Under the pieces are notes generated by a model that ran no database searches, was not told where the DNA came from, and worked only from the letters and a program-made list of their open reading frames with translations. The position numbers were made by a program, and so were the translations under genes. DNA of 64,000 nucleotides from Streptococcus sp. Marseille-Q6470 (lineage in GTDB: Bacteria > Bacillota > Bacilli > Lactobacillales > Streptococcaceae). Where the stretch lies: assembly GCF_946902905.1 (NCBI RefSeq), contig NZ_OX336385.1, positions 1,651,396 through 1,715,395 of the forward strand, given 5' to 3'. Below, piece after piece: positions 1 to 64,000 of this stretch (the stretch's first letter is position 1; every line of letters begins with the position of its first letter).

Positions 1-1333
1 ACTTCCAAATGCCTGGGCTGTTGCGTCTGGTGGTGAAGTAACTGCAATGCAGTTCTTCGGATTTATCCCAGTTGTAGGTTTGCAAGGTTCAGTTCTTCCA
101 GCCTTCATCATCGGGGTTGTCGGAGCTAAGTTTGAAAAAGCAGTTCGTAAGGTTGTTCCAGATGTACTTGATCTCTTGGTAACACCGTTTGTAACACTCC
201 TTGTAATGTCAATTCTTGGATTGTTTGTTATCGGACCAGTCTTCCACGTTGTTGAAAACTACATTCTCATTGGAACTAAAGCAATTCTTAACTTGCCATT
301 CGGACTTGGTGGTTTCTTGATTGGTGGAGTTCACCAATTAATCGTCGTATCAGGTGTTCACCACATCTTCAACTTGCTTGAAGTTCAATTGCTTGCTGCT
401 GACCATGCTAACCCATTCAACGCTATCATCACAGCTGCCATGACTGCTCAAGGTGCTGCGACAGTAGCCGTTGGTGTGAAAACTAAAAATCCTAAACTTA
501 AAACACTTGCTTTCCCAGCTGCTCTTTCTGCCTTCCTAGGTATTACTGAGCCTGCTATCTTCGGGGTTAACTTGCGTTTCCGTAAACCATTCTTCCTTTC
601 ATTGATTGCTGGTGCAATCGGTGGTGGATTGGCATCTATCCTTGGACTTGCTGGTACTGGTAATGGTATCACAATCATCCCTGGTACAATGCTTTACATT
701 GGTAACGGACAACTTCTACAATACCTTCTTATGGTAGCTGTATCATTTGCACTTGGTTTCGCTCTTACTTACATGTTTGGTTATGAAGATGAAGTAGAAG
801 AAGCTGCAGGTGCTGTTACTGAAGCAGAAACAGATCGTTTGGCTGAAGAAGCAGTAACTGGTGCTGTTGTTGCACCGAGCGAAGGCGTTATCCAAACACC
901 AATCGTTGGTGATGTTGTTGCTCTTTCAAATGTGAATGACCCAGTATTCTCAAGCGGAGCTATGGGACAAGGTATCGCTGTAAAACCAAGTGAAGATGTC
1001 GTTTACGCACCAGCTGATGCTGAAGTGACAATTGTCTTCCCAACAGGACATGCTTATGGCCTAAGAACAGCTAACGGAGCTGAAATCTTGATCCACGTTG
1101 GTATCGACACTGTTTCAATGAATGGTGAAGGATTCAACCATAAAGTTGCTCAAGGTGACAAGGTTAAAGCTGGAGATGTTCTTGGAACGTTTGACTCAGC
1201 TAAGATTGCTGCTGCAGGTCTTGATAACACAACAATGGTTATCGTAACAAACACTGCAGACTTTGCTTCAGTAAATCCAGTTGCTTCTGGATCAGTTGCT
1301 AAGGGAGATGCAATCATCGAAGTTAAAGCTTAA
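1..1333 (+). CDS. scrA: Sucrose-specific PTS enzyme IIBCA, 3' part (truncated by window start)
   Basis: The frame is open from base 2, so the gene begins upstream of the window; the first internal ATG at 47 is not the start. What is visible is the second half of a IIC membrane domain (many hydrophobic helices, and the ITEPAIFGV stretch typical of glucose/sucrose-family IIC), an acidic Ala/Glu-rich linker near base 790-870, and a complete C-terminal IIA domain of the Crr/glucose type. The IIA phospho-accepting histidine is in ILIHVGIDTV, codon 1094-1096. The protein would import and phosphorylate sucrose. Sucrose rather than trehalose or beta-glucoside specificity is inferred from the fructokinase directly downstream and from likeness to streptococcal ScrA. 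The IIB domain with its Cys lies outside the window. Confidence 0.88.
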   Translation, partial: LPNAWAVASGGEVTAMQFFGFIPVVGLQGSVLPAFIIGVVGAKFEKAVRKVVPDVLDLLVTPFVTLLVMSILGLFVIGPVFHVVENYILIGTKAILNLPFGLGGFLIGGVHQLIVVSGVHHIFNLLEVQLLAADHANPFNAIITAAMTAQGAATVAVGVKTKNPKLKTLAFPAALSAFLGITEPAIFGVNLRFRKPFFLSLIAGAIGGGLASILGLAGTGNGITIIPGTMLYIGNGQLLQYLLMVAVSFALGFALTYMFGYEDEVEEAAGAVTEAETDRLAEEAVTGAVVAPSEGVIQTPIVGDVVALSNVNDPVFSSGAMGQGIAVKPSEDVVYAPADAEVTIVFPTGHAYGLRTANGAEILIHVGIDTVSMNGEGFNHKVAQGDKVKAGDVLGTFDSAKIAAAGLDNTTMVIVTNTADFASVNPVASGSVAKGDAIIEVKA

Positions 1334-1341
1334 TAAATCAA

Positions 1342-1374
1342 AAAAACGAACAAATGTCATGTTTGTTCGTTTTT
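1342..1374 (+). terminator. Rho-independent terminator of scrA
   Basis: 13-bp arms (AAAAACGAACAAA and its complement) enclose a 7-base loop; the arm's own T run serves as the tail. It sits 8 bases after the scrA stop. Confidence 0.85.
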
Positions 1375-1437
1375 GCTTGAATGGTAAAATTTACAGAGGA
1401 AAATCTAAAATATTGAGCAATTTTCAGTCTGGAAATA

Positions 1438-1446
1438 TGCTATAAT
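1438..1446 (+). promoter_or_regulatory. Extended -10 promoter of scrK
   Basis: TGCTATAAT, a perfect TGn-extended -10, lies 27 bases before the fructokinase start; no good -35 at 16-18 bp spacing. AGAGG at 1463-1467 is the ribosome-binding site. Confidence 0.65.
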
Positions 1447-1473
1447 AAAGAAAATAAATACAAGAGGTTTATC

Positions 1474-2361
1474 ATGACAAAACTATACGGAAGTTTGGAA
1501 GCAGGCGGTACAAAATTTGTCTGTGCTGTCGGAGATGAAAACTATAACGTTGTAGAAAAGGTACAATTTCCTACAACAACACCTATTGAAACAATCGATA
1601 AAACCATCGAGTTCTTCTCAAAATTCGACAATCTTGCAGGACTTGCCATTGGTTCATTTGGTCCAATCGATATCGATAAAAACTCAAAAACTTACGGATT
1701 TATCACAACAACTCCAAAACCTAACTGGGCAAATGTCGACTTGCTTGGTGCTCTTCGTCGCGCTCTAAACGTGCCTATGTATTTCACAACAGACGTAAAT
1801 AGTTCTGCATACGGTGAAGTGGTTGCTCGTAATAATGCCGGCGGTCGTATCGAAAACTTGGTTTATTACACTATCGGTACAGGTATCGGTGCAGGTGTTA
1901 TCCAACGTGGCGAGTTTATTGGCGGTGTTGGTCACCCTGAGATGGGTCACTATTATGTGGCTAGACACCCAATGGATATTGAAAAAGAATTTAATGGTGT
2001 TTGTCCTTTCCATAATGGATGTTTGGAAGGTTATGCAGCTGGTCCAAGTTTGGAAGCTCGTACAGGTGTTCGTGGGGAAAACATTGAACTCAACAACTCT
2101 GTTTGGGATGTTCAAGCCTACTACATTGCTCAAGCTGCAGTAAATGCTACTGTAACTTTCCGACCAGACGTTATCGTCTTTGGTGGTGGGGTTATGGCTC
2201 AACAACACATGCTTGATCGTGTGCGTGAGAAATTCACATCCTTGCTAAATGGTTACCTACCAGTTCCTGATGTACGTGACTATATTGTAACACCAGCTGT
2301 TGCAGGTAATGGTTCGGCTACACTTGGAAACTTCGTTCTTGCTAAGAGCGTAGCAAAATAA
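1474..2361 (+). CDS. scrK: Fructokinase, ROK family
   Basis: This 295-residue protein phosphorylates fructose released from sucrose-6-phosphate. The N-terminus carries the ROK phosphate-binding turn (GSLEAGGTKF, residues 6-15). The middle shows the ROK signature with GTGIGAG and the zinc-binding stretch GHPEMGH...CPFHNGCLEG, where one His and three Cys would hold zinc. Length is normal for ScrK. It lies 140 bases after scrA behind its own terminator and promoter, so it can be expressed apart from the permease. The ATG is preceded by AGAGG. A different sugar (mannose, glucose) as main substrate cannot be excluded from sequence, but the neighbour makes fructose most likely. Confidence 0.9.
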   Translation: MTKLYGSLEAGGTKFVCAVGDENYNVVEKVQFPTTTPIETIDKTIEFFSKFDNLAGLAIGSFGPIDIDKNSKTYGFITTTPKPNWANVDLLGALRRALNVPMYFTTDVNSSAYGEVVARNNAGGRIENLVYYTIGTGIGAGVIQRGEFIGGVGHPEMGHYYVARHPMDIEKEFNGVCPFHNGCLEGYAAGPSLEARTGVRGENIELNNSVWDVQAYYIAQAAVNATVTFRPDVIVFGGGVMAQQHMLDRVREKFTSLLNGYLPVPDVRDYIVTPAVAGNGSATLGNFVLAKSVAK

Positions 2362-2373
2362 GAATAAAAAATT

Positions 2374-2405
2374 AGAGGCTAGGACAAAAGTCCTAGCCTC
2401 TTTTT
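2374..2405 (+). terminator. Terminator after scrK, forming one end of the repeat
   Basis: 12-bp perfect arms (AGAGGCTAGGAC and complement) with an AAAA loop and a T5 tail. The same hairpin recurs as one end of every copy of the intergenic repeat (see 11664, 54821, 63838). Confidence 0.85.
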
Positions 2406-2551
2406 GATGTTGGATTGTCGAGCAAGACGCAGTGGTTGAGTGGGCTCTACTAGGCTGATTTCATCAGCTTTTACAGCCCTACTCAACTGTGCGGAGGTTG
2501 GACGACGAAATCGAATTCTAACGAATTACCGATTTCTGTCCCACTCTCTTT
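2374..2551 (+). repeat. Intergenic repeat, copy 1 (SPRITE/RUP-like short repeat)
   Basis: About 178 bp, beginning with a terminator hairpin and ending in GTCCCACTCTCT. Inside are recognisable conserved words: GATTGTCGAGCAAGACGCAG, GATTTCATCAGCTTTTACAG, CTACTCAACTGTGCGGAGGT and AATCGAATTCTAACGAATTA. Three further copies are in the window. It has no coding capacity for a transposase. It resembles the small mobilisable repeats of pneumococcus and relatives; which named family (SPRITE, RUP or other) I cannot settle by eye. This copy lies between convergent scrK and mntE and runs into the mntE reading frame. Confidence 0.85.
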
Positions 2552-3733
2552 TTCTATTTTCGTTTCCTGATGGAAAATATTTTGCCAAGTTTCGTGGCGG
2601 CGCCAGATGCTGGTATGAATGGTATCACCGACTTGATATCGGATGAGTTTTGTTTTCTGGCTGATAGAGGTTAACTGAAGCTCTTTAATGGCAGAGGTTA
2701 ATTCTTTTTCAGCCTTATAGGCATCCTTTCCCAGTTCATGTCCGTCCTGGCGGATATAAATGAAGTCTTCTGCAAGTAATTCTTCCAGTTGATTTCCTTG
2801 GTCAATCAGTTGCTCTCTCATGAGCAATTTTTTATAGACATTATCTAGGATTTCATCCTCAGGGATTGGTGCTGGTTCGATATGAATGTCTGTATCAAAG
2901 ACACCAAAGCGTTCTGATAACATGGATTCGACCTGATCCGCGATTTCATGACTTTCAAAAACAGAGAGGTCTGGGTTCATCTCAAGTGTGATGTCCAGAT
3001 AGATATTACTTCCGTAGGTACGACCGCGTTGTGATTTGACCTTGCTAATCTTAGGAATTTCCATGATAGCTTTTTGATAATCTTCTAGCAAGTGTTCATC
3101 AAAACCATCAGAAAGGCTGAAGGATGACTCGATAAAGATGTCATAGGCTGTTTTGAGGATAAAGAAGGTGATGATAATAGCGACCAACTTATCCACGATT
3201 GGATAGTTGAAGCTACTAGCCAGGATAGCAATAGAAGTTCCAAGAGATGTTACGGCATCTGACAGATTGTCCTTAGCTGCAGCCTTGAGGGCCTTTGATT
3301 TAGCTTGCTTACTCAGATGGGTATTGTAGAGATAAACGGCGAACATGATGATGGCAGAGATGACTCCCAGAGTCGCACCAAGTGGGTCAATGACCGTTTG
3401 TTCTCGGCTGAGTATCTTTTGGATGGTGTCACGTAGAACATCAAAGCCAACGTAAAACATGATGATGGAAGTGATGAGACTTGCCAAATCCTCGATTTTC
3501 CAGTGGCCGAAGCGATGATCTCTATCAGCCGGTTGGCGAGCCAAACGAATCCCGATGAGAAGGGCTACATTTCCAACAATATCTGAAACGTTATTAAAAC
3601 CATCTGCTACCAAACTGGATGAATGGAGCAAATGTCCGGTCGCTAGCTTAGCTGCAGACAAGAATAGATAGGTCAAAATGCTGATAATGGCACCACGCTC
3701 AGCTAATTTTAAGTTTGAAACCGATTGATTCAT
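2483..3733 (-). CDS. mntE: Manganese efflux protein, cation diffusion facilitator family
   Basis: 416 residues. The first ~210 form a six-helix CDF membrane domain with the metal-site motifs DGFNN..D (residues 44-51) and DNLSD in helix 5; the rest is the cytoplasmic CDF domain. It exports Mn(II) and protects against manganese excess; the MntE assignment comes from strong resemblance to pneumococcal MntE as I remember it, which ends near residue 394. Here the frame continues ~21 residues (ESGTEIGN...PPHS) read from the antisense strand of the intergenic repeat, stopping at 2483. The tail is thus acquired and probably non-functional. Start ATG at 3733 follows AAGGGGAG. It diverges from the glycosylation cassette and belongs with mgtA and psa in the window's manganese theme. 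Confidence 0.9.
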   Translation of the reverse strand: MNQSVSNLKLAERGAIISILTYLFLSAAKLATGHLLHSSSLVADGFNNVSDIVGNVALLIGIRLARQPADRDHRFGHWKIEDLASLITSIIMFYVGFDVLRDTIQKILSREQTVIDPLGATLGVISAIIMFAVYLYNTHLSKQAKSKALKAAAKDNLSDAVTSLGTSIAILASSFNYPIVDKLVAIIITFFILKTAYDIFIESSFSLSDGFDEHLLEDYQKAIMEIPKISKVKSQRGRTYGSNIYLDITLEMNPDLSVFESHEIADQVESMLSERFGVFDTDIHIEPAPIPEDEILDNVYKKLLMREQLIDQGNQLEELLAEDFIYIRQDGHELGKDAYKAEKELTSAIKELQLTSISQKTKLIRYQVGDTIHTSIWRRHETWQNIFHQETKIEKESGTEIGNSLEFDFVVQPPHS

Positions 3734-3766
3734 CTAACTCCCCTTCTAGCATTTTAGTATTCTTTC

Positions 3767-3795
3767 ATTATACTGGTTTTCCAAGGAAAATTCAA
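3767..3795 (-). promoter_or_regulatory. mntE promoter
   Basis: On the minus strand TTGAAT (3790-3795) and TATAAT (3767-3772) are separated by 17 bp. No riboswitch-like sequence lies between it and mntE. Confidence 0.7.
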
Positions 3796-3848
3796 ATGGA
3801 GGGGTTGGGGAGATTTGCATTGATTCAACAGATTTTTTGATTGAAATA

Positions 3849-3857
3849 TGATAGAAT
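3849..3857 (+). promoter_or_regulatory. Extended -10 promoter of the glycosylation cassette
   Basis: TGATAGAAT, a TGn-extended -10, 34 bases before the first cassette gene. AGAGAGAG at 3877-3884 is a weak ribosome-binding site. Confidence 0.55.
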
Positions 3858-3890
3858 ATAAAGTAATCATAATTTTAGAGAGAGTTTTCC

Positions 3891-5492
3891 ATGACCCATA
3901 AACAAATCACAGATAGAATGATTCGAATTGGTTTGCTGTTGCTACCATTTCTTATTTTTTATGGCTATAGAGTAGTTAAGGGGTTTGATTATCCAGTGGT
4001 TGATGATATCATGGTCAATCAAACCATATTATCTGGTGATAATATGTTGCTTCCCTATATTGGAATTTTGTTATCATCTGCTTTAGTATTTCTTCAACAA
4101 TTATTTACAAATTGGAATATTTATTTTATTTTTTTAGCTCTCAGTTTTTGCTTGAGTTTTAGTATCTATTTGGAGTTCTTCTTTAGAAAGAAATATTATT
4201 TCTTACTTCCCTTAGTAGTTTTGCTTCAAATGGTTTTAATGAAGTATTTCTCGTTTTCAGTAATTGCTTACTTGTTATCGACAGCAGGGATACTATTATT
4301 ATTTGACAGAAAATACGTAACGGGAATGCTTTTGTCTGTAATAGGTTTATCGATTAGGCCGCAAATTATTGCCAGTTTATTATTGCTTTTGCTTCCCTTC
4401 CTAGCTTTTGAAGTAATCAAAGGAAAAAAGAAAAAAGAATTATTCTTGTTATCTGCTGTCATTTTACTTATCTTTGCTTCCAATAAAATTTATACCTTAA
4501 TGAGACCAGATGTTCAAGAATACCTTAATTGGAATACTCTAAGTACCAATTTGAGAGATTTCCCTGCGATTGAGTATGAGAAGCATGCCAAGGAATTTCA
4601 TGAATTGGGGGTCAGTGAAAACGACTTATCTGCTTCAACCTACTGGTTGTTTGCAGAAAAAGATGCTTTGAACAATGAGTTGTTAACAAAAATTCAATCC
4701 GTACGTTCTTTCTCTGAAAAGTACTCCTTTAATGTATTTCAGATGGTAAAAGATTATTTCCAAAATATCATTTTGACAACCTTTCTTCTTGTTATGGTTG
4801 GCTGGTTTTTGTTCTTCAAGCCTAAGAAAGTCTATGGCTGGTTACTCCCCCTTGTTCCATTTGTACTAATCGGTGCACTATTTGTTAGGCAGAGAGTAGT
4901 AGAACGTGTCTATATCCCAATTATCATTAGCTTTTTAATCTTTTTTGTTTATTATGCACCTTTGTTTTACAATAAGCGTAAACTGTTGAAAAAAAGAGGA
5001 ATTTTTTATAGTCTACAACTTGTAGGAATGCTGGCGAGTATGGCCTGGGTAAATAGTGTGGGACAAGAACTTTACTGGTTCCCAATCATTCAATCATCCA
5101 TGGTATCAGAGTATCATGATGTAGTGGAAAAACATTCTGATAAATTGCTTGTTTTTGGCGGTTATGGAACACTTGTCAATTCTCAACCGAGCTTGGCTAC
5201 GATTAGAAGGAAGCCTGATCAGTTGATTGAAAATACAACAACCTTAGGTAACTGGCAAACTTTTTCGCCACATTATTATCAATTAATGAAAAAGTATAAT
5301 GTTGAGGAGCCTAGTAATCTTCTTTCTTCTGCTATTGATAATGAGAATATCCTATTCTTTTGGTCACCCTCTTCAGGAAAGATGGATCAAGTCAAGAAAA
5401 TAATGAAAGAACATTACCAGAAAGATGTTTATTTTGAAGAAGTTGAGGTGGTCACTTCTGATATGAGTATCTATAAACTTAAAGCAGATTAA
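3891..5492 (+). CDS. Polytopic membrane protein, probable GT-C-type (GtrII-like) glycosyltransferase
   Basis: 533 residues with about ten to twelve hydrophobic helices: N-terminal helix at ~13-28, a cluster at 50-190, then helices at ~295-390. The soluble C-terminal ~140 residues carry no motif I recognise. After the first helix comes YPVVDDIMVNQ, an acidic pair in the first loop, the position where lipid-linked-sugar-dependent GT-C enzymes hold their catalytic Asp. With a GT2 polyprenyl-phosphate transferase and an acyltransferase downstream, the likeliest role is moving a sugar from a polyprenyl carrier onto a cell-surface glycan outside the membrane. The family (GtrII/DUF2142-like) is an inference; a polymerase or flippase is the main alternative. 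The gene is AT-rich compared with mgtA downstream, which suggests transfer. Confidence 0.5.
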   Translation: MTHKQITDRMIRIGLLLLPFLIFYGYRVVKGFDYPVVDDIMVNQTILSGDNMLLPYIGILLSSALVFLQQLFTNWNIYFIFLALSFCLSFSIYLEFFFRKKYYFLLPLVVLLQMVLMKYFSFSVIAYLLSTAGILLLFDRKYVTGMLLSVIGLSIRPQIIASLLLLLLPFLAFEVIKGKKKKELFLLSAVILLIFASNKIYTLMRPDVQEYLNWNTLSTNLRDFPAIEYEKHAKEFHELGVSENDLSASTYWLFAEKDALNNELLTKIQSVRSFSEKYSFNVFQMVKDYFQNIILTTFLLVMVGWFLFFKPKKVYGWLLPLVPFVLIGALFVRQRVVERVYIPIIISFLIFFVYYAPLFYNKRKLLKKRGIFYSLQLVGMLASMAWVNSVGQELYWFPIIQSSMVSEYHDVVEKHSDKLLVFGGYGTLVNSQPSLATIRRKPDQLIENTTTLGNWQTFSPHYYQLMKKYNVEEPSNLLSSAIDNENILFFWSPSSGKMDQVKKIMKEHYQKDVYFEEVEVVTSDMSIYKLKAD

Positions 5493-5502
5493 GGAGGGAA
5501 AT

Positions 5503-6531
5503 ATGAAAAAGCGAATTGGATATATTGACATGGCGAAAGGATTAGCTATTATTTTAGTAATTGTTGGGCATATATCCTTTACACCAAGCATGGGGAAAAC
5601 AATTCTTTATCTATTTCATATTCCTTTGTTTTTCTTCTTGTCTGGCTTTACATTTTCAATTGATAAGTATGCTAATATTAGTAACTTTTTCTGGAATAAA
5701 TTTAAAGGGATTGTTGTTCCATTCTTTCTAATGAATGTATTTGTATTTCTAGTGCAAATCTTTATTTTATATCCTGATCAAATCCTAAGTTTTAATCTGA
5801 TTCAATTTGCAAAACAATTGCTTTTATCAGATAGATTGCATAATTATTTCCAATTATGGTTTTTAAATGTCTTGTTTTTATCTGAAATTGTATGTTATTT
5901 TGTTTTAAAATATGCTCGGAATAGAAACTTGCAAATAGGTGTTGCGCTTACCTTAGTGTTCCTTGTATTTGTAGGGCAAAAAGCGTATGAGTCTAACTGG
6001 TATTTAATTTGGAACTGGGATTTAGTTCCGGTAGCAACTATTTTTATTTTGCTAGGGTTCCTTGCAAGAAGATATTTAACAGAGATAGAAAAGTACCTAA
6101 CTCTTAAGTTTTTACCGATTGCTGTAGTAATCAGTGTTGCAGTAGGGTTAGTAAACTATAAACTAAGTGGCTACAGAGTAGATTTATATTACCAACAAAT
6201 TGGTAACTATTTGTTATTTTATATTTCTGCAATAGCAGGAATCTGGGCTACAATTACTTTGTTCAAAGTGATTCCAGAAGCAGAGTGGTTTAAATCAATT
6301 GGCAAAAAGACATTAATTTATTATGGTGTGCATTCACCAATTGTTCTTGTACTTGCTGAAAAATTAGTAGCACAATTAGCATCAAAATATACGGGCATAT
6401 TCGTTAGCGGATATGTTTCAGCAGCACTCACAACAGTTTTAGCTGTTTTGGGATGTGAGATCATTGTACAAATTTTCAGAGGGACCAATTTCCCTTTTGG
6501 TTTAAAAGTGATAGGAGAGAAGAATGAGTAG
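5503..6531 (+). CDS. Acyltransferase family 3 membrane protein (glycan O-acetyltransferase candidate)
   Basis: 342 residues, around ten transmembrane helices. The N-terminus reads GYIDMAKGLAIILVIVGH, matching the acyltransferase-3 signature with its essential Asp and His in the first helix region; FHIPLFFFLSGF follows, also typical. Family members (OafA, NolL/fucose 4-O-acetylase-like, WecH) move acetyl groups across the membrane onto sugars. It begins 10 bases after the previous stop with AAGGAGG in front and overlaps the following gene by 8 bases, so the three genes are one operon. The acceptor is probably the glycan built by the neighbours. AT-rich like its upstream neighbour. Confidence 0.8.
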   Translation: MKKRIGYIDMAKGLAIILVIVGHISFTPSMGKTILYLFHIPLFFFLSGFTFSIDKYANISNFFWNKFKGIVVPFFLMNVFVFLVQIFILYPDQILSFNLIQFAKQLLLSDRLHNYFQLWFLNVLFLSEIVCYFVLKYARNRNLQIGVALTLVFLVFVGQKAYESNWYLIWNWDLVPVATIFILLGFLARRYLTEIEKYLTLKFLPIAVVISVAVGLVNYKLSGYRVDLYYQQIGNYLLFYISAIAGIWATITLFKVIPEAEWFKSIGKKTLIYYGVHSPIVLVLAEKLVAQLASKYTGIFVSGYVSAALTTVLAVLGCEIIVQIFRGTNFPFGLKVIGEKNE

Positions 6532-7492
6532 AAATAATCCGATTTTATATATCGTGATTCCATGTTATAACGAAGAGCAAGTGTTGCCTCATACTAACCC
6601 AATGTTTATTGAAAAGATTGAATCTTTAATCAAGACTGGACAAGTGCATCCAAACAGTAAAGTGATGTATGTCAATGATGGTAGTAAAGATGCGACGTGG
6701 TTACTAATTCAACAATATGCAAAAGAAAATAGTCATGTTGTTGGTATTGCACAAAGCAGAAATCGCGGTCATCAAAGTAGTGTTCTTGCTGGTATGTACG
6801 AAGCTGCAGAATTTGCGGATATCGTGATTACCATTGACGCAGATGGTCAAGATGATATCAACTGTATGGATCAAATGGTTGCTGAATATAAAGACGGTTC
6901 AGAGATTGTTTACGGGGTTCGAGACAATCGTGATACTGATTCAGCATTTAAGAGAATCACAGCTGAAGGATTCTATAAGGTGATGCATTTATTTGGAGCA
7001 GATGTCGTTTTTAATCATGCGGACTATCGTTTAGTCTCCAAACGTTTTATTCATGAACTTGCTAAATTTAAAGAAGTAAACTTATTTCTTCGAGGCATTA
7101 TGCCTCTTGTAGGATTTAAATATTCCTTCGTGACTTATAAACGACATGAGCGGATTGCTGGAGAAAGTCACTATCCACTCTCTAAAATGCTTGGTTTAGC
7201 AATGGATGGGATTACTAGTCTGTCTATTAAGCCCATTCGCTTGATTACTAGCTTGGGAGTTATGACTTCACTTTTTAGTTTTTTGTTGATCATCTGGGTT
7301 TTGTGGAGCAAATTTGCTGGTAATGTGGTAGCTGGATGGGCCAGTACCTACGCCATTGTAAGCTTACTTGGCGGGGTTCAACTCATTAGTCTTGGTGTAA
7401 TTGGGGAATATATCGGAAAAATCTATCTAGAAACGAAACAACGTCCAAGATATATTATCAGCGACCGCACCTATGATGAGAGTGATGAGTAA
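6524..7492 (+). CDS. Family 2 glycosyltransferase, polyprenyl-phosphate sugar transferase type (GtrB-like)
   Basis: 322 residues. GT-A fold motifs: IPCYNEE near the N-terminus, VNDGSKDAT, and IDADGQDD with the metal/sugar-nucleotide-binding acidic cluster. Two C-terminal hydrophobic helices (roughly residues 235-258 and 268-292) anchor it, as in GtrB/DPMS-like enzymes that make undecaprenyl-phosphate-linked glucose or a similar sugar. The start ATG overlaps the previous stop by 8 bases. The product would supply the activated sugar for the GT-C-like protein of the cassette. No GtrA-like flippase gene is next to it, so the flippase is elsewhere or the first gene does both. The sugar cannot be read from sequence. 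Confidence 0.82.
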   Translation: MSRNNPILYIVIPCYNEEQVLPHTNPMFIEKIESLIKTGQVHPNSKVMYVNDGSKDATWLLIQQYAKENSHVVGIAQSRNRGHQSSVLAGMYEAAEFADIVITIDADGQDDINCMDQMVAEYKDGSEIVYGVRDNRDTDSAFKRITAEGFYKVMHLFGADVVFNHADYRLVSKRFIHELAKFKEVNLFLRGIMPLVGFKYSFVTYKRHERIAGESHYPLSKMLGLAMDGITSLSIKPIRLITSLGVMTSLFSFLLIIWVLWSKFAGNVVAGWASTYAIVSLLGGVQLISLGVIGEYIGKIYLETKQRPRYIISDRTYDESDE

Positions 7493-7506
7493 CCCCACCT
7501 CAAAAC

Positions 7507-7534
7507 TTGAAAACTTTTGAATTTCTGATATAAT
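7507..7534 (+). promoter_or_regulatory. mgtA promoter
   Basis: TTGAAA (7507-7512), 16-bp spacer, TATAAT (7529-7534) with an upstream TG giving an extended -10. It drives transcription into the riboswitch leader. Confidence 0.75.
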
Positions 7535-7540
7535 AGAACT

Positions 7541-7651
7541 ACTCAAGGGAGTAGCTGGCGGGTATCCGCGATAGTGTCGTCATTCCGAATTATTTCCGGC
7601 ACTATATTAAACAGCGAGACTTGTTTTTTTTAAAAACAGGTCTCTTTTTTT
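7541..7651 (+). promoter_or_regulatory. Mn(II) riboswitch (yybP-ykoY family) with intrinsic terminator
   Basis: The leader of the P-type ATPase gene holds the family's hallmarks in order: AAGGGAGTAGC at 7545-7555, a small hairpin, GTGTCGTCATTCCG near 7574-7587, CCGGCACTAT pairing back with ATAGTGTCG, and a closing CAGCGAGACTTG that pairs toward the 5' end. GAGACTTG then also forms a terminator with AACAGGTCTC (arms 7616-7629 and 7631-7645) followed by T7. The mutually exclusive use of GAGACTTG fits a transcriptional ON switch with Mn(II). In pneumococcus the equivalent riboswitch is known to activate this pump. Confidence 0.88.
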
Positions 7652-7682
7652 GTAAAAAGAGGCCAAAAAGGAGGAGACTGTT

Positions 7683-10367
7683 TTGTCAAAAGAACAAAAT
7701 AAAGATTTGTTTTACACGCAATCTTCTGAGGAAGTCCTAAAGAATTTGGACTCATCTATCGAAGGTTTGTCAACTGCTCAAGCTCAAGAACGCCTAGCGA
7801 CATATGGGCGTAATGAGTTGGATGAGGGTGAGAAACGTAGCCTGCTAGCTAAATTCCTAGATCAATTTAAGGATTTGATGATTATCATCTTGCTTGCGGC
7901 AGCGGCACTTTCTGTGATTACAGAAGGGATGGATGGTTTAACAGATGCCATTATCATCTTGGCCGTTGTTGTCTTGAATGCAGCCTTTGGTGTTTACCAA
8001 GAAGGGCAAGCAGAAGCAGCGATTGAAGCACTGAAAAATATGTCTAGCCCCATGGCTCGTGTTCGTCGTGATGGCCATGTTATTGAGATTGACTCAAAAG
8101 AATTGGTACCCGGAGATATCGTCTTGCTTGAAGCGGGAGATGTCGTGCCTGCAGATATGCGTTTGCTGGAAGCAGCTTCTCTTAAAATCGAAGAAGCAGC
8201 TCTTACAGGGGAGTCTGTGCCAGTTGAAAAAGATGTGACAGGACTTGTTGAAGCAGATGCTGGTATTGGGGATCGCGTTAATATGGGTTACCAAAACTCA
8301 AATGTAACTTATGGTCGTGGTATTGGTGTCGTAACAAACACTGGTATGTATACAGAAGTTGGTAAGATTGCAGATATGTTGGCTAATGCCGATGAGACTG
8401 AAACACCATTGAAGCAAAGCTTGGAACAATTATCTAAAGTCTTGACTTACTTAATCGTTGTGATTGCGGTCATTACTTTCTTAGTTGGTGTCTTCGTTCG
8501 TGGAGAGCATCCATTAGAAGGCTTGATGGTTGCGGTAGCCCTTGCGGTTGCGGCGATTCCAGAAGGACTTCCTGCCATTGTAACTATCGTTCTATCTTTA
8601 GGAACAACTACTCTTGCTAAACGTAATTCTATCGTTCGTAAATTGCCAGCGGTTGAAACTCTTGGTTCAACAGAAATCATCGCATCTGATAAAACAGGTA
8701 CTTTGACCATGAACCAAATGACTGTTGAGAAGGTCTACACCAACGGTCAATTGCAAAGCTCTGCAGCTGAGATTGCTCCTAGCAACAATACCCTTCGTAT
8801 CATGAACTTTGCCAATGATACTAAGGTGGACCCATCTGGCAAGTTGATTGGAGATCCAACGGAGACAGCTCTTGTTCAGTTTGGTTTGGACCACAATTTT
8901 GATGTCCGTGAAGTTTTGAAGAATGAGCCACGTGTGGCAGAGTTGCCATTTGACTCAGAACGTAAACTTATGTCGACTATCCATAAGGAAGCAGACGGTA
9001 CTTACTTTATCGCTGTTAAGGGTGCTCCTGACCAATTGCTCAAGCGTGTGACTCGTATTGAAGTTAATGGGGAAGTTCGTCCAATCACAGAAGAAGACAA
9101 GAATGCTATCCTCACAACCAACAAAGATTTGGCTAAACAAGCCCTTCGTGTCTTAATGATGGCTTATAAGACAAGCAATGAAATTCCAACCTTGGAATCT
9201 GAAATTGTTGAATCTGACCTCATCTTCTCTGGTTTGGTCGGCATGATTGACCCTGAACGTCCTGAAGCAGCAGAAGCTGTCCGTGTCGCTAAAGAAGCAG
9301 GTATCCGTCCAATCATGATCACGGGTGACCACCAAGATACAGCAGAGGCTATTGCTAAACGTCTTGGAATCATCGATCCAAATGATACAGAAGACCATGT
9401 CTTCACGGGTGCTGAGTTGAATGAACTCACTGATGAAGAATTCCAAAAAGTCTTCAAGCAATACTCTGTTTACGCTCGTGTATCACCTGAGCACAAGGTT
9501 CGTATCGTGAAAGCATGGCAAAAAGAAGGTAAAGTTGTTGCCATGACAGGTGACGGGGTTAATGACGCACCGTCACTTAAGACAGCTGATATCGGTATTG
9601 GTATGGGGATCACTGGTACAGAGGTTTCTAAGGGAGCTTCTGATATGGTCCTTGCCGATGACAACTTTGCAACCATTATCGTAGCGGTTGAAGAAGGACG
9701 TAAGGTCTTCTCTAATATCCAAAAATCCATTCAATACCTCTTGTCTGCCAATATGGCTGAGGTCTTCACCATCTTCTTTGCAACCCTCTTTGGTTGGGAT
9801 GTGTTACAACCAGTGCATCTTCTATGGATTAACTTGGTAACAGATACGCTACCAGCCATCGCTCTTGGTGTTGAACCAGCTGAGCCAGGCGTTATGACCC
9901 ACAAACCTCGTGGCCGTAAGTCAAACTTCTTTGACGGTGGTGTATTCGGAGCTATCCTTTATCAAGGTATCTTCCAAACCATGCTCGTTCTTGGTGTCTA
10001 TGGTTGGGCAATTCTCTTCCCAGAGCATCAAGTTCAATCTGAAATCCACGCAGATGCCCTTACCATGGCTTTTGCAACTCTTGGTTTGATCCAATTGCTC
10101 CATGCCTTTAACGTCAAGTCTGTTTACCAATCAATCTTTACAGTCGGACTCTTCAAGAACAAGACCTTTAACTGGTCAATTCCAGTTGCCTTTGTCCTCT
10201 TGATGGTGACAATTTTGGTTCCAGGATTTAACAGCCTCTTCCACGTTTCACATTTGAGCTTGACTCAATGGATGGTGGTTGCTATAGGAGCACTTATGAT
10301 TGTTATCCTTGTTGAAATTGTTAAAGCAATCCAACGAGCACTCGGAAAAGATAAAAACGCCATTTAA
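7683..10367 (+). CDS. mgtA: P-type Ca(II)/Mn(II)-exporting ATPase
   Basis: 894 residues, P2A (SERCA-like) ATPase. Seen in order: N-terminal cation-ATPase domain, TGES in the actuator domain, PEGLPA in helix M4 of the ion path, the phosphorylated Asp336 in SDKTGTLT, TGD and GDGVNDAP hinge motifs, and a six-helix C-terminal membrane domain. It pumps Ca(II) and, in streptococci, Mn(II) out of the cell; it is also called CaxP. The start is TTG at 7683, chosen because AAAGGAGG lies 8 bases ahead and no nearer ATG fits. The Mn riboswitch directly upstream ties it to manganese efflux and makes it the partner of MntE. A terminator follows. Confidence 0.92.
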   Translation: MSKEQNKDLFYTQSSEEVLKNLDSSIEGLSTAQAQERLATYGRNELDEGEKRSLLAKFLDQFKDLMIIILLAAAALSVITEGMDGLTDAIIILAVVVLNAAFGVYQEGQAEAAIEALKNMSSPMARVRRDGHVIEIDSKELVPGDIVLLEAGDVVPADMRLLEAASLKIEEAALTGESVPVEKDVTGLVEADAGIGDRVNMGYQNSNVTYGRGIGVVTNTGMYTEVGKIADMLANADETETPLKQSLEQLSKVLTYLIVVIAVITFLVGVFVRGEHPLEGLMVAVALAVAAIPEGLPAIVTIVLSLGTTTLAKRNSIVRKLPAVETLGSTEIIASDKTGTLTMNQMTVEKVYTNGQLQSSAAEIAPSNNTLRIMNFANDTKVDPSGKLIGDPTETALVQFGLDHNFDVREVLKNEPRVAELPFDSERKLMSTIHKEADGTYFIAVKGAPDQLLKRVTRIEVNGEVRPITEEDKNAILTTNKDLAKQALRVLMMAYKTSNEIPTLESEIVESDLIFSGLVGMIDPERPEAAEAVRVAKEAGIRPIMITGDHQDTAEAIAKRLGIIDPNDTEDHVFTGAELNELTDEEFQKVFKQYSVYARVSPEHKVRIVKAWQKEGKVVAMTGDGVNDAPSLKTADIGIGMGITGTEVSKGASDMVLADDNFATIIVAVEEGRKVFSNIQKSIQYLLSANMAEVFTIFFATLFGWDVLQPVHLLWINLVTDTLPAIALGVEPAEPGVMTHKPRGRKSNFFDGGVFGAILYQGIFQTMLVLGVYGWAILFPEHQVQSEIHADALTMAFATLGLIQLLHAFNVKSVYQSIFTVGLFKNKTFNWSIPVAFVLLMVTILVPGFNSLFHVSHLSLTQWMVVAIGALMIVILVEIVKAIQRALGKDKNAI

Positions 10368-10375
10368 GCACTATG

Positions 10376-10402
10376 AAAAGTCATCTTCGGATGGCTTTTT
10401 TG
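10376..10402 (+). terminator. Terminator of mgtA
   Basis: Arms AAAAGTCATC and GATGGCTTTT around a TTCG tetraloop, then T run. Confidence 0.85.
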
Positions 10403-10434
10403 CTTTTATATATGATAAATTGACAAAGATTTTG

Positions 10435-10443
10435 TGCTATAAT
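10435..10443 (+). promoter_or_regulatory. Extended -10 promoter of def2
   Basis: TGCTATAAT. A TTGACA at 10420-10425 is only 12 bp upstream, too close to act as its -35. Confidence 0.55.
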
Positions 10444-10475
10444 CAAGTAGAATGATAAAGGTGGAGGAATAGTAG

Positions 10476-10886
10476 TTGGAAAAGAAAATTGTAAAAGATA
10501 TGATGTTTTTATCGCAAGTATCCCAACCTGCGAGTCAAGAGGATTTGCCTCTAGCAAAGGATTTGCAGGACACCTTACTGGCTAATCGTGAAACTTGTGT
10601 TGGACTAGCAGCCAATATGATTGGGGTGCAAAAGCGCGTGATTATTTTTAATATTGGCATGATTCCCATGGTTATGTTTAATCCCGTTCTCAAGTCTTTT
10701 GAGGGGCCTTACGAAACCGAGGAAGGATGTTTGTCTTTGACAGGAGTGAGAGAAACAACCAGATATGAAAAAATTACAGTAAGTTACAGAGATGTTCATT
10801 GGCAAGAGAAGACCATTACCCTGACAGGTTTTCCGGCTCAGATTTGTCAGCATGAATTGGATCATTTGGAAGGACGTATCATTTAG
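10476..10886 (+). CDS. Peptide deformylase-like protein (Def2 type) with altered motif I
   Basis: 136 residues, short for a deformylase. Motif II EGCLSL and motif III QHELDH, which supply the Cys and two His metal ligands and the catalytic Glu, are intact. Motif I reads CVGLAANMIG (residues 41-50) instead of G-V-G-L-A-A-P-Q-I-G, so the glutamine that stabilises the transition state is a methionine (M48). Streptococci carry such a second Def-like protein beside the essential one. It may be inactive, or act on another N-acyl substrate. Start TTG at 10476 follows GGTGGAGG at good distance; no closer ATG exists. The gene has its own promoter after the mgtA terminator. Confidence 0.8.
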   Translation: MEKKIVKDMMFLSQVSQPASQEDLPLAKDLQDTLLANRETCVGLAANMIGVQKRVIIFNIGMIPMVMFNPVLKSFEGPYETEEGCLSLTGVRETTRYEKITVSYRDVHWQEKTITLTGFPAQICQHELDHLEGRII

Positions 10887-10916
10887 GCTCAAATCCTTGG
10901 TGCTCCTAGAAAAATA

Positions 10917-10925
10917 TGCTACACT
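10917..10925 (+). promoter_or_regulatory. Extended -10 promoter immediately before yaaA
   Basis: TGCTACACT ends 6 bases before the yaaA ATG, so the predicted transcription start falls on or beside the start codon. Confidence 0.5.
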
Positions 10926-10931
10926 AACACT

Positions 10932-11654
10932 ATGAAAATTTTAATCCCAACTGCAAAAGAAATGAACACTGAAATCCCTAGTTTAGAGGCTAAACCATTG
11001 TGTCCTGAGAGTCAGGCTGTTCTGGATGAATTAGCTAGATATTCTGCCCAAGATTTAGAGAGTTTTTATAAAATCTCTGCCGAAAAGGCGCAAGAGGAGT
11101 ATGACCATATCCAAGCCTTGAAAAATGGAACGGCTAGAAACTATCCTGCCTTGCACCTCTTTGATGGGCTCATGTATCGCAACATCAAACGGGATAATCT
11201 AACCCAAGCGGAGCAAGCCTATCTGGAGAAACACCTCACGATAACATCAGCTCTCTATGGTGTGATCCCGGCCTTTGCACCCATTGCTCCCCACAGACTG
11301 GACTTTTTGATGAAACTCAAAGTCGCTGGAAAAAGCCTGAAAAGTCACTGGCAGTCAGCCTATGAAGAGTCGCTGAAGGGTGAAGAACTAATCTTTTCAC
11401 TCTTGTCTTCTGAATTTGAAAATGTCTTTCCAAAAGAAATCCGAGAGAAGATGGTGACCTTTAAGTTTATGGAAGAGCGAGATGGTAAACTAAAAATCCA
11501 TTCAACCATTTCAAAAAAAGCCAGAGGTGCTTTCTTAACAGCCTTGATGGAAGGTCAGGTCACTTCGGTTGAAGAGATTAAAAAGCTCAGCTTTGCGGAT
11601 TTCAATTATCGAGAAGACTTGTCTGGTGACAAGGAATTGGCTTTTGTGAAATAG
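10932..11654 (+). CDS. yaaA: YaaA/UPF0246 family peroxide-stress protein
   Basis: 240 residues spanning the whole family. It opens with MKILIPTAKEM and contains the conserved GLMYRNI, ALYGVIPAFAPIAPHRLDF and RGAFL stretches. In E. coli YaaA lowers free iron during hydrogen peroxide stress and binds DNA; mitis-group streptococci make much hydrogen peroxide, so a protective role is plausible but inferred. There is no Shine-Dalgarno sequence before the ATG, and an extended -10 ends 6 bases upstream, so the message may be leaderless. The ATG is nevertheless the family start. The repeat element that follows supplies its terminator. Confidence 0.88.
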   Translation: MKILIPTAKEMNTEIPSLEAKPLCPESQAVLDELARYSAQDLESFYKISAEKAQEEYDHIQALKNGTARNYPALHLFDGLMYRNIKRDNLTQAEQAYLEKHLTITSALYGVIPAFAPIAPHRLDFLMKLKVAGKSLKSHWQSAYEESLKGEELIFSLLSSEFENVFPKEIREKMVTFKFMEERDGKLKIHSTISKKARGAFLTALMEGQVTSVEEIKKLSFADFNYREDLSGDKELAFVK

Positions 11655-11663
11655 ATAGAAAAT

Positions 11664-11845
11664 AGAGAGAGGGACAGAAATCGGTAATTCGTTAGAATTC
11701 GATTTCGTCGTCCCACCTCCGCACAGTTGAGTAGGGCTGTAAAAGCTGATGAAATCAGCCTAGTGGAGCCCACTCAACCACTGCGTCTTGCTCGACAATC
11801 CATAGACAAATGAGAGGCTAGGACTTTTGTCCCAGCCCTTTTTTG
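11664..11845 (-). repeat. Intergenic repeat, copy 2 (inverted)
   Basis: Same ~180-bp element as at 2374-2551 but in the opposite orientation: it begins GAGAGGGACAGAAATCGG and ends with the hairpin GAGGCTAGGAC/GTCCCAGCCC plus T6 at about 11812-11845, which serves as a terminator for yaaA. It fills most of the 284-base gap between yaaA and hom; the rest is the hom promoter. Confidence 0.85.
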
Positions 11846-11898
11846 TAATTTGGTGCTCCTATTTTTAGTTTAGAATGGTAGGAATTTTCTCACAATTT

Positions 11899-11907
11899 TG
11901 GTATAAT
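11899..11907 (+). promoter_or_regulatory. Extended -10 promoter of hom-thrB
   Basis: TGGTATAAT, 32 bases before the hom ATG. GAGGAGA at 11927-11933 is the ribosome-binding site. Confidence 0.65.
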
Positions 11908-11938
11908 AGGACTATTAGAAAATTTCGAGGAGACAAAC

Positions 11939-13225
11939 ATGTCAGTTAAGATTGCTTTACTTGGATTTGGTACAGTAGCCAGTGGTGTACCATTCTTGCT
12001 AAAGGAAAATAGAGAAAAAATCGTTCAAGCAGCCCAGTCAGAAATTGAAGTAGCTAAAGTTTTGGTCAAAGATGATCAAGAAAAAGCACGCTTGCTTGAA
12101 GCGGGAAATGATTTTAATTTTGTAACAAATATCGATGAAATCTTGTCAGACAAAGACATCACGATCGTTGTTGAGTTGATGGGACGTATCGAGCCTGCAA
12201 AAACCTTTATCACTCGTGCGTTAGAAGCAGGGAAACACGTCGTAACAGCCAACAAGGACCTTTTGGCAGTCCATGGTGCAGAATTGCTTGAAATTGCTAA
12301 AACTCACAATGTTGCTCTCTACTACGAAGCAGCTGTTGCAGGAGGAATTCCAATCCTTCGTACCTTGGTTAACTCACTAGCATCAGACAAAATCACACGT
12401 GTTCTTGGTGTTGTCAATGGAACATCAAACTTCATGATGACTAAAATGGTAACCGAAGGTTGGTCTTACGAGGATGCTTTGGCAGAAGCCCAACGACTTG
12501 GCTTCGCTGAAAGCGACCCAACCAATGATGTGGACGGGATTGATGCAGCCTACAAGATGGTCATCCTTAGCCAGTTTGCTTTTGGGATGAATGTCAAGTT
12601 TGAAGATGTTGGTCACCAAGGAATTCGCAACATCACTCCAGAAGATGTAGCAGTAGCTCAAGAACTTGGTTATGTTGTGAAATTAGTTGGTTCTATCGAA
12701 GAAACAGCTTCTGGAATCGCTGCTGAGGTTACACCAACCTTCCTTCCTAAAGAACACCCACTAGCAAGTGTTAACGGTGTTATGAATGCTGTCTTTGTGG
12801 AATCTATCGGTATCGGCGAGTCTATGTACTACGGACCAGGTGCAGGTCAAAAACCAACTGCAACAAGTGTTGTGGCTGATATTGCCCGTATCGTTCGTCG
12901 TTTGAATGATGGAACAATTGGAAAAGCCTTTAATGAATACAGCCGTCCAGTGGTCTTGGCTAAGCCAGAAGATGTCAAAGCCAACTACTATTTCTCAATC
13001 TTGGCTCCAGACTCAAAAGGTCAAGTCTTGAAATTGGCTGAACTCTTTAACGCAGAAGATATTTCCTTCAAGCAAATCCTACAAGATGGTAAGCAAGAAG
13101 GTAAGGCTCGTATTGTCATCATCACTCATAAAATCAACAAGGCGCAACTTGAAAATATTACAGCAGCTTTGAAGCGTGTATCTGAGTTTGAACTTCTCAA
13201 TACCTTCAAGGTTTTAGGAGACTAA
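11939..13225 (+). CDS. hom: Homoserine dehydrogenase
   Basis: 428 residues. N-terminal Rossmann NAD(P) site GFGTVASGV (residues 9-17), central catalytic domain with VTANKDLLA and [11 protein letters not shown], and a C-terminal ACT domain from about residue 345. It reduces aspartate semialdehyde to homoserine, the branch point to threonine and methionine. The ACT domain is the usual site of threonine feedback. thrB follows after one base, so the two are an operon from the extended -10 upstream. Length and motifs are normal. Confidence 0.95.
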
Positions 13226-13226
13226 G

Positions 13227-14096
13227 ATGAAGATTATTGTACCTGCTACAAGTGCTAATGTGGGTCCAGGTTTTGACTCGGTTGGTGTAGCTGTAACTAA
13301 GTATCTAGAAATTCAGGTTTGTGAGGAACGTGAAGAATGGATGATTGAGCATCAATTAGGCAAATGGATTCCACGTGACGAGCGTAATCTTTTGCTCAAG
13401 ATTGCTCTACAAATTGCTCCAGACCTACAACCAAGACGTTTGAAGATGGTCAGTGATATTCCTCTTGCGCGTGGACTCGGTTCTTCTAGTTCAGTCATTG
13501 TTGCTGGGATTGAACTGGCAAATCAATTAGGAAATCTTAAATTAACGGATCACGAGAAGTTGCAATTGGCAACTAAGATTGAAGGACATCCTGATAATGT
13601 TGCACCTGCTATCTATGGAAATCTGGTCATTGCGAGCTCGGTAGAAGGTCAGGTTTCAGCTGTTGTGGTGCCTTTCCCAGAGTGTGCTTTCCTAGCTTAT
13701 ATTCCAAACTATGAATTGCGAACTCGCGATAGTCGTGGTGTCTTGCCTAAGAAACTCTCATACAAGGAAGCTGTTGCAGCAAGTTCTATCGCCAATGTGG
13801 CAATTGCAGCCCTACTGACTGGAGATATGGTCAAAGCAGGCCAGGCTATTGAGAGTGACCTTTTCCATGAGCGTTACCGTCAAGAACTGGTGAGAGAATT
13901 TGCGACTATCAAGAAAATTGCCAAGAGAAATGGTGCTTATGCGACCTACCTCTCTGGTGCTGGTCCGACCGTCATGGTCTTGGCTGATCCTGACAAGATG
14001 CCTAAGATTAAGGCAGAGCTTGAAAAGCAACCTTTCAAAGGCAAGCTTCATGATTTGCAAGTAGATACACAAGGTGTTCGTGTCGAAGCAAAATAA
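13227..14096 (+). CDS. thrB: Homoserine kinase
   Basis: 289 residues, GHMP kinase. [15 protein letters not shown] at the N-terminus and the ATP-binding [12 protein letters not shown] loop are diagnostic; LSGAGPTVM near residue 245 is motif 3. It makes O-phosphohomoserine for threonine synthesis. The start lies one base after hom with TAGGAG inside the hom end. The threonine synthase gene is not adjacent. A strong terminator follows. Confidence 0.95.
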
Positions 14097-14106
14097 ACAG
14101 AACAAT

Positions 14107-14150
14107 AGGATGGGGAAACTCTCTATTAGAGGGCTTCCTGTCCTTTTTTT
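14107..14150 (+). terminator. Terminator of hom-thrB
   Basis: Arms of about 16 bases (AGGATGGGGAAACTCTC against GAGGGCTTCCTGTCCT) with a short loop and T7 tail; some mismatches. Confidence 0.8.
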
Positions 14151-14172
14151 GAAAATGAAACATGGGAATTGA

Positions 14173-14323
14173 TACTCAATGAAAATCAAAGAGCAAACTA
14201 GGAAGCGAGCTGCAGGCTGCTCAAAGCACTGCTTTGAGGTTGTAGATAAGACTGACGATGTCAGTTACATATATCTACGGCAAGGCGAAGCTGACGTGGT
14301 TTGAAGAGATTTTCGAAGAGTAT
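14173..14323 (-). repeat. BOX element 1 (151 bp)
   Basis: Runs from TACTCAATGAAAATCAAAGA to TTTCGAAGAGTAT. It contains CTACGGCAAGGCGAAGCTGACG, one base from the BOXA1R primer sequence of pneumococcal BOX. On the plus strand the order is boxC, one boxB-like unit (around GCACTGCTTTGAGGTTGTAG), then boxA, so the element is inverted with respect to its usual A-B-C naming. An 11-bp perfect inverted repeat, AAACATGGGAA (14158-14168) and TTCCCATGTTT (14331-14341), flanks it outside the BOX consensus. Confidence 0.9.
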
Positions 14324-14343
14324 GAAATGTTTCCCATGTTTAG

Positions 14344-14360
14344 TGACCGACAGACGGTCA
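14344..14360. other. Inverted repeat before msrAB
   Basis: TGACCG-N5-CGGTCA, directly against the msrAB ribosome-binding site AAGGAGG (14360-14366). Could be an operator or a small RNA hairpin; no regulator is assigned. Confidence 0.4.
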
Positions 14361-14373
14361 AGGAGGATTTGAA

Positions 14374-15312
14374 ATGACAGAAATATATCTAGCAGGCGGT
14401 TGTTTTTGGGGCTTAGAGGAATACTTTTCCCGTATTTCTGGAGTATTGCAAACAAGTGTTGGTTATGCCAATGGTCAGGTAGAAACCACCAATTATCAAC
14501 TGATCAAAGAAACAGATCACGCAGAGACTGTGCAAGTCATTTATGATGAAAAGGCAGTCTCGCTCCGTGAGATTTTACTCTATTATTTCCGAGTTATTGA
14601 TCCATTATCTGTCAATCAACAAGGAAATGATCGTGGTCGTCAATACCGCACAGGGATTTATTACCTAGAAGAAGCTGATCTACCAACGATCAATACAGTA
14701 GTTCGCGAACAAGAACTCCTCATCGGTCGTAAAATAGCAGTGGAAGTGGAGAAACTACGTCACTACATCTTGGCTGAAGACTATCACCAAGACTATCTCA
14801 AGAAAAATCCTGGTGGTTATTGCCACATTGATGTGAGAGATGCAGAGAAACCATTGATTGATGCGGCCAACTATGAAAAACCGAGTCAAGCAGTGCTAAA
14901 AGAAAAACTATCTGAGGAATCCTACCGAGTTACCCAAGAGGCTGCAACGGAAGCTCCTTTTAGCAATGCTTATGACCAAACTTTTGAGGAAGGGATTTAT
15001 GTCGATATCACGACTGGGGAGCCCCTCTTCTTTGCCAAGGATAAGTTTGCCTCTGGCTGTGGTTGGCCAAGTTTTAGCCGTCCTATTTCCAAGGAACTCA
15101 TTCATTACTACCAGGACTTGAGTCACGGGATGGAGCGTATCGAAGTTCGTTCACGTTCGGGGAATGCTCACTTGGGTCATGTCTTCACAGATGGCCCTCG
15201 TGAACTAGGTGGATTACGCTATTGTATCAATTCTGCATCCTTACGTTTTATCGCTAAGGATGAAATGGAAGAAGCAGGCTATGGCTACCTACTTCCATAT
15301 TTGAACAAGTAA
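14374..15312 (+). CDS. msrAB: Bifunctional methionine sulfoxide reductase A/B
   Basis: 312 residues, with no signal peptide or membrane anchor, so the cytoplasmic form of the streptococcal MsrAB fusions. MsrA domain: residues 1-~150 with the catalytic Cys in [11 protein letters not shown]. MsrB domain: ~165-312 with GCGWPSF, HLGHVF and the catalytic Cys in [11 protein letters not shown]. The CxxC pairs that bind zinc in many MsrB are absent, as is common in this subclass. It repairs both S- and R-methionine sulfoxide, fitting a peroxide-producing host. AAGGAGG precedes the ATG. Expression could be affected by the BOX element and inverted repeat just upstream. Confidence 0.93.
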
Positions 15313-15360
15313 AAAGATGGTGGTTTTTCCACCTTCTTCATTTTGGAATAGAAGGGACTT

Positions 15361-17085
15361 ATGAAACACTTACTTTCTTACTTTAAACCCTACCTCAAGG
15401 AGTCGTTTCTAGCGCCCTTGTTTAAGTTGCTAGAAGCCGTTTTTGAACTCTTGGTTCCCATGGTGATAGCTGGGATTGTCGACCAATCTATCCCCCAAAA
15501 AGATCAGGGACATCTCTGGATGCAAATGGGTTTCCTCTTTGTTTTTGCGGTTATCGGCGTCTTGGTAGCCTTAGTTGCTCAGTTTTACTCAGCAAAGGCA
15601 GCAGTAGGATTTGCCAAGGAGTTGACCAATGACCTCTATCGTCATATTCTTTCCTTGCCCAAGGATAGTAGAGACCGCTTAACGACCTCGAGTTTGGTGA
15701 CGCGTTTGACTTCAGATACTTATCAGATTCAGACAGGGATCAATCAATTTTTACGCCTCTTTTTAAGGGCGCCTATTATTGTTTTCGGTGCCATTTTCAT
15801 GGCTTATCGCCTCTCGCCTGAATTGACCTTCTGGTTCTTGGTCATGGTTGCCATTTTGACCCTTGTCATTGTCGTGTTATCACGCTTGGTCAATCCTCTT
15901 TATAGCATTTTGAGAAAGAAAACAGATCAGCAGGTTCAGGAAACACGCCAACAACTACAAGGGATGCGCGTGATTCGTGCTTTTGGCCAAGAAAAACGAG
16001 AGATTGAACATTTCCAAGTACTCAACCAAATCTATACGGCTATCCAAATGAAAACAGGCTACTGGTCTAGTCTCTTGACCCCCTTGACCTATTTGATTGT
16101 CAACGGAACTTTGCTGGTGATTATCTGGAATGGTTATCTTTCTATCCAGGGAGGATGGCTCAGTCAGGGTGCCTTGATTGCCTTAATCAACTATCTCCTG
16201 CAAATCTTAGTCGAATTGATCAAGCTGGCCATGCTGATCAATTCACTCAACCAGTCCTATATTTCTGCCAAGCGGATTAATGAAGTCTTTGCAGAAAAGC
16301 CTGAAGATATACTGGCAGAAATTGTTCAAAAAGAAACTTCCTCGAACCAGTCCTTACGAGTTGAACACTTGAGTTTTACCTACCCAGATGCTGCTCAACC
16401 ATCCTTGCGAAATCTTTCTTTTGCTATGCAACAAGGACAAATTCTTGGAATTATCGGGGGAACTGGTTCTGGTAAGTCAACCTTGGTCCAGATCTTACTT
16501 GGCCTTTATGCAGCAGATAAGGGAAGCATTTCCCTTTATCGAGATGGACGTAGTCCTCGCAATCTTTCTGAATGGCGGTCCTGGATGGCTTATGTCCCTC
16601 AAAAAGTTGAACTCTTTAAGGGAACCATTCGTTCTAACTTGACTCTGGGTATGGAAGACCCTGTCTCTGACCAAGAACTATGGCAGGCTTTAGAAATTGC
16701 TCAGGCCAAGGATTTTGTCAGTGACAAGGAAGGTCAGCTGGATGCAGAGGTTCAAGCAGGAGGCCGTAATTTCTCAGGTGGACAAAAGCAACGTTTATCG
16801 ATTGCCCGGGGAGTCTTGCGTCGAGCACCATTCCTCATTCTGGATGATGCGACTTCAGCCCTTGATACGATAACTGAGTCTAATCTTCTAACGGCCATTC
16901 AGGAAAACTTGCCAAATACTAGTTTGATCCTGATTTCCCAACGAACTTCAACCTTGAAGATTGCTGATCAAATTCTCCTTTTAGAAAAAGGGGAGCAATT
17001 AGCACTTGGAAATCATGAGGAATTGATGGAGACTAGCCAAGTCTATCGTGAAATCAATGCATCCCAACATGGAAAGGAGGACTAG
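15361..17085 (+). CDS. Heterodimeric ABC exporter, subunit 1 (degenerate Walker B)
   Basis: 574 residues: six-helix type I exporter membrane domain (1-~310) fused to a nucleotide-binding domain with Walker A GGTGSGKST, signature SGGQKQR and Walker B LILDDATSALD. The residue after the Walker B Asp is Asp rather than the catalytic Glu. The next gene encodes a partner half-transporter one base downstream. Family members export drugs, peptides or lipids; the substrate cannot be read here. Its SGGQ signature would complete the active site on the partner, while its own Walker site is the weakened one. The gene starts 48 bases after msrAB; no clear terminator lies between, so co-transcription is possible. 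Confidence 0.85.
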   Translation: MKHLLSYFKPYLKESFLAPLFKLLEAVFELLVPMVIAGIVDQSIPQKDQGHLWMQMGFLFVFAVIGVLVALVAQFYSAKAAVGFAKELTNDLYRHILSLPKDSRDRLTTSSLVTRLTSDTYQIQTGINQFLRLFLRAPIIVFGAIFMAYRLSPELTFWFLVMVAILTLVIVVLSRLVNPLYSILRKKTDQQVQETRQQLQGMRVIRAFGQEKREIEHFQVLNQIYTAIQMKTGYWSSLLTPLTYLIVNGTLLVIIWNGYLSIQGGWLSQGALIALINYLLQILVELIKLAMLINSLNQSYISAKRINEVFAEKPEDILAEIVQKETSSNQSLRVEHLSFTYPDAAQPSLRNLSFAMQQGQILGIIGGTGSGKSTLVQILLGLYAADKGSISLYRDGRSPRNLSEWRSWMAYVPQKVELFKGTIRSNLTLGMEDPVSDQELWQALEIAQAKDFVSDKEGQLDAEVQAGGRNFSGGQKQRLSIARGVLRRAPFLILDDATSALDTITESNLLTAIQENLPNTSLILISQRTSTLKIADQILLLEKGEQLALGNHEELMETSQVYREINASQHGKED

Positions 17086-17086
17086 A

Positions 17087-18835
17087 ATGAAAGGCAAACA
17101 TGCAAGTCAAACCCTTAAACGATTAGCAAAAGATTTAGCTGGCCATCCCGTCCTTCTTTTCCTAGCTTTCTTAGGAACCATCACTCAAGTGGCTTTATCA
17201 ATCTATCTGCCAATCTTGATTGGACGTGTGATTGACCAAGTTTTAGTGACGGGCTCATCTCAGGTATTTTGGCAGATTTTCCTCCAGATGATATTGGTGG
17301 TGATAGGGAATACGCTGGTACAATGGGCCAATCCCCTCCTATACAACCGCCTCATTTTCTCCTATACCAGAGATTTACGCGAAAAAATCATTGAAAAGCT
17401 CCATCGTCTTCCGATTGCCCTTGTAGATAGACAAGGTAGTGGAGAAATGGTCAGCCGTGTCACGACAGATATCGAGCAGTTGGCAGCGGGTCTGAATATG
17501 ATTTTCAACCAATTTTTCATAGGAGTTTTGATGATTTTGGTCAGCATCCTTGCTATGCTCCAAATCCATCTATTGATGACTCTCTTGGTTCTGCTCTTAA
17601 CACCTCTATCTATGGTCATTTCACGCTTTATCGCTAAGAAATCCTACCATCTCTTTCAAAAGCAGACAGAGTCTAGGGGTATTCAGACTCAATTGATAGA
17701 AGAATCGCTCACCCAACAGAACATTATCCAGTCCTTCAATGCTCAGGAAGAATTTATCGAGAGACTTCATGAGGCAAATGACAACTACGCAGGTTATTCT
17801 CAGTCGGCTATCTTTTATTCATCGACAGTAAATCCTTCCACCCGTTTTGTCAATTCCCTTATTTATGCCCTACTAGCTGGTGTTGGAGCCTTGCGCATCA
17901 TGGCGGGTTCTACTTTGACGGTTGGGCGTTTAGTGACCTTTTTGAACTATGTGCAGCAGTACACCAAGCCTTTTAATGATATTTCATCAGTCTTAGCTGA
18001 GTTGCAAAGTGCCTTAGCTTGTGCAGAACGTGTTTATGCTGTGTTGGAAAGTCCGGAGATTACAGAAACTGGTCTTAAAGAATTGAACAGCGACCAAGTC
18101 AAAGGAGCTATTTCCTTTAAGCATGTTTCTTTTGGCTATACTCTAGAAAAAATATTGATTAAGGACTTGTCTATTGATATTCCAGCTGGTAGTAAGGTTG
18201 CTATCGTAGGACCAACGGGTGCTGGGAAGTCTACCATCATTAATCTTCTTATGCGTTTTTACCCGATTAACTCTGGAGATATTTTGCTAGATGATAGCTC
18301 CATTTATGACTATACCCGAGCATCTCTTCGACAGCAGTTTGGGATGGTACTTCAAGAAACTTGGCTCAAGCAAGGAACCATTCATGACAATATTGCCTTT
18401 GGTAATCCTGATGCTAGCCGAGAGCAGGTCATTGCAGCAGGCAAGGCAGCAAATGCGGATTTCTTTATCCAACAATTGCCCCAAGGTTATGATACCAAGC
18501 TTGAAAATGCAGGGGAATCCTTGTCTGTTGGTCAGGCTCAGCTTTTAACCATTGCCCGTGTCTTTCTAGCCATTCCTAAGATTCTTATCTTAGATGAGGC
18601 GACTTCATCCATCGATACCCGTACCGAGGTGCTGGTTCAGGATGCCTTTTCCAAACTCATGAAGGGGCGAACAAGCTTCATCATTGCCCACCGTTTATCG
18701 ACCATTCAGGATGCTGATTTGATTCTTGTCTTGGTGGATGGAGATATTGTCGAGTATGGCAATCATGAGGAACTCATGACGAGAAAAGGCAAATACTATC
18801 AAATGCAGCAAGCAGCAACTTTTATCCCAGAATAA
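17087..18835 (+). CDS. Heterodimeric ABC exporter, subunit 2 (variant signature)
   Basis: 582 residues from the ATG at 17087, which has AAAGGAGG in front and lies one base after the previous stop; an in-frame ATG at 17048 inside subunit 1 is unlikely to be used. Six membrane helices (to ~315) then a nucleotide-binding domain with Walker A GPTGAGKST, Walker B LILDEATSSID (catalytic Glu present) and a signature altered to LSVGQAQ. The altered signature pairs in the dimer with subunit 1's Glu-lacking Walker B, leaving one good and one degenerate ATP site, as in TM287/288 and BmrCD. Substrate unknown. A terminator follows. Confidence 0.85.
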   Translation: MKGKHASQTLKRLAKDLAGHPVLLFLAFLGTITQVALSIYLPILIGRVIDQVLVTGSSQVFWQIFLQMILVVIGNTLVQWANPLLYNRLIFSYTRDLREKIIEKLHRLPIALVDRQGSGEMVSRVTTDIEQLAAGLNMIFNQFFIGVLMILVSILAMLQIHLLMTLLVLLLTPLSMVISRFIAKKSYHLFQKQTESRGIQTQLIEESLTQQNIIQSFNAQEEFIERLHEANDNYAGYSQSAIFYSSTVNPSTRFVNSLIYALLAGVGALRIMAGSTLTVGRLVTFLNYVQQYTKPFNDISSVLAELQSALACAERVYAVLESPEITETGLKELNSDQVKGAISFKHVSFGYTLEKILIKDLSIDIPAGSKVAIVGPTGAGKSTIINLLMRFYPINSGDILLDDSSIYDYTRASLRQQFGMVLQETWLKQGTIHDNIAFGNPDASREQVIAAGKAANADFFIQQLPQGYDTKLENAGESLSVGQAQLLTIARVFLAIPKILILDEATSSIDTRTEVLVQDAFSKLMKGRTSFIIAHRLSTIQDADLILVLVDGDIVEYGNHEELMTRKGKYYQMQQAATFIPE

Positions 18836-18871
18836 ATGGGAAAGCCATTATAATGCCAATGAACAAACAAG

Positions 18872-18897
18872 AAAAGTTGCCTTCGGGTGACTTTTTT
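18872..18897 (+). terminator. Terminator after the ABC exporter
   Basis: Arms AAAAGTTGCC and GGTGACTTTT around TTCG, with a wobble and a mismatch, then T run. Confidence 0.65.
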
Positions 18898-18936
18898 GTT
18901 ACAATAGCTAGAAAAATTATCTGGTATGAAAGCTAA

Positions 18937-19087
18937 TACTCAATGAAAATCAAAGAGCAAACTAGGAAACTAGCCGCAGGTTGCTCAAAACACTGTTTTG
19001 AGGTTGTAGATGGAACTGACGTAGTTAGTATCCTACACATACGGCAAGGCAACGTTGACGCGGTTTGAAGAGATTTTCGAAGAGTAT
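18937..19087 (-). repeat. BOX element 2 (151 bp)
   Basis: Same length, orientation and boxC-B-A layout as the element at 14173, with ~15 differences by eye. It contains ACGGCAAGGCAACGTTGACG and ends GAAGAGTAT. The terminal TAT together with the next bases AAT makes TATAAT (19085-19090), 19 bases before the deaminase start. The 273-base gap between the ABC exporter and the deaminase is filled by a terminator and this element. Confidence 0.9.
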
Positions 19088-19108
19088 AATTTAGAAAAGG
19101 AGCCTAGT

Positions 19109-20368
19109 ATGAAAGTCTTTCAGCATGTAAATATCGTGACTTGTGACCAAGATTTCCATGTCTACCTGGATGGTATCTTGGCTCTTGAAAATTCTCAAAT
19201 TGTCTATGTTGGTCAGGAAAATCAAGAAATTCTCAAACAAGCAGATCAAATCATAGACTATCAGGGTGCCTGGATTATGCCTGGCTTGGTTAACTGCCAT
19301 ACTCACTCTGCCATGACAGGCTTGAGAGGCATTCGTGATGATAGCAATCTCCACGAATGGCTGGAGGACTATATCTGGCCAGCAGAAGCAGAATTCACAC
19401 CAGAGATGACTACAAAGGCCGTCAAAGAGGCGCTAACAGAGATGCTCCAGTCAGGAACGACAACTTTCAACGATATGTACAATACTAATGGAGTGGAGAT
19501 AGAGAAGATTTATGAGGCAGTCAAGGCATCCAAGATGCGTTGCTATTTTTCTCCAACCCTCTTTTCTTCAGATGTGGAAACGACAGCTGAAACTATAGCC
19601 AGAACTCGAGCTGTTATCGAGACAATCAAAGGCTATCAAGACCCAAATTTTAAGGTTATGGTGGCCCCTCATTCGCCCTACAGTTGTAGTCGAGATTTGC
19701 TGGAGGCAAGTCTTGAGCTAGCAAAAGAAGAAAATATTCCTCTTCATATCCATGTTGCAGAAACCCAGGAAGAGTCAGGAATTATCCTGAAGCGTTATGG
19801 CAAACGTCCAATAGCCTTTCTAGATGAACTTGGCTATTTAGACCATCAGGCTGTCTTTGCCCATGGTGTGGAGTTGAATGAAGCAGAAATTACCCGCTTG
19901 GCAGATTCGCAAGTTGCCATCGCCCACAATCCTATCAGCAACCTCAAACTAGCTTCAGGGATAGCACCAGTTGTTCAACTTCAACAAGCTGGAGTGCCAG
20001 TCGGTATCGCAACGGACTCCGTTGCTTCTAATAATAACCTTGATATGTTTGAGGAAGGACGCACCGCAGCCCTTTTACAGAAAATGAAGAGCGGTGATGC
20101 CAGTCAATTTCCAATAGAGACTGCCCTCAAGGCACTGACTATTGAAGGAGCTAAGGTGTTGGGAATGGAAGATGAGATTGGTAGTCTAGAAGTCGGCAAG
20201 CAAGCAGATTTTCTCGTCATACAACCGCAAGGCAAAATCCATCTCCAACCTCAAGAAAACATGCTGTCTCACCTAGTTTACGCTGTCAAATCCAGTGATG
20301 TTGATCATGTCTATATTGCTGGTGAACAAGTCGTAAAAGACGGTCAAGTGTTGACTGTAGAATTGTAA
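19109..20368 (+). CDS. mtaD: 5-methylthioadenosine/S-adenosylhomocysteine deaminase (amidohydrolase)
   Basis: 419 residues. Metal-dependent amidohydrolase motifs: NCHTHSAM (HxH), HIHVAET, and TDSVASNNNLD with the metal-binding Asp. These match the MTA/SAH deaminase branch rather than atrazine hydrolases, though the family is broad and guanine-related substrates are possible. The start ATG at 19109 has AAAGGAG seven bases ahead; an upstream in-frame TTG at 19055 would add 18 residues that are only translated BOX sequence. It would recycle nucleosides from methylation and polyamine pathways. A candidate -10 is created by the BOX edge. Confidence 0.85.
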   Translation: MKVFQHVNIVTCDQDFHVYLDGILALENSQIVYVGQENQEILKQADQIIDYQGAWIMPGLVNCHTHSAMTGLRGIRDDSNLHEWLEDYIWPAEAEFTPEMTTKAVKEALTEMLQSGTTTFNDMYNTNGVEIEKIYEAVKASKMRCYFSPTLFSSDVETTAETIARTRAVIETIKGYQDPNFKVMVAPHSPYSCSRDLLEASLELAKEENIPLHIHVAETQEESGIILKRYGKRPIAFLDELGYLDHQAVFAHGVELNEAEITRLADSQVAIAHNPISNLKLASGIAPVVQLQQAGVPVGIATDSVASNNNLDMFEEGRTAALLQKMKSGDASQFPIETALKALTIEGAKVLGMEDEIGSLEVGKQADFLVIQPQGKIHLQPQENMLSHLVYAVKSSDVDHVYIAGEQVVKDGQVLTVEL

Positions 20369-20387
20369 AAACTAGTATAAATTTACG

Positions 20388-20420
20388 AAATCTCATAGGA
20401 AATTTCTTGTGAGATTTTTA
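20388..20420 (+). terminator. Terminator after the deaminase
   Basis: AAATCTCA and TGAGATTT arms, extended inward by GGAAA/TTTCT, followed by a T run. Confidence 0.75.
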
Positions 20421-20512
20421 AAATTTTGCTAGAAATCAGGCGAGTAGATGTCTTGCAGAAATATATGGATCATAAATTCGAAAAACACCGATTAGATAAA
20501 TAAAAAAAATTA

Positions 20513-20521
20513 TGGTATAAT
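20513..20521 (+). promoter_or_regulatory. Extended -10 promoter of prfB-ftsEX
   Basis: TGGTATAAT 27 bases before the prfB start; AAAGGAG at 20536-20542 is the ribosome-binding site. Confidence 0.65.
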
Positions 20522-20547
20522 AAAACGATACAATTAAAGGAGTATGT

Positions 20548-21643
20548 ATGGACATTTCAGAAATTCGTCAAAAAATTGACGCAAATCGTGAAAAATTAGC
20601 TTCTTTCAGGGGGTCTCTTTGACCTCGAAGGTTTAGAGGAAGAAATTGCCATTTTGGAAAACAAAATGACAGAACCTGATTTTTGGAACGATAATATTGC
20701 GGCCCAAAAAACGTCGCAAGAATTAAACGAACTAAAAAATACCTATAATACCTTCCACAAGATGGATGAGTTGCAGGATGAAGTTGAGATTTTACTGGAC
20801 TTTTTGGCAGAGGATGAATCCGTTAAGGATGAGCTAGTTGAGAAACTCTCTGAGTTAGATCAGATGATGACCAGCTACGAAATGACCCTTCTCTTGTCAG
20901 AACCCTACGATCACAACAATGCCATCCTTGAAATCCATCCTGGTTCAGGGGGGACAGAGGCTCAAGACTGGGGCGATATGCTCCTTCGTATGTATACTCG
21001 CTATGGAAATGCCAAAGGCTTCAAGGTTGAGGTCTTAGACTACCAAGCAGGTGATGAGGCAGGAATCAAGTCAGTAACCTTGTCTTTTGAAGGACCAAAT
21101 GCTTATGGTCTTCTCAAGTCAGAGATGGGAGTTCACCGTTTGGTTCGTATCTCACCATTTGACTCTGCTAAACGTCGCCACACCTCATTTACTTCTGTAG
21201 AAGTTATGCCAGAGTTGGATGATACTATCGAAGTTGACATCCGTGAGGATGATATCAAGATGGATACCTTCCGTTCAGGTGGAGCAGGTGGACAAAACGT
21301 CAACAAGGTTTCAACAGGTGTCCGCTTGACTCACATTCCGACAGGGATCGTCGTAGCATCAACCGTCGACCGTACTCAGTACGGAAACCGTGACCGTGCT
21401 ATGAAGATGCTTCAGGCAAAACTCTACCAGATGGAGCAGGAAAAGAAAGCTGCTGAGGTAGACTCGCTCAAGGGTGAGAAAAAGGAAATTACATGGGGAA
21501 GCCAAATCCGCTCCTATGTATTTACGCCTTATACAATGGTAAAAGACCATCGTACCAACTTTGAAGTAGCGCAAGTAGATAAGGTTATGGATGGAGACCT
21601 AGATGGTTTCATCGATGCTTATCTGAAATGGCGTATCAGTTAA
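20548..21643 (+). CDS. prfB: Peptide chain release factor 2 (programmed +1 frameshift)
   Basis: Reads UGA and UAA stop codons. Translation starts at ATG 20548 ([20 protein letters not shown]), runs 24 codons, meets in-frame TGA at 20620-20622, and continues in the +1 frame from GAC at 20621 to the stop at 21643, giving 364 residues. A frame-zero gene call would miss the N-terminus and start at the ATG at 20654. The anticodon-like SPF motif (RISPFDS) and the peptidyl-transferase GGQ in GGAGGQNVN are both present. Two overlapping cell-division genes follow after 15 bases, so it probably heads an operon with ftsEX. The frameshift autoregulates RF2: low RF2 favours shifting. Confidence 0.95.
20608..20623 (+). 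promoter_or_regulatory. RF2 programmed frameshift site
   Basis: AGGGGG acts as an internal Shine-Dalgarno, followed by TCT CTT TGA C; the ribosome slips from CTT to the overlapping +1 codon. Same architecture as E. coli prfB. Confidence 0.95.
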
Positions 21644-21658
21644 AAGAAAGGAAGTCAC

Positions 21659-22351
21659 ATGTCAATCATTGAAATGAGAGATGTTGTCAAAAAATATGAC
21701 AACGGGACAACAGCCCTACGTGGCATCACTGTAAATATCGATGCAGGAGAATTTGCCTACATCGTAGGACCTTCAGGTGCTGGTAAATCAACCTTTATCC
21801 GTGCCTTGTATCGTGAGGTCAAAATCGACAAAGGAAGCTTGCAAGTTGCAGGTTATAACCTCGTTAAGATTAAAAAGAAAGATATTCCGTACTTGCGTAG
21901 AAATGTCGGAGTAGTCTTTCAGGATTACAAACTTTTGCCAAAGAAAACCGTTTATGAGAACATTGCTTACGCCATGGAGGTTGTTGGTGAAAGTCGTCGC
22001 AACATCAAAAAACGTGTTATGGAAGTCTTGGACCTTGTCGGTTTGAAGCACAAGGTTCGTTCATTCCCGAATGAACTTTCAGGTGGTGAGCAACAACGTA
22101 TCGCCATCGCGCGTGCTATCGTAAACAATCCTAAGGTTTTGATTGCCGACGAACCAACAGGAAACTTGGACCCAGATAACTCATGGGAAATCATGAACCT
22201 CTTGGAACGTATCAATCTTCAAGGAACAACTGTTTTGATGGCGACCCACAACAGCCAAATCGTAAATACCTTGCGCCACCGCGTTATTGCCATCGAGAAT
22301 GGTCGCGTGGTACGTGATGAAGCGAAAGGAGAGTACGGATACGATGATTAG
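21659..22351 (+). CDS. ftsE: Cell division ATP-binding protein
   Basis: 230 residues, ABC ATPase of the FtsE type: Walker A GPSGAGKST, signature LSGGEQQR, Walker B VLIADEPTGNLD, H-loop in MATHNS. It powers FtsX, which in streptococci activates the PcsB murein hydrolase at the septum. AAAGGAAG precedes the ATG. The stop overlaps the ftsX start by 8 bases. Confidence 0.95.
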   Translation: MSIIEMRDVVKKYDNGTTALRGITVNIDAGEFAYIVGPSGAGKSTFIRALYREVKIDKGSLQVAGYNLVKIKKKDIPYLRRNVGVVFQDYKLLPKKTVYENIAYAMEVVGESRRNIKKRVMEVLDLVGLKHKVRSFPNELSGGEQQRIAIARAIVNNPKVLIADEPTGNLDPDNSWEIMNLLERINLQGTTVLMATHNSQIVNTLRHRVIAIENGRVVRDEAKGEYGYDD

Positions 22352-23270
22352 TAGATTTTTCCGCCATCTGTTCGAAGCTTTAAAGAGTTTAAAGCGTAAT
22401 GGATGGATGACCATTGCTGCCATCAGTTCAGTAATGATTACCTTGACCTTGGTTGCTATCTTTGCTTCAGTTATTTTTAACACTGCGAAATTAGCAACTG
22501 ATATTGAAAACAACGTCCGCGTCATGGTTTATGTTCGTAAAGACGTTGAAGACAACAGTGAAACCATTGTAAAAGAAGGCCAAACAGTCACGAACAATGA
22601 CTACCACAAGGTCTATAACGCCCTTAAAGCTCTGCCAGCCGTTAAAAATGTAACCTTCTCAAGTAAAGAAGAGCAGTACCAAAAGCTGACTGAAACTATG
22701 GGTGACGAGTGGAAGGTGTTTGAAGGAGATGCAAACCCTCTTCATGATGCCTACATCGTAGATACCAATTCACCAAGTGATGTAAAACCTGTAGCTGAAG
22801 AAGCTAAGAAGATTGAAGGTGTCTCTGAAGTTCAAGACGGTGGTGCCAATACCGAACGTCTCTTCAAGTTGGCTTCCTTCATCCGTGTATGGGGATTGGT
22901 CATCGCAGGACTCTTGATCTTTATCGCAGTCTTCTTGATTTCAAATACCATCCGTATTACTATCATTTCACGTAGCCGTGAAATCCAAATCATGCGTTTG
23001 GTTGGTGCCAAGAACGGTTACATCCGTGGCCCATTCTTGCTAGAAGGTGCCTTTATCGGATTGTTGGGAGCAGCTCTTCCATCAGCATTGGTTTACTTTA
23101 TCTATAACCGAGTTTTCCAATCTGTCAACCCATCCTTGGTTGGTCAAAACCTATCTTTGATTACACCGAATACCTTTATTCCATTGATGATCGGCCTCTT
23201 GTTCCTCATCGGAATCTGTATCGGTTCACTAGGTTCAGGAATCTCAATGCGTCGATTCTTGAAAATCTAA
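22344..23270 (+). CDS. ftsX: Cell division membrane protein
   Basis: 308 residues from the ATG at 22344, which overlaps the ftsE stop (ATGATTAG) and follows AAAGGAGAG; a longer frame from 22287 lies wholly inside ftsE. One N-terminal helix (~22-45), a large extracellular loop (~50-175) that would bind PcsB, then three helices in the C-terminal half. This is the standard FtsX layout and length in the genus. It forms a complex with FtsE and transmits its ATP cycle to a septal hydrolase outside the cell. Confidence 0.95.
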   Translation: MISRFFRHLFEALKSLKRNGWMTIAAISSVMITLTLVAIFASVIFNTAKLATDIENNVRVMVYVRKDVEDNSETIVKEGQTVTNNDYHKVYNALKALPAVKNVTFSSKEEQYQKLTETMGDEWKVFEGDANPLHDAYIVDTNSPSDVKPVAEEAKKIEGVSEVQDGGANTERLFKLASFIRVWGLVIAGLLIFIAVFLISNTIRITIISRSREIQIMRLVGAKNGYIRGPFLLEGAFIGLLGAALPSALVYFIYNRVFQSVNPSLVGQNLSLITPNTFIPLMIGLLFLIGICIGSLGSGISMRRFLKI

Positions 23271-23294
23271 GTCACATAACTGGATAAAACACAT

Positions 23295-23346
23295 AAAAAA
23301 GTGGGATGTCATCAAGACTTCACAGCTCTTGATGCCCCGCTTTTTC
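23295..23346 (+). terminator. Terminator of prfB-ftsEX
   Basis: Long imperfect hairpin: AAAAAAGTGGGATGTCATCAAGA against TCTTGATGCCCCGCTTTTT. Confidence 0.75.
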
Positions 23347-23369
23347 TTTTGGTCTTGGTGCTCAGTCGC

Positions 23370-23398
23370 TTGCCAATTTTGGGTAAAGAGTGTATGAT
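23370..23398 (+). promoter_or_regulatory. Promoter of the MFS gene
   Basis: TTGCCA, 17-bp spacer, TATGAT. Confidence 0.65.
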
Positions 23399-23442
23399 AG
23401 GAAAGGACCTTTTTACTAATATGAAAAATGAATGAGGAAAAG

Positions 23443-24597
23443 ATGAAACAATTTTTGGAAAAAGTGAGCATACTCTCCCTATCGTTAGTATTGATCACAT
23501 CGTTTTCAATTTCGAGTGCCCTACCTGCCATGTTTGACTATTATCAGGGCTATTCGACTGGTCAGGTCGAACTCTTGGTCAGCCTCCCATCCTTTGGGAT
23601 TATGGCCATGCTTTTATTAAACGGAGTTCTAGAGCGTATTTTTCCTGAACGCCTCCAGTTGACCTTGGGACTTTTGATTTTATCCATCAGTGGAACAGCA
23701 CCTTTCTGGTATCAGGGTTATTACTTTGTCTTTGCGACACGCTTACTATTTGGGCTTGGAGTAGGAATGCTCAATGCCAAGGCCATCTCGATCATCAGTG
23801 AACGCTATCACGGGAAAACTCGTATCCAGATGCTTGGTTTCCGAGGATCGGCTGAGGTAGTAGGAGCATCCATCTTGACTTTGGCAGTCGGTCAGCTCTT
23901 AGCCTTTGGCTGGACAGCAACTTTCCTAGCCTATGCAGCAGGCTTGGTAGTCTTGCTGCTCTTTCTTCTATTTGTCCCTTATGGAAACGCAGAAGTTCAT
24001 GAGTCCAAGCATCAGACAGAAGAAGCAACGAAACTGACTCGTTCCATGCTCCAATTGATTTTCTTCCTTGCTATTGCAGCCGCAGTGATTGTATGTACCA
24101 ATACGGCCATCACCTTCCGCATTCCTAGTCTTATGATTGAGGCAGGATTTGGAGATGCTCAGTTGTCCAGTTTGGTACTTAGTGCTATGCAGTTGATTGG
24201 GATTCTAGCTGGAATCAGCTTTTCTTTCCTGATTTCGACCTTCAAGGAAAGACTTCTATTGGTCGCTGGTGTCACTTTTGGTATCGGACAAATCATCATT
24301 GCTCTTTCCCCTTCACTCTGGGTGGTGGTTGCAGGTTCTATCCTGGGAGGATTTGCCTACAGCATCGCTCTGACGACAGTCTTTCAGTTGATATCTGAGC
24401 GAATTCCTGCAAAACTCCTCAACAAAGCAACTTCCTATGCTGTTTTGGGATGTTCTTTTGGAGCATCATTAACACCCTTCGTTCTTTCAGGGATTAGCTT
24501 GGTGACTACAGATGGTCGAATGACCTTTATCATTCTAGGAGCATGGATGATTGCTACATCCATACTTGTTTCATTTTTATTGAAAAAAGAAGCCTAA
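23443..24597 (+). CDS. Major facilitator superfamily transporter
   Basis: 384 residues from ATG 23443, preferred because GAGG (23434-23437) fits as its ribosome-binding site; ATG 23428 would add five residues and has none. Twelve hydrophobic helices with a central loop near residue 190. The loop between helices 2 and 3 reads NGVLERIFPER; no clear substrate signature. The early segment (RLLFGLGVGMLNAKAISIISERY) resembles the MFS motif B region of YxaM/CynX-like carriers, sugar or drug efflux types. Substrate unknown. It stands alone between two terminators. Confidence 0.75.
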   Translation: MKQFLEKVSILSLSLVLITSFSISSALPAMFDYYQGYSTGQVELLVSLPSFGIMAMLLLNGVLERIFPERLQLTLGLLILSISGTAPFWYQGYYFVFATRLLFGLGVGMLNAKAISIISERYHGKTRIQMLGFRGSAEVVGASILTLAVGQLLAFGWTATFLAYAAGLVVLLLFLLFVPYGNAEVHESKHQTEEATKLTRSMLQLIFFLAIAAAVIVCTNTAITFRIPSLMIEAGFGDAQLSSLVLSAMQLIGILAGISFSFLISTFKERLLLVAGVTFGIGQIIIALSPSLWVVVAGSILGGFAYSIALTTVFQLISERIPAKLLNKATSYAVLGCSFGASLTPFVLSGISLVTTDGRMTFIILGAWMIATSILVSFLLKKEA

Positions 24598-24602
24598 CAA
24601 AG

Positions 24603-24633
24603 AAAAACTCAAGGATGAATCCTTGAGTTTTTT
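24603..24633. terminator. Bidirectional terminator
   Basis: AAAACTCAAGGA and TCCTTGAGTTTT around TGAA, with A and T runs on both sides, between convergent genes. Confidence 0.85.
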
Positions 24634-24638
24634 GTGTA

Positions 24639-25259
24639 TTAGCCAAACATTTGCCAAAAGTAATCGATGATGTAGGTCAAGCCATAAGTGTAAACGACCA
24701 GGGTAAAGGGCTTGGTCAGGATGATAATGGTCATATACCGCTTGAAGCTCATCTTGGTCAAAGCAGCCAACATGCAGAGAAAATCAGCTGGACTAACTGG
24801 CCAAATCATCATAAAGATAAAGAAACGGTCAAAGCGATTGCCCTCATCTAACCAACCGATATACTTGTCATAGGTGCGTTTGCTGACCATGGACTGAACA
24901 AAGGGTGCACCGTAGAGACGAACCAAGTAAAAGATAATGGCACAACCAATGACAATACCGATATAATTGTAAATGGTCCCGATGACATGCCCATAGATAA
25001 AGACACCTGCAACAGAGGTTAAAGCACCTGGAATGATAGGAACAACTGTCTGCAAAATCTGTAAAAAAATAAAGAGTGGTGGCCCCCAGACACCCGCCTG
25101 TTGGATAAAGGCAGATAGGGTTTCCTTAGAATGCAAGATACCAGCCTGATAGGCCCAGATACAGAATATTACAGTAGCAACTCCACCGACGATGGAGGAA
25201 ATATGAATGGCTTGCTGTAGAAGGGGAGAAACAGCTTTCATTTCTTTCTCGTGTGACAT
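24639..25259 (-). CDS. TVP38/TMEM64 (VTT-domain) membrane protein
   Basis: 206 residues with five or six hydrophobic segments. The VTT/SNARE-associated core is visible: FIFLQILQTVVPIIPGALTSVAG, the re-entrant-loop sequence, followed by GVFIYG and, later, FIFMMIWPVSPADFLCMLAALT. DedA/TMEM64 relatives act in lipid scrambling or undecaprenyl-phosphate recycling; which applies here is unknown. The start at 25259 follows AAGAGGAG on the minus strand. A single-gene unit. Confidence 0.8.
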   Translation of the reverse strand: MSHEKEMKAVSPLLQQAIHISSIVGGVATVIFCIWAYQAGILHSKETLSAFIQQAGVWGPPLFIFLQILQTVVPIIPGALTSVAGVFIYGHVIGTIYNYIGIVIGCAIIFYLVRLYGAPFVQSMVSKRTYDKYIGWLDEGNRFDRFFIFMMIWPVSPADFLCMLAALTKMSFKRYMTIIILTKPFTLVVYTYGLTYIIDYFWQMFG

Positions 25260-25368
25260 GTAAACTCCTCTTGTGTAGTATGATTCTACTATACCATATT
25301 TTAGGGAGAAAGACTACAAGGTTTTTCTGAGGGTAGTAGGATCAGCAAGGCGTTTTCTGCTAGGAATA

Positions 25369-25377
25369 TGATATAAT
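25369..25377 (+). promoter_or_regulatory. Extended -10 promoter of hsdR
   Basis: TGATATAAT 37 bases before the hsdR ATG; AGGAGAG at 25401-25407. Confidence 0.65.
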
Positions 25378-25413
25378 GATAGCAAGAATATTGTCCCTGA
25401 AGGAGAGATATAG

Positions 25414-28404
25414 ATGCAGGTAAAACCAGAACTGGAAATAGAAAAACAACTGATAAACCAGCTGGTAACTGGTGAAAGCCAATGGACTTATAGAGAAGAC
25501 CTAAAAACAGAAGAACAACTATGGGACAATTTCTTTGAGAAACTAGCCCAAAACAACGTTGCTCTGCTAGCAGACCATCCCTTGACTGAGCAGGAAAAAC
25601 GCCAAATTCAGAACCAACTCAACTTTGTCAGCTACTATGATGCTGCCAAGTGGTTGGTCGGAGAAAATGGCATTGCCAAAGTCGAGGTTCAAAGAGAAGA
25701 TGCGAGCCTAGGCACCATCCGTTTGTCAGTCATTTGGCGTGACAATATCGCAGCAGGAAAGTCTAGCTACGAAGTTGTTAATCAAGTCCAACGAGAAAAA
25801 GTAAATCCACTGGACCAAGACCGTAGACTGGATGTTACTCTTCTCATTAACGGCTTACCCATGATTCAAATCGAGCTTAAGAGTTCCCAAGCAGCATTTA
25901 TCGATGCTTTTCATCAGATAAAAAAATATGACCGTGAAGGGAAATTCCGTGGCATCTACTCTAGCTTGCAGATGTTTGTTGTCACGAACAAAGTAGATAC
26001 TCGCTATATCGCTGCAGCTCGTGAAAATAAACTTAACAAGCAATTTCTAACCAAGTGGGTGGATAAGGACAATCATCCTGTGACAAATTTGACTAGCTTT
26101 GCTCACGAAGTCCTTTCTATCCCTCGTGCCCACCAGATGGTCATGCAATACTCGGTCATTGATGATAGCAAAAAATCTCTCATCCTCTTGCGCCCCTACC
26201 AGATCCATGCTATCGAAGCGGTGCAGGAAGCCTCTCGCCAGCAAGCATCAGGTTATGTTTGGCATACAACAGGTTCAGGGAAGACCCTGACTTCTTATAA
26301 GGTGGCGAGGAACCTCCTTCAAATTCCTTCTATCCAAAAGACGATTTTTGTAGTTGACCGCAGGGACTTGGACCAACAGACCACATCATCCTTCCTCTCT
26401 TATGCGACCAATGATGTCATTGATATCGATGAGACGGACAATACACATGATTTGGTCAAGCGACTAGGTAGTAATGATAAGCGTGTCGTGGTGACAACTA
26501 TCCAGAAAATCACTACCATGATGCGCAAGTTTGACCAAGGCCTTTACCAACGAGATGCGGACAAAATCGAGGGACTCCGAGTGGCCTTTGTCGTGGATGA
26601 ATGCCACCGTGCCGTGACCCCACAAACACAAAAAGACATTAAAGCCTTTTTCCCTCAGTCACTCTGGTATGGTTTTACAGGAACCCCCATCTTTAAGGAA
26701 AATAAACGCCAGCAAGTCGGCGACCTAGCTCAAACCACCCAGCAACAATATGGAGACCGCCTCCATGAGTATACAGTCAAGGAAGCCATCCATGACGGAG
26801 CTGTCCTAGGCTTTAAGGTGGACTATCGCAATACCCTCATCACGGATAAATCTGAAGATGACATACCAGATACCGTCTACGAAAATGAGGAACACATGCT
26901 GGAAGTCTTGGATGCCATTATCAATAAATCGCGCCAACAACTAGGCTTCCAAAAAGGAGTCGGCAATACCTACAATGCCATCCTGACTGTCAAGTCCATC
27001 CCTCAAGCCCAAGCCTACTATGACCTTCTCAAAAGAGTCAAGGATGGACAGACACGGGTCAAGGTATCTGAGAGGGTCAAGATGGTCCTCCCAGACTTTC
27101 CAAAGGCGACCATCACCTACTCTGTCACAGAAAATGAAGAAGACTCAAGAGCCAACCAAGACCACATGAAACAGGTCTTAGAGGACTATAATCAAGAGTT
27201 TGATACTCACTTTACAATGGCGGATCTTCGTGGCTTTAATACCGATGTCAATAATCGCCTTGCCCGTAAGCAAGACAAGTATCTCTATCGCAATGAGCAG
27301 TTGGACTTGGTTATCGTGGTCAATCGTCTCTTAACAGGATTTGATGCACCTTGTCTATCGACTCTCTTTATCGACAGAAAGCCCATGCAACCGCAGGACT
27401 TGATTCAGGCTTTTAGCCGTACCAATCGTATCTTTGATTCTAGTAAGACTTATGGCCATATCATAACATTCCAAAAGCCTCTAGCCTTTAAGGAAGCAGT
27501 CGATAATGCCCTCAAGCTCTACTCAAATGGTGGTGAAAATGATGTCCTAGCCCCTAGCTGGGAAGAGGAAAAGAGAAACTTTTTGAGAAGTTGTAGCGCC
27601 TTCCAAAATCTCATCACCGATGATCCCGAAGAAGGACTCCAACTGGAACAAATCTCTACGCCACAGTTGAGAAAAATTGCCAAGGCCTATCAAGGATTTG
27701 ATAAATATCTAGCTTCTATCCGAGTGTATAAGGAGTATGATGAGGACGAAATTTACGCCCAAACGGGACTCAGTGCAGAAGAGTTAGAAGTTTATCTTGG
27801 TTTTTATCAAAATATCCTAGCAGAGCTGAAAAGCCGTTCTGAAGATGATAACGACGATGGCGAACCACTGGATATACACTACGAACTGGAGTCTATCCAA
27901 GTCGATGAGATTAACTATGCCTATATACTGACCTTGATCCAAAGCCTGATCGAGCAAGAGCAAAGTCAGGAAAAGAGTCTCAGTGCACAGGACAGAGAAG
28001 CAGTGGATACCTATATCCAAAGTCTGGAGAAGACCAATCCAAATCTTGCCCAGATCATCTCAGAGCTTTGGCAAGAAGTACAGGCAAATCCTGACCGCTA
28101 CAGAGGTCAATCCATTGCCAATATCCTTGATCAGATGATTGAAGCAGTCATCCAGCAGCATATCCAAGACTTTAGCAAGACCTGGTATGTGGGTGAAGAT
28201 GAACTCCGCTACTATATCAATCACTACCGCAAGGGAGCTAAAAAACAACTAGGAGAAAGTCAACTGATCAAGAGTCAGCGCTACAAGGACTATAAAGTTG
28301 AGGTGTCAGATGCCCTCAACCCACTCCTCTATAAAAAACAAATCAAAGAAGCCTATACCCAACTAATCGAAGAGGTGATTGAGCCGTTGAGAGTTGGGAG
28401 GTAA
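25414..28404 (+). CDS. hsdR: Type I restriction enzyme, endonuclease/translocase subunit
   Basis: 996 residues, a normal HsdR. The PD-(D/E)xK nuclease is at D140 ... E154-L-K156 in [20 protein letters not shown]2 motor: Walker A HTTGSGKT (284-291), DECH box at 395-398, GFTGTPIF, and QAFSRTNRI for motif VI. A helical C-terminal domain mediates assembly. It cleaves unmodified DNA after translocation when bound to HsdM2-HsdS. It is separated from hsdM by four AT-rich genes, whereas hsdR and hsdM themselves have the base composition of the chromosome. It should be functional: no stop, no motif loss. Confidence 0.95.
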
Positions 28405-28461
28405 GGGAAACAATATACTGAATTTTGTTGTTTAAAAATTTTATATGTAAACTAAGATAAA

Positions 28462-28478
28462 TTCAGTTAAAAACTGAA
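28462..28478. promoter_or_regulatory. 7-3-7 inverted repeat before the RloC-like gene
   Basis: TTCAGTT-AAA-AACTGAA, 13 bases before the next start. A second arrangement (ACTGAATT at 28418-28425 with AATTCAGT at 28460-28467) overlaps it, giving two alternative pairings. Candidate operator or RNA switch; no binding protein known. TGAGGA at 28480-28485 is the ribosome-binding site. Confidence 0.45.
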
Positions 28479-28491
28479 ATGAGGATAATTT

Positions 28492-30693
28492 ATGGTTACT
28501 ACTATTGTAGATTTGGAACAAATTAAATTTGAAGATTCTGATACTCCACTTTTTGAAGGTGAAGAATTAGAACTGTCTCCAAAAAATTTTATTTTTGCAA
28601 GAAACGGATCAGGCAAATCAACATTAAGTAAAGCAATTTATAATCAAAAACAAACAGAATTCGACGTATATGTTTTTAATGGTTTTGACTCTTTGATAGG
28701 AGAAAATGAGAATCTAGATGCTTTTTCATTAGCAGTTAATGCAAGTGAAAAAGAGTCAGAAATAAAAGAGTTAGAAGATAGAATTACAAAATCAGAGCAA
28801 GAGTTATCTTTAGTTAAAAAAATGCTTGATGCAAAAAGTAGTGAGGATGAAGAACCGACTTTGTATGATGAGTGTTCAGAGAAAGTAAGATTGTTTAATG
28901 AACAAGATAGGAAAATACAAAGTTTTTATAAGAATTCCGCCCGAACTATTTCACTAAAAACGGGCCATATTATTGTGGAAAATCCGAAATCTTATAATAA
29001 AAATATTTTTGAATCAGAAATTACAAATGCTTGTCGTTTAGGGGAAACAGATATAAATCTTTATAAGAAGATATTGCAGAGCGTTCCTAAAGAAATTACT
29101 CCCATTAGCGAGAATGAAATTAATTTTGAAAAATATTTGAATGCTGTCAATGAAATTATTTCGAGTAAAGTTGTTGAACGAGTATTCATTGGTAGATTAG
29201 ACAACCAAAGAAAAATTAATTTCGCTAAAGAAGGATTAGAAATCCATAAAGAAGAAAATATATGCTCGTTTTGTGGGAATGAACTTTCTGATGAAGTGTT
29301 GATGGAGTTGGAGAGATATTTTTCAGCAGATGAGGTGAAGAAACTTCAAAATCGAATTAAAGTTGGTAAAGAAAAAATTGCTAACTTGCTTAATGAGATT
29401 AAGGAAAATGTCAAGATTAGTACAGATGATTTTTTTCCGGATCTTAAAGATGAGGTTGAAAAAGAGAGTGAGAAAGTGAATGAGTCTCTTACAGCACAGA
29501 AATCCTATTTAGAAATATTACTTAAAACATTGGAACAGAAAGAAAGTAATCTCTTTGTGGAGAGTGAAGAGTTAGAGTTACCTATACCAAATAATGTGAA
29601 TTATGGTGAGCTAAACAGACTAATTGAAGTAAACAATCAAAATGTTTTAGATATTAAAAACAAACAGAAAGAGGCAAGAGATGCAATTCGATATCATGAA
29701 ATAAAATTGTTACTTGAGAATTTCCAATATGATGTTGAACTAGAAAGACTAACTGTTCTTAAGAGAGAAAAAGAGGAAAAAGAATTAGTTTATAGTCACA
29801 AAAAAAATGAAAAGGAAGAATTGGAACAAAATTTAGCTGAATATCGAATTCAGGTTGACAAATTAAAACCAAAAGCAGAAAAACAAGCTATTGAGAGAAT
29901 AAATAAAAAACTTCGGTTAAAAGTTTCTTGGGAATTAGATCATGTAGACAATCAAAACCTTGGTTATTACAGAATAAAAGAAGGAAATCAATATAGAAGT
30001 GTAAAACAATTATCAACGGGTGAAAAAAATGTCATTGCATTTTTATATTTTATTGAGCGTTTGGAGGAAGTTAAAGAAGGACAAAAGAAGAATAAAATAA
30101 TAGTATTTGACGATCCAATGAGTTCGAATGATGATAAAATGCAATACTTGATTATTTGGGAACTACAAAAACTTTATCAGAATAAAGATAGAGATAAATT
30201 CGATTCAAACCGAGATATCATGGTAATTCTAACTCATAATGTTCATTTTTATTTGAATGTTCAACCACATGGTTATTTTAAAGATGAAAAAAATAGAACT
30301 AAATATGATAAGAATAATTTTTACCGAATTGATCATCATGCATTTATTAAAATTTCAACTGAAAAGGAGGATTTTAAAACAAGTTATGAGGCTCTTTGGG
30401 TAGAACTGAAGGATTTGTATGAATGTGGTCATGAACTCTCAATGTTGAATACGATGAGAAGGATAATAGAAACTTTTATGAAGTTTAATGCATTGAAACA
30501 GGATATTTTTTATCAAGACAATGAGCAGTATTTGAAATTGTTTAATGTCAATTCTCATGGAATAGATGATCCATCTGCAGTTCAATATACAGAATCTATT
30601 GATGAAATGAGAGATCTTTTTTATCAGATTTTTAAGGATAATCATTATGAAGAACATTTTAAATACTATTGGAAATTTGATACTGGCTGTTAA
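28492..30693 (+). CDS. rloC: RloC-like ATPase / anticodon nuclease candidate with zinc hook
   Basis: 733 residues, AAA_13-type ABC ATPase split by a coiled coil. Walker-A-like ARNGSGKST at 36-44 (Ala in place of the first Gly), ABC-signature-like QLSTGEKN, Walker B IIVFDDPMSSND and H-loop ILTHNVHF. Between the ATPase halves are long charged helices with C258-S-F-C261-G, a Rad50-like CxxC zinc hook. The C-terminus has R656/R657-I-I-E660 and H689 in NVNSHG; spacing R-x3-E and ~33 to His resembles the Arg-Glu-His triad of PrrC/RloC tRNA nucleases. RloC proteins are known next to type I restriction genes and cut the tRNA wobble position when restriction fails. Activity is inferred. Strongly AT-rich beside hsdR. 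Confidence 0.72.
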   Translation: MVTTIVDLEQIKFEDSDTPLFEGEELELSPKNFIFARNGSGKSTLSKAIYNQKQTEFDVYVFNGFDSLIGENENLDAFSLAVNASEKESEIKELEDRITKSEQELSLVKKMLDAKSSEDEEPTLYDECSEKVRLFNEQDRKIQSFYKNSARTISLKTGHIIVENPKSYNKNIFESEITNACRLGETDINLYKKILQSVPKEITPISENEINFEKYLNAVNEIISSKVVERVFIGRLDNQRKINFAKEGLEIHKEENICSFCGNELSDEVLMELERYFSADEVKKLQNRIKVGKEKIANLLNEIKENVKISTDDFFPDLKDEVEKESEKVNESLTAQKSYLEILLKTLEQKESNLFVESEELELPIPNNVNYGELNRLIEVNNQNVLDIKNKQKEARDAIRYHEIKLLLENFQYDVELERLTVLKREKEEKELVYSHKKNEKEELEQNLAEYRIQVDKLKPKAEKQAIERINKKLRLKVSWELDHVDNQNLGYYRIKEGNQYRSVKQLSTGEKNVIAFLYFIERLEEVKEGQKKNKIIVFDDPMSSNDDKMQYLIIWELQKLYQNKDRDKFDSNRDIMVILTHNVHFYLNVQPHGYFKDEKNRTKYDKNNFYRIDHHAFIKISTEKEDFKTSYEALWVELKDLYECGHELSMLNTMRRIIETFMKFNALKQDIFYQDNEQYLKLFNVNSHGIDDPSAVQYTESIDEMRDLFYQIFKDNHYEEHFKYYWKFDTGC

Positions 30694-30712
30694 ATAAAGT
30701 GTGGGAGTATGG

Positions 30713-31942
30713 ATGAAATTAAAAAAAAATGATAATGTGCCTGAAATTAGGTTCGATTCTTTTAAAGAAGAATGGGATAAAAAGAGATTTAAAGATTTTA
30801 CAAAATTGTCTCAAGGTCTACAAATGGCAATTTCAAGTAGATTTTTAGAAGATGGAGAACATAGATATTTTTATATTACAAATGAATTTTTAAATCCAAA
30901 TTCTACAAAGAAATATTATATCGAATCTCCATCTGAGAATGTTATTTGCACTGTAGATGATATTTTAATGACCAGAACTGGAAATACAGGAAAAGTGATT
31001 ACAAATATTTCTGGTGCATTTCATAACAATTTTTTTAAGGTTGATTATGATAAATATGAAACCTCTAAAATGTTTTTATATTATCTTTTAACATCAAATG
31101 ATATTCAAAAAGAAATCATAATTAGAGCAGGAAACTCAACTATTCCTGATTTAAATCATAGCGATTTTTACTCTATAAAAACCTCTGTTCCTGCTCTAGC
31201 TGAACAATCCGCTATCGGATCCCTTTTTCGTACCCTTGACGACCTTTTGGCGAGTTACAAGGACAATCTCGCCAACTACCAATCTCTCAAGGTGACCATG
31301 CTCTCTAAGATGTTTCCCAAAGCTGGACAGAGAGTTCCTGAGATTCGTTTAGATGGATTTGAAGGTGAGTGGGAAGTGCTACAATTATCTGATATTTGTC
31401 AAAAAGTAACAGAAAAAAACAAAGATAATAATTTTAATGAAACTTTCACAAATTCAGCGGAATTCGGAATTATTAGTCAAAGAGATTTTTTTGAAAAAGA
31501 TATATCTAATGAAAAAAGTTTGAATACATATTATGTTGTAAGAAACAATGATTTCGTTTATAATCCAAGGATTTCAAACTATGCTCCAGTGGGACCAGTT
31601 AAACGAAATAAACTAGGAAGAACTGGTGTTATGTCACCTTTGTATTTTGTTTTTAGAATTACAAACTCAAATATTGATTTAAATTTCTTAGAAACCTTTT
31701 TCAATACTAATACTTGGCACAAATTTATGAAATTAAATGGCGATTCAGGTGCTCGGGCTGATAGATTTGCTATAAAGGATTCTACTTTTCTCACAATGCC
31801 TATTGCGTTTCCATCCCTCCCTGAACAACAAGCCATTGGCGCCTATTTCTCAAACCTCGATAACCTCATCAACTCTCACCAAGAAAAAATTTCTCAGCTA
31901 GAAACTTTGAAAAAGAAACTCTTGCAGGATATGTTTATTTAA
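30713..31942 (+). CDS. hsdS: Type I restriction-modification specificity subunit
   Basis: 409 residues from ATG 30713 (GGGAG upstream); a GTG at 30701 would add four residues. Two target-recognition domains, about 10-155 and 215-360, each followed by a conserved helical spacer, beginning with the paired motifs VPEIRF and VPEIRL. TRD1 and TRD2 set the two halves of the bipartite target; the site cannot be read. The spacer DNA (about 31183-31390 and 31805-31940) looks like host sequence in base composition, whereas both TRDs are very AT-rich, a mosaic left by recombination within the conserved spacers. No second hsdS or recombinase is nearby, so no inversion switching is suggested. Confidence 0.92.
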   Translation: MKLKKNDNVPEIRFDSFKEEWDKKRFKDFTKLSQGLQMAISSRFLEDGEHRYFYITNEFLNPNSTKKYYIESPSENVICTVDDILMTRTGNTGKVITNISGAFHNNFFKVDYDKYETSKMFLYYLLTSNDIQKEIIIRAGNSTIPDLNHSDFYSIKTSVPALAEQSAIGSLFRTLDDLLASYKDNLANYQSLKVTMLSKMFPKAGQRVPEIRLDGFEGEWEVLQLSDICQKVTEKNKDNNFNETFTNSAEFGIISQRDFFEKDISNEKSLNTYYVVRNNDFVYNPRISNYAPVGPVKRNKLGRTGVMSPLYFVFRITNSNIDLNFLETFFNTNTWHKFMKLNGDSGARADRFAIKDSTFLTMPIAFPSLPEQQAIGAYFSNLDNLINSHQEKISQLETLKKKLLQDMFI

Positions 31943-31958
31943 ATGAAAGGGACTAAAT

Positions 31959-33155
31959 ATGCCAGACACAACTTTTAAACGTGAAAAGAAAACAGATAGA
32001 CCAGTTATAGCACTTTGCTATGATTTTGATAAAACTCTATCTCCAGATGATATGCAAGCTCAAGGATATATTCAAACAGTACAACCAGAAGGAAGTGATG
32101 TAATTGGTGATTTCTGGAAGGAGTCAAATAATCGTGCCGCAGCAAACAATATGGATAAAAACCTTGCTTATATGTATACAATGAAGAAAAAAGCACGTGG
32201 GCAAATTGTTTTTACAAAAGAAAAACTTGCGGACTATGGCTCTAAAGTAGCATTATTCGAGGGAGTTAAGGATTGGTTTAAGCGCATTAGAGATTATGGA
32301 GCAGAAAGAGATATTATTATCGAGCATTATATTATTTCTTCTGGTTTGAAAGAGATGATAGAAGGAACATCAATTGCGAATGAGTTTAAAGAACTATACG
32401 CAACATCTTTCTATTTTGATGAAGACGGGGTGGCTGTTTGGCCTGCTCAAGTAGTTAATTATACTAACAAGACACAGTTCCTTTTCCGTATCTCAAAGGG
32501 AGTACTCGATGTAAATGATGATGCTGTTAATGATTCTTTTGCACCAGATGAAATCAGAGTTCCTTTTCGGAATATGGTTTATCTAGGGGACAGCGATACG
32601 GATATTCCTTGTATGAAATTGGTAAATTCTCAAGGCGGATATTCTATAGGTGTTTTTAATCCAGATGAAAAGGATAAAGTGAAGGCGAAAAATAAAGTCT
32701 ATAAAATGATGAGGGATAATCGTATTTCTTATTTTGCCCCTGCAGATTATTCGGAAGGTAGCGAGCTTGATGAACTAGTGAAATTGATCATTGATAAAAC
32801 TGTGTACAACGAAAAATTGTACAAGAAAAAGTATATTAATCAGAAGGAAGCTATCGAACAAGAAAAACCAAGAGAAGAACAGGAGAAGATAGATTTAATC
32901 AACTCTTTAGAAAGTAGTGCTAGTTTCAAAAGTACTCATGCTATTATCGAGAAATTATCAAAATATACTAGTTGGAAACCAGAAGAAATAGAAGATCTCT
33001 TAGAAATTGCAGTGGAAAATACACAGGTATTACATATTTTGAATGACCAAGATATTAAAGAGTTTTACCAGTATCTAATTGAAAAACTTAGTAGTAATAC
33101 TAAAGACTCAATTAGAAATAAAGTGGAAAAAATTCAAGAAAAGATTGAATCATAA
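31959..33155 (+). CDS. HAD-superfamily phosphatase-like protein of the restriction island
   Basis: 398 residues. Motif I is D22-F-D24-K-T-L, the HAD nucleophile and acid/base pair; the C-terminal acidic motif is GD211-S-D213-T-D215. Between them is a cap region (~40-130), and the last ~120 residues are a charged helical domain without known match. It starts 16 bases after hsdS with AAAGGGA upstream. HAD proteins of this length occur within restriction loci, but I know no defined job. Phosphatase activity on a nucleotide or nucleic-acid end is an inference; T4 Pnkp's 3'-phosphatase is a HAD enzyme. AT-rich like its neighbours. Confidence 0.7.
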   Translation: MPDTTFKREKKTDRPVIALCYDFDKTLSPDDMQAQGYIQTVQPEGSDVIGDFWKESNNRAAANNMDKNLAYMYTMKKKARGQIVFTKEKLADYGSKVALFEGVKDWFKRIRDYGAERDIIIEHYIISSGLKEMIEGTSIANEFKELYATSFYFDEDGVAVWPAQVVNYTNKTQFLFRISKGVLDVNDDAVNDSFAPDEIRVPFRNMVYLGDSDTDIPCMKLVNSQGGYSIGVFNPDEKDKVKAKNKVYKMMRDNRISYFAPADYSEGSELDELVKLIIDKTVYNEKLYKKKYINQKEAIEQEKPREEQEKIDLINSLESSASFKSTHAIIEKLSKYTSWKPEEIEDLLEIAVENTQVLHILNDQDIKEFYQYLIEKLSSNTKDSIRNKVEKIQEKIES

Positions 33156-33183
33156 ATTGTAGACGAGAAGATTTAGGTGAGAT

Positions 33184-34980
33184 ATGGCGGAGAAAAATTT
33201 TATAGAACTAGATAAAATTGATACCTCAACTGCGGCGCAAAATTTTGCAAATTTATTAAACGAGAATAAGACGTATTTTTTGAATGGTACTTGGGGATCA
33301 GGTAAGTCTAATTTTCTAAAACAAGTTGACAATTTAAAACCTGTAAACAATAAAAAAAAAGTTAAACTAGTAACCATTGATTTTTGGAGATTAAATGACA
33401 GTCGTTCAACATTAGAGACAGTTTTTGCTAATTTACATCCATTTGTTTATTGGAGCTTAAGATTAATTATAATTCTATGCATTGCATTATCAATCCTAAT
33501 GACTAATGTAGTTGATTTGGGTCTAAGTGTTTTTGTACCTACTTGGGTTATATTGGGTGCAGGAGTGGTTGCTTTAATAGTCGCAATCCATCAGTTTTTG
33601 AAAATAAAGTCAGACGGAATTTATAGTCGGTTATTGACGATAAATTGCCCTTCATTTAAGAACAAAGTCTTAGTTGTTGATGACTTTGATAGGATGACTC
33701 TGGCTCAACAGGAAGCAAGTTATAAAGTTTTTAGTTTATTAAATGGCAAACTTCCGATTATATTTGTTGGAGATATAGAACTTTTACATAAAAATGATAA
33801 TAATTACCTTTCAAAAATTATAGACAGAAGATTTGATATTCCTTATGTTTTACATCCTATGAAAATATGGGGAGATTATTTTGAACAATTAGAGGAGAGA
33901 TTTAAAATAAAGCTTTCTGATGAATTCAAGAGGGTCTTCATAAGGGACGTTAAAAATTTAAGAGACAGAGAACGTTTCAATGATTATGTTAATTTGGAAT
34001 TAATCGGTCGTGATAAAAAGGAATATGTCCAAATTGAGCAACAGCTGGTTGTTCTTTATCTCTATCTTTACTATCAAGAAGCATATAAGTCTCTAAAGAA
34101 TGGTAGGGAAGGAATTGAAATAAATTCAGATAAGATGTGGCTAATCCAAGAACTGCAAACCATTTTATTTGAACGAAATGATTTGTATCCTGTTTGTTAT
34201 CACTCAAACTGTGAAGCGTATTTCATTAATGAAATACCATCTAATAGAAAAATTGATGAATTAATTTTGATTTTTAATAACAGGAAACAACTATCTACGG
34301 AAATCTTAAATAATCAGCAAGATTTCTTTGATTATATAAAAAATTTTGAGAATTTGACTGAGAATCAGCAAGAATTATTATTCCAACAAACATTAGAATT
34401 TTCTAAACTTGGAAAGAATAATATGCTGATGGATAGCATTATTCAAAAGAAAGTAAAAAAAGAGATTCCTGACTACAATCCGTCTTTTATTAGTACAAAA
34501 ATGATTAAAGATGTGGCAGACTTTTTAAGATATAAATTAAGTGAAGAGGATTTATCTGAAATTTTTTATTTTATTATTAAGCACAAAATTTTTCAATATT
34601 ATGACTTTAGAAATTCACAGATAGGAGAAGAATTGTATTCTAAAATTGAGCGTTTTAATAGAAAAGCACAAATATTATTGATTTATATCTATAGTCATAA
34701 TATACAAGAGCGTTTTTCTGAATGGGACAATGAACTATTGCAGAAAATAGAAAACCTTGATACGGAAGATTTTCTCGATTTTTTGCTACAGATTGGATGT
34801 ATTGTTAATAGTCAAGATTATGGTGATGAATTTCTTACAGCAAATAAAACATATACTACAAATTTTAATAATTTAGCTGGTGACACCTATAAAACAAGAT
34901 CAGTTGAGATTTTTAAAAGTTTTTATAATAGGTTGATGAAACTTAATAACGAGGGATATGTAATAAAAGACCCAGAGTAA
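33184..34980 (+). CDS. KAP-family P-loop NTPase with inserted transmembrane pair
   Basis: 598 residues. Walker A GTWGSGKS at 35-42, then two membrane helices at ~88-108 and ~117-138, then Walker B VLVVDDFDR at 162-170: insertion of helices between the A and B motifs is the hallmark of KAP NTPases, placing the ATPase domain on the inner membrane face. GDIELL downstream may be sensor 1. The long C-terminal half is helical, charged and unrecognised. KAP proteins recur in phage-defence loci (for example with retrons or as PifA in phage exclusion). Here it lies 28 bases after the HAD gene, so the pair probably acts together. Very AT-rich. Confidence 0.78.
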   Translation: MAEKNFIELDKIDTSTAAQNFANLLNENKTYFLNGTWGSGKSNFLKQVDNLKPVNNKKKVKLVTIDFWRLNDSRSTLETVFANLHPFVYWSLRLIIILCIALSILMTNVVDLGLSVFVPTWVILGAGVVALIVAIHQFLKIKSDGIYSRLLTINCPSFKNKVLVVDDFDRMTLAQQEASYKVFSLLNGKLPIIFVGDIELLHKNDNNYLSKIIDRRFDIPYVLHPMKIWGDYFEQLEERFKIKLSDEFKRVFIRDVKNLRDRERFNDYVNLELIGRDKKEYVQIEQQLVVLYLYLYYQEAYKSLKNGREGIEINSDKMWLIQELQTILFERNDLYPVCYHSNCEAYFINEIPSNRKIDELILIFNNRKQLSTEILNNQQDFFDYIKNFENLTENQQELLFQQTLEFSKLGKNNMLMDSIIQKKVKKEIPDYNPSFISTKMIKDVADFLRYKLSEEDLSEIFYFIIKHKIFQYYDFRNSQIGEELYSKIERFNRKAQILLIYIYSHNIQERFSEWDNELLQKIENLDTEDFLDFLLQIGCIVNSQDYGDEFLTANKTYTTNFNNLAGDTYKTRSVEIFKSFYNRLMKLNNEGYVIKDPE

Positions 34981-35286
34981 AATCTTAAAAGGAAGCTACT
35001 ATAGTATTTGTTAGTCAGAATCTTAAAGATATTAAGAAGTTTTTGGTGGTCATTTGTCTGGTCGACTTGACTCATTTTATGACTGGAACAGATTTTAGGA
35101 GCACTTATAGGATTTCTTCCACAATCTAGAATTTAAGATTATTTAATCTGTGTAAAAGTATTGTTTATGAACTTACAGTATCTTCTATTCAGTTAGTCTT
35201 GATTCAAACGGTAGAAAGAGAAGTGATTGGTTATTCCTAAGCAATCACTTTTTGAAGAATATTTGCAAAACTTAGAAAGAAACATT
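34981..35286. other. 306-base gap between KAP and hsdM
   Basis: No intact gene. Short open stretches occur on the plus strand (for example about 18 codons ending at 35096, translating GGHLSGRLDSFYDWNRF), which could be decayed coding sequence, but no family is recognisable. The likely hsdM promoter is only weak (TTGTTT 35161-35166, TCTATT 35184-35189). A TTG-initiated frame from 35227 adds 20 residues to HsdM but has no supporting homology that I can recall. The sharp change back to host-like composition falls at its right end. Confidence 0.5.
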
Positions 35287-36888
35287 ATGGAAACAACACA
35301 AACTTCCCAGTCGCTCTATCAGGCCCTGTGGAACTCAGCGGATGTTCTCCGCTCTAAGATGGATGCCAACGACTACAAGTCCTATCTTTTGGGCATGGTC
35401 TTTTACAAGTATCTATCGGACAAGATGCTCTTTTTCGTGGCTGAGACTATGGAAGAGGGGACAGATAGTCTTGAGGATGCTCTTGAGGTCTATCGCAATT
35501 ACTACGAGGATGCAGATACTCATGAGGATTTGGTCTCTGTCATGAACGATGAGCTCAACTATATCATCAAACCAGACTTGACCTTTACGGCTCTAGTAGC
35601 TCGTGTCAATGAGGGGACTTTTCAGCTGGAAGATCTAGCTCAAGGTTTTCGTGATATCGAGCAGAGTGACGACCTCTATGAAAATCTCTTTGAAGATATC
35701 GACCTCTACTCTAAAAAGCTAGGGGCTACTCCGCAAAAGCAAAACCAAACGGTAGCAGCAGTCATGAAAGAGTTGGCTGTGCTAGACGTGGCTGGTCATG
35801 CGGGCGATATGCTGGGGGATGCCTATGAGTATCTGATCGGTCAGTTTGCGACTGACTCGGGTAAGAAAGCTGGTGAGTTTTATACACCTCAGCCTGTTGC
35901 CAAACTCATGACTCAGATTGCCTTTTTAGGTCGTGAAGACCAGGAAGGTTTTACCATCTATGATGCGACTATGGGGTCGGGCTCTCTCTTGCTAAATGCC
36001 AAGAAATATTCTCATAAACCGCAGACAGTCGTCTACTTTGGTCAGGAGCTCAATACTTCGACCTATAACCTAGCTCGGATGAACATGATCCTACACGGCG
36101 TTCCTGTTGAGAATCAATTCCTACACAATGCCGATACCTTGGATGAAGACTGGCCAACTCAAGAGCCGACCAACTTTGACGGTGTTCTCATGAACCCGCC
36201 ATACTCTGCCAAGTGGTCAGCAAGTTCAGGCTTTATGGCTGACCCTCGTTTTTCTCCTTTTGGGAAACTGGCACCCCAGTCCAAGGCTGACTTTGCTTTT
36301 CTCCTACATGGATATTACCACCTCAAGCAGGATAATGGAGTAATGGCTATCGTTCTTCCCCACGGTGTTCTTTTCCGTGGGAATGCGGAAGGAACCATTC
36401 GCAAGGCCTTGTTAGAAGAAGGAGCTATTGATACGGTTATCGGTCTACCAGCCAATATCTTCTTTAATACTAGCATTCCAACTACGGTTATCATTCTCAA
36501 GAAGAACCGTACCAACCGTGATGTCTACTTTATCGATGCCTCTAAGGAGTTTGATAAGGGGAAAAATCAGAATATCATGACGGATGCCCATATCGAGAAG
36601 ATTCTGGAAGCCTATAAGTCACGTGAGGAGATTGATAAGTTTGCTCATCTAGCAAGCTATGAAGAAATCGTCGAAAATGACTACAACCTCAATATCCCTC
36701 GCTATGTAGACACCTTTGAGGAAGAAGAAGTAGAGCCACTGACAGACATCGTCAGCAAGATTAATGAGACCAATAAAGCAATCGAAAGCCAAACAGCTTC
36801 CCTGCTTGAAATGCTCGGTCAACTCCACGGAACCACACCAGAAGCCGATGCTGAGCTCAAAGAGTTTTTGAAAAACTTTAAAGGGTGA
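35287..36888 (+). CDS. hsdM: Type I restriction-modification DNA methyltransferase subunit
   Basis: 533 residues from ATG 35287 (METTQTSQ...), preferred over TTG 35227. N-terminal HsdM_N helical domain, then an N6-adenine methyltransferase: FYTP region, motif I DATMGSGSLLL (D226), motif IV N303-P-P-Y306. A C-terminal helical tail binds HsdS. It methylates the target adenine and, with HsdS, forms the protective enzyme. The ribosome-binding site (AGAAAG) is weak. Intact, so host DNA should be modified, as needed with an intact hsdR. A terminator follows. Confidence 0.94.
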   Translation: METTQTSQSLYQALWNSADVLRSKMDANDYKSYLLGMVFYKYLSDKMLFFVAETMEEGTDSLEDALEVYRNYYEDADTHEDLVSVMNDELNYIIKPDLTFTALVARVNEGTFQLEDLAQGFRDIEQSDDLYENLFEDIDLYSKKLGATPQKQNQTVAAVMKELAVLDVAGHAGDMLGDAYEYLIGQFATDSGKKAGEFYTPQPVAKLMTQIAFLGREDQEGFTIYDATMGSGSLLLNAKKYSHKPQTVVYFGQELNTSTYNLARMNMILHGVPVENQFLHNADTLDEDWPTQEPTNFDGVLMNPPYSAKWSASSGFMADPRFSPFGKLAPQSKADFAFLLHGYYHLKQDNGVMAIVLPHGVLFRGNAEGTIRKALLEEGAIDTVIGLPANIFFNTSIPTTVIILKKNRTNRDVYFIDASKEFDKGKNQNIMTDAHIEKILEAYKSREEIDKFAHLASYEEIVENDYNLNIPRYVDTFEEEEVEPLTDIVSKINETNKAIESQTASLLEMLGQLHGTTPEADAELKEFLKNFKG

Positions 36889-36925
36889 TGGGGAATAGTT
36901 AGATACGTAAATCCTTTTTAAATCC

Positions 36926-36955
36926 CAGCCAAATTAACTTTTGGCTGGCTTTTAT
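36926..36955 (+). terminator. Terminator of hsdM
   Basis: CAGCCAAA and TTTGGCTG arms with a short loop, followed by GCTTTTATTTTTT. Confidence 0.8.
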
Positions 36956-36965
36956 TTTTTATTCA

Positions 36966-36994
36966 TGTTATAATTAAATTACCTAAAAGGTAAT
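36966..36994 (+). promoter_or_regulatory. Promoter and operator of the HigBA-type operon
   Basis: TGTTATAAT (36966-36974) is an extended -10. Just downstream is a perfect palindrome, ATTACCT-AAA-AGGTAAT (36978-36994), over the expected transcription start, the natural site for autorepression by the HTH antitoxin. Confidence 0.7.
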
Positions 36995-37017
36995 CTAAAA
37001 TAAACAGAAAGGGACTT

Positions 37018-37356
37018 ATGAAGCTTATCTATACAAACAAAACTGTTAAAAAGCAGTGCACAGAGCTGAGACAGGCGAAAAAGGATTTTTCGGATAAGGT
37101 TGCTGTAAAGTTGCATCTCTTGATCAACTTTTTGGAAGCAGCAGATTCTTTGGCCAGTGTGACAGCTTTTCCTAAATATCACTTTCACCAACTTAAGGGA
37201 AAGAGACAGGGACAGTTTGCTTTAGATATAGATGGTCGAAAGAGTTCCTATCGTTTGATTGTGGGTTTTCGTGAAGAGGACCTAGAAAAGGTATTTTCCA
37301 GTCCTATTGAAATTGAAATCCTAAAAATAGAGGAGGTCAGCAATCACTATGAGTAA
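37018..37356 (+). CDS. HigB/RelE-like toxin
   Basis: 112 residues, basic, with the small RelE/HigB fold signs: a charged N-terminal helix, then KGKRQGQFALDIDGRKSSYRLIV, where the beta-sheet Arg/Lys residues sit, and a C-terminal strand. It probably cuts mRNA on the ribosome when its antitoxin is lost. GAAAGGGA lies before the ATG. The stop overlaps the next start by 8 bases and toxin precedes antitoxin, the HigBA order. No active-site loss can be judged without alignment. Confidence 0.75.
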   Translation: MKLIYTNKTVKKQCTELRQAKKDFSDKVAVKLHLLINFLEAADSLASVTAFPKYHFHQLKGKRQGQFALDIDGRKSSYRLIVGFREEDLEKVFSSPIEIEILKIEEVSNHYE

Positions 37357-38434
37357 TAAAATTGTTGAATACAAAGACCTGATTGCTTTTCATCCAGGTC
37401 AGTATGTTGAAGAGTTGATTGAAGATTATAACGTAACGCAGAAAGAATTTGCGGAGCGTTTGGGAGTTTCAGCAAAGACTGTCAGCAAGCTCGTCAATGC
37501 GGAGGAGTCTATTAGTAAAGAAACGGCACATAAGTTAGCCAAGCTAAGTGGAGTTTCCATGCAAACTTGGCTCAATCTTCAAAACGCTTACGATGTAAAA
37601 GTTGCAGAAATTGTAGAACAAAAAGAACTAGAAGAAGGTAGCGAGAAAGAAATCTGCGAGATGATTGATTTCAAGTATTTTAAGGAAAAAGGCTACGTTC
37701 CAGACAAACGCTATAGCTTGAAGGAAAAGATTATCGAACTTCGCAAAATTCTAGGCGTGGCAAGTTTAGAAAATCTTACATCTTTTAACCATCTAGTGAG
37801 TTATCGGAATACGCGTGAATTTACAACTAAAAGTATAGTCAACTCCAATATCATGCTGGAGTTGGCATCTAAAAAAGCACGTGATACAACAACTACTAAG
37901 CTCAATCGCAAAAAGTTAGAGAAAAGCTTGCCTGCCTTGAGAGAGTTGACCAGACAGGATCCAGAAGCCTTTCCTCAACGCTTGTATGATATCTTGTTAG
38001 ACTGTGGTGTTGTCCTAGTCGGTCTGCCTGCTTTGCCAAATGCTAATCTGAATGGAGCGACTAAAAAATTCAGTAATGGCAGTGCCTTGCTTTTACTCAC
38101 GGATCGAAATAAAGTATCAGATATTTTCTGGTTCTCACTCTTTCATGAGATAGGACATATTCTGGAGAATGATTTTTCATCTGATGAAGGAAACAGCGAA
38201 ACCTATCTTCGTTCTGAGGAACAGGCAGATCAGTTTGCAAAAGATTTCTTGATTAGACCAGAAGACTATCAAGCTTTTGTTGAAAAAGGAAACTTTGATA
38301 AGAAGGATATCATACGTTTTGCTGAGGAGATAGATATTCATCCTAGCGTCGTTTTAGGCAGATTACAAAATGAGGGTATTCTCGGTTTTGATCGTTTCCG
38401 AGAACTAAAAGAAAATTATTACTTTGTTTCTTGA
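37349..38434 (+). CDS. HigA-like antitoxin fused to an ImmA/IrrE-type metallopeptidase domain
   Basis: 361 residues, over three times a normal HigA. Residues ~15-75 are an XRE-type helix-turn-helix (NVTQKEFAERLGVSAKTVSKLV). After a linker, the C-terminal half contains FHEIGHIL with H266-E267-x2-H270, the zinc-protease motif of ImmA/IrrE (COG2856), and EEQADQFAKDFL, typical of the same domain and able to give the third ligand. The protease could cut a repressor or the antitoxin itself to release the toxin upon stress; that is inference. Start overlaps the toxin stop. The palindrome at 36978 is its likely operator. Confidence 0.82.
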   Translation: MSNKIVEYKDLIAFHPGQYVEELIEDYNVTQKEFAERLGVSAKTVSKLVNAEESISKETAHKLAKLSGVSMQTWLNLQNAYDVKVAEIVEQKELEEGSEKEICEMIDFKYFKEKGYVPDKRYSLKEKIIELRKILGVASLENLTSFNHLVSYRNTREFTTKSIVNSNIMLELASKKARDTTTTKLNRKKLEKSLPALRELTRQDPEAFPQRLYDILLDCGVVLVGLPALPNANLNGATKKFSNGSALLLLTDRNKVSDIFWFSLFHEIGHILENDFSSDEGNSETYLRSEEQADQFAKDFLIRPEDYQAFVEKGNFDKKDIIRFAEEIDIHPSVVLGRLQNEGILGFDRFRELKENYYFVS

Positions 38435-38564
38435 ATCTATGGAAATTTATAGAAGATAAAAAAGCTTCATACGGCTAGTACTTAGAACTTCTTTATTCAC
38501 TCATTTTTATAGATATAACTTTGTTTCCGTATTTCCTGGGAACTAGTAGAAGTTAAGGAGAAAT

Positions 38565-38969
38565 ATGGAAAATAACAACCAACGTGCCCTTTGTCAGCAA
38601 CTCTGGGCGGAAAATAAATACCTTGTTTTGAGCCATTCCAGCAATATTTACAAGGACATTCGTCAGTATCTCAAGCAAGAAGTGGTGGAGCTGAGTCAGG
38701 TTCAAGAGATGATTGACCGTGCCTGCCAGATTCCAGAGCACAGGGGTCAGGTTTGCAACTCCTTCCAGCATATTTGGGGCTATTTTAAAAAGCAAGCCAG
38801 CCTTGATGAACGCAAAGACTATATGCTTTTGCTGGACCGCTATCGCTTTGGTCAAGCTTCCAAGGAAGACTTGATTGCTAGGACTAGAGATTTGCTTGAA
38901 CGATACCCAAATGCTTATCTGCAACATTCTACCTTGCTGAAAGGAGACTCCCATGAGACTTTGGCATGA
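38565..38969 (+). CDS. YbgA-family (DUF1722) protein
   Basis: 134 residues, all-helical, matching the YbgA domain: LWAENKYLVLSHS, HIWGYFKKQ, RYRFGQ and YLQHSTLL. This domain is found fused to or near photolyase and other DNA-repair genes; its biochemical role is not settled. It overlaps by 17 bases with a pyrimidine-dimer glycosylase gene, so a DNA-repair role in UV damage is likely. AAGGAGA precedes the ATG at 38565. The 130 bases upstream hold no clear promoter. Confidence 0.8.
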   Translation: MENNNQRALCQQLWAENKYLVLSHSSNIYKDIRQYLKQEVVELSQVQEMIDRACQIPEHRGQVCNSFQHIWGYFKKQASLDERKDYMLLLDRYRFGQASKEDLIARTRDLLERYPNAYLQHSTLLKGDSHETLA

Positions 38970-39318
38970 GGATTTGATTTCACGACTTCCCCGTCCTCAG
39001 CTCTTGGGGCAGCATCGAGAGTGCTGTGCCCTTCGTGGCAATGGATGGGGCAGAAAACATGCGACGGTTGACTATGTCTTTACCCACTCGCCCTATCGTC
39101 TCTATACCTATCATTGCTTCATCATGGAGGAGATGGCTAGCCGTGGCTACAAGGTCAGTCCGGAGTGGCTGGATAAGAACTACCGTGGCAAGACCTGCCC
39201 TCCTTATCAAGACTTAGCAGAGGAAAAGCTGAAAAGTCCAATCTATAGTGAGCATGACTATGCCTACTATGAGGAGTGTCTGGACAATCTCCGTGAGAAA
39301 GGCATAGAGCTGGAGTAA
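38953..39318 (+). CDS. Pyrimidine dimer DNA glycosylase (endonuclease V, DenV family)
   Basis: 121 residues. The N-terminus MRLWHEDLISRLPRPQLLGQ runs into HRECCALRGNGWG; R22-E23 align without gaps with the catalytic Arg22-Glu23 of T4 endonuclease V. T4 uses the amino group of Thr2, exposed by Met removal; here residue 2 is Arg, which normally blocks Met removal, so the nucleophile may differ. Members excise cyclobutane pyrimidine dimers. Start overlaps the YbgA gene end, with AAGGAGA in front. Together they form a small repair operon at the edge of the restriction island. Confidence 0.78.
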   Translation: MRLWHEDLISRLPRPQLLGQHRECCALRGNGWGRKHATVDYVFTHSPYRLYTYHCFIMEEMASRGYKVSPEWLDKNYRGKTCPPYQDLAEEKLKSPIYSEHDYAYYEECLDNLREKGIELE

Positions 39319-39422
39319 TAGTTAGGAAGTTCTCCAATATATAATTCTTTTCGTAATTTTTTCGAATCATAAAAATGAGACCTTTAGAATTTTCTAAGGT
39401 CTTCTTTTTATAAGTATTTGAA

Positions 39423-39451
39423 TTTACTTTTAATAACTTTTAAGTTATAAT
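39423..39451 (+). promoter_or_regulatory. Promoter before the orphan antitoxin
   Basis: TTTACT, 17 bp, TATAAT (39446-39451). Confidence 0.5.
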
Positions 39452-39513
39452 TTAAAAAAGCCAAGCGTGAACTGAAGGACTTAAAGGAAAGAGGGTTAAG
39501 TGATGAAGAATAG
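39451..39513 (+). pseudogene. C-terminal remnant of a HigB/Gp49-like toxin gene
   Basis: The 20 codons before the TAG at 39511-39513 read FKKAKRELKDLKERGLSDEE, a lysine/glutamate-rich helix like the tail of phage-derived Gp49-like toxins, and overlap the antitoxin start just as in intact toxin-antitoxin pairs. A stop (39448-39450) lies immediately upstream and no toxin body exists. It looks like a deletion that kept only the part overlapping the antitoxin signals. Confidence 0.55.
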
Positions 39514-39796
39514 TGCTATTGGGAGCAATTGGAAGAATATCCGGTCAGAACTTTTTACCAAGGAGGAAATCCTTGAAAGTGATATGCGGGTGGCTATCAT
39601 GAGTGAATTGATCGAAGCCAGACATGAGCAAGGAATAAGTCAGAAAAAGCTAGAAGAACTTAGTGGAGTGAGCCAGCCTGTCATTGCTAGAATGGAAACA
39701 GGAAAGACTAGTCCTCAGTTGGATACGGTCTTAAAAGTTTTAGCCAGTTTAGGAAAGACACTAGCAGTCGTTCCACTTGAACAGGAAAAGACTTGA
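39503..39796 (+). CDS. XRE-family HTH antitoxin (orphan)
   Basis: 97 residues from ATG 39503 (GAGGG seven bases ahead); GTG at 39500 would add one residue. Residues ~35-90 form a Cro/C1-type helix-turn-helix (ARHEQGISQKKLEELSGVSQPVIARMETG). The size and the C-terminal LGKTLAVVPLE are typical of HigA-like antitoxins of Gp49-type pairs. Its partner is reduced to a 20-codon tail. It may survive as a DNA-binding regulator or as an anti-toxin against related incoming toxins. Confidence 0.75.
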   Translation: MKNSAIGSNWKNIRSELFTKEEILESDMRVAIMSELIEARHEQGISQKKLEELSGVSQPVIARMETGKTSPQLDTVLKVLASLGKTLAVVPLEQEKT

Positions 39797-40004
39797 TAGG
39801 GATGGAATGACTTGACTTGGTTTGCTAAAATCATTTACTGGATAATTTTACCTCCCGTCTGCACTTTTCAGGGAAATATCAGAATGACTAAAGGAAAATC
39901 AACCTATAGTCTTTTCTAATACCAAGCCATAGGTAGCTTTCAATTTACTGTCATTTTATAAAGAATATAGCAACCTTGAAAGGTTACTAATCTATATTTA
40001 TCAA

Positions 40005-40037
40005 AGGATTTGGGGAATCTTCTCCAAATCTTTTTTT
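40005..40037 (+). terminator. Terminator upstream of metE
   Basis: GATTTGGGGA and TCTCCAAATC arms with a 4-base loop, then T8. Confidence 0.85.
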
Positions 40038-40051
40038 GTCTTTTAAATCGA

Positions 40052-40072
40052 GATATAGTTTCAAACTATATC
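40052..40072. promoter_or_regulatory. MET-box (MetR/MtaR operator)
   Basis: The core TATAGTTTCAAACTATA matches the streptococcal MET-box palindrome bound by the LysR-type methionine regulator; with one more pair on each side plus GA/TC it forms 10-bp arms around a central C. A half-site-like GATAGTTTCAA recurs near 40120 over the promoter. Confidence 0.85.
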
Positions 40073-40112
40073 AAAGCCTAATTTTTTACAATTATACAGA
40101 CGCTTTCTTTTC

Positions 40113-40121
40113 TGTTAAGAT
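40113..40121 (+). promoter_or_regulatory. Extended -10 promoter of metE
   Basis: TGTTAAGAT, 41 bp after the MET-box and 31 bases before the ATG. GGAGG at 40141-40145. Confidence 0.55.
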
Positions 40122-40152
40122 AGTTTCAACAACAATTTTTGGAGGACAAAAC

Positions 40153-42402
40153 ATGTCAACTACAATTATCGGTTTCCCTCGTTTGGGTGAATTCCGCGAA
40201 TTAAAATTTACAACTGAAAAATACTTTAGAAAAGAAATCTCAGAAGAAGAACTCTTGGCTGCTGCGAAAGAATTGCGTGCAAAACACTGGAACATCGTCA
40301 AAGAAAAAGGCATCACTGAAATTCCATCAAATGACTTTTCACACTATGACAACTTCCTTGATGCTGCTTTCCTTTTCAACGTAGTTCCTGCATCTGTTCA
40401 AAACTTGGAATTGTCTGATCTTGAACGTTACTTTGCTTTGGGACGTGGTTACCAAGGAGAAAAAGGGGATGTTCGTGCCCTTCCGATGAAGAAATGGTTC
40501 AATACGAACTACCACTATATCGTTCCTAAATTTGAAAAAGACACTCAAGTAAAATTAGCTGGTCACAAGATTTTCGATGAGTTCCAAGAAGCTAAAGAAC
40601 TTGGTCTCAACACTCGTCCTGTCCTTGTAGGTCCATTCACATTCCTTCAATTGTCAGACTTTGAAGAAGGTGTGAAAGCAGAAGACTTCGTAGATAGCTT
40701 AGTGGCTGCTTACCAAGATGTTTTTGCGAAATTGGCTGAACTTGGTGCAACTCGTATCCAACTCGACGAAGCAGCTCTTGTAAAAGACTTGACAGAAGAA
40801 GAAAAAGCACTCTTCTTGAACATCTACAACAAGCTTTTGGCTGACAAAAAAGGTCTTGAAGTCTTGCTTCAAACTTACTTTGGAGACGTTCGTGACGTTT
40901 ACGCTGACCTTGTGAAATTGCCAGTAGATGCGATTGGTCTTGACTTCGTTGAAGGTAAGAAAACTCTTGAACTCGTTAAAGGTGGATTCCCAGCTGATAA
41001 GACTCTTTATGCAGGTATTGTCAATGGTAAGAACATCTGGCGCAACAACTACGAAAAGAGCTTGGCTGTTCTTGAGCAAATCCCAGCTGAAAACATCGTT
41101 TTGACAAGCTCATGTTCACTTCTTCATGTGCCATTTACAACAGCTAACGAAGAATTTGAACCAGCTATCTTGAACCACTTTGCTTTCGCAGTTGAAAAAT
41201 TGGATGAAATCCGTGACTTGGATGCTATCCGCAATGGTCAAGGTGCAGAAGCTCTTGCAGCAAACAAAGAACTCTTTGCGACTGAACGTGTTGGTGAAAA
41301 TGCGGAACTTCGTGCCCGTATCGCAGGATTGACAGATGCAGACTACACTCGTTTGCCAGCCTTTGCAGAACGTGAAGCTATTCAAGAAGATGCCTTCAAA
41401 CTTCCAGCTCTTCCAACAACAACTATCGGTTCATTCCCTCAAACGAAGGAAGTTCGTGCTAAACGTTTGGCCTTCCGTAAGGGTGAATTGTCACACGAAG
41501 AATACGATGCCTTCATTGCTGAAACCATCGACGAATGGATCAAATGGCAAGAAGAAGTTGGATTTGACGTGCTTGTACACGGTGAATTCGAACGTAATGA
41601 CATGGTTGAGTACTTCGGTCAAAACTTGTCAGGTTACCTCTTCTCTAAGAATGGTTGGGTACAATCATACGGTATGCGTGGGGTTAAACCACCAATCATC
41701 TGGGGTGATGTGACTCGTCTCAACCCAATCACTGTGAAATGGTCTAGCTACGCACAAAGACGTACTGACAAACCTGTTAAAGGTATGTTGACTGGACCTG
41801 TTACCATCCTTAACTGGTCATTCCCACGTGAAGACATCTCTATCAAGGATTCTACTCTTCAAATCGCTCTTGCAATCAAGGATGAAGTTCTTGACCTTGA
41901 AGCTGCAGGCGTGAAAATCATCCAAATCGACGAGGCTGCTCTTCGTGAGAAATTGCCACTCCGTCGTAGCGACTGGTACGAAGACTACCTTGACTGGGCT
42001 ATTCCAGCCTTCCGCTTGGTACACTCAACAGTAGCTCCAGATACACAAATCCACACTCACATGTGTTACTCAGAATTTACAGATATCATCCCAGCTATCG
42101 ACAACATGGATGCGGACGTTATCTCATTTGAAGCTAGCCGTTCAAATCTTGAAATCTTGGACGAACTCAAAGCTCAAAACTTCCAGACAGAAGTGGGTCC
42201 TGGAGTTTACGATATCCACTCTCCTCGTGTGCCTAACGAAGGCGAAATCGACCACACCATCGAAGCCATCCTTGCTAAAGTACCAAGCAAGAAAGTATGG
42301 ATCAACCCTGACTGTGGTTTGAAAACACGTGGTATCCCAGAAACGAAAGAAAGCTTGATCCGCCTTGTAGACGCTGCGAAAGCTGCACGTCAGAAATTGT
42401 AA
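40153..42402 (+). CDS. metE: Cobalamin-independent methionine synthase
   Basis: 749 residues from ATG 40153 (TTGGAGGACAAAAC just ahead); the open frame extends upstream to 40036 but that part covers the promoter. Two barrel domains. The zinc ligands appear in HTHMCYSEF (His and Cys) and DCGLKTR (Cys) near the C-terminus; the N-terminal [12 protein letters not shown] starts the folate/substrate domain. It transfers a methyl group from methyltetrahydrofolate polyglutamate to homocysteine. metF follows after 63 bases and provides the methyl donor. The MET-box upstream makes it methionine-regulated. Confidence 0.96.
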
Positions 42403-42465
42403 GAAAAGACAATTCTCTCTACACGGTTGATCAGTAAGAAATCAACTAGAAAAAGGTTATTACAT

Positions 42466-43326
42466 ATGTCGCGTCAAACACCGTCACTCTCATTTGAAGT
42501 TTTCCCTCCAAACCCAGCAGTAGGCAATGACAAAATTATTGCAGCTCTGAAAGACATGCAGGGCTTGGCACCACACTTCATCAGTGTAACTGCCAGCAAT
42601 AATAAATTTAATATCAAAGAGACGACGGTTCGTTTGGCAGACTATATCCAAAATGACTTGGAGATTCCGACCATTGCTCACTTGCCAGCTATTTATCTAA
42701 CTAAGGATAAGGTGGCTGAGACCATTGCAGATTTGGATAAGGTTGGGGTTCAGAAAATCTTGGCTCTTCGTGGAGATATCATTCCTGATGTGGAGCCACA
42801 AAAAGATTTCCGTTACGCGACTGACTTGATCGAGTTTATCAAGGAACAGGCGCCACATTTTGAAATTATTGGAGCTTGTTATCCAGAAGGACATCCTGAT
42901 TCGCCAAACCAAATCTCAGATATTCAAAATCTCAAGAAAAAAGTAGATGCAGGCTGTTCAAGTCTTGTCACTCAGCTTTTCTTTGACAATGAGCGTTTCT
43001 ACGATTTCCAAGACAAATGTACCTTGGCAGGGATTGATGTTCCTATTCATGCAGGAATCATGCCAATCCTGAATCGTAACCAAGCTCTTCGTCTCTTGAA
43101 GACTTGTGAGAATATCCATCTCCCACGTAAGTTTAAGGCTATCTTGGACAAGTATGAGAATGACCCTGAGTCACTCAGAGCAGCAGGACTTGCCTATGCT
43201 GTAGACCAAATCGTGGACTTGGTAACGCAAGATGTAGCAGGGGTACATCTCTACACCATGAACAATGCAGACACTGCTCAGTACATCCACCAAGCAACCC
43301 ATGCCTTGTTCAATCATCAATCTTAA
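42466..43326 (+). CDS. metF: 5,10-methylenetetrahydrofolate reductase
   Basis: 286 residues from ATG 42466, with AAAAGG at 42451-42456; the frame is open to 42427 but that extension lacks a ribosome-binding site and family resemblance (family proteins begin near SLSFEVFPP). FAD-dependent TIM barrel: SFEVFPP, AHLPAIYLT, ILALRGD, and GACYPEGHP are all family motifs. It makes methyltetrahydrofolate for MetE. Co-transcription with metE is likely as there is no terminator between; one follows. Confidence 0.95.
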   Translation: MSRQTPSLSFEVFPPNPAVGNDKIIAALKDMQGLAPHFISVTASNNKFNIKETTVRLADYIQNDLEIPTIAHLPAIYLTKDKVAETIADLDKVGVQKILALRGDIIPDVEPQKDFRYATDLIEFIKEQAPHFEIIGACYPEGHPDSPNQISDIQNLKKKVDAGCSSLVTQLFFDNERFYDFQDKCTLAGIDVPIHAGIMPILNRNQALRLLKTCENIHLPRKFKAILDKYENDPESLRAAGLAYAVDQIVDLVTQDVAGVHLYTMNNADTAQYIHQATHALFNHQS

Positions 43327-43339
43327 AATAAACAAAAGC

Positions 43340-43378
43340 AAACCATTCTTCTTTTCATAGAGGAATGGTTCCTTTTTT
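43340..43378 (+). terminator. Terminator of metEF
   Basis: AACCATTCTT and AGGAATGGTT arms, then T-rich tail. Confidence 0.8.
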
Positions 43379-43726
43379 ATAGAAAAGACCGTACTTTTTA
43401 AGAAAAATATGATAAAATAGACTCTGTACGTACTTGATACAAAGATGAGGGTATTTAGGTTGTAAAGGTTTTTTAATAGTCAATTATTTTTTAATCAAAA
43501 TCTGATAATTGGTGTCTATAAAAAATACGAACGAAGTGAGTGTAAAAAGATTCATAATTGAATTTTGGCCTCATTTCTTAGGAAAAAAGATAAGCTTCCT
43601 AGCACTCATCGAGTGCGGCGTCACCTTCCTATTTTTCTACAGAAATGTTCGGCAGGCCGAACCGTCCAAAATATCTTGATTTTTGTAGGCAAGGCGTATA
43701 ATATTAACAATCCAAAGGGGATTAAA
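43379..43726 (+). other. Structured gap before pnp
   Basis: No gene is supported; a TTG-started frame from 43565 joins pnp in frame but lacks a ribosome-binding site. Three hairpin-forming repeats follow each other: TAGGAA with TTCCTA (~43580-43601), GCACTC-ATC-GAGTGC (43602-43616), and GTTCGGC-AG-GCCGAAC (43647-43662, perfect). A possible upstream extended -10, TGATAAAAT, is near 43410-43418, so some transcripts could carry this as a leader. Function unknown. Confidence 0.55.
43676..43702 (+). promoter_or_regulatory. Promoter of pnp
   Basis: TTGATT, 15-bp spacer, TATAAT (43697-43702). AAAGGGG at 43714-43720. Confidence 0.55.
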
Positions 43727-45949
43727 ATGACAAAACATGTGTTTCAAACGACTTTTGCGGGTCGTGAGTTGATCGTAGAGACTGGTCAGGTTGCTAAGCA
43801 AGCAAATGGCTCTGTTGTCGTGCGTTATGGTGAGTCAACTGTCTTGACTGCTGCCGTCATGTCTAAGAAAATGGCAACTGGTGATTTCTTCCCACTTCAA
43901 GTCAACTACGAAGAAAAAATGTATGCGGCTGGGAAATTTCCTGGTGGCTTTATGAAACGTGAAGGACGTCCTTCTACTGATGCGACCTTGACAGCGCGTT
44001 TGATCGACCGTCCAATCCGTCCGATGTTTGCGGAAGGTTTCCGTAATGAAGTGCAAGTCATCAATACGGTTCTTTCTTACGATGAAAATGCATCTGCACC
44101 TATGGCAGCCATGTTTGGTTCATCATTGGCACTTTCTATCTCAGATATTCCGTTTGACGGACCTATCGCTGGGGTACAAGTAGGTTATGTGGATGGCCAA
44201 ATCATCATCAACCCAACACAAGAACAAGCAGAGCAATCGCTTCTTGAATTGACAGTAGCAGGTACTAAACACGCCATCAACATGGTAGAGTCTGGTGCCA
44301 AAGAATTGTCAGAAGACATCATGTTGGAAGCTCTTCTCAAAGGACATGAAGCTGTTAAAGAATTGATTGCCTTCCAAGAAGAAATAGTTGCGGCAGTTGG
44401 TAAAGAAAAAGCAGAAGTAGAATTGCTTCATGTAGATGCTGAATTGCAAGCTGAAATCATCGCAGCCTACAACAGCGACCTTCAAAAAGCAGTCCAAGTA
44501 GAAGAAAAATTGGCGCGTGAAGCTGCAACTCAAGCAGTGAAAGACCAAGTCACAGCAGTTTACGAAGAAAAATATGCAGACCACGAAGAATTTGACCGTA
44601 TCATGCGTGATGTGGCTGAAATTTTGGAACAAATGGAACACGCAGAAGTGCGCCGTTTGATCACAGAAGACAAGGTTCGTCCTGATGGTCGTAAGGTCGA
44701 TGAAATCCGTCCTTTGGATGCGGTTGTTGACTTCGTTCCCCGTGTGCACGGTTCAGGTCTCTTTACTCGTGGACAGACTCAGGCTCTTTCTATCTTGACT
44801 TTGGCGCCAATGGGTGAAACGCAAATCATCGATGGTTTGGATCCAGAGTACAAGAAACGCTTTATGCACCACTATAACTTCCCTCAATACTCTGTAGGGG
44901 AAACTGGACGTTACGGTGCACCTGGTCGTCGTGAAATTGGTCACGGTGCTCTTGGGGAGCGTGCTCTTGCTCAAGTATTGCCAAGCTTGGAAGAATTCCC
45001 ATACGCGATTCGTTTGGTAGCAGAAGTCTTGGAATCAAACGGTTCTTCATCTCAAGCATCTATCTGTGCTGGCACTCTTGCCCTTATGGCTGGTGGTGTG
45101 CCAATCAAGGCGCCAGTAGCAGGGATTGCTATGGGTCTCATCTCAGATGGTAACAACTATACAGTATTGACAGATATCCAAGGTTTGGAAGACCACTTTG
45201 GAGATATGGACTTTAAGGTTGCAGGTACTCGCGACGGGATTACAGCCCTTCAGATGGATATCAAGATCCAAGGGATTACTGCAGAAATCTTGACGGAAGC
45301 TCTTGCTCAAGCCAAGAAAGCTCGTTTTGAAATCCTTGATGTGATCGAAGCAACTATTCCAGAAGTTCGTCCAGAATTGGCTCCAACTGCACCGAAAATT
45401 GATACCATCAAGATTGATGTGGACAAGATTAAGATTGTCATCGGTAAGGGTGGAGAAACCATCGATAAGATCATCGCTGAAACAGGCGTTAAGATTGACA
45501 TCGACGAAGAAGGTAACGTATCTATCTACTCTAGCGACCAAGATGCTATCAACCGTGCTAAAGAAATCATTGCTGGTTTGGTTCGTGAAGCTAAAGTGGA
45601 CGAAGTCTACCATGCCAAAGTTGTTCGTATCGAGAAATTTGGTGCCTTTGTCAACCTCTTTGACAAGACAGATGCCCTCGTACACATCTCTGAAATGGCT
45701 TGGACTCGTACTAATAATGTAGAAGATTTAGTTCAAATTGGTGATTTTGTAGATGTGAAGGTTATTAAGATTGATGAAAAAGGTCGTGTAGATGCTTCTA
45801 TGAAGGCACTCTTGCCACGTCCTCCAAAACCTGAACGTTCAGAAGAAAAAGGGGATAAAGGTCATCGTCATGGCGATCGTCCTCGTCACCACCACAAGGA
45901 CCACAAACCTAAGAAAGAAACTACAGAAACACCAAAAGACTCAGAATAA
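43727..45949 (+). CDS. pnp: Polyribonucleotide nucleotidyltransferase
   Basis: 740 residues from ATG 43727 ([10 protein letters not shown]), with AAAGGGG in front. Two RNase PH domains, a central helical linker, KH domain with IGKGGE, S1 domain at ~620-690, and a His/Lys/Glu-rich C-tail. It degrades RNA 3' to 5' with phosphate. cysE begins 14 bases downstream, and the unit seems to run through cysS, mrnC and the PucR-like gene to the terminator at 50015. Tight coupling to another RNase gene (mrnC) is of note. Confidence 0.96.
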
Positions 45950-45963
45950 GAAAGGAGAAATGT

Positions 45964-46581
45964 ATGGGATGGTGGCGTGAAACCATTGATATCGTAAAAG
46001 AAAATGATCCAGCGGCTCGCACTACCTTGGAAGTCTTGCTGACCTATCCGGGTGTCAAAGCCTTGGCTGCTCACCGTCTCTCTCATTTTCTCTGGAAACA
46101 TGGCTTTAAGCTTTTAGCTCGTATGCACAGCCAGTTTTGGCGTTTTTGGACGCAGATAGAGATTCACCCTGGAGCTCAGATTGAATCAGGTGTCTTTATT
46201 GACCATGGATCAGGACTTGTGATTGGGGAAACAGCTATCGTTGAAAAAGGTGTTCTTCTCTACCATGGGGTTACTCTGGGTGGGACAGGTAAGGATAGTG
46301 GCAAACGCCATCCGACCGTTCGTAAAGGAGCTCTCATCTCTGCTCATGCCCAAGTCATCGGACCTGTAGAAATCGGTGAAAATGCCAAAGTCGGTGCCGC
46401 TGCTGTCGTTGTGGCAGATGTTCCTAGTGATGTGACGGTTGTCGGCATTCCTGCTAAGATTGTTCGTGTTCACGGGCAAAAGGATGAACCAACCATTCAC
46501 GAAGTCGAAGAAAAACGTGAATACTACGTCAATAAACTTGAGCATGCTAGAGAAGCCAGTCACAGGTCGTCTGGTTTGTAA
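45964..46581 (+). CDS. cysE: Serine O-acetyltransferase
   Basis: 205 residues. N-terminal helices, then left-handed beta-helix hexapeptide repeats: IEIHPGAQIESGVFIDHGSGLVIGE, where the catalytic Asp-His pair lies, HGVTLGGTGKDSGKRHP and IGENAKVGAAAVV. It makes O-acetylserine, the first step of cysteine synthesis. Normal length for the short Gram-positive CysE. AAAGGAG precedes the ATG. Placed upstream of cysS, so cysteine formation and charging are linked. Confidence 0.95.
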   Translation: MGWWRETIDIVKENDPAARTTLEVLLTYPGVKALAAHRLSHFLWKHGFKLLARMHSQFWRFWTQIEIHPGAQIESGVFIDHGSGLVIGETAIVEKGVLLYHGVTLGGTGKDSGKRHPTVRKGALISAHAQVIGPVEIGENAKVGAAAVVVADVPSDVTVVGIPAKIVRVHGQKDEPTIHEVEEKREYYVNKLEHAREASHRSSGL

Positions 46582-46615
46582 TGAGAAGTGACTCTTTAAT
46601 TAGGAGGTTAGGTCG

Positions 46616-47377
46616 ATGCTATTAGAAGAATTTGAAAATGTACCTGCTGTTATCGAGCCAACTGATCGAAGCCTCCTTAGTGGTGGAGAAATCTGTGATA
46701 CGATTATTTTATCTTTTAATGGAGAAATCGTTGAACGAGTAAAGCAGTTTGAAGATGTTTACGAAGGTGGCTATCTAACCAATCTAAATGGTAGATTTCC
46801 ATGGTATATCTATGAAAAAGATGGGAGTAAGGTAGCAGTTGCTATAGCTACGATTGGAGCCCCGATGGTTGTTGGACTCTTAGAAGAACTCAAAGCAAGA
46901 GGATTTAAGAACTTTATTGTTTTGGGTTCTTGCGGAGTTCTAGATCAGTCTATTCAGGCAGATAAGATTATCCTACCAAGTTCAGCTCTACGTGATGAAG
47001 GTACAAGTTATCATTACGCTCCTGCAAGTGATGAAATAGCTTATGATGAAACTCTACTCTTAACCATAGAAGAAGCTTTAAACAAATCTGATATTGAGCA
47101 CATTCGAACAAAGGCTTGGACCACAGATGCTTTCTATCGTGAAACAGCTGATAAGGTCAAACGTAGACTAGCAGCAGGTGCGACTGTTGTAGATATGGAA
47201 GCCTCAGCAATCATGGCTTGGGCACAATTTCGACAAGCAAAAGTTTATCAATTTTTTTATACAGCTGATTATGTTGACCATCATAATCATGAGTGGGATG
47301 CAAGATACGAAGAAAGAAAAGCAGATGCTATGACTTTCTTTGAGATAGCATTAGTAATTGCTAGAGAGTTGGATTGA
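46616..47377 (+). CDS. Nucleoside phosphorylase family protein
   Basis: 253 residues, PNP/UDP phosphorylase fold: GAPMVVGLLEELKARG and VLGSCGVLD supply the phosphate and base pocket, and VDMEASAIMAWA the ribose-binding Glu-Met-Glu region. More like uridine phosphorylases than hexameric PNP; AMP nucleosidase or MTA phosphorylase activity is possible. TTAGGAGG sits before the ATG. It is embedded in the pnp-cysE-cysS operon, though its role there is not evident. Confidence 0.8.
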   Translation: MLLEEFENVPAVIEPTDRSLLSGGEICDTIILSFNGEIVERVKQFEDVYEGGYLTNLNGRFPWYIYEKDGSKVAVAIATIGAPMVVGLLEELKARGFKNFIVLGSCGVLDQSIQADKIILPSSALRDEGTSYHYAPASDEIAYDETLLLTIEEALNKSDIEHIRTKAWTTDAFYRETADKVKRRLAAGATVVDMEASAIMAWAQFRQAKVYQFFYTADYVDHHNHEWDARYEERKADAMTFFEIALVIARELD

Positions 47378-47420
47378 AACGACTCTTTACGATAAACAAG
47401 ATACAGAAAGGAGTCAGTGA

Positions 47421-48764
47421 GTGATTAAAATCTATGACACCATGTCTCGTGATTTGCGAGAATTTGTCCCAATCGAGGACGGCAAGGTTAAGATGTATGT
47501 CTGTGGGCCAACTGTATACAACTACATTCACGTAGGGAATGCCCGTTCGACAGTAGCCTTCGATACCATTCGTCGCTACTTTGAGTATCGTGGCTATGAG
47601 GTTGCCTATATTTCTAACTTCACGGATGTGGATGATAAGATTATCAACCGTGCTAAGGAAGAAGGTATCACACCTCAAGAAGTAGCGGACAAGTATATCG
47701 CTGCCTTTCGTGAGGACGTGACGGCTCTTGGTGTGAAGCCTGCGACTCGTCATCCTCGTGTAGTCGAGTTTATGGCTGATATCATCCGCTTTGTCTCTGA
47801 CCTGATTGAAAAAGGCTATGCCTATGAGAGTCAAGGGGATGTCTACTTCCGTGTGGAAAAATCCCACAACTATGCTAAGTTAGCCAATAAAACCCTAGAA
47901 GACTTGGAGTTAGGTGCTTCAGGTCGGACAGACGAAGAAACAGCTCGAAAGGAAAATCCGGTAGATTTTGCTCTTTGGAAAGCAGCCAAACCAGGTGAGA
48001 TTTCTTGGGACAGTCCTTGGGGTCCTGGTCGTCCAGGCTGGCATATCGAGTGTTCGGTTATGTCAACGGAGATTTTGGGTGATACTATCGATATTCACGG
48101 TGGTGGAGCTGACCTTGAGTTTCCACACCACACCAACGAAATTGCCCAGTCAGAAGCCAAGACAGGTAAGACCTTTGCCAACTACTGGATGCACAATGGT
48201 TTTGTCAACATTGACAATGTCAAGATGTCCAAGTCTTTGGGTAACTTTATTACGGTACACGATGCCCTCGAAACGATCGACGGCCAAGTGCTTCGTTTCT
48301 TCTTTGCGACTCAGCATTACCGCAAACCTATCAACTTTACGGAAAAGGCTGTGCGTGATGCCGAGACCAATCTCAAGTATCTGAAGAACACTTATGAGCA
48401 ACCATTTACTGGAACTGTAGATGCAGAGGAGTTGCAAGCTTTTAAAGATAAGTTCGTAGCTGCAATGGATGAGGATTTCAATACAGCAAATGGTATCACA
48501 GTCGTCTTTGAAATGGCCAAGTGGATCAACTCAGGCAACTATGATGCAGCGGTTAAGGAAGCTCTTGCGGCTATGTTAGAGGTCTTTGGTATTGTCTTTG
48601 TCGAGGAAGTTTTGGATGAAGAGATTGAAGCTTTGATTCAAAAACGTCAAGAAGCGCGTGCTAATCGCGACTTTGCGACGGCTGACCAAATCCGTGACCA
48701 GCTAGCTGCTCAAGGGATTAAACTACTTGATACCAAGGATGGAGTGAGGTGGACACGTGATTGA
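47421..48764 (+). CDS. cysS: Cysteinyl-tRNA synthetase
   Basis: 447 residues, start GTG 47421 with AAAGGAG seven bases ahead. Class I synthetase: [16 protein letters not shown] (zinc Cys and HIGH box), WHIECSVM (second zinc Cys), [12 protein letters not shown] (zinc His), VKMSKSLGN (KMSKS). A DALR helical domain ends the protein. The stop overlaps the mrnC start by 8 bases. Confidence 0.96.
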
Positions 48765-49143
48765 TGTCAATCTCATTAACGGGATTGCGCTAGCCTTTGA
48801 AGGAGATGCAGTTTACTCTATGTATATTCGTCGCCATCTCATTCTCAAAGGCATGACCAAACCCAATAAACTCCACCAAGAGGCAACCAAGTATGTATCG
48901 GCTAAGGCTCAGGCCCGCTTGATTTCCCTTATGTTAGAAGAAGAAGTTCTAACGGAAAAGGAAGAAGAAATCTATAAACGAGGCCGCAACACCAATAGTC
49001 ATACCAAGGCCAAGAATGCAGATGTAGTGACCTACCGTATGTCGACTGGTTTTGAAGCGGTCATGGGTTATCTCCATATGACCGAAAATATGGAACGCCT
49101 CGAAACCTTGATTTCTTGGTGTATCCAAAAAGTGGAGGGCTAG
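48757..49143 (+). CDS. mrnC: Mini-ribonuclease III
   Basis: 128 residues, start GTG 48757 overlapping the cysS end. RNase III catalytic fold without a dsRNA-binding domain: [17 protein letters not shown] holds the catalytic Asp, and [16 protein letters not shown]...[12 protein letters not shown] the second acidic cluster. It matures 23S rRNA ends in Firmicutes. The next gene begins 4 bases on. Confidence 0.93.
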
Positions 49144-49146
49144 GAA

Positions 49147-50016
49147 ATGATTGCAAAAGAATTACTAGACTGGTTTCCACAAGCTCAAATCGTAGACCAA
49201 CCAGTCGATAAGGAAGGCTATCTGACGCTTCCAGTATCCGCAAATCAGTGGGTTTTACTGGAAGAAGCTGGACTTAGTGAACGTGAGAAACAGTTGGTGG
49301 CTCTCTTAACCCAGCAGGAACAAACCATCTCTCTCAATCCATGGTATAGCTATTTGATTGAAGGCAAGGGACAAGCACCGCAGAGCTTTAAAAAGCTACA
49401 AGTTGTCTATTGTCACCTTTCTTATTACCAACAGGAAAACCTGACTTCTTGGTTGTATATGATGAGAACCCTCTTTCCTAATTGCGAGACAGTGCTTCAG
49501 GTGGGAGCTCAGGATTACCTATTTGTTCTCCAACAGGACAAATACACTTCTGTTCGCTCTATCTTGATGGATACCTTGGAAGCAGTAGAATACGATTTTG
49601 GGGTTCGCTTATCCATCATGCTGGGGCAGGTTTGGTCGCAAACAGGAAATCAGAGTTTGACAGATCTCATCAAAGCAGAACGTGACTTGTTCAAAAACTG
49701 GTGGCGACAAGGACACCAAGGATTCCACACGTTTTCTCAGCTCTACCTTTGGAGTATGGGTGAACAAATGGTGGATCTTGGTTTGATCAAAGATTATCTA
49801 CACCAGATGATTTTGGATCAGGATCAAATTCAAGAAATCATTCTCTCCTTATGGGAAAATAGTGCAGTTCTAACTAAAACAGCTCAGCAACTGTATTTGC
49901 ACCGCAATTCTCTTCAATACAAGATTGATAAATGGGAAGAGTTGACAGGGCTTCAGTTGAAAGAATTGACAGATTTGACCTTGTGTTATCAATTGATTTT
50001 ACCAGATATTATATAA
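49147..50016 (+). CDS. PucR-type helix-turn-helix regulator
   Basis: 289 residues. The C-terminal ~60 residues (NSAVLTKTAQQLYLHRNSLQYKIDKWEELTG) match the PucR/CdaR HTH_30 DNA-binding domain. The N-terminal two thirds are a sensor-like region without a known ligand site. Only 3 bases from mrnC, hence part of that operon; msmK lies downstream with its own promoter. Given that placement a role in sugar uptake control is possible but unproved. Start ATG 49147 is preceded by GGAGGG within the mrnC end. Confidence 0.75.
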   Translation: MIAKELLDWFPQAQIVDQPVDKEGYLTLPVSANQWVLLEEAGLSEREKQLVALLTQQEQTISLNPWYSYLIEGKGQAPQSFKKLQVVYCHLSYYQQENLTSWLYMMRTLFPNCETVLQVGAQDYLFVLQQDKYTSVRSILMDTLEAVEYDFGVRLSIMLGQVWSQTGNQSLTDLIKAERDLFKNWWRQGHQGFHTFSQLYLWSMGEQMVDLGLIKDYLHQMILDQDQIQEIILSLWENSAVLTKTAQQLYLHRNSLQYKIDKWEELTGLQLKELTDLTLCYQLILPDII

Positions 50017-50047
50017 AGTTTTGTGCAAGTTGCACAGAACTTTTTTA
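50015..50047 (+). terminator. Terminator of the pnp-to-PucR operon
   Basis: AAAGTTTTGTGCA pairs with TGCACAGAACTTT around a 3-base loop, then T run. Confidence 0.8.
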
Positions 50048-50073
50048 TTTTTTTGGTCACCTTGCCATAGAAA

Positions 50074-50096
50074 TGTAAAGCGTTTTCATTTATAAT
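50074..50096 (+). promoter_or_regulatory. msmK -10 box with overlapping cre-like site
   Basis: TGTAAAGCGTTTTCA (50074-50088) resembles a CcpA cre site but is one base longer than the ideal 14-mer. TATAAT follows at 50091-50096. CcpA control of a shared sugar ATPase would make sense; the fit is imperfect. Confidence 0.45.
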
Positions 50097-50128
50097 AAAT
50101 CTATCAAAAATTAAAGGAGTTCACCGAA

Positions 50129-51259
50129 ATGGTAGAATTAAATCTTAAAAACATTTACAAAAAATATCCAAACAGCGAACACTACTCAGTTGAAGACTTC
50201 AACTTGGACATCAAAGACAAAGAATTTATCGTTTTCGTAGGACCTTCAGGATGTGGTAAATCAACTACTCTCCGTATGATTGCAGGTCTTGAAGATATCA
50301 CAGAAGGTACTGCATCTATCGATGGCGTTGTTGTCAATGACGTAGCTCCAAAAGACCGTGACATCGCCATGGTATTCCAAAACTACGCTCTTTACCCACA
50401 CATGACTGTATACGATAACATGGCTTTCGGTTTGAAATTGCGTAAATACAGCAAAGAAGACATCGACAAACGTGTACAAGAAGCAGCAGAAATTCTTGGT
50501 TTGAAAGAATTCTTGGATCGTAAACCAGCTGACCTTTCAGGTGGTCAACGTCAACGTGTTGCCATGGGTCGTGCGATCGTCCGTGATGCAAAAGTATTCT
50601 TGATGGACGAACCTTTGTCAAACTTGGATGCAAAACTTCGTGTATCTATGCGTGCTGAAATCGCTAAAATCCACCGTCGTATCGGAGCTACAACTATCTA
50701 CGTAACTCACGACCAAACAGAAGCGATGACACTTGCAGACCGTATCGTTATCATGTCAGCTACTAAAAACCCTGCTGGTACTGGTACTATCGGACGTGTT
50801 GAACAAATCGGTACTCCTCAAGAAGTTTACAAAAACCCAGTTAACAAATTCGTAGCAGGATTCATCGGAAGCCCAGCTATGAACTTCATCAACGTAAAAT
50901 TGATCGGTGACCACATCGTTGGTGACGCCTTTAACTTGAAAGTTCCAGAAGGTGCTTTGAAAGTTCTTCGCGATAAAGGTTACGAAGGTAAAGAATTGAT
51001 CTTCGGTATCCGTCCAGAAGACGTGAACGCAGAACCTGCTTTCCTTGAAACATTCCCAGAATCAGTTGTTAAAGCAACGATCTCTGTATCAGAATTGCTT
51101 GGTTCAGAATCTCACCTATACTGCCAAGTTGGTAAAGATGAATTCGTTGCTAAGGTTGACGCACGTGACTACTTGCAAGCTGGTGCTACAGTTGAACTTG
51201 GATTTGACTTGAACAAAGCTCACTTCTTTGACGTAGAAACTGAAAAGACAGTTTACTAA
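50129..51259 (+). CDS. msmK: Multi-sugar ABC transporter ATP-binding protein
   Basis: 376 residues. Walker A GPSGCGKSTT (38-47 region), signature LSGGQRQR, Walker B VFLMDEPLSNLD, H-loop TIYVTHDQTEAM, then a C-terminal TOBE/regulatory domain from ~235. It is of the MalK/MsmX/UgpC class, and in streptococci one MsmK energises several sugar importers (raffinose, sialic acid, maltodextrin). No permease genes are adjacent, fitting a shared subunit. AAAGGAG precedes the ATG; an own terminator follows. Confidence 0.94.
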   Translation: MVELNLKNIYKKYPNSEHYSVEDFNLDIKDKEFIVFVGPSGCGKSTTLRMIAGLEDITEGTASIDGVVVNDVAPKDRDIAMVFQNYALYPHMTVYDNMAFGLKLRKYSKEDIDKRVQEAAEILGLKEFLDRKPADLSGGQRQRVAMGRAIVRDAKVFLMDEPLSNLDAKLRVSMRAEIAKIHRRIGATTIYVTHDQTEAMTLADRIVIMSATKNPAGTGTIGRVEQIGTPQEVYKNPVNKFVAGFIGSPAMNFINVKLIGDHIVGDAFNLKVPEGALKVLRDKGYEGKELIFGIRPEDVNAEPAFLETFPESVVKATISVSELLGSESHLYCQVGKDEFVAKVDARDYLQAGATVELGFDLNKAHFFDVETEKTVY

Positions 51260-51277
51260 GATAGATTTGAATCAATC

Positions 51278-51310
51278 AACACTACTAGAGTTTCTCTAGT
51301 AGTGTTTTTT
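51278..51310 (+). terminator. Terminator of msmK
   Basis: 13-bp perfect arms AACACTACTAGAG / CTCTAGTAGTGTT with a TTT loop and T tail. Confidence 0.9.
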
Positions 51311-51367
51311 AGACTTCAGCAAAGTCTTATGGAATAGGCTTTTCTAGTTTTCTTATTGATCAAAAAG

Positions 51368-51376
51368 TGTTAAAAT
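51368..51376 (+). promoter_or_regulatory. Extended -10 promoter of rel
   Basis: TGTTAAAAT, 24 bases before the rel ATG; GGAG at 51390-51393. Confidence 0.5.
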
Positions 51377-51400
51377 GGTAGGAAGAACTGGAGAGTATGC

Positions 51401-53617
51401 ATGCCAAAAGAAGTAATTTATTCTGGCGATGAAGTCGTCGCTTTAACGCAAAAATATTTATCGAAAGAAGATGTGGCTTTTGTCCATAAGGCCTTGGTTT
51501 ATGCTGTAGAGTGCCACAGTGGCCAATATCGTAAATCAGGCGAGCCTTACATTATCCACCCTATCCAGGTAGCAGGTATCTTGGCTAAGCTCAAGCTGGA
51601 CGCTGTCACTGTTGCCTGTGGTTTTTTGCATGACGTGGTAGAAGACACAGATGCTACTTTGGATGACTTAGAGCGTGAGTTTGGACATGATGTTCGAGTA
51701 ATTGTAGATGGGGTTACTAAGCTTGGTAAGGTTGAATACAAGTCATTTGAAGAGCAGTTGGCTGAAAACCACCGCAAGATGCTCATGGCTATGTCTGAGG
51801 ATATCCGTGTTATCTTGGTCAAACTTTCTGACCGTCTGCACAATATGCGCACCCTCAAGCATCTTCGTAAGGACAAGCAAGAACGTATTTCCCGAGAAAC
51901 CATGGAAATCTACGCACCACTTGCTCACCGTCTGGGGATTTCAAGTGTTAAGTGGGAACTAGAAGACCTTTCCTTCCGTTATCTAAATCCGACAGAGTTT
52001 TACAAGATAACTCATATGATGAAGGAGAAACGTCAAGAACGTGAAGCCTTGGTCGATGAAGTTGTGACGAAACTCGAGGAGTATTCATCTGAGCGCAACC
52101 TGACAGGAAAAATCTATGGTCGTCCAAAGCATATCTACTCTATTTACCGTAAGATGCAGGACAAGAAAAAACGCTTTGAGGAAATCTATGACTTGATTGC
52201 TATTCGCTGTATCTTGGATACTCAGAGTGATGTCTATGCTATGTTGGGCTATGTCCATGAGCTATGGAAACCAATGCCAGGTCGTTTCAAGGACTACATT
52301 GCCAATCGTAAGGCCAATGGGTACCAGTCTATCCATACGACTGTTTATGGACCAAAAGGGCCGATTGAGTTCCAGATTCGTACCAAGGAAATGCACGAGG
52401 TTGCTGAGTACGGAGTTGCGGCTCACTGGGCCTACAAAAAAGGAATCAAGGGTCAAGTTAATAGCAAGGAATCTGCTATTGGAATGAACTGGATCAAGGA
52501 GATGATGGAACTCCAAGACCAGGCGGATGATGCCAAGGAATTTGTAGATACTGTCAAAGAAAACTATCTGGCTGAGGAGATTTATGTCTTTACTCCAGAT
52601 GGAGCGGTTCGTTCTCTGCCAAAGGATTCTGGACCGATTGACTTTGCCTATGAGATTCATACCAAGATCGGGGAAAAAGCAACTGGTGCCAAGGTTAATG
52701 GACGTATGGTTCCTTTGACTACCAAGCTGAAAACGGGTGACCAGGTTGAAATCATCACCAATCCAAATTCATTTGGACCAAGTCGTGACTGGCTCAACAT
52801 GGTTAAGACCAGCAAGGCCCGTAACAAAATTCGTCAGTTCTTTAAAAACCAGGATAAAGAATTGTCCATCAATAAAGGCCGTGAAATGCTGATTAGTCAG
52901 CTTCAAGAAAACGGCTATGTGGCCAATAAATTTATGGACAAGCGTCACATGGATGAAGTCCTTCAAAAAACCAGCTACAAGACAGAAGAAGCTCTCTTTG
53001 CTGCGATTGGTTTTGGAGAAATCGGAGCCATTACCGTCTTTAACCGTTTGACGGAGAAGGAACGTCGTGAAGAAGAACGTGCAAAAGCCAAGGCAGAAGC
53101 AGAAGAACTGGTCAAGGGTGGCGAAGTCAAGGTTGAAAACAAGGAAACTCTAAAGGTTAAGCATGAAGGTGGCGTTGTCATCGAGGGTGCCTCTGGTCTC
53201 TTGGTACGGATTGCCAAATGTTGTAATCCTGTTCCAGGTGATGATATCGTTGGCTATATTACCAAAGGTCGTGGTGTTGCCATCCATCGTGTGGACTGTA
53301 TGAACCTTCGTTCACAGGAAAACTACGAGCAACGTCTACTCGATGTTGAGTGGGAAGACCAATTCTCAACCAAGGAATATATGGCTCATATCGACATCTA
53401 TGGACTCAACCGTTCTGGTCTTTTGAATGATATCTTGCAAGTCCTATCCAATACAACTAAGAATATCTCAACAGTTAACGCCCAGCCAACCAAGGATATG
53501 AAATTTGCTAATATCCATGTATCCTTTGGAATTTCAAATCTTTCAACGTTAACTACTGTAGTTGATAAGATTAAGAGTGTACCAGAAGTCTACTCAGTCA
53601 AACGGACCAATGGTTAA
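51401..53617 (+). CDS. rel: Bifunctional (p)ppGpp synthetase/hydrolase
   Basis: 738 residues, long RSH type. HD hydrolase domain with H53, H77-D78 (FLHDVVEDTD), synthetase domain (RPKHIYSIYRKM, GYQSIHTTVYGP), TGS domain near 390-450, a zinc-finger/CC region (ARCCNP-like IAKCCNPVPGDDI) and a C-terminal ACT domain. It governs the stringent response in the cytoplasm and at ribosomes. Both catalytic domains look intact. dtd follows after 30 bases. Confidence 0.96.
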   Translation: MPKEVIYSGDEVVALTQKYLSKEDVAFVHKALVYAVECHSGQYRKSGEPYIIHPIQVAGILAKLKLDAVTVACGFLHDVVEDTDATLDDLEREFGHDVRVIVDGVTKLGKVEYKSFEEQLAENHRKMLMAMSEDIRVILVKLSDRLHNMRTLKHLRKDKQERISRETMEIYAPLAHRLGISSVKWELEDLSFRYLNPTEFYKITHMMKEKRQEREALVDEVVTKLEEYSSERNLTGKIYGRPKHIYSIYRKMQDKKKRFEEIYDLIAIRCILDTQSDVYAMLGYVHELWKPMPGRFKDYIANRKANGYQSIHTTVYGPKGPIEFQIRTKEMHEVAEYGVAAHWAYKKGIKGQVNSKESAIGMNWIKEMMELQDQADDAKEFVDTVKENYLAEEIYVFTPDGAVRSLPKDSGPIDFAYEIHTKIGEKATGAKVNGRMVPLTTKLKTGDQVEIITNPNSFGPSRDWLNMVKTSKARNKIRQFFKNQDKELSINKGREMLISQLQENGYVANKFMDKRHMDEVLQKTSYKTEEALFAAIGFGEIGAITVFNRLTEKERREEERAKAKAEAEELVKGGEVKVENKETLKVKHEGGVVIEGASGLLVRIAKCCNPVPGDDIVGYITKGRGVAIHRVDCMNLRSQENYEQRLLDVEWEDQFSTKEYMAHIDIYGLNRSGLLNDILQVLSNTTKNISTVNAQPTKDMKFANIHVSFGISNLSTLTTVVDKIKSVPEVYSVKRTNG

Positions 53618-53647
53618 GTTGGCGTGATATAGTTAGAAAGGATTTCT

Positions 53648-54091
53648 ATGAAAATCATCGTTCAGCGCGTCAAGGAAGCTCAGGTTTCTATTGAGGGGCA
53701 GATTCATGGTCAAATCAAACAAGGGCTCTTGCTCTTAGTGGGGGTTGGACCTGAGGATCAGAAAGAGGATTTGGAGTATGCAGTCAGAAAACTGGTCAAT
53801 ATGCGGATCTTTTCAGATGACGAAGGCAAGATGAACCTATCTGTCAAGGATATCCAAGGAGAAATACTCTCCATCTCTCAATTCACTCTGTTTGCCGATA
53901 CAAAGAAGGGCAATCGACCAGCATTTACAGGTGCTGCCAAACCTGATATGGCTGAGGCCTTCTATCAAGACTTTAACCAGGAACTAGCCAAAGAGGTTCC
54001 TGTTGAAACAGGTATCTTTGGAGCAGATATGCAGGTAGAACTGGTCAATGATGGGCCGGTAACTATCATCCTTGATACAAAAAATAGATAA
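53648..54091 (+). CDS. dtd: D-aminoacyl-tRNA deacylase
   Basis: 147 residues. The DTD active-site motifs SQFTLFADT and [10 protein letters not shown] (the cross-subunit Gly-Pro) are present. It removes D-amino acids, and Gly from tRNA-Ala, as a proofreading step. GAAAGGAT precedes the ATG; the rel-dtd order is conserved widely in Firmicutes, indicating an operon. Ends at a strong terminator. Confidence 0.95.
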
Positions 54092-54092
54092 G

Positions 54093-54122
54093 AAAAACCA
54101 AGCTTGTTAGCTTGGTTTTTTT
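54093..54122. terminator. Terminator between dtd and psaR (convergent)
   Basis: AAAAACCAAGC and GCTTGGTTTTT arms, T tail; the A run on the other side would also serve psaR. Confidence 0.85.
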
Positions 54123-54131
54123 GTGACGTAT

Positions 54132-54782
54132 TTAGTTCATCTTTTCAACATAGAGCTGTTTGGCGATTTCTAGACTTACCAAGAGTTCTTCGTTCTTATG
54201 AATCAAAGTAAAGGTGTTAGAAAAGTCATCAAACTGTTGAACTTGGAGTTTGTCTCCGATATTGATGGCATGTTTTTCCAGATATTTTAGGAGATCAAAA
54301 CTATCGTGAACCCGAGTCAGGAGATAGGTTCCAGCTTCTTTGGTTTCTGATAGTGGTAGGTTGTTGATTTCAACCAAAAGCTCTCCTTTAGCAGGAATGG
54401 TACCACCGTGAGGGCAAGTTTTTGGGAAACCTAGCATACTTTCTAATCTCTCTACAAAAAAGTCTGAAACGGTATGTTCTAATACTTCAGCTTCCTCATG
54501 AATTTGGTCACTGGTATAGTCTAGATGGTGGACCAGAAAAACCTCAATCAGACGATGTTTACGATAAAGTTCTGATACAAGTGTTAGCCCAATATCGGTT
54601 AGCAAGTATCCTTTCTTCTTATCTTTTAAGATGAGATTTTCAGACTGCATACGCTTAATCATTTCAGTTACAGCTGGAGGAGATACCTGCATCCGAGCAG
54701 CAATTTCCTTGTTGGTAATCTTAGGAACATCCATGCCAATCTCATAAATACATTTTAAGTAGTCTTCTTTATTTGGTGTCAT
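54132..54782 (-). CDS. psaR: Manganese-dependent DtxR-family repressor
   Basis: 216 residues from the ATG at 54782 (MTPNKEDYLK), favoured because AAGGAA is 7-8 bases ahead; upstream in-frame starts at 54788 and 54809 are too close to or before that site. N-terminal winged helix (ITNKEIAARMQVSPPAVTEMIKRM), dimerisation/metal domain with EVLEHTVS and CPHGGTIP, and a C-terminal FeoA/SH3-like domain. With Mn(II) it represses psaBCA; zinc relieves it. It is on the same strand as tpx-psaACB, separated from them by repeat copy 3. Confidence 0.93.
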   Translation of the reverse strand: MTPNKEDYLKCIYEIGMDVPKITNKEIAARMQVSPPAVTEMIKRMQSENLILKDKKKGYLLTDIGLTLVSELYRKHRLIEVFLVHHLDYTSDQIHEEAEVLEHTVSDFFVERLESMLGFPKTCPHGGTIPAKGELLVEINNLPLSETKEAGTYLLTRVHDSFDLLKYLEKHAINIGDKLQVQQFDDFSNTFTLIHKNEELLVSLEIAKQLYVEKMN

Positions 54783-54811
54783 TCGCATTTCCTTGTTTAT
54801 TATCTCCATCT

Positions 54812-54820
54812 AGTATACCA
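54812..54820 (-). promoter_or_regulatory. psaR promoter at the repeat edge
   Basis: On the minus strand TGGTATACT forms an extended -10 directly against the terminator end of repeat copy 3; any -35 region would lie inside the repeat. Confidence 0.55.
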
Positions 54821-55005
54821 AAAAAGAGGCTGGGACAAAAGTCCTAGCCTCTCAATTGTCTTTGGATTGTCGAGCAAGACGCAGTGGTTGAGTGGACTCT
54901 ACTACACTGATTTCATCAGCTTTTACAGCCCTACTCAACTGTGCGGAGGTGGGATGACGAAATCGAATTCTAAAGAATTACCGATTTCCGTCCCACTCTC
55001 TATTG
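54821..55005 (+). repeat. Intergenic repeat, copy 3
   Basis: Full element between psaR and tpx, starting AAAAAAGAGGCTGGGACAAA and ending TCCCACTCTCTATT, same orientation as copy 1. On the minus strand its hairpin GAGGCTAGGAC/GTCCCAGCCTC with T6 terminates tpx transcription. It makes up nearly all of this gap. Confidence 0.88.
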
Positions 55006-55020
55006 CTACAAGAGCTGGAC

Positions 55021-55515
55021 TTAGTTGAGTTCTTTTGCAGCTGCAATGGCGGCTTCAAAGTCTGGCTCGCTGTTGATATTGTCTACGTATTCGACGTAGC
55101 GGATGGTATTATCGGCATCGAGAACAAAAACTGCGCGTGCAAGCAGATGCCATTCATTGATTAAGAGGGCGTAATCGCGTCCAAAGGAATGGTCGAAGTA
55201 GTCTGAAAGCATGATGGCATTCTCAATTCCCTCTGCACCACACCAGCGTTTTTGTGCAAATGGAAGGTCCATAGATACCGTTAGGACAACAGTGTTGTCT
55301 AAGCTAGCCAATTCTTGGTTAAAGCGACGAGTCTGAAGCGAGCAGATGCCTGTATCGATAGAAGGGATGACACTCAAGATCTTTTTCTTGCCTTCAAAGT
55401 CAGCCAGTGTTTTTTTAGAGAGGTCAGTCGTTGTGAGAGAGAAATCAAGTGCTTTATCTCCTACTTGTAGTTGTTTTCCTGTAAACGTAACAGGGTTTCC
55501 AAGGAATGTAGTCAT
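55021..55515 (-). CDS. tpx: Thiol peroxidase (2-Cys, Tpx family)
   Basis: 164 residues. The peroxidatic Cys is in [15 protein letters not shown] (D-T-x-x-C motif) and the second Cys in FAQKRWC. It reduces hydrogen and organic peroxides using thioredoxin. Called PsaD in pneumococcus because it follows psaBCA, as here. It has its own promoter besides possible readthrough of the psaA terminator. Confidence 0.94.
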
Positions 55516-55540
55516 AAGCTACTCCAATCTTTTTTCTTTC

Positions 55541-55570
55541 ATTTTACATTAAACGTTCAGACTCTTCCAA
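55541..55570 (-). promoter_or_regulatory. tpx promoter
   Basis: On the minus strand TTGGAA, 18-bp spacer, TAAAAT. Confidence 0.55.
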
Positions 55571-55594
55571 TAATTTGACCGAAATTTAAATAGA

Positions 55595-55630
55595 CAAAAA
55601 ACGCCAATTCATGGTGACTGACGTTTTTTA
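55595..55630 (-). terminator. Terminator of psaBCA
   Basis: Minus strand AAAAAACG...CGTTTTTT hairpin with an inner CCA/TGG pairing, followed by T-rich bases. Confidence 0.7.
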
Positions 55631-55636
55631 AAATGA

Positions 55637-56569
55637 TTATTTAGACAAACCTTCAGAAATCTTGTCAAGGTTGTATTTCATCATGTTGTAGTAGCTGTCA
55701 CCTTCTTTACCTTCTTCAGCAATTGAGTCAGTAAAGATTTGTGCGTAGATTGGGATATTTGTGTCTTTAGAAACAGTCTTCATTGGACGATCATCGACAC
55801 TGGATTCAACAAATAGTGATGGAACCTTCATTTGGCGAAGTTTTTCAACCAAAGTCTTGATTTGGTCAGGTGTTCCTTCTTCTTCAGTATTGATTTCCCA
55901 GATGTAAGCACTTGGGACACCGTAAGCTTTAGAGAAGTATTTAAAACATCCTTCGCTGGTTACGATGAGTTTCTTGTCCGCATCAATAGCGTTAAATTTC
56001 TCTTTGGCTTCCTTGTCAAGCTTGTCTAGTTTTTCAGTGTATTCTTTGAGATTCTTTTCGTAGAATTCCTTGTTGTTAGGGTCTTTAGCGATGAGTTGCT
56101 TAGCAATGTTTTGCGCATAAATAATCCCGTTTTCTAAGTTGAGCCAAGCATGTGGGTCTTCTTTCCCTTTTTCATTTTCCCCTTCTAGGTAGATGACATC
56201 AACGCCTTCACTAACTGCAAAGTAGTCTTTGTTTTCAGTTTTCTTAGCATTCTCAACTAATTTTGTAAACCAGGCATTTCCACCTGTTTCAAGGTTGATA
56301 CCATTGTAGAAAATTAAGTCGGCTTGCGACGTTTTCTTGACGTCTTCTGGTAGTGGCTCGTACTCGTGTGGATCTTGTCCTACAGGCACGATACTATGAA
56401 GATCAATCTTGTCTCCTGCGATATTTTTAGTAATATCAGCGATGATAGAGTTAGTTGCTACAACCTTTAGTTTTTGGTTTGTAGATGCTGTGTCTTTTTT
56501 TCCAGTAGAACATGCTACAAGAGCAATTACGGAAAGAAAGAGAACCAGCAATGCACCTATTTTTTTCAT
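55637..56569 (-). CDS. psaA: Manganese-binding lipoprotein of the Psa importer
   Basis: 310 residues. Signal peptide with lipobox LVAC, lipidated Cys20. Cluster A-I (ZnuA/PsaA-type) binding protein: the metal ligands H68 (GQDPHEYEP) and the His in EDPHAWLN are visible, and the later Glu and Asp ligand regions ([22 protein letters not shown]) as well. It captures Mn(II) outside the membrane; a known adhesin/virulence factor in pneumococcus. Third gene of the psaBCA operon. Confidence 0.96.
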
Positions 56570-56596
56570 TAGATTCCTCCAGAGGGGCTTCCCTCG

Positions 56597-57445
56597 TTAT
56601 TGTTTGATTTTTTTATTTTTCAGCTTCAGATAACGTTGTTTTGGTGCGATAAAGAAACTGATGAGAAAGAAACTTGCAGATGTCAGCACGATACTTGAAC
56701 CTGCAGCCAGGTTAAAGCTATAACCGATAAAAAGTCCCAAGACAGAAGCTAGAGCTCCCAAGCCTGATGAAAGAAAAATCATGGTCTTTAGACTATTGGC
56801 GTAAAGATAAGCTGTCGCGGCTGGAGTAATCAGCATGGCTACGATAAGGATGGTTCCGACACTTTGCATAGCAGTCACTGACACCAAAGTCAAGAGTATC
56901 ATGAGTAGATAGTGGTAGAAATTAACTGGCATGCCCATAGCTTTGGCTAGGAGTTCATCAAAGGATGTAATCAAGAGTTGCTTGAAGAAAATCCCGATAA
57001 TCAATAGAATGAGAGCTCCCATACCGATGGTAATATACATGTCTATGTCTTGCACAGCTAAGATATTCCCAAAGAGAATATGGAAGAGGTCAGTCGAGCT
57101 TTTAGCCACACTAATCAAGATAATGCCCAGAGCCAATAAAGATGAAAAGGTAATCCCAATGGCAGTGTCACTCTTGATAATAGAGTTCCCCTTGATGTAG
57201 GTGATGATGACAGAGGCAAGCAGTCCAAAGATGATAGCACCAATAAAGAAGTCAATTCCTAAAATAAAAGAAAGAGCTACACCAGGTAAGACAGCGTGCG
57301 AGATAGCATCTCCCATAAGGGACATCCCACGGAGAATGATAAAGCATCCGACCGCTCCAGCAACAATACCAATCACAACAGCTGTAATCAAGGCATTTTG
57401 GAGAAAGTGGAAGTTCTGCAATCCATCTATAAATTCTGCAATCAT
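56597..57445 (-). CDS. psaC: Manganese ABC transporter permease
   Basis: 282 residues, about eight to nine helices, ABC-3 permease family: [28 protein letters not shown] is the characteristic N-terminal stretch and the helix-loop [18 protein letters not shown] the later one. The start overlaps the psaB stop by 4 bases, so translation is coupled. Confidence 0.95.
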
Positions 57446-58164
57446 AGGTCACCTCCATTGAAAAAGAGTCGGTCACCATAAGCTTGTTTGAGATTGGCTT
57501 GGGTGAAGGTCTCCTTTGTTGGACCAAAGGCAATTAGCTCCTTGTTGAGAAGGAGTACCTGGTCAAAATAATGGGCAACCTTGCCGAGGTCATGGTGAAC
57601 GATAAGGACAGTCTTGCCAGCCTTTTTAAGATCTCTCAGCGTGTTCATGATAATTTCTTCACTGACTGAGTCAATCCCAACAAAGGGCTCGTCTAAGAGA
57701 ATATAATCAGCATCTTGAACTAGACAGCGGGCAATCAAGACACGCTGGAATTGGCCACCAGAGAGTTGACTAATCTGACGATCTGCGTAGTCAGAAAGTC
57801 CAACAATTTCTAGTGCTTCAGCCACCTTTTGCCAGTGGTTTGCTTTTAAAGTGTGAAAGAGTGGAATGGATGGATAGAGTCCCAGAGAGACACATTCTTT
57901 TACCTTGATAGGGAAGTTGTAGTCGATATGAATTTTTTGCTCGACATAGGCAACTTTCTTAAGAGATTTTTTCATTTCTTTATCTTCGATAAAAGCATGT
58001 CCTTCATGTGGGATAATGCCCAGCATACCTTTTAATAATGTTGATTTCCCAGCGCCGTTTGGACCAATAATCCCGGTAATCGTTGGTCCTTGGAGCACTA
58101 GTGAAATATCCTTAAGTGCCAACGTTTCTTTGTAGGAGACACTGAGGTTTTCGATACGTATCAT
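57442..58164 (-). CDS. psaB: Manganese ABC transporter ATP-binding protein
   Basis: 240 residues. Walker [11 protein letters not shown], signature LSGGQFQR, Walker [13 protein letters not shown]-loop LIVHHDLG. First gene of the psaBCA operon. The ATG at 58164 follows AGGAGG by 11 bases. Transcription begins at a PsaR-overlapped promoter. Confidence 0.96.
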
Positions 58165-58188
58165 ACAGTTGTATTCCTCCTGGATTTT

Positions 58189-58225
58189 AATATACCTTAA
58201 TTTTATTTTTAAGTCAAGTTAATTT
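58189..58225 (-). promoter_or_regulatory. psaBCA promoter with PsaR/ScaR box
   Basis: Minus strand: TTGACT (58212-58217), 17-bp spacer, TATATT (58189-58194). The -35 lies inside AAATTAACTTGACTTAA (58209-58225), the known Mn-repressor box of streptococcal psa/sca operons, so PsaR binding would block RNA polymerase. Confidence 0.88.
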
Positions 58226-58282
58226 TGGTAAAAATTTAAAATATTAATGATGAAATCGATCAGTAAGAGACGGCATTTTTAA

Positions 58283-58311
58283 TTGCATTCCCCAGGGATT
58301 TTTGCTAAGCT
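58283..58311 (+). promoter_or_regulatory. pepO promoter
   Basis: TTGCAT, 17-bp spacer, TAAGCT with an upstream TG. Confidence 0.5.
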
Positions 58312-58343
58312 AAGAATAAGTGAAAAATGAAAGCGAGAACAAG

Positions 58344-60236
58344 ATGACACGATATCAAGATGATTTTTATGATGCTATAAATGGTGAGTGGGAAAAGACT
58401 GCGGTCATTCCAGCTGACAAATCGCGAACAGGTGGTTTTATCGACCTTGATGAAGAAATCGAAGACTTGATGCTAACAACAACTGACAAGTGGTTGGCTG
58501 GAGAAGATGTTCCTGAAGATCCCATCCTAGCAAACTTTGTCAAATACCACAGCATGGTGAGAGATTTTGATAAGCGAGAAGCAGATGGAATTGAGCCAGT
58601 CCTTCCTTTATTGAAGGAATATCAGAATTTAGAAAGTTTTGCGGATTTCGCAGGTAAACTAGCAGAGTTTGAATTAGCTGGCAAACCAAACTTCCTTCCA
58701 TTTGGTGTTTCACCAGACTTTATGGATGCTAGAACCAATGTTCTCTGGGCTAGTGCTCCAGGAACTATCTTACCTGATACAACCTACTATGCGGAAGACC
58801 ATCCTCAGCGTGAGGAATTGTTGAACCTTTGGAAAGAAAGTACTTCTAATCTCCTCAAAGCCTATAACTTCTCAGATGAAGAAATCGCAGATTTGCTAGA
58901 GAAACGATTGGAATTGGACCGCCGTATCGCAGCTGTCGTACTTTCAAACGAGGAGAGTTCAGAATATGCCAAACTTTACCATCCATATTCTTACGAAGAT
59001 TTCAAAAAGTTTGCGCCTGCCCTGCCTCTCGATGACTTCTTCAAGGCTGTGATTGGGCAAACTCCAGATAATGTTATCGTAGATGAAGAACGTTTCTGGC
59101 AAGCAGCAGAGCAATTTTATAGTGAGGAAGCTTGGCCTTTGCTCAAGGCAAGCTTGATCTTGAGTGTGGTTAATCTTTCAACTAGTTATCTGACAGATGA
59201 GATTCGTATCTTGTCAGGTGCCTACGGACGAGCTCTTTCAGGAGTCCCTGAGGCTCAAGACAAGCGCAAGGCAGCTTACCATTTAGCTCAAGGACCATTC
59301 AAACAAGCCCTGGGCCTTTGGTATGCCCACGAAAAATTCTCTCCAGAAGCCAAGGCAGATGTAGAGAAAAAAGTGGCGACCATGATTGACGTTTATAAGG
59401 AACGTTTGGCTAAAAATGACTGGCTGACTCCTGAAACTCGAGAAAAAGCCATCGTCAAACTCAATGTCATCAAGCCTTATATCGGTTATCCAGAAGAACT
59501 GCCAGCTCGCTATAAGGACAAGGTTGTAGATGAATCTGCTAGCCTCTTTGAGAATGCCCTAGCCTTTGCGCGTGTGGAAATTAAGCACAGTTGGAGCAAG
59601 TGGAATCAGCCGGTTGACTACAAGGAGTGGGGAATGCCAGCTCATATGGTCAATGCCTACTACAATCCACAAAAGAACTTGATTGTCTTCCCAGCTGCTA
59701 TCTTACAGGCACCATTCTATGACTTGCATCAGTCATCTTCTGCCAACTATGGTGGTATTGGTGCGGTTATTGCCCATGAAATTTCTCACGCCTTTGATAC
59801 TAATGGAGCTTCCTTTGATGAAAATGGAAGTCTCAAGGATTGGTGGACAGAGAGCGACTACGCAGCCTTTAAAGAAAAAACACAGAAGGTTATCGACCAG
59901 TTTGATGGTCAAGAATCTTACGGTGCAAAAATCAATGGGAAACTAACCGTGTCCGAAAACGTTGCCGACCTTGGAGGAATCGCTGCAGCGCTAGAAGCTG
60001 CTAAGAGAGAGCCAGATTTTTCAGCTGAAGAGTTCTTCCATAACTTTGCACGTATCTGGCGTATGAAAGGTCGCCCAGAGTTGATGAAACTCATGGCTAG
60101 CGTCGACGTACACGCTCCAGCTAAACTCCGTGTTAATGTCCAAGTGCCAAACTTTGATGACTTCTTTACAACCTATGATGTCAACGAAGGCGACGGCATG
60201 TGGCGCTCACCAGAAGACCGTGTGATTATTTGGTAA
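58344..60236 (+). CDS. pepO: M13-family endopeptidase
   Basis: 630 residues from ATG 58344 (MTRYQDDFYDAINGEW), the family-like start; an upstream in-frame GTG at 58320 adds eight residues without homology. Both sites have weak ribosome-binding sequences. Zinc motif HEISH in VIAHEISHAFD and the third-ligand motif ENVADLGG are intact. No signal peptide, though pneumococcal PepO is found outside cells and binds plasminogen and fibronectin. Divergent from psaB with both promoters in the 150-base gap. Confidence 0.94.
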   Translation: MTRYQDDFYDAINGEWEKTAVIPADKSRTGGFIDLDEEIEDLMLTTTDKWLAGEDVPEDPILANFVKYHSMVRDFDKREADGIEPVLPLLKEYQNLESFADFAGKLAEFELAGKPNFLPFGVSPDFMDARTNVLWASAPGTILPDTTYYAEDHPQREELLNLWKESTSNLLKAYNFSDEEIADLLEKRLELDRRIAAVVLSNEESSEYAKLYHPYSYEDFKKFAPALPLDDFFKAVIGQTPDNVIVDEERFWQAAEQFYSEEAWPLLKASLILSVVNLSTSYLTDEIRILSGAYGRALSGVPEAQDKRKAAYHLAQGPFKQALGLWYAHEKFSPEAKADVEKKVATMIDVYKERLAKNDWLTPETREKAIVKLNVIKPYIGYPEELPARYKDKVVDESASLFENALAFARVEIKHSWSKWNQPVDYKEWGMPAHMVNAYYNPQKNLIVFPAAILQAPFYDLHQSSSANYGGIGAVIAHEISHAFDTNGASFDENGSLKDWWTESDYAAFKEKTQKVIDQFDGQESYGAKINGKLTVSENVADLGGIAAALEAAKREPDFSAEEFFHNFARIWRMKGRPELMKLMASVDVHAPAKLRVNVQVPNFDDFFTTYDVNEGDGMWRSPEDRVIIW

Positions 60237-60239
60237 TAC

Positions 60240-60268
60240 AAAAACCAAGGATGATTGTCCTTGGTTTC
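60240..60268. terminator. Bidirectional terminator pepO / MBL hydrolase
   Basis: AAACCAAGGA and TCCTTGGTTT arms around a 6-base loop, between convergent genes. Confidence 0.75.
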
Positions 60269-60274
60269 TATGTT

Positions 60275-60904
60275 TTAGAAAAATGGATTGAAGGTTTTTT
60301 CGTGCGCGATAGTCGTAGCCGGACCATGTCCTGGATAGACATCGTAGTTTGGAAGGGTGAAGAGTTGGGTTTGAACACTATGAAGGAGTTGTTCCATACT
60401 ACCAGTTGGCAAATCTGTTCGACCAATGGTTTCTCGAAAAAGGGCATCTCCCGTTAAGACCAAGTGTCCATCTGGGAAAACCAATGAAACTCCACCGATA
60501 GAGTGGCCTGGAGTTGGTAAGACTGTGAAGCGGAATTCTTCAATCTGGTATTCTTCATGAAAAACATAGGTGTGTTCAGCTGGTCTACACACGACATCCG
60601 CCATATCATCGTGACGGGGAAGCCCAGAAAGATTATCAACAGGAGTATAGAGCCAAGAAGCTTCACTCTCTGCTACATAGACTGGAGGATTTCCCAAAGT
60701 ATCTCTAACCAAGTCAAGACTCATAATATGGTCGTAGTGAGTGTGGGTCAGAAGAATGGCACAGACCGGTTTATTGATGGTTTCGATAGTCTTGCGAATG
60801 GCCTCCCAATGGCTACCAGGATCGACTACAATCAGGTATTGCTCCCCTTCGAGATAATAAGTATTTTCATAGGCGACAGGATTCACAGTTTTATGGATTT
60901 TCAT
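60275..60904 (-). CDS. MBL-fold metallo-hydrolase (glyoxalase II-like)
   Basis: 209 residues. THTHYDHI is the HxHxDH dinuclear zinc motif, PTPGHSIGG and LTGDALF give later ligands, YPGHGPAT the last His. Resembles YcbL/GloB-like hydrolases; persulfide dioxygenase-like activity is a lesser option. Single gene with a start at 60904. Confidence 0.85.
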   Translation of the reverse strand: MKIHKTVNPVAYENTYYLEGEQYLIVVDPGSHWEAIRKTIETINKPVCAILLTHTHYDHIMSLDLVRDTLGNPPVYVAESEASWLYTPVDNLSGLPRHDDMADVVCRPAEHTYVFHEEYQIEEFRFTVLPTPGHSIGGVSLVFPDGHLVLTGDALFRETIGRTDLPTGSMEQLLHSVQTQLFTLPNYDVYPGHGPATTIAHEKTFNPFF

Positions 60905-60970
60905 AGGATTTCCTCTTTCATAGATTTACAGTTTCTAGTATAACACAGAAGAATAAAATAAGGAATCAAC

Positions 60971-61001
60971 AAAAGAGTCCCTCCATAAAGGAAGGGACTT
61001 T
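60971..61001 (-). terminator. Terminator of the alpha/beta hydrolase gene
   Basis: AAAAGTCCCTTCC pairs with a GGAGGGACTCTTTT run on the minus strand, T-rich end. Confidence 0.65.
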
Positions 61002-61008
61002 TAACTTT

Positions 61009-62085
61009 TTAAAAATGATTTTTCCAGGCTTGGAAGCGTGCATCCAGTAGGAGTTGTGTCAGGTTTTTTAAGATTTCGACTTGCTCGGGCTCCAGTGTCT
61101 GGGCTTGAGAAACAAGTTGTTGAACATGGTCGATAGCATTTCTAGAAGATAAATCATTGATGGAAGTGATTCCAGATTCTAGGATGGTTCCGAAAAAGAG
61201 ATCAAAGTAGAGCTCTAGTTCTTCATCGGGAACACTATCCACCCATTCTTTAAGAGCGTCTTTGATTTGGAGACTTTCGCTACTAATTTCCTCTAGTTGG
61301 ACAAAGTGGTGTCCTTCAGTTAGCCAGCTGAAAGTATTGTGTTGAGCGATTCCACCGAGAGCCGTAGATTTGACGACGATAGGAGTATCAGGCACTTCCA
61401 GCATCATTCCAATGACAGATCCCTGGGGTACATAACGATGGATTTTAGGAATAATGTCTTGGTAGCCAGTTGTTTCAGTCAGATGAGCCTGCAAACCAGG
61501 AGCATCATAGGTATAAACTGCTGAGATCTTTTCCTGTAATTCAGGCTGGATTTGACTAGCAGCAAAGACGGCTAGATTACCACCCTTAGAATGCCCAGCA
61601 ACCATTACTTTTTGCTTTGGATATTGTTTAAAGAAATCTTCCAAGTATTCAAGAGCATGCTTTTGGGCAGGGATTTCCTTCATATAGGTCATATGGAAAT
61701 CTTCCTTCCAGCCAATAATACTGTCGTCTGTGCCACGAAAGACAATCAGATAGGTATCTAGGTTCAGACGATAGGTCATAGCAGCGAATTGCTTTTGGAG
61801 TTCCTCATCAATATCGTTGACAAAGTTAGAGAGCTTGCAATTTCTAAAACGTTTGTGTTGGGCAAGCTGGTCTAAAAGTTGCAGACGTTCTTTATTGGTC
61901 AGCATGGTACTTTCTCGAGGGACACGTGTTGCGACATCGCTTAAACGATTGACAGGCTGGTCCAATAAGTTATCAAAAGGAAGATAAGTCAGCTCTGTCA
62001 AAGCAAGTACATCCAGTTCATTTAAGGGAAGATCATAAAAAGAATCGTATTGAACATCAGTTAGATAGTCAAAAATATTGGCCAT
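61009..62085 (-). CDS. Alpha/beta-hydrolase of the Mbeg1/DUF2974 family
   Basis: 358 residues from the ATG at 62085, chosen because AAAGGA lies before it; the frame extends nine codons further without support. The nucleophile elbow is G-H-S-K-G in VAGHSKGGNLAVF; YDAPGLQAH and the C-terminal HNTFSWLTEGHHF supply the acid and His regions. Lipase or esterase fold, no signal peptide. Substrate unknown. Confidence 0.78.
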   Translation of the reverse strand: MANIFDYLTDVQYDSFYDLPLNELDVLALTELTYLPFDNLLDQPVNRLSDVATRVPRESTMLTNKERLQLLDQLAQHKRFRNCKLSNFVNDIDEELQKQFAAMTYRLNLDTYLIVFRGTDDSIIGWKEDFHMTYMKEIPAQKHALEYLEDFFKQYPKQKVMVAGHSKGGNLAVFAASQIQPELQEKISAVYTYDAPGLQAHLTETTGYQDIIPKIHRYVPQGSVIGMMLEVPDTPIVVKSTALGGIAQHNTFSWLTEGHHFVQLEEISSESLQIKDALKEWVDSVPDEELELYFDLFFGTILESGITSINDLSSRNAIDHVQQLVSQAQTLEPEQVEILKNLTQLLLDARFQAWKNHF

Positions 62086-62152
62086 GAGAATTCCTTTCTT
62101 AACTTTTATCATATCAGATTTGTATCAATTTCGCTAGTAGTCAGAAGAATTT

Positions 62153-62161
62153 TGCTATAAT
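62153..62161 (+). promoter_or_regulatory. Extended -10 promoter of the two-component system
   Basis: TGCTATAAT, with AAAGGAGG at 62168-62175. Confidence 0.65.
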
Positions 62162-62180
62162 ATAAAAAAAGGAGGAGCAG

Positions 62181-62858
62181 ATGCATAAGATTTTACTAGT
62201 AGAAGATGATCCAGTAATCCGTCAGCAAGTTGGGAAAATGCTCTCTGAATGGGGTTTTGAAGTAGTCATGGTAGAAGACTTTATGGAAGTTCTGACGTTA
62301 TTTGTTCAGTCTGAGCCTCATCTGGTCCTGATGGATATTGGATTGCCTCTCTTTAATGGTTATCATTGGTGTCAGGAAATTCGCAAGATTTCCAAAGTTC
62401 CTATTATGTTTTTGTCTTCAAGAGACCAGGCTATGGACATCGTGATGGCTATTAATATGGGAGCAGATGATTTTGTGACCAAGCCTTTTGACCAGCAGGT
62501 CCTTTTAGCCAAGGTACAAGGATTATTGCGCCGTTCCTATGAATTTGGAAGGGATGAAAGTCTTTTAGAATATGCAGGAGTTATCCTCAATACCAAGTCT
62601 ATGGATGTGCATGTCAATGGCAAAGCTATCAGCCTAACCAAGAATGAATTTCAGATTTTGCGAGTTTTATTTGAGCATGCAGGAAATATCGTAGCGCGTG
62701 ACGACTTGATGCGGGAACTCTGGAACAGTGACTTTTTTATCGATGACAATACCTTATCTGTTAATGTCGCTCGCTTGCGCAAGAAACTGGAGGAAGAAGG
62801 TTTGATTGGTTTTATCGAAACTAAGAAAGGGATAGGGTACGGATTGAAACATGCTTGA
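62181..62858 (+). CDS. OmpR-family response regulator
   Basis: 225 residues. Receiver domain with acidic pocket E8-D9-D10, phospho-accepting D52 (LMDIGLP) and Lys in VTKPFD; winged-helix output domain with ISLTKNEFQILRVLFEHAG. BceR-like in overall character and equivalent in order to pneumococcal RR01. Its stop overlaps the kinase start by 8 bases. Confidence 0.9.
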   Translation: MHKILLVEDDPVIRQQVGKMLSEWGFEVVMVEDFMEVLTLFVQSEPHLVLMDIGLPLFNGYHWCQEIRKISKVPIMFLSSRDQAMDIVMAINMGADDFVTKPFDQQVLLAKVQGLLRRSYEFGRDESLLEYAGVILNTKSMDVHVNGKAISLTKNEFQILRVLFEHAGNIVARDDLMRELWNSDFFIDDNTLSVNVARLRKKLEEEGLIGFIETKKGIGYGLKHA

Positions 62859-63825
62859 ACTTAAAAGTTTTTTTCTAGCTTATATCCGTTCGCGTAGCCG
62901 TTTTTTTGCTTTTATTCTATCGCTTACAGGTTTGCTTTTTCTCTTTGAAATCTTGTTTGATAAGCAAGGGCCCTACTTTAACTATTTCTTCTTTCTATTT
63001 ACATTTTTGACATTTTTGTTTTTGGTATTTGATTTCTTGATAGAATTGCAACGTTATCGTAAGGAATTGCTCTATGGCGAAAGAAAAGCTAAGTCACCAA
63101 TGGAAGTCCTTCTAACTGAAAAATTAGAGAAAAGCGAATCTGAACTCTATCAAAAGAAATCAGATGCTGAAAACCGCTATAATGATTTGGTGGACTACTA
63201 TACACTCTGGGTTCATCAGATAAAAACACCAATTGCAGCCAGTAAACTCCTAGTGAGTGAGGTGGAGGATCGCCAACTGAAGCAACAGTTGGAACAGGAA
63301 ATTTTTAAGATTGATTCATATACCAACCTCGTTCTCCAATATCTACGCTTAGAAAGCTTCCATGATGATTTGGTTTTGAAGAAAGAAAATTTAGAAGATC
63401 TGGTCAAAGAAGTCATTCGTAAATATGCCATTTTCTTTATCCAGAAAGATCTAAGTATTAATCTGCATGACTTGGATAGAAGCATTGTTACAGACAAGAA
63501 ATGGCTGTTGGTAGTCATTGAACAAATCCTGTCAAATAGCCTCAAGTACACAAATGCAGGTGGGGTTGAAATCTATATGGATGGTCAAGAACTTTGCATC
63601 AAAGATACTGGGATTGGCATTAAAAACAGTGATCGGTTGCGAGTCTTTGAACGTGGATTTTCAGGATATAATGGTCGAATGACCCAGCAGTCATCTGGAC
63701 TTGGGCTCTATCTAACCCAGAAAATCAGCCAAGAATTAGGACATCAGATTCAAATAGAATCCGAACTTGGACAAGGAACAACGGTGAGGATTAAATTCTC
63801 TGAAGTGAATTTACTGATTGAATGA
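62851..63825 (+). CDS. Sensor histidine kinase, intramembrane-sensing (BceS-like)
   Basis: 324 residues. Two close helices (~18-36 and ~43-65) with only a few residues outside, no sensor domain, then H122 in WVHQIKTPIAA, the non-standard H-box of BceS/LiaS-like kinases, and the ATPase domain (N-box EQILSNSLKYT, G-box DTGIGI, SSGLGLYL). Such kinases usually sense through an ABC transporter; none is seen before the window ends. Likely controls envelope or antimicrobial-peptide responses, by family. Confidence 0.88.
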   Translation: MLELKSFFLAYIRSRSRFFAFILSLTGLLFLFEILFDKQGPYFNYFFFLFTFLTFLFLVFDFLIELQRYRKELLYGERKAKSPMEVLLTEKLEKSESELYQKKSDAENRYNDLVDYYTLWVHQIKTPIAASKLLVSEVEDRQLKQQLEQEIFKIDSYTNLVLQYLRLESFHDDLVLKKENLEDLVKEVIRKYAIFFIQKDLSINLHDLDRSIVTDKKWLLVVIEQILSNSLKYTNAGGVEIYMDGQELCIKDTGIGIKNSDRLRVFERGFSGYNGRMTQQSSGLGLYLTQKISQELGHQIQIESELGQGTTVRIKFSEVNLLIE

Positions 63826-63837
63826 AAAGAATTGTGA

Positions 63838-64000
63838 AGAGGCTGGGACAAAAGTCCTAGCCTCTCAATTGTCTTTGGATTGTCGAGCAAGACGCAGTGG
63901 TTGAGTGGGCTCTACTACGCTGATTTCATCAGCTTTTACAGCCCTACTCAACTGTGCGGAGGTGGGACGACGAAATCGAATTCTAACGAATTACCGATTT
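63838..64000 (+). repeat. Intergenic repeat, copy 4 (cut by window end)
   Basis: Begins AGAGGCTGGGACAAAAGTCC 12 bases after the kinase stop and matches copy 3 almost base for base up to ATTACCGATTT at the end. Its first hairpin likely terminates the two-component operon. Confidence 0.88.

Follow-up and report, generated by a model that had tools for sequence, protein, structure and literature searches.

The placing of further genes within type I restriction-modification (RM) loci has been described in several bacteria. In the hsd loci of Campylobacter jejuni, rlo genes (R-linked ORFs) lie between hsdR and hsdS and mlo genes between hsdS and hsdM (Miller et al. 2005, via PMC5183652), and the part of the source available to us assigns these loci to type IAB, IF and IC families. 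According to excerpts of other accounts, a second defence system lies within the hsd operon in EPEC, where DarTG2 sits between hsdS and hsdR at a site called a potential recombination hotspot (PMC12255303), in VPI-2 of V. cholerae, where TgvAB is embedded in a type I RM locus (PMC11411939), and in ecoprrI, the type I RM locus that holds prrC (PMC12707154). In S. thermophilus, SIR2-HerA is reported to lie between R/M systems of certain strains and to act against phages, and the available portion of that account describes no hsdR-A-hsdS-B-hsdM plan and does not mention a HAD-KAP pair (PMC11514479). The two-slot plan of Campylobacter and the nesting of defence genes in type I loci are already known, and the streptococcal locus described here is a well-resolved variant. 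As far as the excerpts go, it shares with C. jejuni, a member of another phylum, the same two slots of variable content between the same hsd genes, and differs in that the two streptococcal slots demonstrably contain distinct sets of genes, with a partial link between slot A and the N-terminal domain of HsdS and with repeated ends of similarity. Whereas the DarTG2, TgvAB and prrC cases, as excerpted, comprise one slot with one or few cargos, the streptococci have two slots and 93 cargo families in 70 loci.

The window, a stretch of 64,000 nucleotides from Streptococcus sp. Marseille-Q6470, carries six genes on the + strand (25414-36888) in the order hsdR, RloC-like gene, hsdS, HAD, KAP, hsdM. 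The observation of the earlier note that hsdR and hsdM enclose AT-richer genes of the same strand is borne out, GC content being 42-47% in hsdR and 42-43% in hsdM versus 27-35% in the 1-kb bins of 28001-35000. The genes are closely spaced, as it had also claimed, but the gaps within the insert are 7, 16 and 28 bp rather than 16-28 bp, and 87 bp separate hsdR from the RloC-like gene. The locus has none of the integrase, transposase or terminal repeats that would mark a mobile-element insertion: the ten proteins scanned in and around it include no integrase or transposase, and no repeats flank the insert, the longest direct repeat at the locus being 33 nt at 73% identity. A terminator-like hairpin 3' of hsdM (36925..36948, +) is a consensus match only, of a kind found at 11 sites versus 6.4 expected.

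We propose that a type IC-like RM operon of streptococci probably harbours a hotspot for defence cassettes with two slots, and that this locus is one of its haplotypes. Across 72 complete streptococcal loci (70 after removing two near-clonal ones) the order hsdR, hsdS, hsdM is fixed, while the intervals hsdR-hsdS (slot A) and hsdS-hsdM (slot B) change, and variable ORFs occupy both in the manner of rlo and mlo genes. Cargo is present in slot A of 67 and slot B of 53 of the 70 loci; 76 gene families were found in slot A and 19 in slot B, with only 2 common to both. The inner genes, hsdS included, share one orientation in 341 of 347 cases, and mean GC is 29.7% in slot A and 33.0% in slot B, versus 44.9% in the final 1.5 kb of hsdR and 47.4% in the first kb of hsdM. 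The cargo, mostly of defence type, includes SIR2-HerA, IetAS, AbiH, an AbiP2-like RT and a Tmn-like NTPase as well as PARIS-like, KwaA-like and CBASS genes, the last three in slot B. Scanning 33 of the 93 families against PADLOC left 12 without a match; besides RloC and HAD, 18 of 30 tested representatives matched (13 of 20 at E<=0.001, 5 of 10 at E<=1e-5). An AT-rich insert in a stretch of ~42% GC could also reflect chance grouping or a recent random insertion; this is scarcely credible, as the same order and slots recur in 72 loci and all nine HAD copies in 147 genomes lie at this locus, a recurrence that refutes chance. The four enclosed genes are neither a chance grouping nor one four-gene system.

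The comparison shows which parts are conserved anchors: hsdR, hsdM and, within hsdS, its centre and its tail. The stretches between them, namely the two slots and the two recognition domains of HsdS, vary largely independently, except for a partial link of slot A content to the N-terminal recognition domain (N-domain). The 5' anchor hsdR (25414..28404, +), assigned by Pfam, NCBIfam and PADLOC, encodes a type IC-like (EcoR124 family) restriction subunit with HSDR_N, SWI2_SNF2 and EcoR124_C domains; its N-terminal nuclease, translocase and EcoR124-type C-terminus, with hsdM and a two-domain hsdS, make the operon type IC-like. The RM proteins match PF04313, PF18766, PF22679 and PF12008, PF01420 in two stretches, and both TIGR00348 and TIGR00497 above cut-off, and their predicted function is site-specific methylation and cutting, at a bipartite sequence, by HsdRMS. 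The specificity gene hsdS (30701..31942, +; PF01420, E=2e-21) has a GTG start and an in-frame ATG at 30713, and its variation is confined to the two recognition domains and the N-terminus. By sequence comparison the N-terminal recognition domain spans about aa 20-155 (30758..31165, +) and the C-terminal one about aa 228-365 (31382..31795, +). The N-domain is 97% identical to that of L036 and 81% to that of L058 (98% and 83% over aa 23-150), the two other loci with RloC directly before hsdS, and reaches at least 50% identity in none of the 69 remaining loci; the C-domain does so in none of the 71 other loci. DNA identity and the ends of similarity mark the conserved 174-bp centre (31202..31375, +), an isolated block of 88-91% DNA identity in L035, L162 and L046, as a putative crossover anchor, and so do resuming similarity and residue conservation for the tail (31796..31942, +), where the commonest residue occurs in 0.76-0.85 of the sequences from aa 376 onward. 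The 3' anchor hsdM (35287..36888, +; TIGR00497, E=1.5e-108) most likely starts at ATG 35287, since the resulting 533 aa is the commonest length among its relatives; an in-frame TTG upstream, at 35227, was set aside on these grounds.

When the DNA of the window's locus was compared with five loci (L035, L036, L046, L058 and L162), similarity ended at 28403, at the end of hsdR, in four of the five, resuming at 28481 in L036, and ran past this point in the fifth, L058, where RloC also lies directly behind hsdR. Further boundaries fell at 31202 in three comparisons and at 31373-31375 in all five, L036 and L058 among them, and in every comparison similarity resumed within the hsdS tail (31808-31823) and before hsdM (35124-35274). 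We infer crossovers from these ends, and suggest that the slots are exchanged by homologous recombination in the anchors, with incoming DNA probably supplied by natural transformation.

Slot A content is shared by 14 of 63 locus pairs with similar N-domains versus 40 of 2148 others, a difference reached in 0 of 5000 shuffles, where pairs are not independent and kinship is uncorrected. Similarity of the C-domain shows no such link (2/50 versus 52/2161; 1723 of 5000 shuffles). One may ask whether slot A cargo and N-domain are inherited together as functionally coupled parts, for example if silencing or triggering of the effector depends on the domain. The link does span eight cargo families among the 14 pairs, and the three loci with RloC directly before hsdS all have the same N-domain, whereas the two with another gene between RloC and hsdS have other N-domains. 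Yet 49 of the 63 N-similar pairs differ in their last slot A gene, so that the link is partial, and two N-domain groups (L040, L046, L047, L056, L158, L160, L172; and L035, L038, L043, L069, L188) each have five different cargo families directly before hsdS. Upstream of the N-domain, hsdS is nowhere well conserved, which leaves no anchor where a crossover could separate the two; simple hitchhiking therefore explains the link, and we regard functional coupling as improbable.

The slot A cargo of the window is an RloC-like ABC ATPase (28492..30693, +; PF13166 (AAA_13), E=3e-85; PADLOC PDC-S06, E=6e-239), which its motifs and family make a candidate anticodon nuclease. It has Rad50-like ATPase motifs (Walker A ARNGSGKST at 36, signature LSTGEK at 507, Walker B IIVFDDP at 536), a zinc hook CSFC at aa 258-261, of which C-x-F-C is kept in all four aligned streptococcal copies, and a C-terminal anticodon-nuclease (HEPN) region in which R656-x3-E660 and H689 are identical in the same four. 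R-x3-E and H are the anticodon-nuclease residues shared with PrrC. The ABC ATPase, the zinc hook and the conserved R-E-H are common to the RloC/PrrC nucleases and the protein of the window, a putative member of the group.

The earlier note had suggested that RloC, HAD and KAP could form one layered system: RloC would be set off by damage from restriction, with HAD and KAP as further effectors in that cascade. The common strand and the spacing of 7-28 bp agree with this, and in the available parts of two sources PrrC, a relative of RloC, is kept silent by a type IC enzyme until anti-restriction releases it (PMC3874168, PMC12707154), hsdR here being EcoR124-like. However, the excerpted account of Acinetobacter RloC (AbaRloC) states that the restriction protein neither silences it nor mediates its activation (PMC3874168). 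Moreover, the parts reassort across the 72 loci: RloC occupies slot A in five, only the window pairs it with HAD, and slot B of the others holds a PARIS-like c2, c10-c1, c51-c52-c23-c24 or a split KAP. Of the 12 HAD loci 8 lack KAP, and of the 12 KAP loci 8 lack HAD; loci whose hsdR is split (L045, L046) or missing (L167) still carry open-frame cargo. A single cascade therefore has little probability, and the comparison does not support the claim.

In slot B of the window, HAD (31959..33155, +; 398 aa, long form) is a phosphatase-like protein matching PF12710 (28.7 bits, cut-off 27) and PADLOC PDC-S34 (E=3e-193), with TIGR01488 below cut-off (24.8 bits, cut-off 45). Its motifs are intact (D22xD24xT26, S127, K171/K180, G210-D211...D215), with catalytic residues invariant in 36 aligned members. 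KAP (33184..34980, +; 598 aa; PF07693, E=6e-9, 36.1 bits, cut-off 20) is a P-loop NTPase with Walker A and B and, judged by eye, two hydrophobic segments at about aa 88-140. Of 20 aligned copies, 19 retain Walker A and the remaining one (P0100) lacks its N-terminus; mean pairwise identity among the 20 is 83-91% before aa 290 versus 55-68% after it, so the C-terminal half is variable. PifA, the F-plasmid protein that excludes T7, is likewise a KAP NTPase. KAP here resembles it in a weak match of the PifA model to the P-loop region (E=7e-5, 19.6 bits, residues 33-85 only) and has predicted membrane segments; the match covers 53 residues rather than the full length, and the C-terminal part differs. 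The functions of HAD and KAP are inferred from such motifs and families. HAD, with or without KAP, is usually followed by the PD-(D/E)XK-like c1 (PDC-S61; ~251 aa), which is intact as the last gene before hsdM in 18 of 72 loci; a search of the window's own genome revealed only a decayed 3' remnant (35121..35234, +; c1 aa 213-250) with one stop codon between KAP and hsdM. For PDC-S34, PDC-S06 and PDC-S61, direct profile matches here, the PADLOC library gives no function, and no solved structure matched HAD, KAP, RloC or c1 by sequence. The excerpted account of S. thermophilus ST55 places PDC-S06 and PDC-S61 ~1.88 kb apart (PMC11514479), similar to the RloC-hsdS-c10-c1 spacing of ~1.84 kb in L058.

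Within the genus, 9 of 147 genomes carry HAD, each time directly behind hsdS; the gene joins KAP in 4 of the 12 loci of either gene, always as hsdS-HAD-KAP. The view that the insert genes are foreign-looking and defence-related holds, as does the recurrent association of HAD and KAP with the RM locus and with each other, so that the lack of linkage named in the earlier note as a refutation of the grouping does not apply. The pair had been left without a module name, but HAD itself matches PDC-S34, already a PADLOC candidate family, and so is in part named. The two could instead be helpers of restriction, HAD trimming or dephosphorylating DNA ends or regulating the enzyme and KAP tethering it to the membrane. 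HAD is strongly conserved. In Gemmiger, a Clostridia MAG and Treponema putidum it lies 10-18 bp from an hsdR that belongs to another type I family, and on three alphaproteobacterial plasmids HAD and hsdR overlap by 4 bp. Nevertheless, with narrow profiles, type I genes were detected near only 4 of 77 named HAD loci outside streptococci, a fifth (L130) having a weak hsdM match, so HAD may be an enzyme of general function that the RM locus recruited; the three enterococcal and lactococcal plasmids inspected, of 52 matching records, carry their KAP homologues away from restriction loci, and the other contents of slot B are PARIS-like, KwaA-like and CBASS genes. We therefore find the helper role rather doubtful.

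Within the two-slot hotspot, the HsdRMS enzyme would be the first line of defence. RloC, held off by its own Rad50-like ATPase, may react to broken DNA by cutting tRNA anticodons, causing abortive infection; KAP may be an NTPase anchored in the membrane that detects an infection signal through its variable C-terminal half, in a PifA-like manner, and HAD an active phosphatase that acts together with KAP, the restriction complex or both. The cargos would then be independent back-ups that share the locus and probably a transcript. A bolder and very improbable reading has HsdS and an abortive-infection effector inherited as pairs, the slot A effector, here RloC, being matched to the N-domain, or silenced or triggered by way of it, beside a previously undescribed slot B KAP-HAD-PDC-S61 system of membrane sensor, phosphatase and nuclease; if true, an N-domain swap would exchange together the protected DNA word and the back-up weapon guarding it.

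The two-slot plan turns a four-gene oddity into a general rule for the genus, a conserved restriction operon that serves as a two-slot holder of swappable defence genes with defined anchors. It distinguishes parts that tend to co-occur, such as HAD and KAP or slot A and the N-domain of HsdS, from RloC and HAD-KAP, which only share the locus. It also gives a direct route for harvesting new defence candidates and offers a testable explanation for possible joint changes of effector and DNA specificity.

The earlier note had described an AT-rich insert between hsdR and hsdM, and this was borne out by gene positions, a single strand, domain matches and GC content, with corrections. The window forms the end of a single-contig genome of 1.72 Mb. 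In it, hsdR (25414-28404) and hsdM (ATG at 35287, to 36888) share the strand of the insert genes, an RloC-like gene, hsdS, a gene for a HAD phosphatase-like protein and one for KAP, a membrane P-loop NTPase; GC content is 27-35% in the insert compared to 42-47% in hsdR and hsdM. Of a further cargo gene, c1, only the 3' end is left, at 35121-35234; 18 other loci have it intact before hsdM. In the AT-rich stretch scanned, promoter-like sites (49 found, 38.9 expected, sd 7.1) and terminator-like sites (11 found, 6.4 expected, sd 3.0) were not far from chance. Just 3' of hsdM (37018-38434) lie a HigB-like toxin and then a HigA-like antitoxin fused to an IrrE/M78-type peptidase domain. Of the first 38 complete relatives, five (L044, L045, L046, L048 and L054) have the pair too. 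Farther downstream (38953-39318) is a pyrimidine-dimer-glycosylase-type protein (TIGR02328), whose relative in L055-L057 sits upstream of hsdR.

The genus was searched for HAD, KAP, hsdR and RloC in 147 genomes and for hsdM in 284. Matches to hsdR, in several families, occurred in 109 of the 147 and matches to hsdM, also in several families, in 230 of the 284, and RloC was found in 10 of the 147, at this locus in four of the ten. We picked 80 regions among the better matches to hsdR and hsdM, leaving out some at 62-72% identity, and added the window (81); the sample therefore represents this restriction-modification family and not all streptococcal type I loci. Both hsdR and hsdM were present in 72 of the 81 regions, which were used, and nine were dropped as one or the other was not in view: L165 and L167, full 20 kb stretches without hsdR, and seven short regions (L057, L065, L157, L166, L169, L171 and L179). 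Removal of the near-clonal L051 and L159 left 70 loci for pair tests.

All 72 loci have the order hsdR, slot A, hsdS, slot B, hsdM, and hsdR and hsdM are between 1229 and 13701 bp apart (median 5716). Of their 347 inner genes, hsdS counted, 341 have the same orientation. Among the 70 loci slot A is occupied in 67 and slot B in 53; hsdS is the sole kept ORF between the anchors in L071 (1229 bp) and L194 (3716 bp). The hsdS ORF of the near-identical L043 and L159, which carry KwaA-like genes, is 645 aa long, compared to the usual ~400 aa.

ORFs of at least about 80 aa, found mechanically and started at the first possible codon, were grouped into cargo families by single-linkage clustering, and the families may include fragments or spurious ORFs. 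So counted, slot A of the 70 loci holds 76 families and slot B 19, only c5 and c10 being common to both. A PADLOC match was obtained for 18 of the 30 cargo representatives scanned (13 of 20 plus 5 of 10). Slot A carries SIR2 and HerA, IetA and IetS, AbiH, RloC, an AbiP2-like reverse transcriptase, a Tmn/YobI-like NTPase, GmrSD C-terminal domains and a Schlafen-like protein (c49, Pfam). Slot B carries c1 (18 loci), KAP and HAD (12 each), a fused PARIS-like AAA-DUF4435 protein (c2, 12 loci), a Gp49-like protein with an HTH partner (c23-c24, 7 loci), KwaA-like c14 with c15, which had no match in the cargo profile scans (5 loci), and a CBASS cyclase with a 2TM effector (2 loci). The c1 family is PDC-S61, with a GDGDF...DFK signature that we read as typical of PD-(D/E)XK nucleases (PADLOC RTasPDDEXK, E=1e-10), and is the final gene before hsdM in each of the 18 loci carrying it. 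Three HAD-bearing loci have large slot A proteins without a PADLOC match (L035:13215-15458, 747 aa; L042:11919-14609, 896 aa; L039:12257-13894, 545 aa), which are good candidates for new defence genes.

Comparing the DNA of the window with five loci revealed where blocks begin and end. In four of the five comparisons similarity stops where hsdR ends, at 28403, and in L058, where RloC lies directly behind hsdR, it continues; it restarts at 31808-31823 and again at 35124-35274, before hsdM, in all five. Two loci sharing the N-terminal recognition domain (N-domain) of HsdS lose similarity at 31373-31375, and three loci without a shared N-domain have an isolated 174 bp block at 31202-31375. Conservation of HsdS itself is confined to about residues 166-225 and 376-413, where the commonest residue occurs in 0.74-0.85 of sequences; the rest is variable, the N-terminus too. 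The window is a mosaic of L036-like and L035-like blocks, as its slot A and N-domain resemble L036 (90% DNA identity, 28481 to 31373) and its slot B resembles L035 (87%, 31823 to 34475). These streptococci are naturally competent, and blocks would be exchanged by homologous recombination, likely by way of this competence.

The linkage between slot A and the N-domain extends beyond the window. Across the 70 loci, taking domains of 50% identity or more as similar, the last slot A gene is common to 14 of 63 N-domain-similar pairs compared to 40 of 2148 others, a count of 14 that none of 5000 label shuffles reached, and the 14 pairs span 8 cargo families. Pairs similar in the C-terminal recognition domain share this gene in 2 of 50 cases (1723 of 5000 shuffles), which controls internally for general relatedness. 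The link is partial, as the last slot A gene differs in 49 of the 63 N-domain-similar pairs, and two N-domain groups each follow last cargo genes of five different families. Most simply, crossovers would mainly use the conserved anchors, none of which lies between slot A and the N-domain, with turnover of cargo in addition. The N-domain showed no convincing link to slot B (6 of 48 pairs compared to 164 of 1330; 2665 of 5000 shuffles), and an association of the C-terminal domain with slot B was not convincing (8 of 40 compared to 162 of 1338; 523 of 5000 shuffles). Sharing in slot A is associated with sharing in slot B (table 13/18/157/1138, Fisher p 4e-5), but we do not claim that the two slots travel together, since the pairs are non-independent and close relatives inflate the value.

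The earlier note had left the grouping of HAD and KAP to their neighbourhoods across genomes, and these uphold the tie of HAD to the locus and a recurrent pairing, but not an obligate one. HAD was found in 9 of the 147 genus genomes, every copy at this locus and directly 3' of hsdS; both genes occur together in 4 of the 72 loci, while HAD stands without KAP in 8 of its 12 loci and KAP without HAD in 8 of its 12, two of these eight KAPs being split (L070 and L186). Of the 12 HADs, five are long (398 aa) and seven short (298-304 aa), and within streptococci KAP adjoins four of the long and none of the short forms (one-sided Fisher p about 0.01). Intact c1 follows HAD in 10 of the 12 loci, the window having the remnant and L042 none. 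The idea that the C-terminal tail of long HADs is a partner of KAP was rejected: outside streptococci long HADs commonly have no detected KAP, so the tail is older.

Beyond streptococci HAD is widespread and was mostly not found next to restriction genes. The genome collection has at least 569 HAD loci, of which the contig scan kept 80; KAP was found by profile in one of these 80 named loci (L076). Among 77 named non-streptococcal loci, four have type I genes near HAD (L087 Gemmiger, L088 Clostridia MAG, L090 Treponema putidum and L100 Lachnospiraceae), a lower bound given the narrow profiles, built from the streptococcal family and supplemented by PADLOC on selected neighbours (56 neighbours of long-form HAD loci, 10 of these also singly), and the many short contigs; L130 has a weak hsdM match near HAD. 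In S. macacae (L077) HAD stands behind hsdM of a different, more distant type I locus, and HAD overlaps hsdR in three (Methylocystis, Rhodobacter and Neotabrizicola) of the nine plasmid records that it matches. As HAD is found beside hsd genes of different families in S. macacae, other genera and plasmids, it was probably brought to type I loci several times, beside different hsdR families, and is not confined to them. HAD relatives also occur in other defence contexts, beside an IetS-like protease (L079) and an RT-associated DUF1848-type protein (L083).

KAP was found in 13 of the 147 genus genomes, eight times in slot B and once ~5 kb from another hsdR family (G108); the other four have no hsdR nearby among the matches listed. 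The first 290 residues have a mean identity of 83-91% and the remainder 55-68% (20 copies hand-picked from the 120 matches listed), and this pattern, a conserved motor joined to a variable C-terminal half, would be expected of a sensor that changing phages keep under pressure. The KAP of L069 is shorter than usual (509 aa). Relatives at 35-41% identity on Enterococcus and Lactococcus plasmids (L008, L009 and L010) are found outside restriction loci, in the vicinity of recombinase, Y-family polymerase or TIGR04141 genes. KAP matches 52 plasmid records in all, and the plasmid relatives may be a plasmid-borne exclusion gene family. Scans of viral contigs detected no close relatives of HAD or KAP, neither protein matched PHROGs, and HAD, KAP, RloC and c1 had no sequence match among solved structures.

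The earlier note had also proposed a layered defence in which these genes act as one system. At the level of sequence, gene order, conserved motifs, recurrent linkage and block structure are established. Eight of the 72 loci fall below the length cut-offs (hsdR 900 aa, hsdM 500 aa), L049 maybe through a start-codon effect only. In L045 and L046 hsdR is split by a stop and the cargo genes are still open (hsdM of L046 is also short), and in L069 hsdR is in two pieces and most slot genes are open. L167 has no hsdR in 20 kb and yet keeps c5, a c72-family gene, KwaA-like c14 and c15, the scanned c72 member (358 aa, L073) being AbiH-like, and L165 has hsdM, hsdS and slot cargo with no hsdR in the 20 kb fetched. 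As hsdR losses may be recent, this persistence is weak evidence against a cascade that needs restriction cuts. Independent back-up defences in a shared holder are judged more likely than a single cascade. In such a holder HAD would be a working phosphatase, and KAP would act at the membrane, its match to the profile of PifA, a KAP protein, being weak. PifA is said to work by membrane depolarisation (PMC8594841, in the part available). RloC would cut tRNA once its ATPase meets DNA ends, an activity that the accessible text of PMC3874168 reports for other RloCs.

Defence genes nested in a type I locus are of a kind already known. The accessible portions of the following papers describe rlo (hsdR-hsdS) and mlo (hsdS-hsdM) ORFs as a distinct Campylobacter jejuni feature (Miller et al. 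2005, as cited in PMC5183652), embedded prrC (PMC12707154), embedded DarTG2 at a site remarked upon as maybe a recombination hotspot (PMC12255303), and embedded TgvAB (PMC11411939, where Payne et al. 2024 is cited for embedded defences as well). HEPN proteins linked to restriction-modification, including RloC-like ones, were described in 2013 as multi-pronged defence, in a text that states RloC itself not to be so linked (PMC3710099, in part). In S. thermophilus, the available part of PMC11514479 places SIR2-HerA between restriction-modification systems, and for strain ST55 it lists both PDC-S06 and PDC-S61. The literature covered, thin for subscription papers and bioRxiv preprints and in part seen as excerpts, held nothing on a streptococcal two-slot plan, slot-specific gene sets, a HAD-KAP pair or cargo linked to the HsdS N-domain, and a search for HAD phosphatase with anti-phage and type I restriction, with subscription papers and bioRxiv preprints mostly outside its coverage, found nothing. 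The two-slot locus is real, recurrent and well-bounded, and the novelty lies in its scale and rules among streptococci and in a candidate system, the HAD-KAP(-PDC-S61) module.
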